Assembly: GCF_026210795.1 (NCBI RefSeq)
Contig: NC_089449.1
Location: 2,232,001-2,296,000, forward strand
Direction of reading: 5' to 3'
Length of the DNA stretch: 64,000 bases
Source: Rhizophagus irregularis
Lineage: Eukaryota > Glomeromycota > Glomeromycetes > Glomerales > Glomeraceae
The notes under the pieces were generated by a model. That model worked only from the letters and a program-made list of their open reading frames with translations, was not told where the DNA came from and ran no database searches. A program made the translations under genes and the position numbers. Positions within the stretch are counted from its first letter, which is position 1; every line of letters starts with the position of its first letter. This document shows, in pieces, positions 1-64,000 of this stretch.

Positions 1-41
1 TTATTTAATCATTCATGATTAAAAATAGTACGTCTTTTGTT

Positions 42-3000
42 TTACTTTGTATTAGATGAAATTTTGTAAAGTCCGAGTGGAACATCATCATCTTCATCAT
101 CTGCTGTTGAGTTTATCGTCGATATTTTTGACGAAATTTTATTATGAGGATTTAACGGCCTCGTTCCCGCACTTGACGATCGATTTCTTGGTATATTTAT
201 GAATTTACGCTTACTTGATGGTGGTACTGAGTTTCTTTGTGGAGTTGGAGGACCTGATTTTTTATTAGGTGATGTTGGTCTACCAGTTGGTGATTTTGAA
301 CGTCCAGTTGATGATTTCGAACGTCCATTAGGAGAAGGGGATCGAACATAATTATTATTTTTAATTCCACTACTACTTTCTCCTATATTGTCATCAAATT
401 CTGCACTGGAGTGTAATAATCCTCCACTATGACTACTTTCGATTCTTCCATTGGTCTCGTCAAGATATCCACCATCGGTTCCATCAGAAAGATATTCATC
501 ATTATAATGATGATAACCATGAGCTTGAATCTCATCTTCGCCGTGATAATCGATGTTGTCGCCAAAATCTTCTACAGTTTCTTCCTCGAATTCATTTGTG
601 GACGTTGGTGGCGTCATATATTGTTGCGATATTTGATTCATATCATATTGTGGAGCTTTATATGCTATTTCTGCACTTGATCCTGGTCCTGCTCCTTTTC
701 TTGTTAATCCTGATTTCTTTTCTGCTTTTTTTCTTTTGCGGCTAGTTTTCTCTTTACCTACTTTACTTTTCACTTTGTGTGCTGCTATTTCAGCATTTGG
801 ATTCCCACCACCTCCATGTTCAACTTGTTGCTTATTAATTAGTGATAAATACCAAAACATCATGTTGGAAATGAGTACTTGTTCGTGCAACGGACGTCGT
901 GGGTTTGCAAGTTTGACATGAGAAAGACGGTAGATTGCACGTTCTACATGAATAGGAAGACGGTTATAATTGGTATATTTTGTTTTCTTATTCGAAATAA
1001 TTGGCTGTGATAATGATGTAGTCGTATTAGTAGTTGTTAATGAATCATCTGTCGATTTTCCTTTATTCTGAGGCCATGAAAAAATGGATGAAAATGACTT
1101 TTTCGGTGATTTTTCTCTATCTTTTTCTTTATCCTTTTCTTTAACAATTGAATCGTTGTTCTCGTTTTCATTTCTGTCAGATTTTTCAGATTTCTCAGAT
1201 TTTTCAGATTTTTCAGACTTATCAGATTTGTTCTTTTTAGGTTTTGGTTCTTTTTCTTCTTTATCTTTTTCATGATCTTTTTCCTTATCTTTTAATTTTT
1301 CTTCCGACCCTCCAGGCCATAGCCATGACCATGCAGAAGTACGTTTTTGTGTCGAGGATGTAGGTGTTGTCAGGGATGTTGGACTTGTAGAATTTGGTGA
1401 TGTTGACGGTGATATCGTAGTTGAAAAGGTCCCGGGTTTAGATGTATTTACTTTTAATGAATTTGATTCATCGGATTGATCTACTTGCAATTCACTTGAT
1501 AATTCATTTTCATCTGATGCCAACGAACTTGTTTTATGAAGTGCAGGAGTAATCTGAGATGAAACTTCCGGTGGTGCAACTTCATCTTTCAATGTTATAC
1601 GTATAGGTCCTGCACCATCTTTAACATCTATACATTCAAGTTCAATGTCTTTTTGTATTTCTTCAGGTTCATCAACTATTTCGCTAGAATTCAGTTTCTT
1701 ATCTACTTTATCAATAGTAATTTGTGGAACCGAAAGAGATTCTGATTTTTGTTTTGGTCTCTTTGATACTATATTATTTTCGGATTGTTTTTCTTTATCA
1801 GATGATACATGAGTAGATCTTGTTCTTCTATGTGCAGAAAATCTTCTAGGATTTTGCTCTCCAGCAACAGAATTTCTGCGAATTTTTGTGCGTGCGGCAC
1901 GCTTAAGTGCTGGAGACATTCTCGGTACAAGGACTTTTGAGTCCACATCAGGAGAAGAATGTCGATCAAATATATTTGGGTCATTAGGATTAGAAATTGA
2001 TCCTCCTTAATGTTATAATTTCCAATTAATAAATACAATAATTGAAGGTCGGCCAAGTAAATATGTGACAAAGAAAAAAAAATTTTAGTTTTTTGACAAA
2101 AACAACAATAACAATGTAAATGTATTTTTTAATTCATCCATTCATTCGAATTTTTTTTTTCTTTGAGAACTTTTGTTATAACATTAAAAATGATATCAAA
2201 AATACTCATATAACATTAGTTTGAAGTTTTGCAAATGATGCAAATTTAATTAAATAAATTAATTATCTTACCCATAAACGGCGGAAGATTCAAACTTAGA
2301 CTCCTTCGTAATATATTTAATTTTGTTGATTCTGAAGTTGGATTAATATTTCCATCTGATCCAATGTATGACTCCCAATCAAAACCGGTCCATTTTTTCT
2401 CAGGTTCCACTTTTTTATCTGTTGTTTCTTCTTCATCATCTTCAACATCTGAAGGAATATATTGTTTAGAAAGAGTTGATTTCCGCCTTCTTAACGACCC
2501 TATTCCAGAATTAAACCCATCTTTTGCATGATTTTTTAACCACTTTCTAAATTCATTTGGCGCTATTTCTGGATGCAAATGTGCGGGTACCCAAAACAAA
2601 TGAGATGGATTGTCCGTTTCAATGTGAAGTTCTTCAGTGACAGGTTGAGAATTTGTTAAGCAATCCGAGTCGTCTTCCTCTAAACCCATAATTGATTTTC
2701 TCTTTAGCCTCATTTCAATAAAACCTGGATTTCTTAATGGTGCCTCTGTTGTATCTTCTTTTGAATTAATAGAAATGTCTTTAGTAACATCAAAAATATG
2801 CGAATCTTTAGTTGTTATAGAATCTGATGAGGTTTCTCTATTATGTTCTTTAACAGAATGTTCCTGAGGTAGAGAAACGTTTATTTTAACTTTTTTTTGT
2901 TCAGGCCGGGGTTCTATTTCAGTTTCCGACATAGTAGGCGAGGGACCAAGAGTTAAAGCTTGTGTACTTTTCTCTCTGCTCGGATCAACTTTTGACGGTA

Positions 3001-3094
3001 AAATTTCTTCTGTATTATATTCAGTAGGTCCAAAAGTTTCGTCCAACATTTTCGAAAATTCTAATAAATTTTCTCCGGAAGTTTCGTTAACCAT
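42..3094 (-). CDS. Zds1-like cell-cycle / polarity regulator
   Basis: Two exons, 3094-2272 and 2005-42, give 928 codons plus stop; the phase (1+2) and GT-AG sites fit. Around residues 165-190 there is a block HLFWVPAHLHPEI followed by EFRKWLKNH, which resembles the conserved N-terminal motif of Zds proteins. Around residues 630-672 sits RAIYRLSHVKLANPRRPL followed by QVLISNMMFWYL, the hallmark of the Zds C-terminal domain. In yeasts Zds proteins bind PP2A-Cdc55 and act in mitotic entry and exit and in polarity; that role is inferred here by family. The rest is low-complexity: S/T/P-rich linkers, a Lys/Glu/Asp/Ser stretch with repeated KSEK units, and an SPTGR/SPNGR repeat near the C-terminus. 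The start is the only ATG opening exon 1. The exon 2 acceptor is a tandem AAGGAG, so two in-frame splice forms differing by one codon are possible. Transcribed in the same direction as UBC8 upstream. Confidence 0.85.
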
Positions 3095-3962
3095 TTCATT
3101 TAATATATATAAAAAAATTTTACTATATACAAATTAAAAAGTAAAAAACATATTATGAACAACAAGTGACGAGAAAAAATCTTTTATAAACTTTTATCTC
3201 TTGGCGTATGAGTATAAAAAACTAAAATTTCAAATTTGACTAATAAAGTAATTTGTACATGGGGGACGGGGGGTGCAAAAATTCAGTATGTCGGAAAAAT
3301 TTTCCGGCTACATAAAGGAAATCTTTAATTTTAACTTTATATATTTTTCACTTATGCACTTTCCCAAATAGCTTATTTACATTACGTAATGCTAAGTAAA
3401 TATAATGCCGGAATTTAAACCGGGAAATTCATGAGTCGGATATTTTAACGAGAGAATATTTTAACAAGAGAATATTTAGTTTAAATTTTATCAAATTATA
3501 AAGAAGCGTATTATCATTTGAAAGTCTAATTAAGCAAATTAACTATTTTATCATCATAATCATAATATTTACTATATTCTGTATACTGTATGTACAAAAA
3601 TAAAATTCAATTAATGATAAGGGGATATGAAATGTTCATTATAAATTTGTAAATATGTTACAAACATTTATTATGAAAAGGTACTTCAACTGTACCTGAA
3701 GTTTATAGTTTATGCTTAAAATTATAAAAACTCAAAATACTGCTTTAAAAATCCTGTTACTTATAAATGTGAGAAAAAGGGAAAAAAAAAACAAAACAAA
3801 TAACAAATAAAAAAAAAATAAAATAATTTCTATAATGCTATATATATTGGAGCAACTAATTAAAAGTAAGAAAATTTGATAATAAAACAAACAAAATAAC
3901 ACAAAACTAGAGTAATATCAATATAAATTTTGATAGAATTTTTGACTTTGAACGCATCCATG
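3095..3962. other. Intergenic: UBC8 3' end and ZDS1-like upstream region
   Basis: No ORF of note. AT-rich sequence that must hold the 3' UTR of the E2 gene and the promoter of the ZDS1-like gene, both on the minus strand. A G-run (GGGGGACGGGGGG, about 3260-3272) is the only GC-rich patch and could be a zinc-finger factor site; this is a guess. Confidence 0.5.
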
Positions 3963-4950
3963 TTACAGTTCCATTTCCGGGACTTCTTCTTCATCTGAAT
4001 ATGAATCTACAGAACTTACTTCATCTTCTGAAGAACTTTCGTTCGCTGCGTCCGCTGCTTCTTTCGTAGCAAACCTGCTAACATATTCTAATATAAAAAA
4101 ATGATTATATATAAAATATAGCGTAATTAACTTGATAATAATAGTATAGTGGGACCAGGCACCAGGTCATTTAAATCATAATTGATGTATTACCTTTTAC
4201 TTTGTTTTCATATGCCTGTGGTTCTCGCATTAATAAAGCTGCTGCTTCGCCATTGAGTGGATCGGTGGGATTAGGATATCTCAAGAGTTGAGGAAGAAAC
4301 ACCTCAAAAATATTGATCATGTCTATAAAAAGTGTGAAATTATTTGTATAATGAAATATAATGAACATAATTAAAATCATAATTTATTTAGTTAATTACC
4401 AAACATTGGACTCCATGTCTGATTAATTACATCAAGACAAACTGACCCACTACTATATATCCATACAAGAGATTGATCAGTCAATATTTGAACTCAAAAA
4501 TGGTTAAAAATATTAATCAAAATATTTAGAACCTAAACAACTTACAGCTCATCGATATTAGGATGAAAAATTTTATTCATAAAACCAATCGACGGAGATT
4601 TATATGGGTATTGGTCAGGAAGCTCAACATGAACTTTCCATACACCGCCGGCAAATGGTGCTAAAACAAAGTAATAGAAATTTAATTTATTTATATGGAA
4701 CATAAATAAATATAGACGAATAATAAATTACGTAAAATAAGACATACTGTCCTCAGGTCCATGAAATCGAACATAAAACTCCTGCATGTTATCATTGACA
4801 AGAGTAACCTCATAATCGCTCATAAGACTTAATGATATCGCAAAAATTTAAGAAATTGGTAAATATTAAAAACGTTTAATAACTCGGTATAGTAATATTA
4901 ACTCACAGCTTCATAACATCAGTTTCGATCCTTCTACGCGGCGAAGACAT
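3963..4950 (-). CDS. UBC8: Ubiquitin-conjugating enzyme E2, Ubc8/UBE2H type
   Basis: Six exons: 4950-4907, 4827-4748, 4660-4546, 4452-4400, 4322-4194 and 4087-3963. All have GT-AG sites and matching phases, giving 181 residues. The protein starts [20 protein letters not shown], almost the yeast Ubc8 N-terminus. It has the E2 landmarks in order: P-rich loop [10 protein letters not shown] (about 59-68), FHPNIDE (73-79), catalytic Cys85 in SGSVCLDV, the tail of the UBC fold with [16 protein letters not shown], then an acidic Ser/Asp/Glu C-terminus as in Ubc8/UBE2H. Known family role: E2 of the GID/CTLH ubiquitin ligase, which in yeast degrades gluconeogenic enzymes on return to glucose; cytosolic or nuclear. 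The acidic tail is shorter than in S. cerevisiae. Head to head with PMS1. Confidence 0.95.
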
Positions 4951-5200
4951 TTTAAATATAACTTGTTTTAAAAGAAAAAGAGATGATTAAATTGCGTATT
5001 ATTATATCAGTTAAATATCGAAGTATAGTTAGTGTTCTCAAGTTGATTTATCTTCTACGGGTTTTTATGAGTCATTTTTTAGATTTTAGTAAATTGGTCA
5101 CATGGCTCGCGCCAAAAATCGCATCAGTACATGTTTGGCCGCAGTGCAGCCTCGCATAAATAAAAAATAAGATCATTTTGTTATTATAACCGCGTTAAAT
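4951..5200. promoter_or_regulatory. Bidirectional UBC8/PMS1 promoter with E2F-like site
   Basis: Only 250 bp separate the two divergent start codons. At 5106-5118 the minus strand reads TTTTTGGCGCGAG, a full match to the E2F core TTTSSCGC. Two further ACGCGT boxes (MluI cell-cycle box type) lie in PMS1 intron 1, at 5354-5359 and 5415-5420. In yeasts MCB boxes drive G1/S expression of replication and repair genes; in animals, plants and some early fungi E2F does. Cell-cycle control of PMS1 is therefore inferred. No clear TATA box. Confidence 0.5.
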
Positions 5201-8200
5201 ATGTCGGTCAAAGCAATTGATACTTCTTCGATTCATCGAATTTGTTCAGGCCAGGTAATCTTGGACTTAACAACAGCAGTAAAAGAGCTTGTAGAAAACA
5301 GTCTTGATGCTCAGGCAAAATCAATTGGTATAAACATATTTTGATTAAAAAAAACGCGTCAATATTGCTTTAAACTTATTTTTAATTATCATATATTATA
5401 TATTTTTATTACTAACGCGTTTTATTTGTATCTAAACAGAAATCAGATTTAAAGAATATGGCATCCAATCCGTTGAAGTAATAGACGATGGGATAGGAAT
5501 TCATCATAATGATTATGAAAGCCTAGGTAGTTTTGCCTAAGAGATTATTCCAAATTTACGAAAACTAACAATTATAAAATCTAATCAGCTCTCAAGTATC
5601 ACACATCCAAACTATCTTGCTTTGAAGATTTAACAGAAATCAACTCATTTGGCTTTAGAGGCGAAGCACTTAGTTCTTTGTGCGCTCTATCCAAACTTGT
5701 AGTCTCAACATGCACTCAAGAAGAAACTCCAACGGGTACCAAATTGGAATATGATTCACATGGAAGGCTCATAAAAAAGTCTCCAATAGCTCGAGAGGTA
5801 TCGGTATTATTTGTTTAGCACTTCCTTATAAAAGTTTTGTAATTGATATCCAATTTACTTATTTTCAAACATAAATAAAGCGAGGCACGTCCGTATTCTT
5901 ACAAGGACTTTTTGAACCGGTTCCAGTTCGACACCGTGAATTTAAAAAGAATATTAAGCGAGAATTTGGCAAAGCACTAGTATTATTGCAAGCTTATGGT
6001 ATCATTTGCGAAAATGTTAGAATTTCTTGTACAAATCAGTTAAATAATAAGTATGCACGTAATATATTAGACATATGTTCGTTTTTTTGCAAATTTTATG
6101 AAATTTTATACATTATTACTAACGGTGATTTTTACTTTTAAATTCCTACTATATCAGCGCAAAAACAAGAGTGTTAACTACAAGTGGGAACAATGACTTA
6201 AGAGATAATATCGCAAATATATTTGGTGCCAAGACATTAACTCAAATAATACCATTGAACATAAATATGAATGTCAAACGAGATATGAGATTGCAAAAAA
6301 ATGAATATGATGAAAGGTGAATAATTAACACAGTGTGTAATTATGAACAAATGTTTAATTGAATCATATATTAATTAAATTGGTATTGAAGTGAAGGATA
6401 TACTGCTCATATTGTTGGTTATATTTCTAAACCTATGAAAGGATACGGCCGTGGAAGCAATGATAGGCAATATTACTTCATTAATGGTCGTCCATGCAAT
6501 TTACCAAAAGTAAAGCGACATTTTTATTCATTTCTTATTCAATTATTCAAAATTGATCATTGCTTTCATTTTATTTCATAAAGATGGCGAAAGCTGTTAA
6601 TGAGTTATATAAAAGTTTTAACACTCACCAGTATCCTTTTGTTGTTATTGATTTTCGACTTGCGAAATGTTAGTGGATTATTTTACTGCTTAGTTAAGTT
6701 TACAATTCTTCGTTATATCAAATAACTGACAGAATTAATATGTCTAGCTTCGTATGATGTTAACGTCAGCCCGGATAAAAGGACAATATTTATACATAAC
6801 GAAATCAAAATAGTAGAGATAGTAAGGGTATCTAAGTAATTTCATAATTTTTCAATATAAAAAATTCCATATAATGAAAAGTTCTTACTCTTTTTTAGGA
6901 AGAATTAAATAATGTTCTGGAACCATTTCGGTCTACTTTCGCGTATTCTAATGTTGGAGGCGTGCAGTTGTCAATAGAAGAAAATGTTTTATGTCATGGG
7001 AATTCAAAGAAGGAGATTTCTTCACAAAACAAAAATGCCCAATATAGGAGTGGAATTTTACTTGTGCAAGACAGAGATGATGGTATAGTCAGGCTCAATA
7101 ACATTCAAAGCAACGAGAGCGTTAAAAGTGAAGAGTATAAGTTTGCGAATTGTACTACTCAATCAGAGGGAAGTGAAGTTCATGTAATGAAAAAGCTAAA
7201 GATTTCTGCTGAAAAATCAGAGATTGTTAGTTCTCCGAAAAAAAATCTATCACAATTATTATCTTCAAATACGCCGAAAAAAAGAAATTATATTATTAAA
7301 CCAATTGATACCTACTTAGTTAATGACCGGAAGGATTCTTTCAATGTTTCAGCGTCTATATCATGTGATGATAAACATCGCGGTGAAAACGTTGATAAAG
7401 CTGATATCGAAGAAGAGGAGCAAATGGAAATGATCGTCGAAGATTTTGTTGAGGTTCTTGAAGATGATATGAACGATTCTAATAAAGGTGTTATCATAGC
7501 CGATGATAAGAATGCTTTTAACAAGAATCTCATAATCTCTAAAGAGGATAATAAAATTTTGAGTTTTTCAAGTAAGACACTTGATCTAGAGACTGTTATG
7601 ATAGAGAGTGATTACGAAAGACAAGACATTGAGATACCATTTGATATTCGAAGATATAAATTGATTGATACAAATCAGCAAGATTTTTGCAAGTATAAAT
7701 ATAAAAATAACGATCGCGATACACATTTAAATAATTCCGGAATCGATACTCAAGATAATGAAGTTGCTGAAAGAGAACTCAGTAGGGTTATATTGAAAAG
7801 AGATTTCGGCTTGATGGAAATTATAGGGCAATTCAATCTCGGATTTATTATTGTTAAATTGGATAATTCTAATTGTAATGATTTGTTTATTATTGATCAA
7901 CATGCATCTGATGAGAAATATAACTTTGAAAATTTACAACATCATACTAAAATCCAATCTCAAAGACTTATCAGGTTTTTTTTTTGGTTATTTGATTATA
8001 TAACATAGTCATTCTCTCATACTACATTACCATTTAGTCCAAGAAAGTTAGATCTTACTGCAGCAGAGGAATTAATTGCAATAGAAAACTTAAAAATCCT
8101 ACAAGCGAATGGATTTGAGTTGGATGTAGATTACAACGCATCTCCCACTAATAAATTAAAATTATTGGCGCAACCGATGAGCAAAGATATAATATTCGGA

Positions 8201-8766
8201 GTTAAGGGTAAATCTCTTTTTTTGGATAATTCTTATGTAAGAAAACAATTGATTGTTAAACATTTATAAAAAAATTTATAAAAAAAAAAGATTTAGAAGA
8301 ATTAATATTTCTATTATCTGAACGACCGGGAGAAATGGTACGTTGTTCACACATCAGAAATATGTTTGCGTCTAGAGCTTGTCGCAAATCTATAATGATT
8401 GGAGATGCATTAAGTCGTCAACAAATGGGAAAGGTCAGTTTGTATTCTATAGTAGACTATTACATCATTCACCCGTAAAACCCGAATAAAAAGCTATTAT
8501 GATAATTCATTTTTGTAGATTGTAAAACATATGGGTGATATTGATCAACCATGGGTAAGAGAATCTCTCTTTTTTAATCATCAATAATTTATCTGTTATT
8601 GAAAATTTCAATTTTTCATATTCTTTAGAATTGTCCTCACGGTCGACCAACCATGAGACACCTTTTTGATTTGTCAAAGGCACGAAGTTCTCAACCATAT
8701 ACAATGCGTCCTAAAAGCAATCAAAGCAATTTATACAAATTGTTTAGAAATACATGTAATAGTTAA
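5201..8766 (+). CDS. PMS1: DNA mismatch repair protein Pms1 (PMS2 orthologue)
   Basis: Thirteen exons: 5201-5327, 5440-5526, 5589-5797, 5881-6050, 6158-6316, 6392-6509, 6584-6668, 6748-6821, 6899-7974, 8038-8207, 8291-8433, 8519-8554 and 8629-8766. All phases match and total 863 residues, the usual length. It forms MutLalpha with Mlh1 and nicks the newly made strand after MutS binds a mismatch. Visible: N-terminal GHKL ATPase ([44 protein letters not shown]), a long acidic linker inside exon 9, then the C-terminal dimerisation/endonuclease domain with GQFNLGFII, the metal-binding [21 protein letters not shown] and the zinc-site [10 protein letters not shown]. All endonuclease residues are present, so it should be active. 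The exon 9 donor is GTTTTT, followed by a T-run, which is weak. The ATG fits the family N-terminus. Confidence 0.95.
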
Positions 8767-9540
8767 TTATTAGCTTTCATAACATTATTTTATTTGGTGA
8801 TATTAGCACTGAAATATTAACTTTAGCACCAAAGTATTATAATATAAATCAGTCATTAAAATTAAAAAAATTAAGAAAATCTTTTTTTAGCAGTATATAT
8901 ATAGCCAAATTATTATTTAACTAAAAAAAATTTCATTAATAAAGTAATTGTAGGCCTTTAAATTTAGAAAACAAAAATTGGTTAATTTTATTGAATTATA
9001 AAAGAATATTTTTTAATATTTTGTAAATTAGAATGTAAATTTTCATAGGTTATTATAAAATTTTTGCTAAATTTTGCATAAATTTATTTATAACTTTTGT
9101 AATTAGTATTTACAAATTTATAGTATATTTTTGTAATATATAGATTATAAAATGTAAAAGAAGTAAAATTGGTTTGTATTAATGTTAATATTTTTAGTAA
9201 AAGTTCACCTATATCACATAATTTATTAAAATTTAGATTGTTTTGTTTTAAAAAAACTAATAATTTTATTAATAAAAGTATTTATATAAAGTCTATAGTT
9301 TGTTTTTTTTTTTTATTGCAGCATATTTAGATTCTTTATTAAAATAAGTAAGTTCAAATACATCATACAAATGAGAATGAAAACAATTAAACTAATAATT
9401 AGTAAGACCTAAACCACTTGTCATCCTGAGAAGGATCCCACGTGTACACTGTCAAGCAGAATTTAGAAGTCTATAGTTTAAATATAATAATATATTATAT
9501 AATAATCCATAAGTTAGTATTATTATAAAAAACATGATAA
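8767..9540. other. AT-rich gene-free stretch 3' of PMS1
   Basis: Holds the PMS1 3' UTR and long A/T runs. No coding frame, inverted repeat or RNA gene seen. A short less AT-rich piece with GGATCCCACGTGTACACTG lies at about 9434-9452. Confidence 0.4.
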
Positions 9541-10320
9541 ATCTTATAAGTATTAAGTAATTTTTATATTGCTAAATAACTTTCAATTAATAAAGGAAGT
9601 CAATTTCATTTGATTAAAATGGTGAAATTATGCTCTAAAGTTAGTAAATAGAAAAAAAAATTTTTAAAGTTAGTACTATTATGAAAATGTAAGTTTCTCT
9701 ATATATATTATACCTATATCTATAAAAATTAATATACAAGTAGTTTTGACTTTACTGAATAATTTTCAATTAATTTAAAAATGGTGAAATTACATGCTGA
9801 AGTTAGTAAACAGAAAAAAGAAACATTTGAAAGTTAATACCATTATAAAAAACATAAGTTTCTCTATATATATTATATTTACACCTATAAAAATAATATA
9901 CAAGTAGTTTCAACCTTATTAACCAATTTTTAATTAATTTGGAAAGTTGATTTCATTTGATCAAAGTGGTAAAATTATACATTGAAGTTAAAAAATGAAA
10001 AAAAAATTTGAAAGTGTACCATTATAAAAACTATTAATTTCCTCATATGTATTATATCTATATCCATAAAAATTAATATACAAGTAATTTTAGCCTTGCT
10101 AAATAATTTTCAATTAATTTAAAAAGTTGATTTCATTTAACTAAAGTGGTAATAAACAGAAAAAAAATTTGAAAATTAGTATCATTATAAAAAATATAGA
10201 TTTTTTTATATATATTATACCTACACCCATGAAAATTAATATATAAATAGTTTTGACTCTACTGAATAATTTTCAATTAATTTAAAAAATCAATTTTATA
10301 AATAGATTTATCAAAAAAAT
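9541..10320. repeat. Degenerate tandem array, unit about 165-190 bp (block 1)
   Basis: Four or more diverged direct copies of one unit. Each has the same order of landmarks: a CTAAATAACTTTCAATTAAT-like start, AAAGTTGATTTCATTTGA, a GTGGTGAAATTA(T/C)GCT piece, AGTTAGTAAA, a poly-A patch, ACCATTATAAAAAACATA, a TATATATTATACCTA stretch, then ACAAGTAGTTTTGAC. Copies start near 9565, 9760, 9925 and 10105. The same unit returns at 10790-11100 and at 46730-47770, so it is a dispersed satellite-like family. Confidence 0.75.
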
Positions 10321-10381
10321 GAATAGAAATTAAGAAATTTATCATTACCTTTATTAAGAACTACCAATCAGTTACAATTAT

Positions 10382-10730
10382 CTTTACAGAAACTTACCAT
10401 TTTTAATCAATATAGAATCGATATTGTTAAGTTTATCTTAACAGTATTGTTTTGATATCATTTTAATATCATTTCAATATTGATTTAATATCGATATAAT
10501 ATCGAAATAAAGTATTATCAAAATGATAATTAAAATAACATTGAAATGACATCTTTAAATTAAACTTAAAGATGTTGTTTCGATATCATTTCTATTATCA
10601 TTTTGATATCATTTTGATACTATTTCGATATCATTTTGATATTAAAGTGATAATATTTTATTTCAATATTATATCAATATTAAATTAATATTGAAATGAT
10701 ATCACTTGAAAACTTAAAGTTTCTGTAAAG
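10382..10730. mobile_element. MITE with CTTTACAGAAACTT termini, long form
   Basis: Terminal inverted repeats CTTTACAGAAACTTA (left) and TAAAGTTTCTGTAAAG (right). The inside is filled with short repeats based on GATATCATTTTGATATCA, themselves palindromic. Both flanking dinucleotides are AT. A 127-bp member with the same ends is at 35452-35578. It interrupts the satellite-like array. Confidence 0.75.
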
Positions 10731-10789
10731 ATTCTATTTAACATATTTTCCTCCAATCTTTAATAAAGTATACATATGAGAATTCTTAT

Positions 10790-11100
10790 TATAATTCTGC
10801 TATGTAAGAGATTTATTTAACCAAAATGGTAAAATTATACTTTGAAATTAATAAATAAAAAAAATTTGAAAGTTAGTATTATTATAAAAAATATAGGTTT
10901 TTTTATATATATTATACCTATATTTATAGAAATTAATATTTATTGAACAATTTTTAATTAATAAAAAAAGTTAATTTTATTTGGCTAAAGTATTAAAATT
11001 ACACTCTAAAGTTATTAAATAAAAAAATATAAATCTTTGGAAATTAGTAGTATTATAAAAAACATACTAGGTTTCTCTATAAATATCATTTTTAATTTAT
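10790..11100. repeat. Degenerate tandem array, unit about 165-190 bp (continuation)
   Basis: Two more diverged units of the array seen at 9541-10320, with the same landmarks (AAATGGTAAAATTATACTTTG, TATTATTATAAAAAATATAG, TATATTATACCTATA). The MITE at 10382-10730 and nearby sequence lie between the two blocks. Confidence 0.65.
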
Positions 11101-11296
11101 AAAATTGTTTTAAGTATATTCGAAAGAAAGTTGCAATTTAAAAAGAATTTCATAAAAAAATTTTTATTATTTGTATAAAATTGTAGAACATAATATAAAC
11201 AAAATTAATATAAAACTAAAATTATATTATTGGTGAATTTCATCAGAGGTAAAATTTACTTCTGGTAAATTAATTTTAAATTAACTACTATTATAT

Positions 11297-12300
11297 ACTG
11301 GTTAAAAACTAATATATTGTAGTGTTACAATCCATAATCCAGTCAATTCAAATTGATCCGTTTATCTGAATTGAAATCAGATATTCATATTTGATTAGTA
11401 TTTTTGACGGATTAATCCAATTTTTAATTCTGACCAGCTTCGACAGTACTAAAAGTTTAAGCAGAACTAATTCTCATTATTGAAACTTCAATTCTGCCTA
11501 AAATTACAATTTTAGCCAGAATTAAAATTATAGTTTAACGATCCAAATTGAATCTGAATGTGCTAATGAGTATCTTGGATCGTACTTCTAATATATTAAG
11601 TAACCGATATGTATCAGATGTGTACCCAATATGTATAGTAAAAATGCAAAAAATTGGGTATCCAATATGTGTAAGATATATGTAAATATATATATTATCT
11701 ACATATTATTTATATATCATATACATATCGATATTCAATATGTATATGATATTTATATTTACATATATCTTACACATATAATATATATGAAACTGAAATT
11801 GGTTAATTTTAACCTCTGAAATGGTTGAAATGGTTGAAATGATTTCGACTTGAGCTCCTCCAAAAGTCAAAATGGTTGAAATTACATCATAGTCATATGA
11901 TTTTATAGTAAACAATAATATTAAAATTCAAAGTTAATGAACTTTGCATCCAGTGATTCAATTTTTATGATCTTTACGCTGTTGGATTCAGCTTATAGAG
12001 AGGATTCCAATGATATGTATTTCATATCTATAGTATCAATATTGACGGAATTATTCACGTTTAAAATTTTATATTAAATTATAATTATAAAAATCACATG
12101 ACTATGATGTAATTTTGACTATTTCGACTTAATTTTGACTTTTGACCTTCCCAAGTCGAAATATTTCTACTTTTGGGCTTTAATTTTGACTTTATGTATA
12201 ATATCGGATATCTGATTTTCTGCATTTTTACTACATATATTAGATATATATCTGATATATATCTGCTACCCAATATATTAGTTTTTGATCAATGATAGTG
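11297..12300. mobile_element. Non-autonomous fold-back element, about 1 kb
   Basis: The ends are inverted copies: AAAAACTAATATATTG at about 11303-11318 and CAATATATTAGTTTTT at about 12271-12286. Inside are nested inverted arms: an ATGTGTAAGATATATG-type stretch, and AAATTACATCATAGTCATATG (11877 on) against CACATGACTATGATGTAATTT (12093 on). No coding frame. A related element is at 35295-35700. Precise ends and target duplication were not resolved. Confidence 0.55.
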
Positions 12301-13500
12301 TCTCTCACATTCTACCTATAGTCACCAAGGCCAAACAGTCATCCCATCAGTTCTCAAAGTCTTTTAGTAATTCTCTAATTTCTGCCAACAAAGTAATTTT
12401 ACCAGATTTATTACTGTCCAAACCTTTTTTTATAGTATTTATTCCTTAGAGTCATGAAAATGTATTTTTTCTGAAAAGCTTGTTCTCCTTAATCTTCAGT
12501 TGTTATCTGTAGTACTTAGTCCAATCTTGTAAGCTAAGTCTTAGTTCTACTTCTGATTTTAGCCACTTCTTAATGGTTGATTACGACCTTTAGATAGTTG
12601 AGACAAAAAGTATCTAGTCTAAACACTGTCAAATTCTTGCAAGTTCAACTTAGTATTTGTGATTTTATTCAAATCAGCCTAATTTTTATAATATATGATA
12701 GGCTTGCAGATACTTTTCTCCTGAACCAACTTAAATACTTTGCATCCTAAATGGGATATAGAAAATTGGAAAATGTCTGAAGGATATAGCATCAAAGTAG
12801 TGATAGTTCCAGGTAAATCTTTCACAATTTCACTACAGTATGAAATCATTCTTTTTCCTTTATTTCTTTATTAAAGATTCCAGTTAGCAGGATATCATTA
12901 GATATGAAGTTCTCCTAAGAAAACAGTCTAAATTCCTTGATTTTATAGGTAGGAATGGGAACAGTTTCATCAGTTCAGTTCCAGTTCTACTGAGCGGTTT
13001 AACTGATTCTGAACCAATTCGCTCAAAAAAACAGTTCTGAGCGGTTTAGGTTTGGTTCAGTTCTGCAGAATGGTTTTAATTAATTTAAATCTGATAAATG
13101 CTTTACTAAAAATGGCCAATTTTTTGAAATATTTTTATAGACCTAGATACAATGGCTTTCAAAACAATTGTGCAATTATTTTGTAAAATTTTTAAAATAT
13201 ATCAAGATATATTTGAGATATTTTTGAGATTAAAATATTAAAATAATATCAAAGTTAATTATATTATAATAATAAAATAATAACAAAAACATTAAAAAAT
13301 TATTGTGATATTATTTTGAGTTATTTTTATAGACTTAGATACAATATAATTACAAAATAATAACAAAAATATAATAAAAACATTTTGATGTATTAAATGT
13401 ATTTTTGTAGTATTTTAAAATTATTACAAAATCATTTCAAAAAATTGGACATTTTTAGTAAAGTGGCTATATTCCTGAAGACCATTTTTGCAAATGTAAC
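12301..13500. other. Gene-free stretch with transposon-end remnants
   Basis: No coding frame. From 12950 it reads AGGAATGGGAACAG followed by many GTTCAGTTC/GAGCGGTTT-like words, which resembles a hAT terminus with subterminal repeats. I could not find the matching right end, so it is probably a truncated element. 13130-13480 has short A/T-rich near-repeats. Confidence 0.35.
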
Positions 13501-13503
13501 AGT

Positions 13504-14023
13504 TCATTCTTTTTCTTTTGAGGTATAGAGTTCAACTTTAGCATTCAATTTTGTGGAACTCATTTTAAATTTGTTATTAAAGATTCTGCAATCACATCCT
13601 TTGATTGGTATATAGTGTTGTTCTGCATCCATTAATTGGTGTTCGATGTTTTCAAAAATTTTCATTTCCATCAGCTGTACTTGTATTGATATTGGCATAT
13701 TATTAGCTAATTCTGTTGACTTGAACTGCGCCACTTGTTCTTGGATGTTTGGCAACCACGGCGAGAGTAAATAACAAGTAGATAATTTGTACCTCATTTT
13801 TAATACCAAGTTCTTTAAGTACCGTTCTATGATTTTTAACAAAAGTTTCAATATTGTTGTATTCTTCAGTAGGTGATATATGCTTTATATAGTCTTGAAT
13901 AGCAGTCAAACAAGTAAATTCAATCTTTTGAAGAGCAATACATAGTATTTCAAGAAAACTTTTTCTATTAATATTACATTTCATGATCTTCTCAAAGTCA
14001 ATATTATTAGTGTATTTGGTCAA
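13504..14023 (-). pseudogene. Unrecognised coding remnant with a frameshift
   Basis: Two overlapping minus frames together read as one decayed protein of about 160 residues. 14023 to about 13780 gives a frame with FLEILCIALQKIEF and ISPTEEYNNIETFVKNHRTV; the reading then shifts to the frame ending at 13504, with WLPNIQEQVAQFKSTELA and LMDAEQHYIPIKGCDCRIF. Amino-acid composition is normal rather than low-complexity, so this is likely an old coding sequence. I do not recognise the family. It lies just outside the pogo-type element, so it may be from another mobile element. Confidence 0.35.
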
Positions 14024-15940
14024 GTGAGATATTTTTTAAAGCTATAAAGTTAAAAAAATTAAAATTATTTTTCTGCTAAAAAATGGCCATAATGTTTATT
14101 GGAAAGAGTTCTTTTATATCTATAATATTTCCTTTAATACATTTTATTATACTTTATTAAAAAATATATGTATATATTATTAAATCAAAACCAGTAATTG
14201 TAGATAAATGCAACACAGTTTGTTAGAATCGTCTCATTAATACAAATCAAATGGTGGTAGTAGTTTCATCTTTCTATGATCACTGGCTGATGAGATATTT
14301 AGCAAAATGTCAAAAATTAACATTTTAATATTTTTTGATTTATATTTACTGTGTCGCTAAATATTTTGCTTAATTTCTTAGTATTTACAATCAAACCTTA
14401 ATGTACTGATATTTTATGTATTGATCATTTTACAATTAATAAAAAAACCTCATTATACCAATATTATTTATAGCTTTCACAATGTAACCTGTACTGATAA
14501 TCTCCTTTACTCCTTTATAGTAATGCATAATAACTTATACCAACAAATCATGTGATAACGTATATTTACTAGCATGTAAAATATGTTTTTTTCTCCCTAT
14601 ACCATTCTTAAAATATATATTTAAAAAAAGTTTAATAAATCAAAAAAGGTATTTTCACGTTTATTATTTTGTATCTATTATGAACCATAATATTTCAATC
14701 ACACAGAAAAAGAAAAGCTACTTAAGATTTTTTATAATAAAGAAAAAGAGTTGTTTTAACACACACGCAAAAGCATTAACTCTGTTTGGATTATCAAAAA
14801 ACACTACAGCCTACCTAGGAGGAACTTACTGCTATATATAAATGCAAGCAAAATACCATTTCTGATATTTTTTAAAAAAAAGATAAGTGGTTGTTTATAG
14901 ATTCTAATTTAGAAGAAGCGAATAAATAAAGAGAAAGAGCCCCTTACTTTCTTCAAGTAGAAGAGACTCTTGCGATATGGATAACAAATGCATTTGCAGC
15001 TGAACTTGTTATTAATGGTGATATTTTACGTGAAAAAGTAAAAACTTTTGCAAAAGGATTTGAAATTGATAATTTTGTAGATTCAAATGGGTGGATTAAT
15101 AAATTTAAATAACATCATTATTTGAAAGAATATGTAAAGTGGGGTAAAGCTAAAAGTGTGCCATTAGAGACATTAGATGAAAAAAGAAGACATTTACGTG
15201 AAATTATTAAGAATTATGACTTAAATGATGTTTTCAACTGTAATGAAATAGGTAAGGTTAATTTTTTAAAAACAATTAATTATTATTTAATCTTTCTATT
15301 TATTTCAGGATTGTATTGAAATCTTAAACCTTCAAAGACATTAGCACAAGACCCACTTTCCAGCAAAAAAAAATCTAAAAAGCAGATTACTCTTCTTTTT
15401 ACATGTAATGCAATTGGAACTGAAAAGTTGAAACCACTTTTTATCTATACATATAAAAATCCACTGCAGGTTTCAATATGGAACGATTACCTTACAAAAT
15501 TAGATACATGAATGCAGCTATAATATCGCAACATTCTACTACCTGTTAATAATGCTCTGGTATATTTCTTAAAAGAAAACTTAAATTTAACAAATGTAGC
15601 TATACAATTTTTGCCTCCAAATACTACAGCACATTTGCAAACCTATAATGTGAAAATAAGGTTGCTTGCCAAAACTAGAGGGTTTCGGCAGAATGGCATA
15701 TGCGAAACTGCTGAAACTAGTTTTGCAAAATCATCAAGAAATGCCGAAACTGCAAAACCTATCAAAATCGCGAAACTGCCGTAACTTGCCAAAACTGTTT
15801 CGGCGTTTCAGCAATACTTTCTATATGATTTAATTAGAGTTTCGGCATTTAAACAATTTATAAGAATAAAGACAATATGATTTTTTATATGTAAATATTT
15901 ATTTTATAATATTTAATATTAAACTAATAAAATATACGAT

Positions 15941-16183
15941 TAAGGTTGCTTGTCTAAACCTCTTCAAAATTCTACGATTAGTTTCATTAAAATTTTACTA
16001 TAGATTTATTATAGTTTTGGCAGAGTTTTGGCAGTTTCGGCATTTATAATAAGTTTCAGCAGTTTCGCCTTTCTCCAAAGTTTTGCCAGTTTTTTAATAT
16101 AACTTTAATATAGTTTCGGCAGAATTTCACTTTTCGGTGAAACGCCATCTTGCCTAAACCCTAAATTTCGGCAAGTAACCTTA
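15941..16183. mobile_element. hAT MITE, TAAGGTTGC family, copy 1
   Basis: 243 bp with TAAGGTTGCTTGTCTAAACC and GGCAAGTAACCTTA ends and a perfect 8-bp duplication TATACGAT (15933-15940 and 16184-16191). The interior matches the copies at 37724-37967 and 46836-47079, in opposite orientation. Nested inside the larger hAT element, which has the same kind of ends and may be its source of transposase. Confidence 0.9.
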
Positions 16184-16208
16184 TATACGATTAAAAATAT
16201 AATAAAAA

Positions 16209-17079
16209 TTAAAATTTAATAATATCTTTATCTTCTATGTGGGGACCTGCTTCTACCTCTTCTTCTATCTTTACTTCTGTCCCGTTTTCTATCTCTACTT
16301 CTATCTCGTCTTCTATCTCTACTTCTTGATCTACTTCTTGATCAAGACCTAGATTGCAACCTTCTTCTTTCCCTTCGCAATCTATATTTATATCAATGTC
16401 GATTATGCGCAGCATGCTGCCATCGATACTCTCGTCTAAACAGATCTAAAATCCAATAAAAATATTAATGAATTGAATGAATTGCCTAAATAAAATTAAT
16501 TTAAAATAATAATTAATAATAATTACCGGTTTGTAACCAGAATTCATCGTTCATATCAGCAAAACACGCTCTATCGAAACTATTTGGGCTTATAATAGGA
16601 ATGTCGTCATCATTATTATTTATTATCTTACTAAGGTTTTCATAACCTCGTTTGAGGTAAGGTTGCTTGCCAAAACCTCTCCAAAATCCTGCGATAAATT
16701 TCGGCAAGATTTTACTATATGTTTACTATAGTTTCGGCAGGGTTTCGGCAGTTTTGGCAAATGGGGGTTTCGGCATTTTGGCAAAGTTTCGGCAGGATTT
16801 TTAATATGATTTAATATAGTTTCGGCATTTTCCGTATAGGTTTCGGCAGTTATTAAGAAGGTTTCGGCAAGCAATCTTAGTTTGAGGGCATTCCATTTTG
16901 TTTGGCATTGCCTGGGTGTCACTGCAAATCCCGTTGCAACAAACACCCTATTTGCTATTATTGTCCATGCATTTACATGATGACAGTTTACAATTCTTTC
17001 GAATTGCTGATGTAAGTTTCTTCGTTCTGCAATTAATTGCCTAGCTGCGTTAATCGTCCATTGGAATACTGGTGGTGGC
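16209..17079 (-). pseudogene. Myb/SANT-like DNA-binding protein gene, disrupted
   Basis: The minus strand from about 17079 reads VFQWTINAARQLIAERRNLH, then VNAWTIIANRVF and TPRQCQTKWNALK. This is the tryptophan-spaced pattern of a Myb/SANT-like domain of the kind common in fungi with many transposons. A 222-bp MITE (16658-16879) interrupts it; deleting the MITE and one 8-bp copy continues the frame as KRGYENL. An intron follows (GT at about 16526, best acceptor at about 16433), leading to an acidic tail rich in EVEIEDE-like repeats that stops at 16209. The 5' end is lost: a hAT left terminus abuts at 17080. Dead as it stands. Myb/SANT proteins accompany some DNA transposons, but here it may simply be captured host sequence. 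Confidence 0.55.
16658..16879. mobile_element. hAT MITE, TAAGGTTGC family, divergent copy 2
   Basis: 222 bp, ends TAAGGTTGCTTGCCAAAACC and GGTTTCGGCAAGCAATCTTA, with a perfect 8-bp duplication GTTTGAGG (16650-16657 and 16880-16887). The inside differs from copy 1 and carries many TTTCGGCA words. It sits inside the Myb/SANT-like coding sequence. Confidence 0.9.
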
Positions 17080-17300
17080 TAAAGTTGCCTGCCAAAACTC
17101 ATTTGACCTGATGCCGAAAGTCGAAACTGGTTTATTAGTGCCGAAACTGCCGAAATGCCGAAATGCCGAAACTGCCAAAACTGCCAAAACTTGCCGAATT
17201 GCCGTAACCTGCTGTAACTGCCGAAATAGTTTCGGCATTCGACATTTCGTCACTATTTCTTAATGATTTAATTAAAGTTTCGGCATTTATGAGCAATAAG
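17080..17300. mobile_element. Solo left end of another hAT element
   Basis: Begins TAAAGTTGCCTGCCAAAACT and continues with GCCGAAACTGCCGAAA repeats, then TGATTTAATTAAAGTTTCGG. It runs parallel to the left end of the 5.7-kb hAT element (15657-15870, which has TGATTTAATTAGAGTTTCGG). No matching right end with the duplication GTGGTGGC was found, so this is a truncated or composite end. Confidence 0.5.
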
Positions 17301-17390
17301 TTAATATCATACTATAATCTGCGGTTTGCAGATTCCCGATCTTTTTTTTTAAAAAAAAACCGGTAAACGGATATATTTTTTTTATTAAAG

Positions 17391-18010
17391 ATGGTTTTTA
17401 AAACCATTTTTTATTCTTTTTATTTAATCGGCAAAAGGTAAGTTATTATATATATTTTTTTTGGGGGGAACGTTACTAACGTTCCTTTCTATTTTTTCCT
17501 TAGGGATGAGCTCTTAGACGAACTTGAACTTGGAAATTGAAATGTAAGTTAGCGGGAAGTGGGAGGGGACTTTTTCTTTAATATATTGAAGAAACATACT
17601 AATGTTTCTTCAATTTATTTTTTTTTTTTAGGTTGCCGGACTATTTAGACGAACCCGGACTTGGAATGTAAGGAATGAGAAGAGGGATTCTTTAACATTA
17701 CTGTAAAGAAACGTACTAACGTTTCTTATTTGCTTTGTTTGGCGTATATTTCAGCCTTAACCTTGCAAGAAGGGGAAGGGATTGGGGAGATTGAATTTTT
17801 CTTTATGAAACGTTAATAACGGTTCTTTTTCTTCTTTATTGTAGGGTTGCCGGGTGATTACTACGAAGCATAAACTGGACTTTGAAATTTAGATATGGAG
17901 ACCAGGGGAGTGAATTTTTTTGTTATATTCTTTAAGAAACGTAACTAACGTTTCCTTTCCTTTTTGTAGGGTTGCCATACGAATACTAAAGCCCGGACTT
18001 TGAATGAGAT
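17391..18010 (+). pseudogene. Micro-exon repeat array, secreted-peptide-gene-like remnant
   Basis: A possible first exon 17391-17437 reads MVFKTIFYSFYLIGK with donor GGTAAGT. It joins in phase to an exon at 17504-17543 whose first codon makes a Lys-Arg, followed by DELLDELELGN and a stop. Similar exon-like blocks follow at 17632-17667 (LPDYLDEPGLG), about 17845 (LPGDYYEA) and about 17970 (LPYEY). Each is preceded by a T-rich tract and AG. Most spacers carry a TACTAAC-like branch motif within a palindrome, such as GAACGTTACTAACGTTC. Phases and stops do not let all units join, so the array appears decayed. The layout, a hydrophobic start then KR then repeated short peptides, resembles Kex2-processed repeat precursors. 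That is inference; I do not recognise a named family. Confidence 0.4.
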
Positions 18011-18039
18011 GTTTAAAATATGAACTGATGAACATAATA

Positions 18040-18362
18040 ACATTCTACATAATTAAAGTATTTGTAACAAAATAAACACAGTTTTAATTCTAATGTAATA
18101 AATTTAATTAACGCAGTTCTAAATTTTTTTTTGTAACGCAGTTCTTAAAATTTATTGATCTAATGTAATAAATTTAATTAACGAAATCCTTAAAACTTAT
18201 TGATTCTAATATAATATGCTTATCTTTATTCCTTAATTAAATTGCACTATTTTTAAAATATAATATGCTTATCCTTATTCCTTAATTAAATTGCACTATT
18301 TTTAAAATATAATATGCTTATCCTTATTCCTTAATTAAATTGCAATGTTTTAAAATATAATA
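18040..18362. repeat. Two short tandem repeats
   Basis: A unit with GTAATAAATTTAATTAACG and GCAGTTCTTAAAA recurs two to three times at 18090-18205. A second, roughly 50-bp unit (AATATGCTTATCCTTATTCC, then TTAATTAAATTGCA) is repeated three times with few changes at about 18211-18362. Non-coding. Confidence 0.7.
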
Positions 18363-18538
18363 TAAAATTACAATTGCCTGCATTGCCTGCATAATTATAT
18401 GTTAACTGGACTTTGATCACGAATATTTTGCCCTGCATAATTACATCATTTATTTCCTAAATAGTATCATTATTTAAATCACATGATATTAGAATTAATT
18501 CTCATTGGATTAACTATTGTAATTATTTCTCATCATTA

Positions 18539-20838
18539 TTATTCCTCATTATTATCATGATTATCGTCATTATTATCACTGTTATCCATACCTAATACAT
18601 CATCTATATCATAATCATAGTCACCTTCTCTGGGTCTCTTGTTATTACTACTATCATCAACTTCATCATCTTCCGCATTATTTTCATCTGAATCATTCAA
18701 TATATCTCTTGGAATATCGCTGATTTTACTAGTAATTGAATCATGCGATAAATTAACAAATTGATCAATCCATAGACTTTCGATTACTACACGGCAATTG
18801 TCTTCGGGTATTGTTTCACCGCTTGTAGTTAATCTCTCGAGTAGAAGCTTGCTCCTCATTATATTCCTTATCGTCATCTTCTGCAAAAGCTTCTGCAATA
18901 CGTATATTGATCTCATCATCACTAAGATGAGTATTCTTTTTTTGATCAATTCCATAAAATCCAAGTTCAGTTTTTGAATTGGATTTCCAATACAAAATTA
19001 ATTTGCACATGGATTCTAGTTTATCCACATTAAGATTTAAGCGACGTTTATAAAATAGCCATTCTAAAGTCGAAAATCCACGTTCGCAAGTTGCTAAGTT
19101 AAGACATATTGCAAATAAATAACTTGCAATTCTTGGCAGGGCATCTGGTTCTGGTTCGGTATTAATATATTTCCACCAATTCACGGAATTATCTTTAGCA
19201 AAACCGATATCTAGGTCAAATGGCTTTTGTTCATTAATATATTTCTGTATTTGATCACATAAAGTTTCAGCTTCGTAACGATCGAAACCTAAATTTTTCC
19301 CGATTGAAGCTGCACATTTGATAATTCTCATGAGGGCGCATTTTTTAAGTGGCGCGTTTCTAAATCTGGGATCCATAAAAAAACAAGTAATATACTTATC
19401 ATCATCGAACTCATCAAATCTTTCATTTATTACTTTGATACAATGACTTCAGAATGCAGGATTTAATGATTTGGGTAACTTTTTTAATGTAGCTGCAAGT
19501 CTTGCCAAGCTCAGGAAACAATCTGCAAATGTAGCTATTCTCGATTCTAATGAAAGTACCGCTTTTCTTAGAGGATCCAGAACAAATCCAAGAACTCGTA
19601 AATTTGAAAAAAATTTCTCGATTGAATAATCAGTTTTATTTTATCATTTGTTAGCACTTTATCATGATCGCTGGCCATTTCTTCTAGTGCTGATTCCAAA
19701 TTTATTACTGAATTTACGGATTCACTAGCAGTAGTCCAGCGTGTTTTGCAATATAATTTTAATCCTCCTCCACTAATTCCTTTTTCTTTAATTATTTGAG
19801 CAAGTTTTGCATTAGTCTGATGAGAACTTCTAAAAAAGGTTGTCAAAATATTAACACGTTTTAATAAACGTTCCCTAAACTTCTTCTTGACAATGTCGCA
19901 TGTAATTAAATTGATAGAATGTGCAACACATCGCACATTCTCAATCTTTGGATGATTCTCATGTATAATTTTTTGTGCATTACGAACATTGGCTGCATTA
20001 TCAGAAACTACAGCACATATTCGATCTTCTCCAATACCTTCTATAACCTTTTCAATTACCGTAACTAGATATTCTGCAGTGTGCGAATTTTCAGACAAAT
20101 CAGAAAGTTGATAAAGATATTCTTTACGCGACAGAGTCATTACAATGAAGTTCCAAATTGAACGATGTGTACCAGACGTCCAACCATCAAAGGCTAAATT
20201 ATAAATTAATATTATATAGTAAGTAAGATTAAATAAAAATGACGTATGATAGCCTATTTAATTTAACAAACCTAACGTTAAATTCGTTTCCTTTCAAGCT
20301 CAGAATTAACTTTGAAGTTCACTTGAGCTAATTCACGTTCAAGTAGTTGATTTACTAATACTTCCCTTGTTAGTGTATTGTACCCGGCATTAAGCTCTTT
20401 TATAAAATTGATGAAAAAGAGATGTTCCACTACTCTAAACGCAATTCTGCACGCAATAAAAAATTTAACTAATGCATGATTAATTCGTGTACATCTTTGT
20501 TCGTTAAGCTCTGTTGAATCATGGTAATTATCCATGTTACTTTGACCTTCAGAGTATTTTCTTTTTTTAGATGACTTGGATTTATCTTGCCGTTCCATTA
20601 CTTTAGTCATATACCTTCTAATAACTGCTGCTGGCGCATCTGAACAATGGTTTGAAAGATGCTCTTCAAGCTTTGAAACTTCATCGCGTGACCATGTATT
20701 CTTACAGTACTTGCAAGAGGCGGCAAATTTGCCAGAACTAACAGCTTCTCCTTTATTAATATCTTCCCAAATGCTATTAGGTGGCTGACCTCCTCTATTT
20801 TTCTTTTTAATGGGTGAATCTTCTATGTGATCAGTCAT
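18539..20838 (-). pseudogene. hAT transposase with BED zinc finger, decayed
   Basis: Reading from 20838: an N-terminal BED finger (residues about 25-66: W-x-D, CKYCKNTW, then LEEHLSNHC), then an intron with acceptor at about 20195 leading into AFDGWTSGTHRSIWNFIV, the catalytic-core region AVVSDNAANVRNAQ and CVAHSINLITCD, and finally the hAT dimerisation block WWKYI, LPRIASYLFAICLNLATCER and GFSTLEWLFYKRRLNL. The C-terminus (18539-18830) is Asp/Asn-rich. Lesions: a frameshift just before NLTL at about 20280, a frame change at about 19575, an in-frame TGA at about 19450 and a frame change near 18830. Inactive. Family role: cut-and-paste transposition producing 8-bp duplications, as seen at this element's ends. 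Confidence 0.85.
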
Positions 20839-22220
20839 TTGAAACAGTTTATTATTAATTTTATTATTAAGAAAATGGAAGAAAGTAAAAGAAACTTTAG
20901 TTCAGTATTAAAGGAGATGACGGAATTGGGTTTATTAAATGCATGTTACGCATTTTCCTTTAATGAATATAAGCCCCTTAAAAAGAAACTGTAAAAACGT
21001 GTAATATCATAATATTAATATGGGAGTTAGAAATGAAAATTCTAACACTAGATAAAGCTTAAAAGAACTAAGACGACGGTAAAATATTAAAGTTTAATCT
21101 TTTATCTGTAGATTATTTGATCATCTAAATTATATTATTAATTGGTGTAACTTGGCGTAACTATATGCAAATCTTATGATCAACTATGCTGAAACTACGG
21201 AGAAACCTATTATAGAGGTTTCGGTATATTTCGGCAGTTTCGCAATTTTGACAGGTTTCGCAGTTTCAGCGTTTTGGCGTTTCAGTACTATATAAGAGGT
21301 TTCACCTTTCGGCATTAGGCCAAACAGGTTTTGGCAAGTAACCTTATGTGGGAATCATTAACTCTTTTAAGATTAGTGTTATTGATAATTTTACAAAATA
21401 ATGCTTTTTTAATAAATCATAATGATTTTTAAGCACAATATCGAAAAATACTTATTAGAAACAGGATTGAAGCATATGAAATTTCACAAAAATTAAATAG
21501 AGAGATTGTTCCTTTGAATATTTATGATTCTATTAATTTCAGTACAAATGCTTGAAACTCTGTAAGTCAACAGACAATTAATAATTATTGGCAGCATATA
21601 GGAATCCTTTCACAGGATAAAATAGGCGATAAAATTGAGAATTATGATGATCAAGCGGTTCATGATGAAATGGAGTTGCAAGGTTTAATTAACCAGCTCC
21701 CATTTGATGATCCTATAAATGTAAAAGAATTCCTTCATATTGATGATTTTTTAAAAAAGAAATGAAGAGATAAGTGATGAAGAAGTTATATCTATGGTAA
21801 AATCAAATAATACAAACTAGAAACAGATCCAAATAAGGGAGAACTTTTAGAAATAATTTCTAAAAGAGAGGCTTTAAGATATTTGGATGATCTTATTGTA
21901 TTTTTTGAATATTCATCAGATGTTTCTAGTGATTTAACTGAATTAAATTTATTAAGAAAATTGAGACACTAAATATTGAAATCTTACATTGATAATTCAA
22001 AACAGATTACATTAGATAATTTTATTTAAATTTTGTAATACAGTTTTTTCGAATAATAATATAATAAAGGGATATTAATGCTAATAATTACATTAAAATA
22101 ATAATTTTAAAGTTTTGTATAATTAATATTGGTATATAAAATTTTTTTACTATACTAATATTTCGATCTATCGATAATTTTTTCTAAAACTAGTAGCATC
22201 AGTACATCAGGTTTTGACTG

Positions 22221-22459
22221 TAGTAATTGTAAAAGGATAATTAATAGCTCTTTATAATCATCTAATTAAGACAAATAGAATGTTAGTAAGATCATCTTTC
22301 TAGGTATGATAGATCATAACTTATTTAATAATTTATTATTTTGACATTTTTTTATATAACTCGTGTTTTATCATACCTAGAAAGATGATCTTACCACCAT
22401 TCAATTCATCTCGATTAGTCGATTCTAAAAAGCTATTAATCATCCTTTTGCAATTACTA
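22221..22459. mobile_element. Palindromic MITE related to the pogo-type ends
   Basis: Inverted arms TAGTAATTGTAAAAGGAT and ATCCTTTTGCAATTACTA bound a near-palindrome in which AAGATCATCTTTCTAGGTAT pairs with its reverse at about 22371-22395. Its inner words (TTACCACCATTCAATTCATC) match the pogo-type inverted repeat, so it looks like an internally deleted derivative lodged next to that repeat. Confidence 0.6.
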
Positions 22460-22659
22460 GATGCTGAGAAATTAAGCAAAACGTTTGGCGGCGCAGTAAA
22501 CATAAATCAAGAAATATTAAAATGCTAATTTTCAACATTTCGTTAAATATCTTATCAGCCAGTGATCATAGAAAGATGAAATTACCACCATTCAATTCAT
22601 CTCAATGAGACAATTTCAACAAGCTGTGTTACATCTTTTTACAATCATTAGATGATAAG

Positions 22660-23055
22660 CAATTTATTATATTCTTTATATATAAACAGTATTTTTTAAT
22701 ATGAGATTTTCAAAAATAGGTGTGATAGTAATTATAGATGGATTGTGACTATATAGGATAGATTTTAATAATAAAATATTTTGAACATCCAACTAGTGTG
22801 ATTATATAGTAGAATGTAACTATAATGAAATAGAGTGACTATAAAAAAAGTTGACTGTATAAAGAATATTAATTATATTTCTTTATTTTTATTTATTTAT
22901 TTTTTAACTGTAATGCATTTATTTGAAAGTTTATTAAATAATAACAATAAAGTCAAATTACAAAAGTAAAATAAAACTTTAAACTATATTTAATATCATT
23001 AACTTTCAGATTATTCATCATACTAAAAAGCATCTTACATGTATACTATTAGGTA
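22660..23055. other. AT-rich gene-free stretch
   Basis: No coding frame. 22720-22860 has repeated GTGACTATA/GTAACTATA words that may be remnants of a small Tc1/mariner-type MITE; not resolved. Confidence 0.3.
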
Positions 23056-23063
23056 AAATTTTT

Positions 23064-23613
23064 AGGATCTCAGAAAACTAATATAAGGGTTATAACAGAC
23101 TTTTGGCCAAAAACACCACTTTTTGCCAAAACTCAAAAAATTGTTTTTTGTAAATATCTTAGCATTCAATGATTCAATTTTGATGAACTTTTTTTATTTT
23201 ATAGCTCTTATTCTTTACAATTTAAAAAAAAAGTTTATTGAAATTGGACCACTAGATGCTAAGATATTTACAAAAAATGATTTTTTGAACCCTCAAAAAA
23301 TGGGTTAATTTACCAAAAGTGTGATTTTAGTCAACTTTATTTTGTTTAAGATATAACTTGGGAAGAAAAAGGTAGCTGTTATTATTTATATAGAGAGTGG
23401 GTTTATAGTTTTAGCTTTTTTCTTTATGTATTTTTTGGAAGATTATTTGTTCTTTATTTTTCTATTAGTTCATTCTGCACTTTTTTATGGTTCTTTAGGA
23501 ATACTCTGTATTTTTTAAAGTAATTTATGGCAAAAATTAATAAAATTCAAGCTCAAGTTATTTGCAAACCAAAAGTGTAACTTATGACCTATATTAGAGA
23601 ATTCTGAGATCCT
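23064..23613. mobile_element. hAT MITE, AGGATCTCAG ends
   Basis: 550 bp, ends AGGATCTCAG and CTGAGATCCT, flanked by AAATTTTT (23056-23063) and GAATTTTT (23614-23621), 7 of 8 matching. The left half holds the shared palindromic core (about 23128-23285: AATATCTTAGCATTCAATGA, against ACTAGATGCTAAGATATT). Confidence 0.75.
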
Positions 23614-23621
23614 GAATTTTT

Positions 23622-23870
23622 ATTCAAAGAATAGAATTTATTTAAAATAATCTATTCTTAGCATATAATGCCTTTCTTTCTTTACAAGATAATCATTAAG
23701 ATCCACTACATACATTATAGTTAAAAAAAAAAAGAAAAAAAGATTTTAAATCTTGCAAATCAAATAAAAAAAGTTTTTATTTTAATTGATCCTTTCTCAA
23801 ACTTCCAAAAAGAACAAAAGTCAGGCAGTTTCTTTTAACCAAATTGTAGGATTTGGTCTGTGCAAATTAA
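23622..23870. other. Short gene-free stretch
   Basis: Purine-rich and AT-rich sequence between two MITEs. Nothing recognised. Confidence 0.3.
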
Positions 23871-23878
23871 ACTAAAAC

Positions 23879-24153
23879 TAGTGTTCTGCACGAATCGATT
23901 CATGACACGGTGTGACCCTGATCACTCCTGAATAATAAAAACGTATTTTGTGAATAACTTTTGATCTAGCAGTATGATTTTGACAATCTTTTTTTTATTT
24001 TGATCAGGGCAACGAGACCTATTGATCAAAAAAAGATCATTGAAATTGGATCACTAGATCTTGAGATAACAATTTTTGAGGTTGAATCAAGTCTGAATCG
24101 AGTCTGAATCGAATCAAATTTCAGAGGAGAAATTTGATTCGTGCAGAACACTA
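23879..24153. mobile_element. hAT MITE, TAGTGTTCTGCACG ends
   Basis: 275 bp, ends TAGTGTTCTGCACGAATC and GATTCGTGCAGAACACTA, perfect 8-bp duplication ACTAAAAC (23871-23878 and 24154-24161). Holds a diverged version of the shared core (ATTTTGACAATCTTTTTTTT, then GAAATTGGATCACTAGATCT). Subterminal GTCTGAATCGA repeats occur on the right side. Confidence 0.85.
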
Positions 24154-24161
24154 ACTAAAAC

Positions 24162-24763
24162 CAATTAATTGCAGAAGAAAGAGACCTTATGCTAAATATA
24201 AAACTTTAAGGTCATAATTAAGAAAAACCCTATTTATAATAAGAAGATTATATAATAAGATGAATACTATTAAATGTTCAGTTACATAATTTAAAAAACT
24301 GAATACTAGTAACTTCTTACATTTAAAAACAAAATCTAAACCTCATATATAAACTTTAATTAAAATATAAAATATAAAATAAAATCAAACAAAAATATTA
24401 AAAAAAAAACAAAAAAAAACAAAAAAAAATTTATAAAAATAAAATCTACTCCATAAAATAACAGTTTTATCTTGATTCTTCTTCTTTTGAGATGTGCAAA
24501 CAGTCAAAAGTAAAGCTAAAAGTTTTTATTAAAAGTTATTTAAAAATAAATCAACATCAATTAATTTTACAATATCAGATAAAGGTTTAACTGAACATTA
24601 TACTAAATAAACCATTAAGTTTTTATAATAAGTTATCTATTTTAAAATTAAACCCAAAGTAAAAGTTATCTTCTATATCCAATATTTATTATTATTGGAC
24701 TAGAAAATTGTAGAAAATTTTTAGTAACATGTTCAGTTTAAGATATATATTTCAATTTACAAC
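24162..24763. other. AT-rich gene-free stretch
   Basis: A-rich runs (24380-24440) and no coding frame. Nothing else seen. Confidence 0.35.
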
Positions 24764-24937
24764 TACAGTCAATCCTTGTTATAACGAACCCTAGGGTTCA
24801 AACCTTAACTTTGCTATAAGACTATAGTGAAGATTTTAAGAGATTTGATTGGTTAATTTATTGTAGCGAGGGGAAATTTATTATAATTATCTGAAAAATT
24901 CACTATATCAAAGGTTTGCTATATCAAGATTTGACTA
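24764..24937. mobile_element. Small Tc1/mariner-type MITE
   Basis: Inverted ends TACAGTCAATCCTTGTTATA and TATATCAAGATTTGACTATA, the usual CAGTCAA-type ends of pogo/mariner MITEs, with TA at both borders. About 170 bp, no coding frame. A pogo-type transposase relic lies at 14.9-22.0 kb. Confidence 0.6.
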
Positions 24938-24939
24938 TA

Positions 24940-25392
24940 TTTAAGGGTATTTTATTAAATCAAAAGTTTTATAACTTGATGAATAGAAAAGATTAGCGGT
25001 AAGAAGTAAATAATAAGCAAAAAAGAAGGTTTAAAAAAGTTAGATTTGAAGTATTTTAGACTTTTAGTAGACTAGTGAATAGTGCTCTATATGAACTGAA
25101 TCAGCTTATGAGCTGACTCAAGTTTTTCAAGTCAAAGTTAAGTCAAGTTATGATTAAATTGGCTTGGTAGTTCACAAGCTAGCTTGGAAAAGCTCAAGCC
25201 AGTTATTAAGTTCAGCTCAAAAAGCTCAAGCTTGTAACAAATTTAGTTTAAAAAGCTTAGCTATTATATAAAAATGTTGCAAAATATTTTTATATAATAA
25301 TGCATGCATAAATAATTGTATTTAATAAAAATATTAATATTAATTTTAATTTAATATATATTAAATTACATTATTTAATAATAATTAAAAGT
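24940..25392. other. Gene-free stretch with AAGCTCAAG words
   Basis: 25100-25250 repeats short words such as AAAAAGCTCAAGC and TCAAGTCAAAGTTAAG. The rest is plain AT-rich sequence. No coding frame. Confidence 0.3.
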
Positions 25393-25400
25393 ATAATAAC

Positions 25401-25695
25401 AGGACCCCAGACATCTCTTATACAACTTACAACTAACTTTTTATCAAAAAAGATCCAATTTGCTTTTTTTTATTTTTCGTTTTTTGCAATTATCTCAGTA
25501 TCCAGTAATCCGATTTATGCAGATATTTTTTTTATTTTGTAGAGCTTGATGAGAGCTACAAAACAACAAAAAGTTCGTACAAATTGGACCACTGAATACC
25601 AAGATAATCGCAAAAAACTGATTTTTTTTTTGTAAAATTTAGGTCAATCTGCAAAAAAATTGCCACTGTGTTGTATATGTAATGTCCAGGATCCT
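25401..25695. mobile_element. hAT MITE, AGGACCCCAGACATC ends
   Basis: 295 bp, left end AGGACCCCAGACATCTC, right end ATGTCCAGGATCCT, perfect 8-bp duplication ATAATAAC (25393-25400 and 25696-25703). Carries the shared palindromic core (TTATCTCAGTATCCAGTAAT, against ACTGAATACCAAGATAAT). Confidence 0.85.
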
Positions 25696-25811
25696 ATAAT
25701 AACTGTCAAAACTATATTAAATTATAGTAATAGACATGTTAAAAAGTTTAAATAATTTTTGAATTTAGATAATGTTGAAACATTTTGTCAATAATTTAAA
25801 CAGTTCTAATA

Positions 25812-26090
25812 CACTGGTAAAAAAATGATTTATCCTACACATATCTTACACATATTGGGTACTCAAAATGTAGAAAATCATACACAAATAATACACATAT
25901 CATATACATATCGGGTACTAATATATATATCATACATATATCGTGGCACCTACTAGTATACTATATATATAAGTACCCGATATGTGTATGATATGTGTAT
26001 TATTTGTGTATGATTTTCTACATTTTGAGTACCCGATATATGTAAAATATGTGTAGGATATGTGTAGGATAGACCATTTTTTTACCAGTG
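25812..26090. mobile_element. CACTG-ended palindromic MITE
   Basis: 279-bp near-perfect palindrome with ends CACTGGTAAAAAAATG and ATTTTTTTACCAGTG, flanked by ATA on both sides (25809-25811 and 26091-26093). The arms repeat ATATGTGTATGATATGTGTA-type words. CACTG ends with a 3-bp duplication fit the CMC/EnSpm group; that placement is inferred. Confidence 0.8.
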
Positions 26091-26101
26091 ATAAAGATTT
26101 A

Positions 26102-26231
26102 TAAAGATATTAGCCTTAATTATTTTTAAAAAATTTTGAATTATAACTATAAAATTTTTATAGCCTTATTTAATTACAATATATAAAAATTTCGTATTAT
26201 AGCACTTTTTAAATTATGGCTAATATCTTTA
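26102..26231. mobile_element. Probable TAAAGAT-family mini-MITE
   Basis: Inverted ends TAAAGATATTAGCCTTAATT and AATTATGGCTAATATCTTTA, about 130 bp. The ends match the family at 37705-38067 and 39209-40196. The flanking 8-mers AAGATTTA and ATGTTTAA agree in only 5 positions, so the insertion is old or the ends are slightly off. Confidence 0.55.
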
Positions 26232-26285
26232 ATGTTTAAGTTATTATGTGTTTTTTAATAGTATTATTTAGTATTTTAAAAAGTA

Positions 26286-27110
26286 TGGTGTGGCGCATCT
26301 ATACTTATCAAATGAAAATTGGGTATTTTTAAACTTCAATAACTTATTAAAATTTTATGTTAAACTGAAAAAGTAAACTGATACAATTATAGATTAAAGG
26401 ATTCTTTTTCATTCTATCAGATTTAATTTCTTCTAACTTTTATAGATTAAAAGTTATTAGCTTTTTAAGTTGAAGTATTTTTTATATAAGTCTATGTAAA
26501 ATAGTAAAATTTTGGAATCAATTTTCCACGTGATTATAATTTGAACCAATCAGGTAAATCTAATTTAATAAATCACGTAATGATCAATGGGATATTACCA
26601 AATAAGGCTAAACTATTACTTAATTTGGGGGTCGTCTAAAGCCGTGTTCGATCACGTGATTTGTAAAAATTTATTTTTTACAAATAAAACTTTTTTGCCA
26701 ATACATAAAACTTTCAAGTTACACATAGTATATGTATTTTAGCCTGCTGTGCAAGTTTACTTAGGTACGCAACGATAGGGGTTTTCAACACCGTTTTTGA
26801 CTTATTTGAATTTTTTCATTTTCGTCATCCATTTTTGGATATGATCGGCAAAGATTATTCATTTATACGTAAAGTCAAAAACAGTGTTTAAAACCAGCTT
26901 TTTTTCACTAAGTAAACTTGTAAAGCAGGTCAAAATACACTTATTCTATAACTTTCATACTTAAATTAATCTTAGTTCATAAAAAAATGGCTTATTCATA
27001 AAATGGCAAGTCACATGATCGAACACGGCTTTAGACGACCCCTTAATTTGGTAAAGATCAGCCTAAAATAAATTTTTGGACTTGTTGATGAGTATAGATG
27101 CGCTACACCA
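26286..27110. mobile_element. Element with TGGTGTGGCGCATCTATACT ends (outer)
   Basis: Left end TGGTGTGGCGCATCTATACT, right end AGTATAGATGCGCTACACCA, with TA on both sides (26284-26285 and 27111-27112), as for Tc1/mariner-type elements. 825 bp, no coding frame, and it contains a second complete element at 26628-27042. Confidence 0.75.
26628..27042. mobile_element. GGGGTCGTC-ended MITE nested in the previous element
   Basis: 415 bp, ends GGGGTCGTCTAAAGCCGTGT and ACACGGCTTTAGACGACCCC, perfect duplication TTAATTTG (26620-26627 and 27043-27050). The inside is one long imperfect palindrome (AACCGTTTTTGACTT-like against AAGTCAAAAACAGTGTT). The 8-bp duplication suggests hAT. Confidence 0.85.
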
Positions 27111-27442
27111 TATTAGTCCATTGATATAAAAGTTATTTTGTTATAGATAAGTGACAAAGTCTTTAGTAATAAAGCTTTTATCATAAACTCTTTTTATACT
27201 TAAAAATATAACTTAATATTTTTGAAGCCATATGTTAATTTTTATAATATTACTACTTAAAATAGTTTCCTCTTTATATGTTCAATCTTTTAGTTTTTGT
27301 TTTAGTATACTTTCAGTTAACTTTTACGTTGCTTATAAATATCGAGTTTTTCTTGAGGCTTAAAAAATAAAAAATTACTAATACTAAAGAGAAAAAGTAT
27401 TTTAAACAAGAAGATATATGAAAAATAAAAAAAAAAGCTTAA

Positions 27443-28028
27443 TTGCCGATCCGCCTAAAAATGGCACTGCGTTACTAATAAAATTCGGGGATAATAGCAA
27501 TAATAAAAAAAAGAATTTTTTGCATCTCGCGCGCGAAATAAGTTTCACCCATTTTACAAACAGAAATATCATAAAAACAATATTTTCTTTTATTTTATGA
27601 CAAGTCATATTTGCCAAAAAATTTTATAATTATATTTCTGTAACTGGTTTTCTTCAACTTTCACTTGTTTTTAATAATAAAAATATTTTAAAAAAGCTTT
27701 TAAAAACAACTTTAAAAGCTAAAAATTATAGGTTTTTATTGTAAATAATGCAATATAGTAAAATGAAATATTGAAATTTCGTATATTTTAAGGTGTAAAT
27801 CTGATGTGCGCGCATAGTAAACTCATTATTTTGCATATGAATGTATAACTTTTTTTTGCAAATTCGTTTTTTTCAAGTATTTTTACAGTATATCATATGA
27901 TTTTTTTTTATAGTCAATATGTCATCTATGAGATATCCTTTTTTGAAGTTTGTGTTCTAGCACAAAATCGGCAAATTTAACCCCGAATTTTATTAGTAAC
28001 GCAGTGCCAATTTTAGGCGGATCGGCAA
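27443..28028. mobile_element. TTAA-flanked MITE (piggyBac-like)
   Basis: 586 bp with long ends: TTGCCGATCCGCCTAAAAAT and ATTTTAGGCGGATCGGCAA (one gap), extending inward to GTTACTAATAAAATTCGGGG against CCCCGAATTTTATTAGTAAC. TTAA flanks both sides (27439-27442 and 28029-28032). TTAA duplication is the piggyBac signature. No coding content; short ORFs inside are chance. Confidence 0.75.
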
Positions 28029-28032
28029 TTAA

Positions 28033-29746
28033 AGAAAATATCAAAAAAAATGAAAAAATAAAATTTTTGTTATTTGAAAAAAAATAGTTAAGAACATGAC
28101 CAAAAAGAGTTTACTATATTTCTTTATACTCTTAAATAATATTATATAATCCTGTATTTTATTTTTAATTATTTTTAGTTTTTTAAAAGTAACTTTTAAA
28201 GAAATTATTTTTTTTAATAGAAATTTACAAATAATAATATATTTCTTATAATTATATTTTTAAAAAATTAGTAAATATAAAATGCACTTTAAAAAATTTA
28301 TTAAAATAAAAAAAAAGAGCTTATAATTAAAATTTTTTATTTTTATCATTATAAAAATTTATTTAAAAAAAATTTTGAAATTTTTGAAAAAATTTTTAAT
28401 TATATATATAGTAACTTCAATTAAAATTTATTTTTTAAAAAATTAGTTAAATATAATAATTTATTAATAAAATTATATAGTAATATTAATCAATTATATA
28501 ATATAAATATTTTGATGATTGCATCCTTCTGGGTGGATATAGCATAATAATTTGTTTGTATGGTATATAAACTTAATATTAATAAAACATATATAAGTCA
28601 TTAAAAAAAAAAAAAAAAAATTATATAATATAAAAAATTATATATACTATTAATTATCAAATAAATAGTATATACTAATAATTTTAAGTTCAATATATAT
28701 AATAAATTTTAATTGTTTAAAACTAAAATTAAAATTTATTATTATAAAAATAGAATTTATTTTTTATTGTATTTAATATTCACATCTTCATATAAAAGTT
28801 GAAAATAGTATTTTAAAACCTTTTTAATATACCAAATAAAATTGTAAAACAGGCAAAAATATGCATATTATATAAATTTTTAAAAGTGTTACAATAAATA
28901 ATATATAAAGGTTTATAGCAAAAATATGAAAAAAATTAAAAAAATTGAAAATTAGAAAATTTTGTAATGATTAGTAAATTATTATATAAAAATTGCTAAA
29001 AAGAAGTGAGTGATATATTATATATATAAAAAAATATTAAACTGATCCAATATTTAGTTATAATAATAGGATTTCTAATAAAAGTTCAAAAATTAAAAGA
29101 TAAAAAAGATATTTTAAATTTATGGGTATTTTATTTAAAACTATATTATCTTTATTATTGCTTAATAAAGTTATTTATTTTATATGTAATATTAAATAAT
29201 AAATGGAAATAAATGTGAATTACATTTAAATGAATTACCATATTGAATAATAAATTAATTTTTTAAATGATTATAGCAATCTTTTAAATAGTAATTAATT
29301 ATAAAAGAAAATGGGTTATATAAAGAAAATAACTAGTAATTGATTAAGATATATTTATATTAAGAAATTTTTATATGTAAATGTAAATTATCAATTATAA
29401 AACTTTTTAAAATTTCACTAAAACAGAAGCAATATTTTGATTGATACAGAAAAATAAGAGAAAAAGAATTTACTAATTACTAATTATACTAATTTTTACT
29501 ATTAACAATAAACTAAAAAAACAAAAATTAATAAATGAACATGGATTATAAAAAAAAGGTGGATTTTATACTGGAACAAACTATTAGTTTTGAGTATCAT
29601 CTCATCTTTCTGGTATTTTGGTATTAATTATACTGTATGCAAAGCTTCTGTTATTTAAATTAGTTTCTTGGTTTAATCTTAATAATAAAATGTATAGTTT
29701 TTTAAACTTTAGGTTAAAAGAATTTAGGAAGTATAATTAAAACATC
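28033..29746. other. Long AT-only gene-free stretch
   Basis: Nearly pure A/T with runs of A and T, including an A18 run at about 28603-28620. No coding frame, no RNA gene and no inverted repeat that stands out from composition. Confidence 0.45.
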
Positions 29747-29750
29747 AAAT

Positions 29751-29907
29751 GGGGACACGCACAGCAAAACAAGGGGATAGGATCTAAAAATTTTTTTTTG
29801 AGATTTCATTACAACTGTAATTTTTGGATAAATTGGAGCATAATTATCATATAAACTTAAGAAATTTTTTTTTGAGGCTATCCCCTTGTTTTGCTGTGCT
29901 TATCCCC
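29751..29907. mobile_element. Short MITE, GGGGACACGCACAGC end
   Basis: 157 bp, inverted ends GGGGACACGCACAGCAAAAC and GTTTTGCTGTGCTTATCCCC, flanked by AAAT on both sides (29747-29750 and 29908-29911). No coding frame. Confidence 0.75.
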
Positions 29908-29911
29908 AAAT

Positions 29912-30152
29912 ATTAATGAAATAACAGAAAATATTTCAATTTGAAAAGCTTAAAAATTAAAATAAAGTTATAATTTTAAAGATAACTTTGTTATTATTAA
30001 GCAAAATATATACCAGATATCATTTAATTTCTTTTAATAAGATATATTGAATGGTAACCATTTTGGCTACTTTAACTATTTTAATTTTGATTTCATGTTT
30101 TAGCTTATAGTTAGCCATAAGTCAAATAGTACGTTTTTTATTTAAAGGATCG
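29912..30152. other. Upstream region of the small gene at 30153
   Basis: AT-rich, no inverted repeats or ORFs. Likely holds the promoter of the next gene. Confidence 0.3.
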
Positions 30153-30321
30153 ATGCCACCAAGATCACGTGAAATGGAAACAAAATCATTATCCTATTAT
30201 ATGATGATTATATGATGCAGGAGTATCACACGGACTTCAAACGAAACCTACAATAATTAATGATACGCCATTTATTAGAAGGCTGAAAATAAAAGATGAA
30301 TTACTAACTGAATTAAATAAG
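30153..30321 (+). CDS. 5' exons of a small unrecognised gene
   Basis: Two exons splice cleanly: 30153-30168 and 30221-30321, with a 52-bp GTGAAA...GCAG intron, phase 1/2. They give 39 residues starting MPPRSRVSHGLQTKPTIIND and continuing PFIRRLKIKDELLTELNK. A strong donor GTATGT follows at 30322. The C-terminal exon is uncertain; an acceptor at about 30556 would add a short basic tail and a stop. The charged leucine-spaced end suggests the start of a coiled coil. I cannot name the family. Convergent with the gene at 31678-32232. Confidence 0.4.
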
Positions 30322-31677
30322 GTATGTACGTCACAAGTTTGAAAAGGGGTTTAAATTTGGAATAATTAAAGTATTATACTTTTTAATACTTAAAAAGTCG
30401 AACAAAAAATAAATAAAAATCCAATTATTTATGTGGCGAATTTTACTGCGCTATCATAAATTCTTCTGTGCCGTTTTTTTACGTGTTCCCAAGTATAGTT
30501 TTAAATAATTTCATGCGAAACAGATTTACAAAGAACAATGCACAACCCTACTTTAGCAACGCCTTAAAAAAACTAAGCGTTATTAACCAAAAAAGCATTT
30601 ATTATAAAAAGAATAATATCCTTACTAAATTTGTTAAACAAAAGAAGAAACATGATTTTTTATGGGTAAAAAGAGAAATAATCACATTGATATTATTCTG
30701 ATTTTTTTTTATGGAAAATAATTGAAGGAGTTGCAACGCATGTTTGATAATTTTATTTTATTTTTATTTTTTATTTTTATTTTTGTTTATTTTTTTTTTT
30801 TTGACGCGTAAAAAAAAAAAAATCATGAGGAAACCATTTCAAACATTTCATGTATGATAAAATAAACAATACATATTTTTTTTGATATTTGTAAATAGAT
30901 TTTTTTTTTCTCTCTTTATTTCCAATTTTAAAGATTTTTAAAACAATAAAAAAAAATTATAATAATTATATACTAACAAAAAGATCATGAATTATCAAAA
31001 TTCGTAATCTTTTTTTTTTCAAGTTTGAAGACAATTTTCATTAATCCATTGATTGGTTACGACTAAATTAATTCTTGAGCTCTAATATGGATCCACACAA
31101 TTGATGTTTTTGTAAACTTTCAATGGACGAATGAATATCGTATCCTGAGCGACTATTTAAACATTAAAATTGAAACTAAAAACGACTAAAATGATAAAAA
31201 AAAAAAGAAGAGAGAAAAAAGAAAAAAAATAAGAAGTTTTTTATTTCCTATCAAAGGATAATAAAAAAAAATATGCATATATTATTAAACTAAGAAAAAA
31301 TATTGGCTTATTAAAAAAATAATATGTACAATGTGATTTTTTTTTAAAAAAAAAAATAAAAATAAAAATAAAAGTAAAAATAAAAGAAAAGAAATACTAA
31401 ATTATTATTATTATTATTTTTTTTTTTAAAAAAAAAGAAAGAAATTATTTTGTAAAAGACTAAAAGAATAGTTCATTCGTAGCATAAAATAATAATTACA
31501 AATTTGAAAAAATTCATTGATTTTTTTTTCAAAGAAAAAATAAATAAATAAATAAAATAAAATACAAAAAGTTAATTACCACACAACCCAACAAAAATCA
31601 TGAAATAAAGAAATTGTTCTTTTTTTTTTTGAAAAAAAAATGTCCGTTTCATATTTTTTTTTTATATATATATAAAA
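30322..31677. other. Possible 3' exon(s) of the small gene, then homopolymer-rich sequence
   Basis: A 77-codon open frame at 30468-30701 is Lys/Asn-rich and lacks a clean splice link to the exon at 30221-30321; its coding status is open. From 30760 to 31680 the sequence is dominated by long T and A runs, probably 3' UTRs of two convergent genes. Confidence 0.35.
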
Positions 31678-32232
31678 TTAAGTCAAACGACCACGAGTTC
31701 TTATGTAAGCAACAAGAAGATAAACGAATACGATGATTATTATTAAAGAATTTGAAGCACAACGACGACCCCACATCCTTGTCTTTTCGCTGCGACCAAA
31801 TATACTAAATCCCATTCCGATAAACCAAAGAGGCCAAAATAAGAAACCAAAGAAATAAAGCTTTTTGGTGATCGGCCAAGGAGCCTGAGTGTCAAGAGGA
31901 ACATTATCAATATGAGCTTCAGGAGTTATTATTGGGGTTTGGTAAATCGGAGGCATGTCAATTTTAGCATGATCGTAAGTTGGTAAATCTGTCGATGCAG
32001 ATGTTTGGGATATGTGAGCTTGTGTTGGATAAGCTAATGATGAATTATTCGTTGTTGAAGTGTTTTCTTGTTGTGTATTATTATTATTAGAAGTATATTC
32101 TGGTGGATTAGAAGCTATTGATCTTGTATCAGAAGAATCAAATTCTGAATTTTGTTCTAATAAGCCATCCAATTTTTGTTGTGCTGGTGTTGATAACGTT
32201 AATGTTATTATTGGAACGTTAACTTCTCCCAT
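31678..32232 (-). CDS. Two-helix membrane protein with PPxY-type motifs
   Basis: Single-exon 184-residue protein from an ATG. Residues 1-120 are polar and Ser/Thr/Asn-rich and carry PPEY (about 43-46), LPTY (about 83-86) and PPIY (about 93-96). Two hydrophobic segments follow, YFFGFLFWPLWFIGMGFSIF (about 126-145) and SLIIIIVFVYLLVAYI (about 160-175), and a short basic tail. PPxY motifs are docking sites for WW domains of Rsp5/Nedd4 ubiquitin ligases, so this could be a membrane adaptor for Rsp5-like ligases; that is inferred from the motifs only. The helical pair resembles small fungal membrane proteins of unknown function. No signal peptide. Flanked on both sides by long A/T homopolymers. 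Confidence 0.75.
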   Translation of the reverse strand: MGEVNVPIITLTLSTPAQQKLDGLLEQNSEFDSSDTRSIASNPPEYTSNNNNTQQENTSTTNNSSLAYPTQAHISQTSASTDLPTYDHAKIDMPPIYQTPIITPEAHIDNVPLDTQAPWPITKKLYFFGFLFWPLWFIGMGFSIFGRSEKTRMWGRRCASNSLIIIIVFVYLLVAYIRTRGRLT

Positions 32233-34645
32233 CGTAAAATTATTATTATTAATAAAGAAATTCCTTTGTAAAAAATTCCTTGTCTTTTTTTAAAAAAAAG
32301 TAAAAAATTCTTTCCTTGTCTTTTTTAAAAAAGTAAAAAATTCCTTGTCTTTTTTTTTTATAAAAAAAAACAAGAGTAAAATAAATAAAAATAAAATAAA
32401 ATAAAAATAAAGATTAGTTGTGGAAAAAAGTTTGAAAAAAAAAATTTGGTAGGAAAAAAATTTCTTTTTTTTATAAGTTTACAAGGATCATCAATTGCGG
32501 TATTAGAGCTACTTTTAGACAAAGAGCAAATTCTATGGTTTTTATATTAAAATATTGTATTTGAAAATCAGTCAAACAAATAATTTACAACAATCTCAAA
32601 TTTTACTATTGTTTAATACATCACAATCTGTTTTTAAAGACCGCATGAACAACACAAGATTCAAAAAAAGGTTATCTGAAGTGACGTACAATTAGTTTCA
32701 CTCTTATAAAGCCACAATTTCCCAATTGATCAAATAAATAAAAATTATTTAATACTTTATATGTCTTTTTTCTAGTAAATTTCTTTTTTATAAATAGGCT
32801 GAAACATTGAAACAATGTTTCCATTCGGATTTAATGATCTTCATCGCATCTTGCCATATAAATTCCTTTTCATTTTACTTTGGTTACATGGATTACATTA
32901 ACCCTGTCACAATGCCACAATGCCACAATTACATTTTTTTCCTAAAAAATTTAACTTTTTAGCGTAATAAAATAATAATTATACTGTTACAATTAATAAA
33001 TTAACCGGGAGTTATAATTATATTGCATAAAATAGTGTGTTTTAGCTTTGTATTTCGTTTCTTAGTTATTCGAAACCTTATTGTTATGAATCTACAAAAT
33101 GTTCGACTGTTCGAAGTTACGATGGGTATTTTCTTTTCTTAAAAAAAAAAAAGGTCTTTAATGCATTATTTACCTTTTACAAGCAACTTTAATTGAGCGT
33201 TAATGCGGTTAGCATGAATAATGTAATTGTTTATTTCCAAATTTCACTCATATATTCCATTATTCCGATTTACGTTTTGTTTTTAGAAATTTGTACCCAT
33301 TTTTAAATATTATTCTAAACTTAGTTTATCAAATCTGCAGTCTCAAAACAAAACAAATCGAATTATTGATAAGTAAAATTTTTATTCGCAGAGTAAATGC
33401 GGTGACTAATTAAATTTTGTCTAACTTACTAGATTAGGTAAACAATCCGTGATCTATTAATAATTTTCTTATTTTTAGTTTTTATTATGCATTTATGCCT
33501 TTCTTACATAACATTATATATACTATATATAGTTTGAACTACATTGATCACTTAATTCCGGCCAGATTAATTATAATTATACTAGATTTAAATTTTTCAG
33601 AGCAAAAATCTGAGTAGCTACTTGAAATTTAAAAAAAAAATTTTAAAAACAATTTGTAAACAATAAATGTATACACACTTATTAATAAATAATACAATTA
33701 TTTTATTTATTAAAAAGTAAAAAAAGGGTAAATTTATTCATCACCTATTCTAATGTATTGCCCTCTGAGCAAAATCATGTAATTCCAGCCAAAATTAATA
33801 CATACATCTAGCAAAAATAATAATAGTAAGAAGATTATACTTAATTGAATGATTATTTAAAGAAAATAAAAAAAAGTAATTTTAAATATTGATATTATTT
33901 CTATTTTATCACCCAAAATAACTTCCATTACAATTAAATCTATTTATAAAGCTGTTAACTTTTTTTTAAAGAAAAATTTTGGAAAATTTTAATTGAACTG
34001 AAATTTTTTTGCATTTATAAAGGCAATACAACTATTTATTATTCTAAATGTTATACTAAACAAATTCTTTCTTTTTATTTAAAATATGTGTCTAACTAAA
34101 TAATTTTCTAGACTATTAATGAGCTTATTATTATTACAATAAATATATAAAATAATAAGTTTTATAATGTTTAAAATGGTATAAAAATTTATTTTTCAAT
34201 AATAAGTTTTTTGTTCACTTTAAAGTTGGATTTTAAATTTTAATAACAATTTTAAATTTTTTTAAAGTAATATATTAAAAAAATAGTATAAATCATCAAT
34301 ATAATGCTAAATGAAAAATGAAATATATATATATATATATATAAATTAATATTTAATTTATTAATAATTATTAAAAAGAAAGTTTTACTTTAAAAAAAAT
34401 ATTTTTTAATCTTACATCTAACACCTTTTTTATTTTAATTTTTAATTAATTTATTTAAATACTTCTTTTAAATTATTAATCTTCTTATTAAATTGAATTT
34501 AAATCTATTTGTAATTAATTTGATTTTAGAAAGTCTAAAAAAAATAGTATATAATATTAAATTCTAAATTCATTATATATAAATTTAAATTCAATAATAA
34601 AGCATATATAAATCATTAAAAAAATATAAATTTAGATATTTTATT
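32233..34645. other. Long gene-free region
   Basis: Starts with three near-repeats of CCTTGTCTTTTTTAAAAAAG-like sequence (32277-32375), the likely 5' UTR or promoter of the PPxY gene. The remainder is AT-rich without coding frames; an (AT)n run lies at 34325-34345. No RNA gene recognised. Confidence 0.4.
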
Positions 34646-34954
34646 AAGGAATATGTTTTTTTTTGCACCTGCGATATGTCGTATCTCCCTTTTTTGGTAA
34701 TTTTTATATATTAATTATGTTGATCATTTTTATCACATGACTTCGTTAAGATTTTCTATTTTTTAAAAAATCCTTGCGTGAGACCTTATGCACTTACTAT
34801 ATACTATAAGAAACCTTATACTATATATATTTTTGACTGTTCTACAAGTTTTCTTAATATATCAAAAAGGATTTAGAATGTCATTTTTGACTTTTATATG
34901 TAACATATTATAGGGGTGCGACATAACGCAGGTGCAATAAAAAATAAAACCCTT
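34646..34954. mobile_element. MITE with GCACCTGCG subterminal repeats
   Basis: Inverted ends about AAGGAATATG with TTGCACCTGCGATATGTCG, against CGACATAACGCAGGTGCAAT with AAACCCTT. About 309 bp, no coding frame. Target duplication unclear (TTATT on both sides is possible). Confidence 0.55.
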
Positions 34955-35290
34955 TTATTAAAATAAAAAATAAAGTATCTAAGACTAAAAAGTAAAAAAA
35001 ATAAATCAATATACTAAATGTTTGAATTTTAGATTTAATTTTATATAATAGTATCATTATTTTAGAATAATGTTCATGAAATGACTTTATATGATATTCC
35101 TTCCATCTGGTTCTAATTTAATATTCTTTCGCATCTTTAAAAAGTGGAATCACATGATTATCATAAAAACTAAAAGTCAGAAAAAATATGTAATAGTTAT
35201 CTTAACAATAAGGCTATAGAATTAAGAAGTTTAGATTACTTCTTTAAAAGATCTTCCAGTCTGATGATAATTAAAAATATACCTGAAATT
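34955..35290. other. AT-rich gene-free stretch
   Basis: No coding frame or repeat recognised. Confidence 0.3.
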
Positions 35291-35294
35291 ATCA

Positions 35295-35700
35295 CTGATT
35301 AAAAACTAATATATTGATAGCAGATATGTATCAGATTCAATATATGTAGTAAAAATGCAGAAAATCAGGTACCTGATATGTGTAAAATATATGTAAATAT
35401 ATATATCATATATATATCAATACCCAATATATATATAATATATAGATGATACTTTACAGAAACTTTAAGTTTTCAAGCGATATCATTTTGATATCATTTT
35501 GATATCAAAACAATACCGTTAAGATAAACTTAATGATATCAATTTTATATTGATTAAAAATGTTAAGTTTCTGTAAAGTATATAAATAATATGTATATTT
35601 ACATATATTTTACATATATCAGATATCTGATTTTTTGCATTTTTACTACACATATCTGATACAGATCTGCTACCTAATATACATATGAGTTGATTTATGG
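35295..35700. mobile_element. CACTG-type fold-back element carrying a nested MITE
   Basis: Left end CACTGATTAAAAACTAATAT. The arms GATAGCAGATATGTATCAGA and TCTGATACAGATCTGCTACC pair, as do TAGTAAAAATGCAGAAAATC and TTTTTTGCATTTTTACTA. It belongs with the element at 11297-12300. The CTTTACAG MITE at 35452-35578 sits in its centre. The right end is degenerate. Confidence 0.6.
35452..35578. mobile_element. MITE with CTTTACAGAAACTT termini, short form
   Basis: 127 bp, ends CTTTACAGAAACTTTAAG and GTTAAGTTTCTGTAAAG, TA on both sides (35450-35451 and 35579-35580). The interior GATATCATTTTGATATCA words match the 349-bp form at 10382-10730, so one derives from the other by gain or loss of internal repeats. 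Confidence 0.8.
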
Positions 35701-36860
35701 AATTAAGTTTTTATATTCAAAAAACTAACTTTATTAAGTAAATGCAAATACAAGTTATATGAAAATGATAGATTCGCACCAGCTGATATAAATAAAATTG
35801 ATTTAATTATATTATTTTTTGATTTTTTTTAATAATATCATTAAAATTAAAAAATTTAAATATAATTGTCATGACAAAATATTGAATAACTTAACGTGTA
35901 TGTGTGTTAGATGAATGAATTTATATTCATTAGAAAGAGGTAATCAAGAGCTATCTATAAACCAAATATCGCATGAATTGAATCACAAGTTGCTAAATAA
36001 TTATGTTCAATATATTTATTTTTAACTTTTGACTTTGATCGTTAATATCTTCACATATAGTGATTCAATTTAAATGATCTTTTTTCATTCAGAAAGAGTA
36101 GGTTCTGGGCTTTTATATGAATATAAATATATGTGTTTAGCATGCATGTATGCCGAGATATTAACAATTTGTTAATTGAATAAAACTCTGATACAAAAAT
36201 TATAATTCTTACCAAAAGATGATCTTTACAGGTATTATTGAGCTCTTTTTACTTTACTTAATAAGGTTTTATTTGCTATTTCTGTTTTAAATTGAATAAA
36301 TTAATAAAATCAATTTTAAAAAGTAATTAACAAGTAGAATAAAATCAGTATAGTAAAAAACAAAAAAAACATCTCAAAAACTCTAAATTATAACTCACAT
36401 TTTTATTTTGTATATATTTTTACTAAAAAAAAGAAGGAACTAAGGTTAAAAATAAATGAAAAAAGATTTTTCTTATTAATATAAACTATTAATATTTGTT
36501 TCTTACTTACTGATTAAAAAAAACCTGCTATATATACCTATAAACTTTTCTAAATCACCTAATAAAAATCTGATTGAAAAGTGATTGAAAAGTAATTGAA
36601 AAAGAAAGTAGTTGCCATTGTTATTTTTGAATAAACATTAAAAATTTTTTTTTATGATAGATTTAGATCATCTGATTATGTAACACATATAATTTAGGCT
36701 TGTGAAACATAATTCTTGTTAAAATATGCAAATCTTTATAAAAATCTTAATTTTGGCTAATTTCATGAATTGGTGGATATAATTAGTTTTTGACTAATGT
36801 ATAACTATCTTGATGCTATATTTTGAGAATCCTTTCCAATTACTAATTAATATTTATATA
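35701..36860. other. Gene-free stretch with a degenerate core copy
   Basis: No coding frame. 36035-36175 holds a diverged copy of the palindromic core (TAATATCTTCACATATAGTG, against ATGCCGAGATATTAAC) without recognisable termini. Confidence 0.4.
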
Positions 36861-36867
36861 TGACTCT

Positions 36868-37154
36868 GAATATTACATATACAACTCAGAGAGTAACTTT
36901 TTAGCAAATTGGCCTAAATTTCAAAAAAAAAATCACATTTTTTGCAATTATCTTGGCATATAGTGGTCTAATTTATGCGAACTTTTTTCATTTTGTAGCC
37001 CTCATCAAGCTCTACAAAATAAAAAAAATCTATATGAATCGGATTACTGGATGCTGAGATAATCGCAAAAAACTGAAAATAAAAAAAGAGTAAATTAGGT
37101 TTTTTTTGGCAAAAAGTCAGTTGTAAATTCTATAAAAGATGTCTGAGGTCCTAT
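36868..37154. mobile_element. Degenerate hAT MITE of the AGGACC group
   Basis: The right end GATGTCTGAGGTCCT matches the AGGACCCCAGACATC family; the left end is eroded. The internal core is clear (TTATCTTGGCATATAGTGGT, against ACTGGATGCTGAGATAAT). No clear duplication remains. Confidence 0.55.
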
Positions 37155-37696
37155 CCATATAAAATGCAAAGTTTTTAAGGTAGTTCAAGAAAAATACATG
37201 CGAGTTGATCATATACTATGAAAGTTAAATTAATTTAAATAAGATTATTGGTATAACGATTAATATTATTAGTATTTTTTTTTGTAACTATTTAAAGATT
37301 GTAACAGACTATCAAAAAGTAGCTGTAATAAGACTTCACTTACTTATAATAAAGGTTACTATAGGAAATTAACCTTTTATTAATGATTTTTACTTTACTT
37401 TTTTCTTAAATTCTATTAATTAATTAGCTAAAAAAGAAAAAAATCATAACAATATAACATAAAATTTTCTTTTATAGTAAAATCTGCAAAGAATTTTATA
37501 TATAATTTTTATCTTAGGCCTGAAGGTGATCTATCTTATAAGTAAACAAAATTCTGCTATAATAACTACTGTAATTAAAAATAGAACTAAGATACGACTT
37601 ACAAGGTTTTGCAGAAACAGAGTTTAAGTAATAAGAAGTAGAAAAGCAAGTCTTTTGAAAATAATAAAATTTTGAAAATAATGAATAAAAAATTGA
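37155..37696. other. AT-rich gene-free stretch
   Basis: No coding frame; the short ORF at 37514-37720 lies in sequence with no other sign of coding. Nothing recognised. Confidence 0.3.
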
Positions 37697-37704
37697 ATGG
37701 TACT

Positions 37705-38067
37705 TAAAGATGTTAGTCATAATTAAGGTTGCTTGCCGAAACCTAGGGGTTTAGGTAAGATGGCGTTTCGCCAAAAAGTGAAATTCTGCCAAAACTATAT
37801 TAAAGTTATATTAAAAAACTGGCAAAATTTTAGAGAAAGGCAAAACTGCCAAAACTTATTATAAATGCCAAAGCTGCCAAAACTCTGCCAAAACTATAAT
37901 AAATCTATGGTAAAATTTTGACGAAACTAATCGTAGGATTTTGAAAAGGTTTAGACAAGCAACCTTAGTCATAATATCATAATACAAAAATTTTATATGT
38001 TGTAATAGGTTGCAACTTATTAAAACATATGTAATAATAGGGTTGATAATTAAAGCTAATATTTTTA
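37705..38067. mobile_element. hAT MITE, TAAAGATGTTAG family, small copy
   Basis: Ends TAAAGATGTTAGTCATAAT and AAGCTAATATTTTTA, perfect 8-bp duplication ATGGTACT (37697-37704 and 38068-38075). Without the nested element (37724-37967 plus one duplication) it is only 111 bp. Confidence 0.75.
37724..37967. mobile_element. hAT MITE, TAAGGTTGC family, copy 3 (nested)
   Basis: 244 bp, ends TAAGGTTGCTTGCCGAAACC and GGTTTAGACAAGCAACCTTA, perfect 8-bp duplication GTCATAAT (37716-37723 and 37968-37975). Inserted inside the TAAAGATGTTAG-family MITE. Confidence 0.92.
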
Positions 38068-38075
38068 ATGGTACT

Positions 38076-39200
38076 GGCAAATTAACTTTATTAGCAAAAA
38101 TTATATTATTACTAAAAAGACTTAAGAACTGATAGGAAGATTGCTCAGTTTTAGAGAACTTAGAGAACTATAAGTAAAACTAATAGAATACTATAGTGAT
38201 TACTTTATATCTAAATTACACTAATTTTTTTTTAGTTTTTCTTTTTTTAATTATTAATTTTACTTTAAATTTATTTTATTACTCCTTATTTTTTATTTTT
38301 TTTTATTTTAGATTTTATTTTGCAATTACAATAAGTTTTAAGAAGCATTTATAGGTATAGACTAGAGAAAAGAAAACCTTTCTAAGAAAGAATTATTTCA
38401 TATGAAGCTTATTCCTCTAGCTAGAATTTTTTTCTAACAGTGCACATATAGTTACTTTATTATAAATTAACAAGTAGTTTGATTTTTATTAAATTAATAA
38501 ATTTCTTTATATATTTTATTACTTTTATTTAATAAAGAATTAAATATGCTGCAGGTAACATAAAAAAAATAATTAAAAATCTATAAAAATTTAAAAAATA
38601 TTATGGAATATTTGAATTTTGAATTTGTTTTTTAATTTTAAATATTTAAACTATTTTAATTTTGTTAAATAATTAAATATTTTAGTTTTACTTAATATCA
38701 TTATTCCAAATAATTTAAATATTAATTAACAGTTATATGAAAAATTTGCAATTATTGTTTAAGTAAAAGTTATAATATTAAATTTTGTATAAATATAAAA
38801 CTGATAAAGAAAATAGGGTATTGCTAAATATTACCAGTGATCACATGTAAAATATTTTTTGAATTTTCAAAAATTTTTGACTGAGATATTATTCTAATTA
38901 TAATATAAATATCATTACTATATGTAAATTTATGGGTAGAACAAGTTTGCCTTAGATTATAAAGGCTGTTATTTAGATAGTTTTTGAGAAAAATAGAAAA
39001 GTTTGATTTTATAAGCAAAATACAATTTTTTGTTTTAAAAAAGATTTTTTTTAGTCAAATTTTCAAAATTTTAGTGTGATTAGTATCTATTCAGGTTTGT
39101 TTTACACATTTATTATTTAAATTGAAATTTTTGAAAAAAAATTTACAATGTGTTTTTTAACTCTGGCCAAAATTATAAATTTCGGCCAGAATTAAGTGGT
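38076..39200. other. AT-rich gene-free stretch
   Basis: No coding frame. CTCTGGCCAAAATTATAAAT and TCGGCCAGAATTAAG near 39160-39196 look like a remnant of another small inverted repeat. Otherwise plain AT. Confidence 0.35.
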
Positions 39201-39208
39201 GTGGTGAC

Positions 39209-40196
39209 TAAAGATGTTAGCCGTAATTGATTGGCCGATGCCGTAATATTACAGCATACAGCATTACAGTTATGACACTTTTCGTAATACTGTAATTAGG
39301 CCGTAATGCTGTAATTGGGTTGTAATGCTGTAATTAGATCGCAATGCTATAATTAGGCTGTAATGTCGTAATTTTTAATGGCATAAAAATTTAAAATAAA
39401 AGTAATGAATTATAAAAGTAAATTACAATAGTTTATATGTCGTGTAATTTTAATTTTTAGGGGGTACATAAGACGCGTCGTGTTTTTTTTTGTATTTTGT
39501 ATACGCGTTCGTGTAAAGAAAAAAATTATATAATGACCTAAAATCCCTAGGGGTGGGTGGTCGGGAGTGGAAGGTGGGAAATATTAAGTTTTTTTCAAAA
39601 AATTTATATTAAATTAGCATAATATCCTTAATAATTAGATGATTTTATGCATAATTTACATATAAACTTTTTTACAAAAAAAAAAATTATTATTATTATT
39701 ATTTTTGATATTATTTACCCCTTAAAATTGAAATTACACGGTCACATATTTCCTAAAATCCGAAATCCGAAATCCGAAATATAATTCCGGCCGAAATTAA
39801 CGTAATTTCACTTAAACATGTAATTTCAGCCGAAAATCATAATTCAGCCAAAACGGGAATGCAGATCTTTCCTTTTTTGGCGATAGCCGTTCCACAAAAA
39901 TTGATTTTGGTGGGAACGACACTGGAATTTTGTGTAACAACACTTTCCTTTTTAGGATATTTGTTAATTTCTGCTAAAATTAAGTGCATAATTCTGGCCG
40001 AAATTACATACGTAATTTCGGAATTACGGCATTACGGATTAGTTACGGCATTAAGACCTAATTACAGTATTACGACCTAATTATGGCATTACAACCTAAT
40101 TACAGCATTACAACTTTTGCTTTTTAATGTAGATAGGTTGCAACCTATTACATACGACACTGTGTCTTAATATTACAGTTACGGCTAACATCTTTA
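39209..40196. mobile_element. hAT non-autonomous element, TAAAGATGTTAG family, 988 bp
   Basis: Ends TAAAGATGTTAGCCGTAATT and ACAGTTACGGCTAACATCTTTA (two gaps), with a perfect 8-bp duplication GTGGTGAC (39201-39208 and 40197-40204). Next to each end are about five direct repeats of a 17-19-bp word (TAATTAGGCCGTAATGCTG on the left, CATTACGACCTAATTACAG on the right), the arrangement expected of transposase binding sites. The centre holds GC-richer sequence (GGGGTGGGTGGTCGGGAG, about 39550-39567) and unrelated AT sequence. No transposase. Confidence 0.88.
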
Positions 40197-40204
40197 GTGG
40201 TGAC

Positions 40205-40838
40205 GATCACCACTGGTGATATTTGATATTTAGCAATACCCAAGAAAATAATAGAATTTATTATTGTATTTTAATTTTAATATTTTGATTTATTTACATA
40301 TAAAATTAATTTTAATCCAATGTGATTTAACTAAATTGATTTAATTTGGTAAATTTATATGAAACTTTATTAATTATAAAATTATATGTTTTAAACTTTA
40401 ATCTTTTAACAAGTATATTTTTTTAGTTTTATTTATTTATTCATCTCTTATTAATTAACTCTTTTTTTTGTAAGTTCTTTGATATCTTAATATAATAGAT
40501 ATTAGATAATATTTTAGAAAAAAAAATTAAATAACATCTTATATATAAATAAAATTAAACATTTTTGAAATCGAAAAAAACTCTTTCCTGTACCGTTCAT
40601 GTCCATTTTTCATACAAGAAATATTATGCTTTTTTCTCGTTAAATTACTAGAAAAATAGCACTCCAGTATTAAGACAAAAGTGTTCCTTGGTTTAAACAA
40701 CACACTTTTTATTATCACTCTTTTCAGTTCGAACAAGTTCACAAGGGCTTAATAGTCCTTTAAAGACATAAAAATTTTGTTTTCTTGCAAAATTTTCTCA
40801 AAAGAAGGCGTAAATACGGTGCACCAATCAGATAAAAG
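40205..40838. other. Gene-free stretch upstream of the orphan ORF cluster
   Basis: AT-rich to about 40540, then less so to 40838, with no supported coding frame. 40780-40838 may hold the promoter or leader of the next ORF. Confidence 0.3.
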
Positions 40839-41728
40839 ATGCCGAATAAAGAAATTTTTATCGGCTATACTTTTTTCCGTTCAGAAAAAGTGAAACGGTA
40901 TACAGAGGACCCCGGATATCTAATATAAAGGTCATAATGGACTTTTGGCCAAAAACACCCCTTTTTGCTGAAACTCAAAAAATCGTTTTTTGTAAATATC
41001 TCAGCATCCAGTAATTCAATTTTAATGAACTTTTTTTTATTTTGTAGCCCTCATTTAGCTCTACAATTTAAAAAAAAGTTCATCAAAATTGGACCACTAG
41101 ATGCCGAGATATTTACAAAAAACGATTTTTTGAGCCCCTGAAAAATGGGCCAATCTGCCGAAAGTGTGACTTATGACCTGTTTTGGAGATATCCGGAGTC
41201 CTGTACACAGGGGCTGATACGATATACTCTACCTGAAAAGGAAAGTCCTACATCCTTTTACATGTAGATTCGTTACAGAAAGAGAAAGATATATTGACGA
41301 TTGTTACCAACAATAGACATATAATAAAGAAATATGATAAGCCTTATTTGATTAATTCGGATCAGCCTATGATGAATACTAAATACAGGATTTCAAAATA
41401 CTTGACGAATGTATTTTGTGGGTTACCTATTGATATAGAAACTAGAAACAAGTATTTTTTAAGAATACGTCAATTATTATTGGATAAACTTGTAGTTATT
41501 GAAAATAGATTGAAGAAACAAGAAAAGAATAGACAAACTACAACTTATATTAAATTCAGTCATGGTAGACGAACATGGTATTTGGGGTTCTACATCCCAT
41601 GTTCATTTTGTAGTAATGTCTGTGCTTATGTAATGTCAAACAATAGAAAAGTATGCCAAAATTGTCGTTCTAAAGTGATAGTAACACCTACACCTCCCAC
41701 GCGAAATACGTTTAAAAATTATTGTTAA
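40839..41728 (+). pseudogene. Orphan ORF 1 with zinc-ribbon-like cysteines, split by a MITE
   Basis: From the ATG at 40839 the frame reads MPNKEIFIGYTFFRSEKVKR and meets a 297-bp MITE at 40906-41202. Counting out the MITE and one duplication copy, the same frame resumes at 41211, meets one TGA at 41234-41236, and is then open to 41728. The downstream part has IKFSHGRRTWYLGFYIP followed by C-x2-C and C-x2-C pairs (CSFCSNVC, then KVCQNC), a probable zinc knuckle or ribbon, and a Lys-rich middle. Intronless. The TGA plus insertion make it non-functional unless a downstream ATG (41370 region) is used. Family not recognised; a mobile or viral origin is possible but unproven. Confidence 0.5.
40906..41202. 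mobile_element. hAT MITE, AGGACCCCGG family, copy 1
   Basis: 297 bp, ends AGGACCCCGGATATCT and AGATATCCGGAGTCCT, flanked by GTATACAG and GTACACAG (7 of 8). Nearly identical in sequence and equal in length to copy 2 at 47785-48081. The interior is the shared palindromic core in its best-preserved form. Inserted in orphan ORF 1. Confidence 0.88.
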
Positions 41729-41782
41729 AGTAAACAAATAGTAAGTAAACGCATTGGCATTACTTATACAAAAAAGGTTTCA

Positions 41783-42448
41783 ATGGATAGTGGCACAGGT
41801 AACTATTTAGTTACATACTCAAATTTGGGTATTAACAAACAGTTCAAGATGATGAAAGAACAAGAGAAGTATAAAAAGAGGTTTACGAATAGCCTCAAAA
41901 CTCATAAGAATAAATGGAATTACACTAATAATAGATTTGAGTCAAAGCCAGTAGTTTCTAAACATCAATTGAAACGAAGATGTGATATTCTTAAGAAACA
42001 GTATATATCTAACAAGGAATTGGAGTTTCTGTTAGACCAAGTTACAAGTAGATCAGGATACAACATGTTGAAAGAAGATATTTTTATTAACCATTCCTTC
42101 AACAGTGAATATTTTCTGGAATTAAGAAAGAAAAAAGAAGCCACTTTTGAACGCGAAAATATTAAGGTGGCCGAACAATCGACCAGTACTAGTAAGAATA
42201 TTATGGTCAATGATATTACCACAAGTTTTCAAGAGCTAGAAATTAGAGAACAGGATAACGTGCTTCCCTGGCAAGAAATACTACGTAGACAAATACCGAT
42301 TACCAGGCCTGAATTAGATCTTAAAACTCTAACGACATATCGTAATGGAATGAAAAGAAAAAGACTTGTTTATAATTTGTCTCATAATTATGTTATTGAT
42401 CAGTGTGATACAAAAGCTCGTAAGATAAAGAGCGTCTCGTGGTATTAA
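41783..42448 (+). CDS. Orphan ORF 2, basic protein of unknown function
   Basis: 221 residues from an ATG, single exon, starting 54 bp after orphan ORF 1. Strongly basic, with Lys/Arg-rich helices (KMMKEQEKYKKRFTNSLKTH, then KHQLKRRCDILKKQY) and a Trp-Leu motif VLPWQEILRRQ. No signal peptide, membrane segment or recognised domain; possibly nucleic-acid binding by composition. The close spacing and lack of introns set this cluster apart from the intron-rich host genes around it. Confidence 0.45.
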   Translation: MDSGTGNYLVTYSNLGINKQFKMMKEQEKYKKRFTNSLKTHKNKWNYTNNRFESKPVVSKHQLKRRCDILKKQYISNKELEFLLDQVTSRSGYNMLKEDIFINHSFNSEYFLELRKKKEATFERENIKVAEQSTSTSKNIMVNDITTSFQELEIREQDNVLPWQEILRRQIPITRPELDLKTLTTYRNGMKRKRLVYNLSHNYVIDQCDTKARKIKSVSWY

Positions 42449-42559
42449 GAAGGTACGAATAAGTAATTAGTTATTTTTGTTTTGTTTTTCTATTTTCTTT
42501 TGTGGGATGACTAATTACGAAGAAACAAATTATCAAAAGGAAAAAAATGAATAATTATT

Positions 42560-42830
42560 TTAGGATTTTAAATCATTCCTTATCTGATAATATTTACATA
42601 AGGCTATTTGGTTAGAAAGAAAAATATATAGACAGATTGTCTATTGAATTTATTTTTAGTTTCACACCATTCCATATTTGATTATATTTACATATGGCAA
42701 ATTTTATTTGAAAGAAAAATATATAGACTTCTTTCAGTTGTTTTAAAGAATTAATTATATATAGTATTCATCATTCTGTATTCGATAGTATGTACATACA
42801 GCTTTTTTAATAAAGAAAGAATCATACATG
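42560..42830 (+). repeat. Three direct repeats of about 98 bp
   Basis: Copies start near 42570, 42670 and 42765. Each has CATTCC(T)TAT-T-GAT-ATATTTACATA followed at a fixed distance by AGAAAGAAAAATATATAGAC (eroded in the third). They lie between orphan ORFs 2 and 3, in the position of a regulatory or intronic region. Confidence 0.65.
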
Positions 42831-42871
42831 CACGTTATTTATAACGTGTAGACGAGTAAAAATTTTTTTAG

Positions 42872-43308
42872 CTACAATTATACTGGAGTATTCAAGAGAT
42901 GATATAGATATACAAGAATTAAAAGTTAAAATTAATGAGCTTGGTATGTGGGATATTAGACGCTTATATGATTTTACATTTTTAATGAAGAATCAAGTTA
43001 GTTGTCAGTTAATAGAATTATTAAGGTGCTATAAAATAACTGAAGAAAAATTGTTGTATAAGGTACTGAAACAAATAACTGGGAGAGTATTATTAGAATT
43101 CAAAGTGCTTATTTGGGAATCAAGGAACGAGTTACAAATAAAGGAAGAAAAGCGGTGCGGTATTAGTGTTAAAGATAAAAAAGTTAAGTCATATAGTAAA
43201 CGCACTGAAGTGGGTGTTAAAAATGTTGGCTGTAATATGTTAGAAAGTAATTGGAATAAATGGAATGATTTAGCATTCCATCGTGGCGGTCATTGGGCAA
43301 ATTTTTAG
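42872..43308 (+). CDS. Orphan ORF 3 (possible 3' exon)
   Basis: The frame is open from a good acceptor (TTTTTTTAG, ending 42871) through ATG 42946 to the stop at 43306-43308. Reading from the acceptor gives LEYSRDDIDIQELKVKINEL and then RRLYDFTFLMKNQV, VLLEFKVLIWESRNELQIKE and a basic tail ending GGHWANF. It may be an internal or last exon of a gene that starts upstream, or a separate short ORF from 42946. The LIWESRNE segment vaguely recalls the C-termini of LINE-type polyproteins, but this is weak. A 43314-43392 stretch with AGTCACCT and AGGTGACA can form a hairpin downstream. Confidence 0.4.
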
Positions 43309-44690
43309 GTAGATCATGACAGTCACCTTTGAATTTGAGGTCGCATCATGGTTTTTAACAATGATGTGATCATTTAGGTGACAGGTCGACTTGTTCTTTA
43401 TGAAAAGTAGTCTTGTTTCATAATGCTTAATTCTTATATGTATTTGTTTATCTTATATTTTGTAAGTTTATATATGTAAGTAAGCGTGATTATAATAGGA
43501 CATGATCGCATCTATAATAAAGTTTTAAAAAAAAAAATAAAATAAAATAAAATAAAATTAAACATTTTTATTAATTAAAGAGTTTTATTAATTTACTCCT
43601 TAAGTTAAATAATCTGGATTAAATTATTTTCTTAAAATTTATATTTTACATCAATCATTTTTTTTTTAAAAAAAAAAACAATGTTTCTTGTAATTATAAT
43701 TTACATTTTTTTAAAAAAAAATTTGGATAAAATTATAAAATTTATTAATAAGTTAAATTATTTTAATTAAATCATTTTAGATTAAAATTAGTCTTATACA
43801 TAATTAAATAATATTAATTAAAAACTTATTTAAAGGTAGAAAAAGTAAAATTTTTTATAAAACTAATATTAAATAGAAGTTTACTATTTACTATTTAGTG
43901 ATCATTGTCTGTATCATATGATTTTTTAATTTTAGTTAGAATTAAATAATTAATATAAAAAATTGCTTTTTTTATATCTGTTTTTATGAGAAATAAATTT
44001 TTTTTTTGAATTATATAATATTACTCAAATTTCCAAAAAAGAAAATTTAGCCAAAATTATAAAATTTGGCTGAAATTATAGAATGTACAATACAGAATTT
44101 TTATAATAGGAATTTAAAAAAAATTTAAATAAAATTTGATTTTATAACTAAATTTTAATTTTATAAAAAAAATTAAATTCTATTTGTTAAAGAAATTGAT
44201 TTATAAAATAAAAAAAAAGTCTTAATTTTTTAAATTATATAAGTATCATGTGATATATATATTAGCTAATTAGAAATTAGGATTTTATAAATTATATGAT
44301 ATAAAAATTTATATAATATATTTATTTAGATCATTTTAACATTCACTAAAGGTTAAATTTATTGGAAGTGAATTTTACTATATCACGTAATATTTATTAT
44401 ATTAAAATTTAGCTAAGTAGATCAGTAAAATTTATCGTATCACATAATTTCAAATTTTTTTGTATTTAAATAAAAATATGTAAAAAAAAAGTTTTTTTTA
44501 ATAATCATTTAAGCATGAACTTTTAAAGTTTATTAACAAAAAGTTTCTTTTTAAATTACATAATTTTAATTAGATTATTACACTATCTACTAATCATTTA
44601 ATCCAAATTTTTTATTAATATAAACTTATAGTAATATATAAGAAAATTATCAATTAATAATATACAATTAATAATTTTATGATGGAAAAA
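43309..44690. other. AT-rich gene-free stretch
   Basis: No coding frame. 44040-44090 has AATTTAGCCAAAATTATAAA and ATTTGGCTGAAATTATAGAA, a small degenerate inverted repeat. Otherwise homopolymer runs. Confidence 0.35.
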
Positions 44691-44699
44691 AAATAAATA

Positions 44700-45620
44700 T
44701 GTAAAAAAAAAATGAAGTGTATAATGAACAATCATGGAAAGTAAATTAGAAGGATAATGTGAAAAAATAAAATTAAAGTAAAGGGATAATGAAAATAAAA
44801 TAAGAGTGAAGGAATAAAAATGAAATAGAATAATGAAAAACAAAATAAGAATAAAATGGACTGAATAATGTAAAATAAAATAAAATAATGAAAAATGAAA
44901 TGAAAGCAAAAGGAATAATAAAAAATAAAATGAAAGTGAAATAGGATGATAAAAACAAAATAGAAATAAAATGGAATGATTAAAACAAAATGGAATGATA
45001 TAAATGAAATAAGATGACAAAATGAAATGGATGATAAAAATAAAATGAGATAATAAAAAATAAAATGAAAAGAATGAAAGATATGAAAAACAAAATGGAG
45101 TAATGAAAATGAAATGGAATAATGTAAAACAAAATAGAATAATAGAAAATAAAATAGGATTGAAGAAAATAATAAAAAAATAAAATAGGAGTGAAATAGG
45201 ATGATAAAAATAAAATAGAAATAAAATGAAATAATATAAAGTGAATTGAGATGATGAAAAACAAAATGTAATAATGAAAAATAAAATGGAGTAATGAAAA
45301 ATGAAATGGAACAATGAAAATAAAATAAAGTAATAAAAATAATAAAAATGAAATGAAATAATGGAAAATAAAATAAAGTGATGGAAAATAAAATGCGAGT
45401 AAAAGGAATAATAATAAATGAAATAAGAGTGAAAAAAATAATGAAAAACAAAATAAGAGCAAAAAGAATGATAGAAAAATAAAATGGAAGCAAAGAGGAT
45501 AATGAAATAATAAAAAATAAAAGAAACAAAAAAATAATAGAAAATAAATGAAAAGGAAGTGAAATGAATATAGAAAATAAAAAGGAAATAAAATGAATGA
45601 TAGAAAATAAATAAAACTGT
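44700..45620. repeat. Cytosine-poor purine-rich minisatellite
   Basis: About 0.9 kb of diverged 20-26-bp units of the type GGAATGATAAAAACAAAATG and GAATAATGAAAAATAAAATG. Cytosine is almost absent from the plus strand. The long minus-strand open frames here encode only Phe/Tyr/Ile/Ser/His and exist because the units lack stop codons on that strand; they are not genes. Confidence 0.85.
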
Positions 45621-45639
45621 TAGTATTATTTTCAATAAA

Positions 45640-46729
45640 AAAAAAAATAAAATAGCAAAATATTAGTAATTAAAGGTGAGTTTTAACTTAAACTTCTTAA
45701 GTTATTATTTTCTGAAAAATAAAATAGCATAAAAGAAAAAGAATATTAAACTAGTGAAGTAATAAGAAAATAAATAATTTTACTAAATAATACTATAAAA
45801 AAGTAGAAAATAAAATATGTGTTATGTGTTTGTATAAAAATATATAATATGGTGAATTTTATCAAAGTAAATTTAAAATTTTAATGCATTGCAGATCAAA
45901 GTAAAATTTACCTTAGTAAAATTTACCAGAGGTAAATGTAAAATTAATTTTATTTATTTATTATATTTCATTATAAATTGATGAATTTAGATACATAATA
46001 ATGAGATTTATATTTTATTATATGCATTTTTTGATATATAATCATTATTTATAACATTAAATTGATCTATACTTAAATTATTTTGTTCATTAAATTTTTT
46101 TTTTGCAGTTTTAGAATTTTTTTTTCTTCTTAACATATTGAAAAAAAAATCTGAAATATAATAATAATTAATTGTAGTTAAAAAAATCTGTGATGTAAAA
46201 ATTTAGATTAGTCTCAATTTTAACTAAATTTGATTAGTATATTTAAATTACAGATTTTTAAATAGTTAAAATTTAGCTAAAATTTAATTTAGAAAAAAAA
46301 TAACTGATAATTTTTAAAGCTAATGATCATATCTATAAAAATTATCAGTTAAATTTTTTACTTTAACATAAAAAATTTTTTTTATAGAAATTTATAATCA
46401 ATTAATTGTTACTATATATAAGTAATTAAGTATAGAAGTTTTATATTATAAAAAATTTTTGTCTTTATTAAAAATATATAGTAAAATAAAAATAAGGAGA
46501 GTATATATGGAATGACAAATTATATATTATTAAAAAATTACATACTACCAGTGATGATTATTTTTAGCAATATATAGTAATTTATATTAAATAAAGATAA
46601 TTTTAACACTTATCTTAAGTAAAAATTACCTGATCATATGATTTTTAAAATTTATATATGTAAAGTAAAACTGATTTTTTAATAAATTATATTAACTAAA
46701 ATTGCTAATAAATTGCAAATTTTCTTCTT
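45640..46729. other. AT-rich gene-free stretch
   Basis: No coding frame. A short inverted piece near 45850-45940 repeats AAATTTACC words. Nothing recognised. Confidence 0.35.
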
Positions 46730-47770
46730 TACTTTATTAAAGTATTATAAAATTTGATAGCTAAAATGCAAGAAAAACTCAAAAATTAGTACTATTATAA
46801 AAAATACAGATATCTTTACAAGTATTATACTTACATAAGGTTGCTTGCTAAAACCTAGGGGTTTAGGCAAGATGGCGTTTCGCCGAAAAGCGAAATTCTG
46901 CCAAAACTATATTAAAGTTATATTAAAAAACTGGCGAAACTTTGGAAAAAGACGAAACTGCTGAAACTTATTATAAATGCCGAAACTGCTGAAACTCTGC
47001 CAAAACTATAATAAATCTATAGTAAAATTTTGACGAAACTAATCATAGGATTTTGAAGAGGTTTAGACAAGCAACCTTATACTTACATTTATGAAAATTA
47101 AAATGTAAGTGTTTTTCACCTTGCTGAACAATTTTTCACTTAATAAAGAAAGTTGATTTTATTTGAGTAAAGTAGTGAAATTACGCTCTAAATTTAATAA
47201 ACAAAAAATGAAAATTTAAAAATTATTACTATTATATAAACGCAAATATTTTCACAAGTATTATACTTACATTCATGAAATTTAAAATATAAGTAGTTTC
47301 AATATTGCTAAATAACTATTGCTTAATAAAGAAAGTTAATCTTATTTGACTAAAGTAGTGAAATTACGCTCTGAAGTTAATAAACAGAAAAATGAAAAAT
47401 TTAAAATTATTGTTATTATAAAAAATATGAATATTTCCATAAGTATTATACTTATGCTTATGATATTTAAGATATAAGTAGATTTGATATCACTGAACAA
47501 CTTTTAATTAATAAAAGAAGTCAATTTCATTTGACTAAAGTAGTGAAATTATGCTCTAAAGTTAACAAAAGGAAAAATAAAAAATTTAAAAATTATTGTT
47601 ATTATAAAAAACACAAATATTTCTACAAGTATTATACTATGCTTATGATATTTAAGAAATAAGTAGTTTCAACATTGCCAAACAACTTTTTGCTTAATAA
47701 AGGAAGTTGATTTCATTTGATTAAAATAGTGAAATTACGCTCTGAAGTTAGAAAATATAACACAAAAGAA
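46730..47770. repeat. Degenerate tandem array, unit about 165-190 bp (block 2)
   Basis: Four or more copies of the unit seen at 9.5-11.1 kb, here better preserved (AGTAGTGAAATTACGCTCT, AATTATTGTTATTATAAAAA, ACAAGTATTATACTTA, AAGAAAGTTGATTTTATTTG). A TAAGGTTGC MITE is inserted in the first unit (46836-47079), and an AGGACCCCGG MITE sits at the end (47785). Confidence 0.75.
46836..47079. mobile_element. hAT MITE, TAAGGTTGC family, copy 4
   Basis: 244 bp, ends TAAGGTTGCTTGCTAAAACC and GGTTTAGACAAGCAACCTTA, perfect 8-bp duplication TACTTACA (46828-46835 and 47080-47087). Same orientation and nearly the same sequence as copy 3 at 37724-37967. Confidence 0.92.
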
Positions 47771-47784
47771 ATTTAGAAATAAAT

Positions 47785-48081
47785 AGGACCCCGGATATCT
47801 AATATAAAGGTCATAATGGACTTTTGGCCAAAAATACCCCTTTTTGCTGAAACTCAAAAAATCGTTTTTTGTAAATATCTCAGCATCCAGTAATTCAATT
47901 TTAATGAACTTTTTTTTATTTTGTAGCCCTCATTTAGCTCTACAATTTAAAAAAATGTTCATCAAAATTGGACCACTGGATGCCGAGATATTTACAAAAA
48001 ACGATTTTTTGAGCCCCTGAAAAATGGGCCAATCTGCCGAAAGTGTGACTTATGACCTGTTTTGGAGATATCCGGGGTCCT
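47785..48081. mobile_element. hAT MITE, AGGACCCCGG family, copy 2
   Basis: 297 bp, ends AGGACCCCGGATATCT and AGATATCCGGGGTCCT, perfect 8-bp duplication AAATAAAT (47777-47784 and 48082-48089). Almost identical to the copy at 40906-41202, so both moved recently. Confidence 0.92.
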
Positions 48082-48089
48082 AAATAAAT

Positions 48090-48687
48090 ATTATATTATG
48101 AATTATATAAAATACCTGTAGCTTTACAAGAAAACTGAGTCAAAATGTTTAATATGTGTTAATAACAAAGCTTTTAAAATTTTTTTAAAAAAGAATTTTT
48201 TTTTTATAATTATAATATAATAAATAAATAAATAAAAAATTGTAAAATGTAACACAAATTAAAAGGATGAATTTCACCTGAGGTGATTAAAATTAAAAAA
48301 TAACCTAGAGTGAATTTTAAATTAATTTTTTAATTAAATATTTTATAATTTTATTAGTAATATAATCTTTAAATAAAATAACAAATAATTTATTATGAAA
48401 TTTAAAGCAATTTGATTAGTATATTAGTAATATAATATCTAAAGTAAAATATTAAATCAATACTAAATTTAAAAGTAAAATAAAATAATCACTTTTAAAA
48501 TTTAATTGAATTGTAATTTTTAAAATTTTTATTAATTTTTTACTATTTTATATTAAAGAAAAATTTTATTTAATTAAAAAATAAATTAGTTTTAAAAATA
48601 ATAATTATAGTTTTTTTACCAAATTTTCTATAGTAATATCTTTAAGTGTATATTCTATAAATGCATATATTATATAAATTCTTTTTA
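48090..48687. other. AT-rich gene-free stretch
   Basis: No coding frame or recognisable repeat. Confidence 0.35.
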
Positions 48688-48695
48688 AGTATATG

Positions 48696-49078
48696 TAAAG
48701 ATGGAAAATGGTCTTTTGGTTTTTTTCAGTCTTTGAAAATTTTTCAGAAAAGTAATAAGACTATACATTCAATTTTTTGTAATTTAGTAAAATTGGCTAA
48801 AGACTAAAATTTGGCCTTTATCTTAATTTTTTTAAGACCAGTAGAGATCAAATTAGCTTAAAAACTGCAGTCTTAGGATTTTTGTCATAAAAACCTATAA
48901 AAACCTATTTAATTCTAAATTGGCTGATTGAATTAAACCCAAATTTTACCACATTTTGGTCTTTAACTAATTCTGTAATATAATAAAAATTTGGATGTGT
49001 AGTTTTATTACTTTTCAAAAAACCTTTAAAACCTGTTAGGACTGGATAAGTCTAAAAAAAGACCATTTACTATCTCTA
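48696..49078. mobile_element. hAT MITE, TA(A/G)AGAT ends
   Basis: 383 bp, ends TAAAGATGGAAAATGGTC and GACCATTTACTATCTCTA, perfect 8-bp duplication AGTATATG (48688-48695 and 49079-49086). The two halves are an imperfect palindrome (AAGTAATAAGACTATACATT, against TGTGTAGTTTTATTACTT). The outer bases resemble the TAAAGATGTTAG family. Confidence 0.82.
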
Positions 49079-49379
49079 AGTATATGGTAAACTTGATTCT
49101 AATTTATAAGAGTTCTTAATATTTTATTTTCTATAAATGCAAGTATACATTTTACTATTTTTTTACTATAGTTTTCAGAGGAGTGTATTTAGAAAGGTGT
49201 TATTGTATTTTAAATGAATTATAATCTTTAAAATATAAAATTATTCTTTATTTTTAAATTTTTTTTTGATTTATTACAAGTTTAAATTTCCTATTATATT
49301 TATTTATACACATATTATTTACATTAATAGTACAAGATTCTGATATATAAGTTATATCAAATTTACCTTTTTTTTGTTA

Positions 49380-49600
49380 AAATTTCAAAAAATTTTTTTT
49401 TTGCAAATAAATTTCTTAGCATCCAGTACTTTTCTGAAAATTTATTAAAAAATATTATGACCAGTAGTCTATTTTTAGTTTAATGAGAGTTACAAAATAA
49501 CAAAATAAAAAAAAAGTTTATTTAAAATTGGATCACTGAATATAAGTTTTAAAGATATTTGAAGTCTTATTGCAAAGGATATTTTGTATAAGTTATAATT
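49380..49600. repeat. Degenerate palindromic-core remnant
   Basis: TTTCTTAGCATCCAGTAC and AAATTGGATCACTGAATATA are the two halves of the core found in the AGGACC/AGGATC/TAGTG MITEs. No termini or duplication were found, so this is an old relic. Confidence 0.45.
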
Positions 49601-50781
49601 TTACAGTTAACTTTTTAATTATTAAAAGAATTATTAATTGTTTAATATATAAGTTTTAAACTAAAAAAAGTTAAAGTAATACTATAATGCATTTTTGTTT
49701 GTTACTTTTTGAAAAAATAATTTAGGTTTTTAATTTAGGTTTTTACTTCCTGTTTTATTTTCTATGAATTGAAAATTTTTTAACAAATTTGTTACTAATA
49801 TAACTAATTTTATATTCGTAAAAAGCTGTTTTACTTGATAAATTTTGAAACGTAACAATGTTGATCTCTAGATCATGACTATAATTTACATGATTAAAAA
49901 TTGATTTGCGAAGAATTGTTGCACAAAGAAATTTTTTTTTTTTTTGATTAATAATTACGGAGAACTAATTAAAAAGGTAAATTTTTAATATTCCAAAGAA
50001 AAAAAAACAATTGCACAGGCAAAAGTTTTTCGCAAATTAAAAATTTTGATACTTATATGTGGCGCAGTATTTGCATGTCAGATAAAGTTTCGTACAAATT
50101 TGTAACCCATTACAAGATAACGAACATAAATGTTTTACGCCCACGTGAAACTTTGAAGGAATTTATATACTATCATGGTTTTAAGCTTAATCAAAATACG
50201 AGATAAACTTTAAAGGTACACTATCATTAATCGTACAGTTCGTTTAACACGCATGACACAATTTATATTTACAAAGGAATTTTATAAATTTTATAAGTGA
50301 TATGTATATACATCAAGTATATATATTGTATTAAAATTCAAAAATCAAAATGAAAAAAAAGATTTAATGAAAAAGATAATAGAAAAAAAAGCTTACAACC
50401 TCTATATATTACGGAATGGAAAAAAGAAAAGATGAGAAAATAAATTAAACTTATAAACATAATTGTGTTCAAAGATGTGACATGAAAAGGGATGATGCAA
50501 AAAAAAAATTAGGGGAAGAGAAAAAAAATAACTACAAAGATGTTACAGAAAAAAAAAATTTGTGATTAGCGCGACGATGACCGTTTTATTTGTGAAATGA
50601 TCCCCTACCGTAATATTATTATGATTTTTTTTTTTTAAATCTAAATGAAATTCTAAGATTTTTTTTTTAGTTTTTTGTTTTTTTTGTAGGGATTTAAGCC
50701 CACGGTCGTAAAGGAAATTAAAAATTATTTTTTTTTTCTATATCTCTAAAATTAAAAATATTATAAACCAAATAATATAGC
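49601..50781. other. Gene-free region 3' of the MARVEL gene
   Basis: AT-rich. 49850-50340 is somewhat less AT-rich, without a coding frame. 50330-50781 has A-runs and the GATTTAAGCCCACGGTCGT patch (50690-50708), likely the 3' UTR of the MARVEL gene. Confidence 0.35.
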
Positions 50782-52289
50782 TTAAAGAGGAACTTCATGT
50801 AATGAAGACACTTCAGCTGATTTTTTTGAAGGTATAATTAATTGATTTGGATTAAAAGTTTCATTTTGTTCAACATCAGTTACATCAGGCAAAGTTAAGG
50901 TAGAGCCATTAACTAATTTAGTAGGGGGCAAAGGAAAAGCCAAATTATCACCAATTTCATCTTGTTTCTGTTGTTGATGATGATTGTGTTGATTGTGTTG
51001 ATTTGATGAAGAATCATTGCTCTGACTGAACGGTCCACTTTGAGGTAACACAACTTTGAGAGACATACGATGATCAGCAGGTAAACCACTTTGTAATAAT
51101 AATTCAGGTACTCCACCTTTTTCTAATTCGTCGGAAGAATTATTTTGTATAGTTATGATTGGTTGTGGTACCGAAGAAACATAAAATGATTTTCTGTCAT
51201 TACTTTTATTACTATTATATGAATCTCTAGGATAACTCCTTTTAATCCATTTAGTTTTTTCTTTAGTTTCCTTTATTAATTGCCAACTAATAAATGCGGT
51301 TATCAAATATGTACCAAATATAAGCCATCCGAAAATTAAGCTTGTTACCCATACATTGCATATAAATTTTTTCGGTGGATCATTCTCCATGGAATGTGAT
51401 TTACAATTTAAATCATTTGTTCCTTTAAATACCGGATCAAGGTTCGATAATCCTAAAACAAAAAAAAAAAGGATATTTTTAGTTAATAATGGAGAAAAAT
51501 TTGAGATTTTTTTAGATATTTTTAATTAAGCGGAAATTATGTAATTACCGGCCGATAACCATAACGCAGCAAATATACTATAAAAATAGAAACAAATAAA
51601 TTAAATAAATAAAATTTTTTTTTTTTAGGGAAAAAAAGTCAAATTTGAAAGTAAAAAATACAAACATTTCGACCCAAACACTAAAGCCCTTTTCCCAATG
51701 TTTTTTAAATGAAACCAAATTATAAACTAGAAAATAAAAATTAAAGTAAAATATAAGTTAAATATTATATTGGATATACAAAGAAGAAAAGAAAATATTT
51801 TGGTTTATTTGCAATTTTTTTATTTATTTTAACTTACCAAGATTTAATATCGTTAAACTGCATACAACGAGCAACCAAATTTTAAATTCGCCGTTGGAAC
51901 TTTTTAAAATAAAAGAAAGAAAATTAAAAAATTTAATGAATTTTTTTTAATTTTCGAAATTTTTTTAATAAAGAATTTAAAGAATTTAATGAATTTTTTA
52001 CTTACTCTCCTTCTTTATCTGCTTTATCAAACCAATCATTGTATTGACCAGGCGAGATAGAATTATTACCATAAGTAACATATTGTGTTATTTCTTTTTA
52101 AAAGAAAAGGAAAAAAGAAAAAAGATTTTTTTTTTTAATTACGAATTTAAAAAAAAAAAAAGATTAATTACATTCAAATAGAAAAAATTTTTAAAAAAAA
52201 GTACCGAAAACTATTACTAGAATCGAAAATAACAACTGAACATATTTTAGGCCCAAAAAAAATATCGGGTGTTCTCGAAATATAATCAT
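50782..52289 (-). CDS. MARVEL-type four-helix membrane protein A
   Basis: Six exons: 52289-52205, 52093-52006, 51899-51838, 51726-51666, 51577-51549 (29 nt) and 51452-50782. Phases fit throughout, giving 331 residues. It starts MIIFREHPIFFLGLKYVQLL. Four hydrophobic segments: about 8-29 (FLGLKYVQLLFSILVIVF), 63-83 (KIWLLVVCSLTILNLVYNLV), 93-107 (VWVEIIFAALWLSA) and about 134-155 (WVTSLIFGWLIFGTYLITAF). An ALWLSAG-type helix 3 and a Cys in the loop before helix 4 fit fungal MARVEL proteins, which sit in plasma membrane or vesicle domains. The cytosolic C-tail (about 175 residues) is Ser/Asn/Gln/His-rich. Paralogue of the next gene upstream. Confidence 0.8.
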
Positions 52290-53890
52290 GATCGTTAAGG
52301 TCCAACTTATTTATATATAAAAATATATAAATGTATCCCAAAAAAAAGCAAAAGAAGAAGGGATAAAAAAAAACATTATTAAAACTGCAACGAATGTATT
52401 TATATTTTTTTTTTTATTATTGTAATATGTAATATAATCACCGAGAATTACATATCGGTTAAATAAAAAAGTCAAGCATATATTGTTACAATTATACAAT
52501 TATAATTAAGTGAGAGGGATCTTTTTATTTTAATTATATGGTAAATATGGGAATTTGTACTACAATTAATTTAATTTTTATGTCAAAAAAAAATATTTTA
52601 TATTATGAATGTCCGAGATTACACCATTTATTCTAACCAATAAAAATTCGGGACTAATTTTATTTATTTTTTAAGGAAGTAAAAAGTTTTTTACCACATG
52701 TTTAATAAGCTAAATATAAACGGCACCACTAATACAAACTACACGTGTGAGAAAGTCGTGTAACGTATTGTATTATTATTGTACTAGTCTCTTACATTTT
52801 GATCACCTGTTATATGAAACTTATATTATTACTCAAATCCCCATTAAAAAATCAAAAAATTGACATATTGAACATTAAAGTTTTCAATAAGTATAAAAAA
52901 GAAACTTTTTTTCTCTTTAAAGAAAAAAATTTTCTTTGTTCTAATCATAGTAAAACATAAGTAACAATATATATCTTTCCATTGTTATCTTGAGCGTTTT
53001 AGGTCAAGACATAAAATATATAAAAAAAGTTAGTCTTATCGAATTCGAATCTCAAATTTGGAATTATTTTCGCTCAACTTGTAAAAGTTTGTAAAAAAAT
53101 ATGTTTCATTTAAATAATGTATTCTATGATTATTATTATAAAGCTCAAAAGAATATTTCTTTAAAAAAAAAAAATGGGGTTTCAACTTTCAACTCTTGGC
53201 TGTTCATTGAAAATCCTTTCAGTTTCATGTAATTTTACAAAAGCCAAATACGTCAATATGCATATCATCCAATCATTTTTAAGAAATATAATTATATATA
53301 TGTATACAGTATCTAAATCTTATAAATATCGGTTTATGCCGTAATTACATTTGAAATTTGACAAATTATTTATATTTATAACTCTTGTTTTTTAATTCGT
53401 GTGTGAATATAAACACTCATTTTAAATAAATCGATAATTTCAGTTATTGCTGCGCTTCAAGAATTATACTATATATAAATATGAAATATAAATAAAATGT
53501 TTGTTTTATTGATGATTAATATGCTAAAAAAAAAATGCAAATTATAATTATCTCCACAGAAATATTCTTTTTAAAAAAAATAGGGTAATCCATTTCCCCT
53601 AAACAATAATCATTAAATTAACTACTATAATTGCTATAATTGCTATAATAAACATTCATCTTTCGCCTTTAAAGAAAAAATACTAAAAAGTAATTAAAAA
53701 AAAATCAATGCAAAATAATATCAAAAATCATTCTAATTACAAAAAGTGTAAAATGTAACGCAAAAACTTCTAATTTATGAATGTAAAAAAAAAAAATTGT
53801 TCTGCAACTCTCAATCCCGATATCGATCCCAATGTCAATTTCAATTTCAATTTCAATTTCAATATTTCAATTATAATCTCAATTTCAAAC
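52290..53890. other. Intergenic between the two MARVEL genes
   Basis: Holds the promoter of gene A and the 3' UTR of gene B. 53831-53865 is a short TTTCAA microsatellite just after gene B's stop (53891). No other gene, element or RNA seen; the short minus-strand ORF at 52311-52499 is Ile/Phe-rich with no support. Confidence 0.4.
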
Positions 53891-54992
53891 TCAAGTATTA
53901 GCTAATTGAACCAACATTAAAGGTTTAATACCAGATTCTAACATTACAGGTTGAGATTTATCGGGATTTTCAAGACCTTGTTTGAACAAAACAGATTGTC
54001 TTTGACTCGTCCTATTCTTTACTTCAGGTTTTACAGTAGGTTTATGATAAATTCCTTTACGTTTTTCTTGCCCGACACGCCATGTCACAAATACTGATAT
54101 AATTAGTAATATCATATTTAACCAACAAAATACTACGCTTGTTATCCATGTGCTACATATTGTTGTTAATGATGATGTTATTGCGGATGAACAAATTTGG
54201 GCTGGATTGCGTCCATATACAGGATCTAAATTTCCAATAGCTGATAAAATCCAAAAAGAAATTCATGTTAGAACGAGAAGTGTGGCGCAGCAATGTTAAA
54301 AGACTTAAAAAAGTAAAACGCTAACTTACCAGAAGTAAACCATAAAGCAGCCAAGAATCTATTATATATTAATAATAATAATTAAAAAAAAAATTATGTA
54401 AATTTTCATCTTTAAAAAAAAAGCACGATCTATGTAAAATTAAAAATACTAACAATTCAAGGCAAAGATAAGGTCCTTTATTCCAGATTTTCTTAAAATT
54501 AAAAACATAAGCACCTAAAAAAAAGAAAAATTAAAAATAAAAAAAATGTTAATATTTTTCCTTTAAATAATATTAAATAATATTAAATAATAATAACGCG
54601 TTTATATTTAAACTTACCGAGAGTTATTAAATTTAACAAAAATACAATATTATCCAATATTTTGATTGATTTATATCTATTAAATTAAAGATCATTTATT
54701 ATTTTCTCTTTCTTATTAATAAAAAATCTTTTCACTTCTTTCACTTACTCATTGTTTATGAACTGATTTACAGCAATAATATCGGGCGAATCTGCCTTTA
54801 AACTAGAAAATACAACATACTGAACAAGTTCTAAATATCGAAAATAAAAAATTATTAATTAAAGAAAATTAAAATAATAAATTTATAAACATTTTTTTTT
54901 TACTTACCTGTAGTGAGAACTATAATAGTAAAGATAATTTGAATAAATTTAAGATTTAAAAGTATGGCTCTATGTTCTCTAAATATCATCAT
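53891..54992 (-). CDS. MARVEL-type four-helix membrane protein B
   Basis: Six exons: 54992-54908, 54830-54749, 54676-54618, 54514-54454, 54358-54330 (29 nt) and 54240-53891, giving 221 residues. Same exon count, same phases and exons 1, 4 and 5 of equal length to gene A. Starts MMIFREHRAILLNLKFIQII. Helices: about 10-29, 58-78, 90-105 (ELFLAALWFTSA) and 135-155 (WITSVVFCWLNMILLIISVF). The C-tail is short and basic. Tandem duplication with gene A is clear from the architecture; the proteins have since diverged, mainly in the C-tail. Function as for gene A is inferred from fold only. Confidence 0.8.
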
Positions 54993-57267
54993 AATAATAA
55001 TAATTGTAAAAACAATTTATCGTAAAAAAAATAAATCTATTTATGTATATAAAGAGTCGTAAAGCCTTAACGAAAAATAAAATAATAAAAATCCGTAAAA
55101 AATAATAACAAAATTTAATTTATAATAGTAAATCGAGAAAAATAAATTTGGATTTTTAATAAGAATTTTTTAATAACGTGAACCGAAAAAAAAAAGATTT
55201 TTTTTTTTGTTTTTTTATAAAAAGCGTTCGTTTTTTTTTGTAATTAAATTCGTTTTCTAATATATAATAACTTGAATATAATAATATAATATAATTTTTT
55301 TTTCGTATTCGTTTATCGCTTATTTTTTTCTTTTTATCGCTTATTATTTTGTATAAGAGAACTATTATACTAATAATAATAAAATATTATCACAAATGAT
55401 GTAAGAAACAAAAGAAAAAAAAGCGATAAAAGAAAAAAAAAATTTTACATTACAATTGTGCTTTTATATGAAAATAATTATAAAATAATAAGTTGTATAT
55501 TTTATTTTATAACAATAAGTTTCTTTTAATAACTTTTTTAATAATGTAATTAATATTCATGCCCATATTAGGTCATCATAATTATTTATGCATCAGTGTT
55601 TTTGACCTGCACCCTAATTTCCACGAATTGCATATCACTTTTTATACTTTACCTTTTTATTTTATTTTTTTTTTTACAAACAATACTTCTTTATTGGAAA
55701 CAAAGACGAAACTAGGAAAATTCCTCATGGTCCTCATGTTGCTATTTTTGGATAAACCAATAATTATAATAGTATGGTTTTAAACATTTTATTGTGTTTA
55801 TCAAACATTTATTTTAAACTGGCAATAAATTTATTAAAATTTTCTAACTAAATTTGTATGAATTGAAATTAAAGAAATGACGATTTCCTGAATATTAATT
55901 TCTATAAATAACTCGAAAAAAATTTTTATTAACAAGCCACAGCTTGGCTAATTTTTTATTACTCATACTACTCATATTAATGAGTAATGATTCTTCTACA
56001 TTACGTTCTGAAATTGGGTATTTTAAAAATAATATTTAAATATTTATCTATTATTCCTTTTATACTATATTTTTAGTAATTATTATTATTATTATGTATT
56101 ATTATTGTATTAAATTTAAATTTAAATATTATATATATTATTATTATAGTATACTTTATATATACGGGTGAAACAGTGAGATGATTTTCAAACATATGCA
56201 TTAATTTTGAGCACGAAATGCCTAAAGACGGTATTTCGTAGATTTCGCATGGAAAAATTTTGTTTGCATAGTATTTTTTTTGATCGTATCGTACAAAATT
56301 TACACTGCATTTCATCTTCACTAACTTATTTCGGAGAAATTTTTCTAAAAAAAATATCATTAAGCCAATAAAATTCTTTCCATTTATCTTTGCTTTGAAT
56401 TTTTTTAATTTTATTTGATTTTAAAATTTCAATGAATTGAATTTGGTTAAAATGACACTTCATCTAGGATTAAAAAAATTATATTAAAAAGGTGATGATC
56501 ATCATGCATCATGTGGATGGATGTTCATGCAGGAAAAACTGCAATTAACGCTTAACGCGTAAAACATAATCATTAATCATTTTAAATCATTTAACCGACG
56601 AAAATTAATTTTTTTTTTTCTGAAGAAAATTCAACGATAAAGAATTATTAAATCTTTTAATCACTTTTTTTTAAAAAAAAATTACAAAATTACGATAGAC
56701 CGAATTTAGCGTTTCGTTTTTAATATATAGTATTTGTACCCAATTCGGCCTAACGTAAAAAAAGTGATTATCGTATGATCATTGGATATCCTATAAAAGG
56801 ATCTCGGAAAAAATATCCGAACATTCGGTATTTTACGTTTTTACGGTCATTTAGGATGTACCGTACGATTATGAGAAAAATATAAATGTACTAAATTAAT
56901 TGACAGCATGGTGATCCTTTATCATTTATCCGTTCAATCTGACGGAATGACGGATTATACGGTTTAAACCCGACGGATAAAATCCGATTAGATTGTTGAA
57001 TGAACGAACCATATGAGAGAATTTTTAGCGATAAAAATATCAAAATAATAATAAACAATTAAGAAATAAATAATTTTAGAATCATTATAATAAAGATTAC
57101 CATAACTTTTACGCTAGAATTAGTCTTTTGAGAAATTTTTTATTAATATCCTTATATAAATTCCACATTCATTTCAACATTTTTATTGTTAAATATAAAT
57201 ATTGTATATAAAAAAAAACTAAAATCTAAATAAAATTTAAATAAAATCTATTATAAATAAATAAAAA
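54993..57267. other. Gene-free region between MARVEL B and the RNF213-like gene
   Basis: The promoter of MARVEL B lies at the left (T/A runs) and the RNF213-like 3' UTR at the right. 55930-56000 has an ATTACTCATACTACTCAT / ATGAGTAATGA inverted piece. A 95-codon minus ORF at 56360-56073 starts with plausible sequence (MKCSVNFVRYDQKKYY) but ends in low complexity. 56740-57010 is richer in CG steps (GACGGATTATACGG) with no gene found. Confidence 0.35.
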
Positions 57268-60200
57268 TTACATATCATCAAATTTACCGATAACTTTCTT
57301 TCCTTTATTTCTCGTTCTAGTAGGTTGAGTTGGACTTGTGAATGTAGCATTTGAAGGTGCGATCATTTGTGTATCTATTGAAATTGAATTGGTATTCATT
57401 CCACTCGAGTAAAATTGTTTAGGTTTGAATGTCTAAAATTTAAAGAAAAAATGTTAAAACATAGAAATAGTTTAATTAAAGGGTTAAAATCATTATAATA
57501 TGAAAAAAAAAAAAGTACATGTATACTATAATACATACCTCTTTTTTCTGCATAATGTATTCATAAGCAGTAAAAGAATTGGCTACCAAAAGAGTATTAG
57601 GAAATTTATCATCTAAAATTTCTTCTATTACATTATTATTCCAAAGATTAAGAGACATATCAGTAAAATAATCATAGAGTCTATGATTTTCTTTATCATT
57701 TTCAATTTGTAATACTCTTTGAATAAATCTTTTCATGGCAATTATGAATGAATCTACAGGAATTTTTTCTTTATTTCCATTTTCATAATCAATAGCATTA
57801 TCAATCTCTTCTTCCATTTCTTCATTTAAAGCTTTTTTATATTTCTTATCAACGAATTGAATCATAATATCGGCTACTTGTTCTTCAATAATTTCATAAA
57901 GTGATACGATATGTTTTAATTGAAGATTAAATGATAAAATAGTTTCGAATCTTGAATCTTCTGTTAATGAAGATAATTGAACCCATTGATTTATAAATTC
58001 AATTAAACTTAATTCTCCATTACCAACTGATGTTCTTTTTATGAAACAAAGTAAAATTTCTAATAAAGAAAGTAATTCAGAAGAATTATTATTCTTTGAA
58101 GCTAAGGTTGAAGATGATGTTGAAAGTGACATATAAGAGGTAATAGCGTTTTGACCGATTATAAGTGATAATTTATCAGAAGGAATTGATTCTTGAGGAA
58201 TTACTGATTTAATATCACCAAGTATACGCATAGAAGATGAGAATAATTCTAAATGATAAGGGAAAGGTTCTAATACTAATTGTTCATTACCAACTTCAAA
58301 ATAAACTTTATTTTGAACTAAAATATTGGCCAATTCACTTTCAATACGTTGTAAATCATAAATAATATCTTGACCTTTTCCTACACCTAAATTTCTTTGA
58401 GAATATTGAAGAATTTCATCATTCCATTCATAAATAATAAAATTATCTTCAATTGCATGATCAACTCTCATAGTTCTAATAAAGTAAGGAGAATCATCAA
58501 TTGTAGAAGTGGTATCATCCCAAGAAGGAGATTGTAAGAATCCAAGAGAATCACAAGATTCAGGTGGTATTGACATTATTTTTCCCAAAAAAGTATTTTG
58601 AATATTAATTAAATATTCTAATATAGCACAAAGATAAATTCCTTCATCTTTCCCTTCTATTAATCCATATATAATACTTAATTTATCAGTAATTTGTGGT
58701 TTAATTTCAGGTAAATCATGACATTGATATCTTTTAACTTTGTTAATCATAAAATTATAAGCTACTTGAAATTCGTTAAAAGATTTACTAAGTGCATTGT
58801 AAGCCTCTTTATCACCTTCACTTTCGATAAACATTCTAAAGGTTGTTTTTTTAGCATCATCTCTTGATAATTTATAACCTAATTTATTATTTAACATTTG
58901 AATGAATTTAACCATAGGGTAAAGATATTTAATCAAGGGTAAATTTTCGAAATATTTAAAGAACATGTTGAGGAAAGGATATTTTCTAATATTTTTTGGT
59001 TCAGAAATATAATAAGCTCTAAAACTATTAAAATCAATTTTACCAATTATTCTCCATAAAGAAGGTAAACTTTCATTACAGTATTTTTCATCCATTGAAT
59101 TAGTTTGATTGATCTGTTCTTCTAATAAAGATTTTTTAACATCATCTTTTTTCATATTTTGTTCTATTTGAGCACGAAATTGAGCAGATGATTCATTTAT
59201 ATTACGAGTAAATGGAAGTACGTATGTTTGAGTAAAATTTATTTCCCATTGATCTCTATCATTAGGAGTATCAAGTTTTGAATTATAAGTTGGTGGATTA
59301 TTAGTAAGGGCCATTATAATTGAGTGAAATGTTAAAGCTAAAATTTCATCAGAACAATTAAGAATTCTTTTTAAAACTTCCCAATCATTTTTGATATGTT
59401 CCATACAATAATCTTCTGCGTTAGTATAATTCTTATTATGTTGTTGTATTAATGCTGTAACAGCTTGAGAAGGAGCTTGAGAACCAATAATAGTATGAAC
59501 AATTAAATGAAGTATTCTATATGCAACCGGAGGCATTTGTCTTGTAGTGTAACTAATTTCCTTGTTAATACTTTCAGAAATATAACCTTTTTGATCATTT
59601 GATTCAAATGCGTTTCGATTTGCTGAATCAATTCTTTTATTACCAGTAGCTGTGACATGATTACTTCCTCCAATTACTCTTTTACATTCAGGACATTTAC
59701 TTGTAGCCATTGCTTTACCACATTCGCCAATTAAATATTTATAACCACATTTACAAGAATATCTTGATACGTTATCTCTTGCCGCAATAGCATTAAAAAC
59801 TAAACTTTCAATATCTGACTGACACGTTAATACAAAAGTATTTTGAACATTTTCTATATTATGCATATACATTGATAATAATGTGGCCTTTGAATCAAAT
59901 AATATATGTAATCCAATTACATGAGCAATAACTGATTTCATTAATAATTCGCTATTTGTTATCACATTATTAATTCTTAATAATGATTGCGTGTTTGTTA
60001 TGATCTTAAGTAAATTTGCTCTGAAATTTTCTGGAATTGTGGTCAACAAATTAATTTTTTCTTTAAAATATGCGGAAATTTGATTTTCATTATGTCCCCA
60101 TTCCCTTGAAGCTCTAATTATATGTAATTTAGATAATACTATACCAAATAATCTCATTTTATTTAATAAATTGGGTGCTTGATTATTATATTGTTTGAAA

Positions 60201-63200
60201 ATTTCATCAAATTGTGTCTTATTACTACTATTGTAAAATAATGTATACGCAATTTCTAATTTACCATAATCTGTAATAGCCCAATAAGGGTTAAATGGTA
60301 ATCTACATTCATCTTTATCGTCCAAGTCAAGATTACTAAACCAATTTAAATTTGATTGAGCTTCACAGAATTTCTTAATATCATCAGTGGAAAATTCTTT
60401 GTTAATACGTAATTCTCTTAAAAGATATAATTTAAATGCATTAATTAATGGATGGGCTAATTTCATTGTTGTATTCAATTGTTCTACTAATAATGTACCA
60501 TCGAAATCTATTACATCACATAATTTGTTTGTAAGGGGTTTAATATAATCCTTTTTATTCTCAATTAAAAGATCCCAGAATTTTTTGGCAAACTCTTTAA
60601 GTAATGCGATTGAAACGATACGTTGTAATGGTTGGATATTGTTGCTGTATAATGCACCGATTGCCGAATTAAAACAATTAACTAAAGTAGCTAAATCCAA
60701 TTTTGAAAAGAATTCTTGCTGAAAAGTATCACATGTTAACGTAGCCATCATTGTATTTAATTTATTAATATCAAAGCATCTGTTGATGATATTAAGTCTT
60801 CCCGAATATCCCAAGATTTGATTTGGTTGTCGAATAAGTTGTAATGTAAAATTTGGATGTTCTTTTTCTTCAGTCTTAAAGATACGTATTATAATTGCTC
60901 CCATAAGTGGAAATGACTGAAGAGTAAATAATCCATGATAAAGATATTGTCTAACGGGTGATGTTAAAGCAAGTATATCAAGACATCTTAAAATAAATAG
61001 ACGTCTCGGAATTAAATTTTTTTCATTAGGCTCAAGTTTAATTAATATAGTCATAACAACGTCAATAAACTCTTTTGAAATAACTTCATAAGAAATCATA
61101 TTTTGTTGAGCATATCTAATAATTTGTTTCATATCATCTAATGGGATTGATTTTGTAATTAATAAATCATTACAAATTCTAAGTAAGCGTAATGAATATA
61201 ATTCAGAAGTGACATTGATCTTTTCACATAGTGATATTACTTTTGTCACTTCATATTGCCATCTTTCAATTATTAACCTATCTCCGTATCTTTTCTTTTC
61301 TTCTTCTTTAAGATAAATGATTCTATTTAAGAGATCTCTGATTACTTGTTCAACGAGGTGTTTTTCAAATTCTGTTTCCAATAATTTATTTTCATCAGTC
61401 TCAGTATCAAATTGTTTAATAACATGAGGACTAATTTGGGCTAAAGTAAGTTCGGCGAGAATAGATGATGAATTTTCCCACCAGCATAAATGTAATCTAA
61501 CAGGATTTAAAATATCATTATCGGAAGCACTTAATCTTCTTTCAAAAATAAGTTTCAATAATTCCTCATCAGATTTTCTATCCTTTTCTCCTACTTCACT
61601 ACTACTACTAACTTCATTAGATAATATAACGTTAACAAAATCTTTGAAATATTTTTCAGGATAATTAACGATAGGAGAATTTTTAATTATAGGAATTTCT
61701 CCAATGTTTTTAATAAATTTCTTATTGTATTCTTCTATTTTGTAAGAATATAATTTTCCCGTTGTTTTATCAACATTATCTGCATCATTAAATAATGATG
61801 ATAATTCTTCTTCATATACTCTTCTTGAATCATCGATTTTTTTCATTATATAATATGAAAATGGAAATTCTAATTCATATATCCCATGTGGCATTTTATA
61901 ACTATCTGGTGATGGATCACCTATTAATTCCTCTATTGAAATTATATTTTTATCGTCAACCATTTTATTCCAAAATTCTAATAAATAAGCATCATCGTCA
62001 ATTATAATTTTTTCGGTTTCATCATAATCTTCCACACCTTCCATCATGAATTCTGCGGGACCTTTTGTAGTGAGGCTTTTATTATACAAGAAAATTATAG
62101 TATGAATTACCGCATATTTCTCGAGAGCATATAACCATTTTGCGATAGGTTTACGTACAACACTCCTAATATGAGCCAAGAGTGCGTTAACAAAGGAAGA
62201 ATAAGGGTATAATAATTTCTTATTAGATGCTATTTTATATTGCCAATTCATATTATTAGGATTTTCTATTAACCATTCTAAAGTTCTGGTCTTTAAAAAA
62301 TTAACCAATATAGGATTTTCACAAATTTTTTCATTAAGCATCTTAATATGTTCTACTGATTTGATGTTGGAAGGATATTTTATACATAATAAACACCATA
62401 ATAATTCTTGTTTTAGGATTACTTCAAATGGATATGTGCTGCTTAATATTAAATCTGATAAACTTTCATTCAAAAGTGTTGATAAATTCCTTTCTTGCGG
62501 TAATAAGGTTTCTATTGTAATTTTGTCCCATCCGCACATGAAATTAAATGACGTCGAAGAACTTTTTAATTCTCTATGAATGTGTAAGATAATACACACA
62601 TGTTTAATAGGAAGCTGCTGCATATCTTTTTGTTTCGATGATGATAGTTGTAATTGTCGTCTCTTTTTCTGTAAGTATTCATTACGAAATTGTTCAATCA
62701 AAAATTTTGCTAATTTAATACACCCTGCATTAATCGTAGTGACATCACATTGCAATATTAACATTTCATCTTGAGATTCAGTCCAGAAATATTTAATTCT
62801 ATTTTGAAATTGTGATTCGGTTTTGAATGTTGATAATTTATCTACTTGACAGCTAATTTGATTTTGTAAACATGTTTTAACATCTGTATTAATATTTGAA
62901 AACGTATTGATTATAATTTGTAACCCTTCATCGTTAACGATTTCTTCTTGAATAGGAGTATTTTCTTCGTGAACGAAATTTTTAAGTCGATATTGAATAT
63001 GATCGATTAAATTATTATGATGCTGATTGTTGAAATAAACATTTTTCCAATATCTAACTTCTTCTAAATGTAAATTTGATTGTTCGGCTCTAATCATACC
63101 ATCAGATGACGCAATATTAATTAATTTTTCCTTACATTTAATCAATACCTCCCCCTCATCCGCTTCAGGAAAGCTCTTTTTCACGTCGATAACCAAACTT

Positions 63201-64000
63201 TGTAAAGTTTCATTCTTGTCGAATCCAATAAATAAATCTTCTTGTTTAAATCCTCTTAACTTAACGGTAGAAATTGACTCTGCCCAATCTTTAAGAGTTT
63301 CCACCAAATCTTGTTCTTGCGGCATTAACGCATCATTCATGGTCATTCTCTGTTTTTCAAATCTATTGAGTAATGGTGGATCGGCTTTTTCTAATTTACT
63401 TTCGTCCATCACTAATATACACCTAAATGTTGGAGCTACATACAATAATGGATTTGAATATGCTCCAAGTGCTACTCTAGCATAAAATTTTGGATCTTCT
63501 TCGCTACCAACAACAATGTAATTTTGGTTCCATAAATCGTATAAACTTCCTATTTATTTGAAAGGAGAGGAAAGTTAAAATCAATATTTTTTTTTTTTTA
63601 AAAAAAAACAAAAATGAAAAAAAAGAAACTGACCATAAATAATTTCTAAATCTGTTAAAATTAATGGTCTACCGGTTTCGACGCACATCATAATTCTGTT
63701 TAAAACACTATAAGAATAATCATCTTGATCTTCAGGAAATTGGGATCCAAGTATTACGACAGGATCTAGACCCTTTTTTCTTAGTTGATAATTTAATAAG
63801 TTAACAATGCTATCACTTTTACCTATAACCATTAAATGTCTCGCATCTTTATCTTCTAGATTCGCATTAATTAAATCCCAAATTGGTATAGGTTTATAGT
63901 CATATTCCTTTGATGAATTAAAATTTTTTATTACTAAACCGAAATAATCTTTCACTAATTCTTCAATATTGCCTATACCTCCAAAATTTCTCGTTAATGC
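57268..64000 (-). CDS. RNF213-like giant AAA/E3 ligase, C-terminal part
   Basis: Runs off the right edge. Exons seen: 64000-63634 (partial), 63549-57539 (6 kb) and 57432-57268 (54 codons plus stop), phases 1/2 and 0, giving about 2180 residues. The first part (MVIGKSDSIVNLLNYQL, RPLILTDLEIIYGSLYDLWN, then CILVMDESKLEKADPPLLNR and FEKQRM) matches the late AAA module of RNF213/mysterin. A long helical E3-shell-like region follows. About 1260 residues into the 6-kb exon is an RZ-type zinc finger, CKCGYKYLIGECGKAM then KCPECKRVIGGSNH, where the usual GH-x-Y histidine is Tyr and an extra Cys sits two positions before the Gly-Tyr. No RING pattern is visible. In animals RNF213 is a cytosolic dynein-like AAA ubiquitin ligase in lipid and pathogen responses; here the role is inferred only. 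Convergent neighbours: none; MARVEL B lies downstream on the same strand. Confidence 0.85.

Follow-up and report, generated by a model that had tools for sequence, protein, structure and literature searches.

The window analysed here is a 64,000-nucleotide stretch of the Rhizophagus irregularis genome (contig NC_089449.1, positions 2,232,001 to 2,296,000 of the forward strand). On its minus strand lies a hAT-like element (18539-20901 and 16209-17078), whose frames match DUF659 (E 6.6e-21) and, in a separate frame, a Myb/SANT-like domain; it also has an acidic repeat frame, and matches to the hAT dimerisation domain and to a BED finger were slightly under the curated cut-offs. A related copy of the element is present on contig 9 (L071, 436-4630); its match to the window runs to position 17079 and resumes at 18009, the two parts being separated in L071 by 168 bp that are its own. 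The corresponding window segment (17080-18008, plus strand) starts with part of a TTTCGGC-rich repeat (17080-17215), after which comes the array that is the subject of this report (17216-18008). Both parts are found on contig 20 (L028), where positions 1280-2067 and 1215-1291 are 94.9% and 94.8% identical to window positions 17216-18008 and 17080-17156, respectively. Comparing the window with L071 and contig 20 thus identifies the array as a passenger, inserted with local loss, and the window copy as a fragment. The initial annotation described the array as carried inside a hAT element; it does sit between hAT-like gene blocks, but it was inserted there and is not part of the element.

Further copies of the TTTCGGC-rich repeat are located in the window at 15941-16186, 16658-16879, 37724-37977 and 46835-47079. 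The ends of this repeat resemble AAGGTTGCTTG...CAAGCAACCTT, and it is probably a small transposon with inverted repeats. One copy lies within the Myb/SANT frame, which it interrupts, and another resides inside a contig-19 CACTG element (L072, 5616-5871). The window also has a 49-bp tandem repeat (18208-18363; 3.2 copies, 96% matches), which the contig-9 hAT copy has too.

Between 17391 and 18008 we identified five intron-like spacers separating short related blocks, all on the plus strand, and in each spacer a motif resembling a branch site is placed inside an inverted repeat. The stretch begins with an upstream exon-like unit (ATG...GGCAAAAG, 17391-17437), for which a reading as signal peptide plus Lys-Arg is not conserved (see below). 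Spacer 1 (17438-17503, GTAAG...TTAG, palindrome 17467-17485) is followed by an exon-like block of 40 nt (17504-17543), spacer 2 (17544-17631, GTAAG...TTAG, palindrome 17588-17611) by a block of 36 nt (17632-17667), and spacer 3 (17668-17754, GTAAG...TCAG, palindrome 17706-17727) by a remnant of 10 nt (17755-17764), which is 22 nt in the contig-20 copy. Spacer 4 (17765-17844) has the donor GCAAG and an imperfect palindrome (17807-17825) and precedes a block of 48 nt (17845-17892), while spacer 5 (17893-17969) has the donor ATATGG and a palindrome at 17934-17954 and precedes the last block (17970-18008, 39 nt). This last block is truncated at 18008; in the contig-20 copy the sequence goes on with GTAAAAAAGG into a donor. 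The exact 36-nt sequence occurs in the genome only here, with three more matches at two to three mismatches.

The TACTAAC-like motifs at 17474, 17597, 17714 and 17943 are each the centre of an inverted repeat, exactly where the initial annotation had put them, and a fifth, decayed motif (TTAATAAC) is present within the 17807-17825 repeat. As had also been described there, the four related blocks (starting at 17504, 17632, 17845 and 17970; 36-48 nt) are all preceded by a T-tract and AG, and GTAAG stands directly after the upstream unit (17438) and after two of these blocks (17544 and 17668). Donor, branch motif, T-tract and AG are complete and in order in spacers 1 to 3, whereas the donors of spacers 4 and 5 are altered; the contig-20 copy reads GTAAG and GTATGG at these two positions. 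Folding z-scores for spacers 1 to 5 were -2.85, -3.87, -1.70, -1.57 and -0.51, so only the first two clearly fold better than their shuffled versions. With altered donors and a block cut at 18008, the earlier description of a decayed copy holds, and as judged from its sequence the stretch belongs, as a truncated and decaying copy, to a superfamily found throughout the genome.

With the array as query, at least 107 matches were obtained in the genome. The branch palindromes GAAAYRTACTAAYRTTTC and GAAAYRTTACTAAYRTTTC, searched with CpG positions left open and up to one mismatch, occur 807 and 830 times, compared to 11 and 12 occurrences of the reversed patterns; the genome search for relatives that the initial annotation proposed hence found very many. 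Donors, too, are palindromic in several families, and these palindromes are of two forms: in form 1 the exon end pairs across the junction (ATTTCGAAG|GTAn-CTTCGAAAT; 400 in the genome, reversed control 0) and in form 2 the stem starts inside the donor (GTAAGTTTCG...CGAAACTT; 1,686 in the genome, reversed control 6), where both counts include some perfect palindromes scored on both strands. We fetched 20 single-looking hits of GAAAYRTTACTAAYRTTTC, and by eye all 20 were in further micro-exon arrays, many with other exon sequences; that such hits represent introns of ordinary genes was therefore rejected.

Introns and exons were called using simple rules of our own, and the acceptor of the type-B exons is ambiguous (two AGs, six bases apart). 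The loci were picked by palindrome matches, so that the proportion of branch palindromes in these loci is a biased estimate. The called array introns are approximately 60-105 nt and the micro-exons approximately 20-50 nt. In the fetched loci, a T-tract plus AG was present downstream of 58 of 71 distinct donor palindromes and the mirrored signal upstream of none (0 of 71). This directional order argues against a satellite lacking intron syntax, a candidate that we rejected. What had been noted initially, tiny blocks that resemble exons, recur and show intron syntax, with branch sites in palindromes, is upheld. The order donor, branch motif, T-tract and AG is, at the sequence level, that of U2-type spliceosomal introns. 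A second palindrome was detected within 75 nt downstream of 47 of the 71 donor palindromes and in an equal upstream stretch of 34; the upstream value is one that tandem arrays would give, and the second palindrome is in this respect not specific.

The longest perfect stem in 104 distinct donor windows from the fetched loci was on average 5.18 pairs compared to 4.26 in shuffled sequences, with seven or more pairs in 24 of the 104, and in one donor form the splice junction is located in the hairpin loop. In the A, B and C exon families donor hairpins are mostly absent. As ordinary introns for comparison we used those of chaperonin genes in the same genome (20 gaps, 15 called introns, 14 used), which leaves out six of the 20 gaps (five without a called intron and one whose call was 209 nt long). 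With a mean z of -1.59 over 86 distinct introns, the array introns are more stably folded than these ordinary introns (n = 14, mean z -0.30; p 0.007); z was below -2 for 42% of the array introns, the other 58% falling short of this value, and for 14% of the ordinary ones. The branch palindrome is absent from the 15 chaperonin-gene introns called from the 20 gaps.

The best locus that we read, L094 (contig 1, 7180300-7185300, reverse strand), has a leader that includes a long CT tract and, after it, 16 called introns. Most of these have two predicted hairpins, the first located at the donor and the second at the branch site, and their sequences vary from intron to intron. Its mean folding z, calculated for introns with 12 exon bases added, was -4.9. 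In these calls the first acceptor was placed too early and 2855-3259 was kept as one long exon. Parts of the L094 leader and array match L034-L036, L038, L044, L046, L049 and L095 at approximately 71-88% identity, and the recurrence of a CT-tract leader ahead of related arrays suggests a shared transcription start. A palindrome, AATTAAGC...GCTTAATT, together with a CT-rich tract, precedes the first exon in L094 (reverse strand, approximately 1300-1600), L036, L044 and L046, and is possibly a promoter.

Three copies of one array, L041 and L042 on contig 5 and L050 on contig 9, are 99.3-99.8% identical, which implies recent movement or duplication; two of them are approximately 21 kb apart in opposite orientation. 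Some elements have two different exon types on opposite strands, divergent in L018, L020 and L057 and convergent in L013-L017. Of approximately 48 array loci, eight were compared with Rfam 15 and gave no match at the gathering score. A tRNA-like end had been suspected in L013 and L040; no tRNA was predicted in the seven loci scanned.

Inverted CACTG/CACTA ends together with a 3-bp target duplication are marks of CACTA-type transposons. L014-L017 share one end, CACTGGTCAAAAT read inwards (with two changes in L016), a longer form of which occurs 214 times with up to two mismatches (control 0), often as facing pairs. The 3-bp flanks match in seven of eight array-bearing CACTG elements, one being without, and in three of three comparison CACTG elements. 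These ends and flanks show that one subset of the arrays rides on CACTA-type transposons. Among the matches listed for contigs 1-10, nine of 87 array clusters are within 5 kb of a CACTG end, compared to 0.57 by chance, while the remaining 78 have none within this distance. Scanning the window with up to three mismatches revealed no CACTG end of this kind. The array elements showed no recognisable transposase (for L071, stop-to-stop frames were read by eye only). A link to Transposase_21 genes was considered, and among the matches listed for contigs 1-10 there was no excess of Transposase_21 near array clusters.

The window had initially been interpreted as a secreted-peptide precursor made of repeated tiny exons, with intact relatives expected to carry their units in phase. 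The lengths of 253 called exons are spread evenly over the remainders 0, 1 and 2 modulo three (93/80/80; chi-square p 0.51), i.e., there is no frame bias, and the corresponding values for the called introns are 75/101/77. The longest open run averaged 42.7 codons over 30 spliced chains, compared to 44.1 in shuffles; two chains were unusually open (L031, shuffle fraction 0.04, and L019, 0.06) and several were unusually closed. Type-B exons are multiples of three in 26 of 32 cases and, with the second AG as acceptor, readable as DAxLLKTNPDLDN. Among 15 distinct type-B copies, the ratio of synonymous to non-synonymous changes in this frame was 9:25 (12.5:21.5 expected); the second frame, which has a stop, had 12 synonymous changes (6.0 expected) and the third frame 11 (13.7 expected). 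For a looser set of 39-nt exons the ratio was 42:114 (43.8:112.2 expected), and related 42-nt exons contain stops. A hydrophobic start followed by Lys-Arg can be read in the window and in L028 but not in the other three printed upstream exons: L032 (the L012 locus) and L027 are without the ATG of the upstream unit, and L025 (the L007 locus) has AGTAAAAG where the window has GGCAAAAG. With frame, open-run and substitution tests all negative and the Lys-Arg start not conserved, we rejected the peptide precursor, and a repeated peptide is unlikely.

The two arms of the palindromes change together between families. When right arms were shuffled among introns the complementarity dropped at all four divergence cut-offs, from 7.85 to 6.73 (96 arm pairs), 7.25 to 6.15 (64) and 6.70 to 5.54 (40), in each case with 0 of 1000 shuffles reaching the real value, and from 5.55 to 4.50 at the most divergent cut-off (22 pairs), with 2 of 1000 shuffles reaching it. 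Those bases of the donor hairpin that are free in the search pattern are fully paired at three positions in 42 of the 66 distinct sequences; in 2000 shuffles this was true of 12.4 sequences on average and of 24 at most. Moreover, at the non-CpG pair of the branch palindrome we counted 33 G-C, 4 G.T, 14 A.C and at least 100 A-T combinations, a joint change for which the Fisher p of 6e-18 ignores the common descent of the copies, as do all our copy-based counts. The arm shuffles, the free donor bases and the non-CpG pair together establish paired change.

At CpG positions the arms are weakly associated (Fisher p 0.008, 0.06, 1.0 and 0.05), and variation at these sites looks mostly like independent decay; this test, that of the free donor bases and the cluster distances given above cover the approximately 100 matches listed per genome search. 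CpG decay as the sole cause of the paired changes was rejected: it accounts for a large part, but the non-CpG pair and the free donor bases exceed it. An RNA stem would predict that G.U is favoured over A.C, and at the branch palindromes it is not (37:36), which counts against such a stem; at the non-CpG pair the wobble combination is even the rarer one (4 versus 14, p 0.03). Donor hairpins lean weakly towards G.U (44:27, p 0.057).

On balance we consider it more likely than not that the arrays are non-coding micro-exon transcription units whose introns are structured, that together they form a superfamily, and that the window carries a broken copy of one. Such units would be composed of tandem non-coding micro-exons (approximately 20-50 nt) and short introns and, in the best-preserved members, donor and branch site are each located within, or at the edge of, a palindrome able to form a hairpin. 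The units may grow by tandem duplication and the arrays may spread partly as cargo of CACTA-type transposons. We infer transcription, splicing and function of the arrays: hairpins would form in the intron RNA, shortening the intron and marking its two signals, and intron definition could then allow many tiny exons to be spliced into a non-coding RNA. The initial annotation's idea that the palindromes keep repeated exons in order during splicing is likewise conjecture. Counting against the structured-intron reading are the absent G.U preference at branch palindromes, the CpG variation, the 58% of array introns and three of the five window spacers with z not below -2, and the mostly missing donor hairpins of the A, B and C exon families.

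The missing wobble preference at branch palindromes is what would be expected if the palindromes act as DNA, e.g. as sites for a dimeric transposase or a chromatin factor, with the arrays being clusters of transposon repeats and the intron syntax secondary or a relic. CACTA elements carry repeated subterminal binding sites, which offer a parallel, and some arrays are near CACTG element ends in both orientations. This explanation is unlikely in our view, given that donor and branch motifs form the centres of the palindromes and that T-tract and AG are one-sided (58 versus 0 of 71), that the junction is in the hairpin loop in one donor form, and that 78 of the 87 listed array clusters are more than 5 kb from a listed CACTG end. 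Arms that change in pairs with no preference for wobble would also fit palindromes kept by mutation (hairpin-templated repair or gene conversion), in arrays that merely copy a functionless ancestral exon-intron unit; near-identical copies that have grown in tandem and dispersed, and exon and intron parts of the unit that are about equally variable, point the same way. Since this leaves unexplained both why the palindromes are located at donors and branch sites and why the T-tract and AG are directional, we regard it as distinctly unlikely. Very improbable, finally, is the initial reading of protein or peptide genes of repeated tiny exons with a decayed copy in the window: the readable type-B exons with 26 of 32 lengths divisible by three, the two of 30 chains more open than approximately 95% of shuffles (L031 and L019) and the 12 synonymous changes versus 6.0 expected in the stop-containing type-B frame can be cited for it, but stand against even exon lengths (93/80/80 of 253), open runs no longer than shuffled, 9 synonymous changes versus 12.5 expected in the open frame, stops in the related 42-nt exons and a start that is not conserved.

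Returning to non-coding units with structured introns, we put forward tentatively that these represent a possible new gene class, in which non-coding RNA units with micro-exons and structured introns, numbering hundreds to thousands, make up part of the genome's unclassified repeats and the donor and branch hairpins are selected to control or stall splicing, perhaps feeding small-RNA silencing or letting transposons pass as well-spliced transcripts.

Structured, multiplying fungal introns are already known. Two reports (PMC8469720, PMC9860276) describe fungal introner-like elements and the symmetrical stwintrons of Hypoxylaceae as introns that multiply, are symmetrical through inverted repeats and are predicted to form hairpins, and derive some introner families from DNA transposons. 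The arrays resemble these in intron multiplication, inverted-repeat symmetry and predicted hairpins. However, introners and stwintrons as described there are single introns in ordinary genes, whereas in the arrays exon and intron multiply together in tandem, the exons are tiny and apparently non-coding, and donor and branch site have separate palindromes. Lone dispersal into unrelated ordinary genes, which characterises introners, was not seen among the 20 single-looking hits, all of which were in arrays. Micro-exon genes of Schistosoma likewise have many very short exons, but according to PMC10526429 they encode secreted proteins and have introns of up to 5 kbp, in contrast to the introns of approximately 60-105 nt and the lack of visible coding constraint in the arrays. 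CACTA/CMC/Plavaka families have been reported in R. irregularis (PMC11075540), and one subset of arrays is similar in having CACTG ends and 3-bp target duplications; unlike these families the window copy is without a CACTG end, and only nine of 87 listed clusters are within 5 kb of one.

SP7-like effectors of arbuscular mycorrhizal fungi share tandem repeats with the arrays, but as described in PMC11333574 these are protein-coding repeats with one conserved intron before the first repeat, while in the arrays an intron separates the units. The hallmarks of SP7-like effectors are a signal peptide, the motif Y[KR]Rx[AP]x[AP] and an intron before the repeats; the gene structure of the arrays differs, and an SP7-like effector was set aside based on the published SP7 gene structure. 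Arabinogalactan-like proteins, for which one intron is described, with two in some Gigasporaceae (PMC8786786), were also set aside. Among the titles and abstracts obtained from one open-access library we found no description of arrays of this form, which does not imply that they are absent from print.

If the arrays are spliced, they would provide a large natural experiment on donor and branch hairpins in splicing, complete with the paired changes made by evolution, and an example of an exon-intron unit that multiplies like a repeat; they would also explain some of the unclassified repeats reported for R. irregularis in PMC11075540. If they are not spliced, the same data raise the question of what else holds palindromes on splice signals. 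Either way, gene prediction in such genomes is affected.
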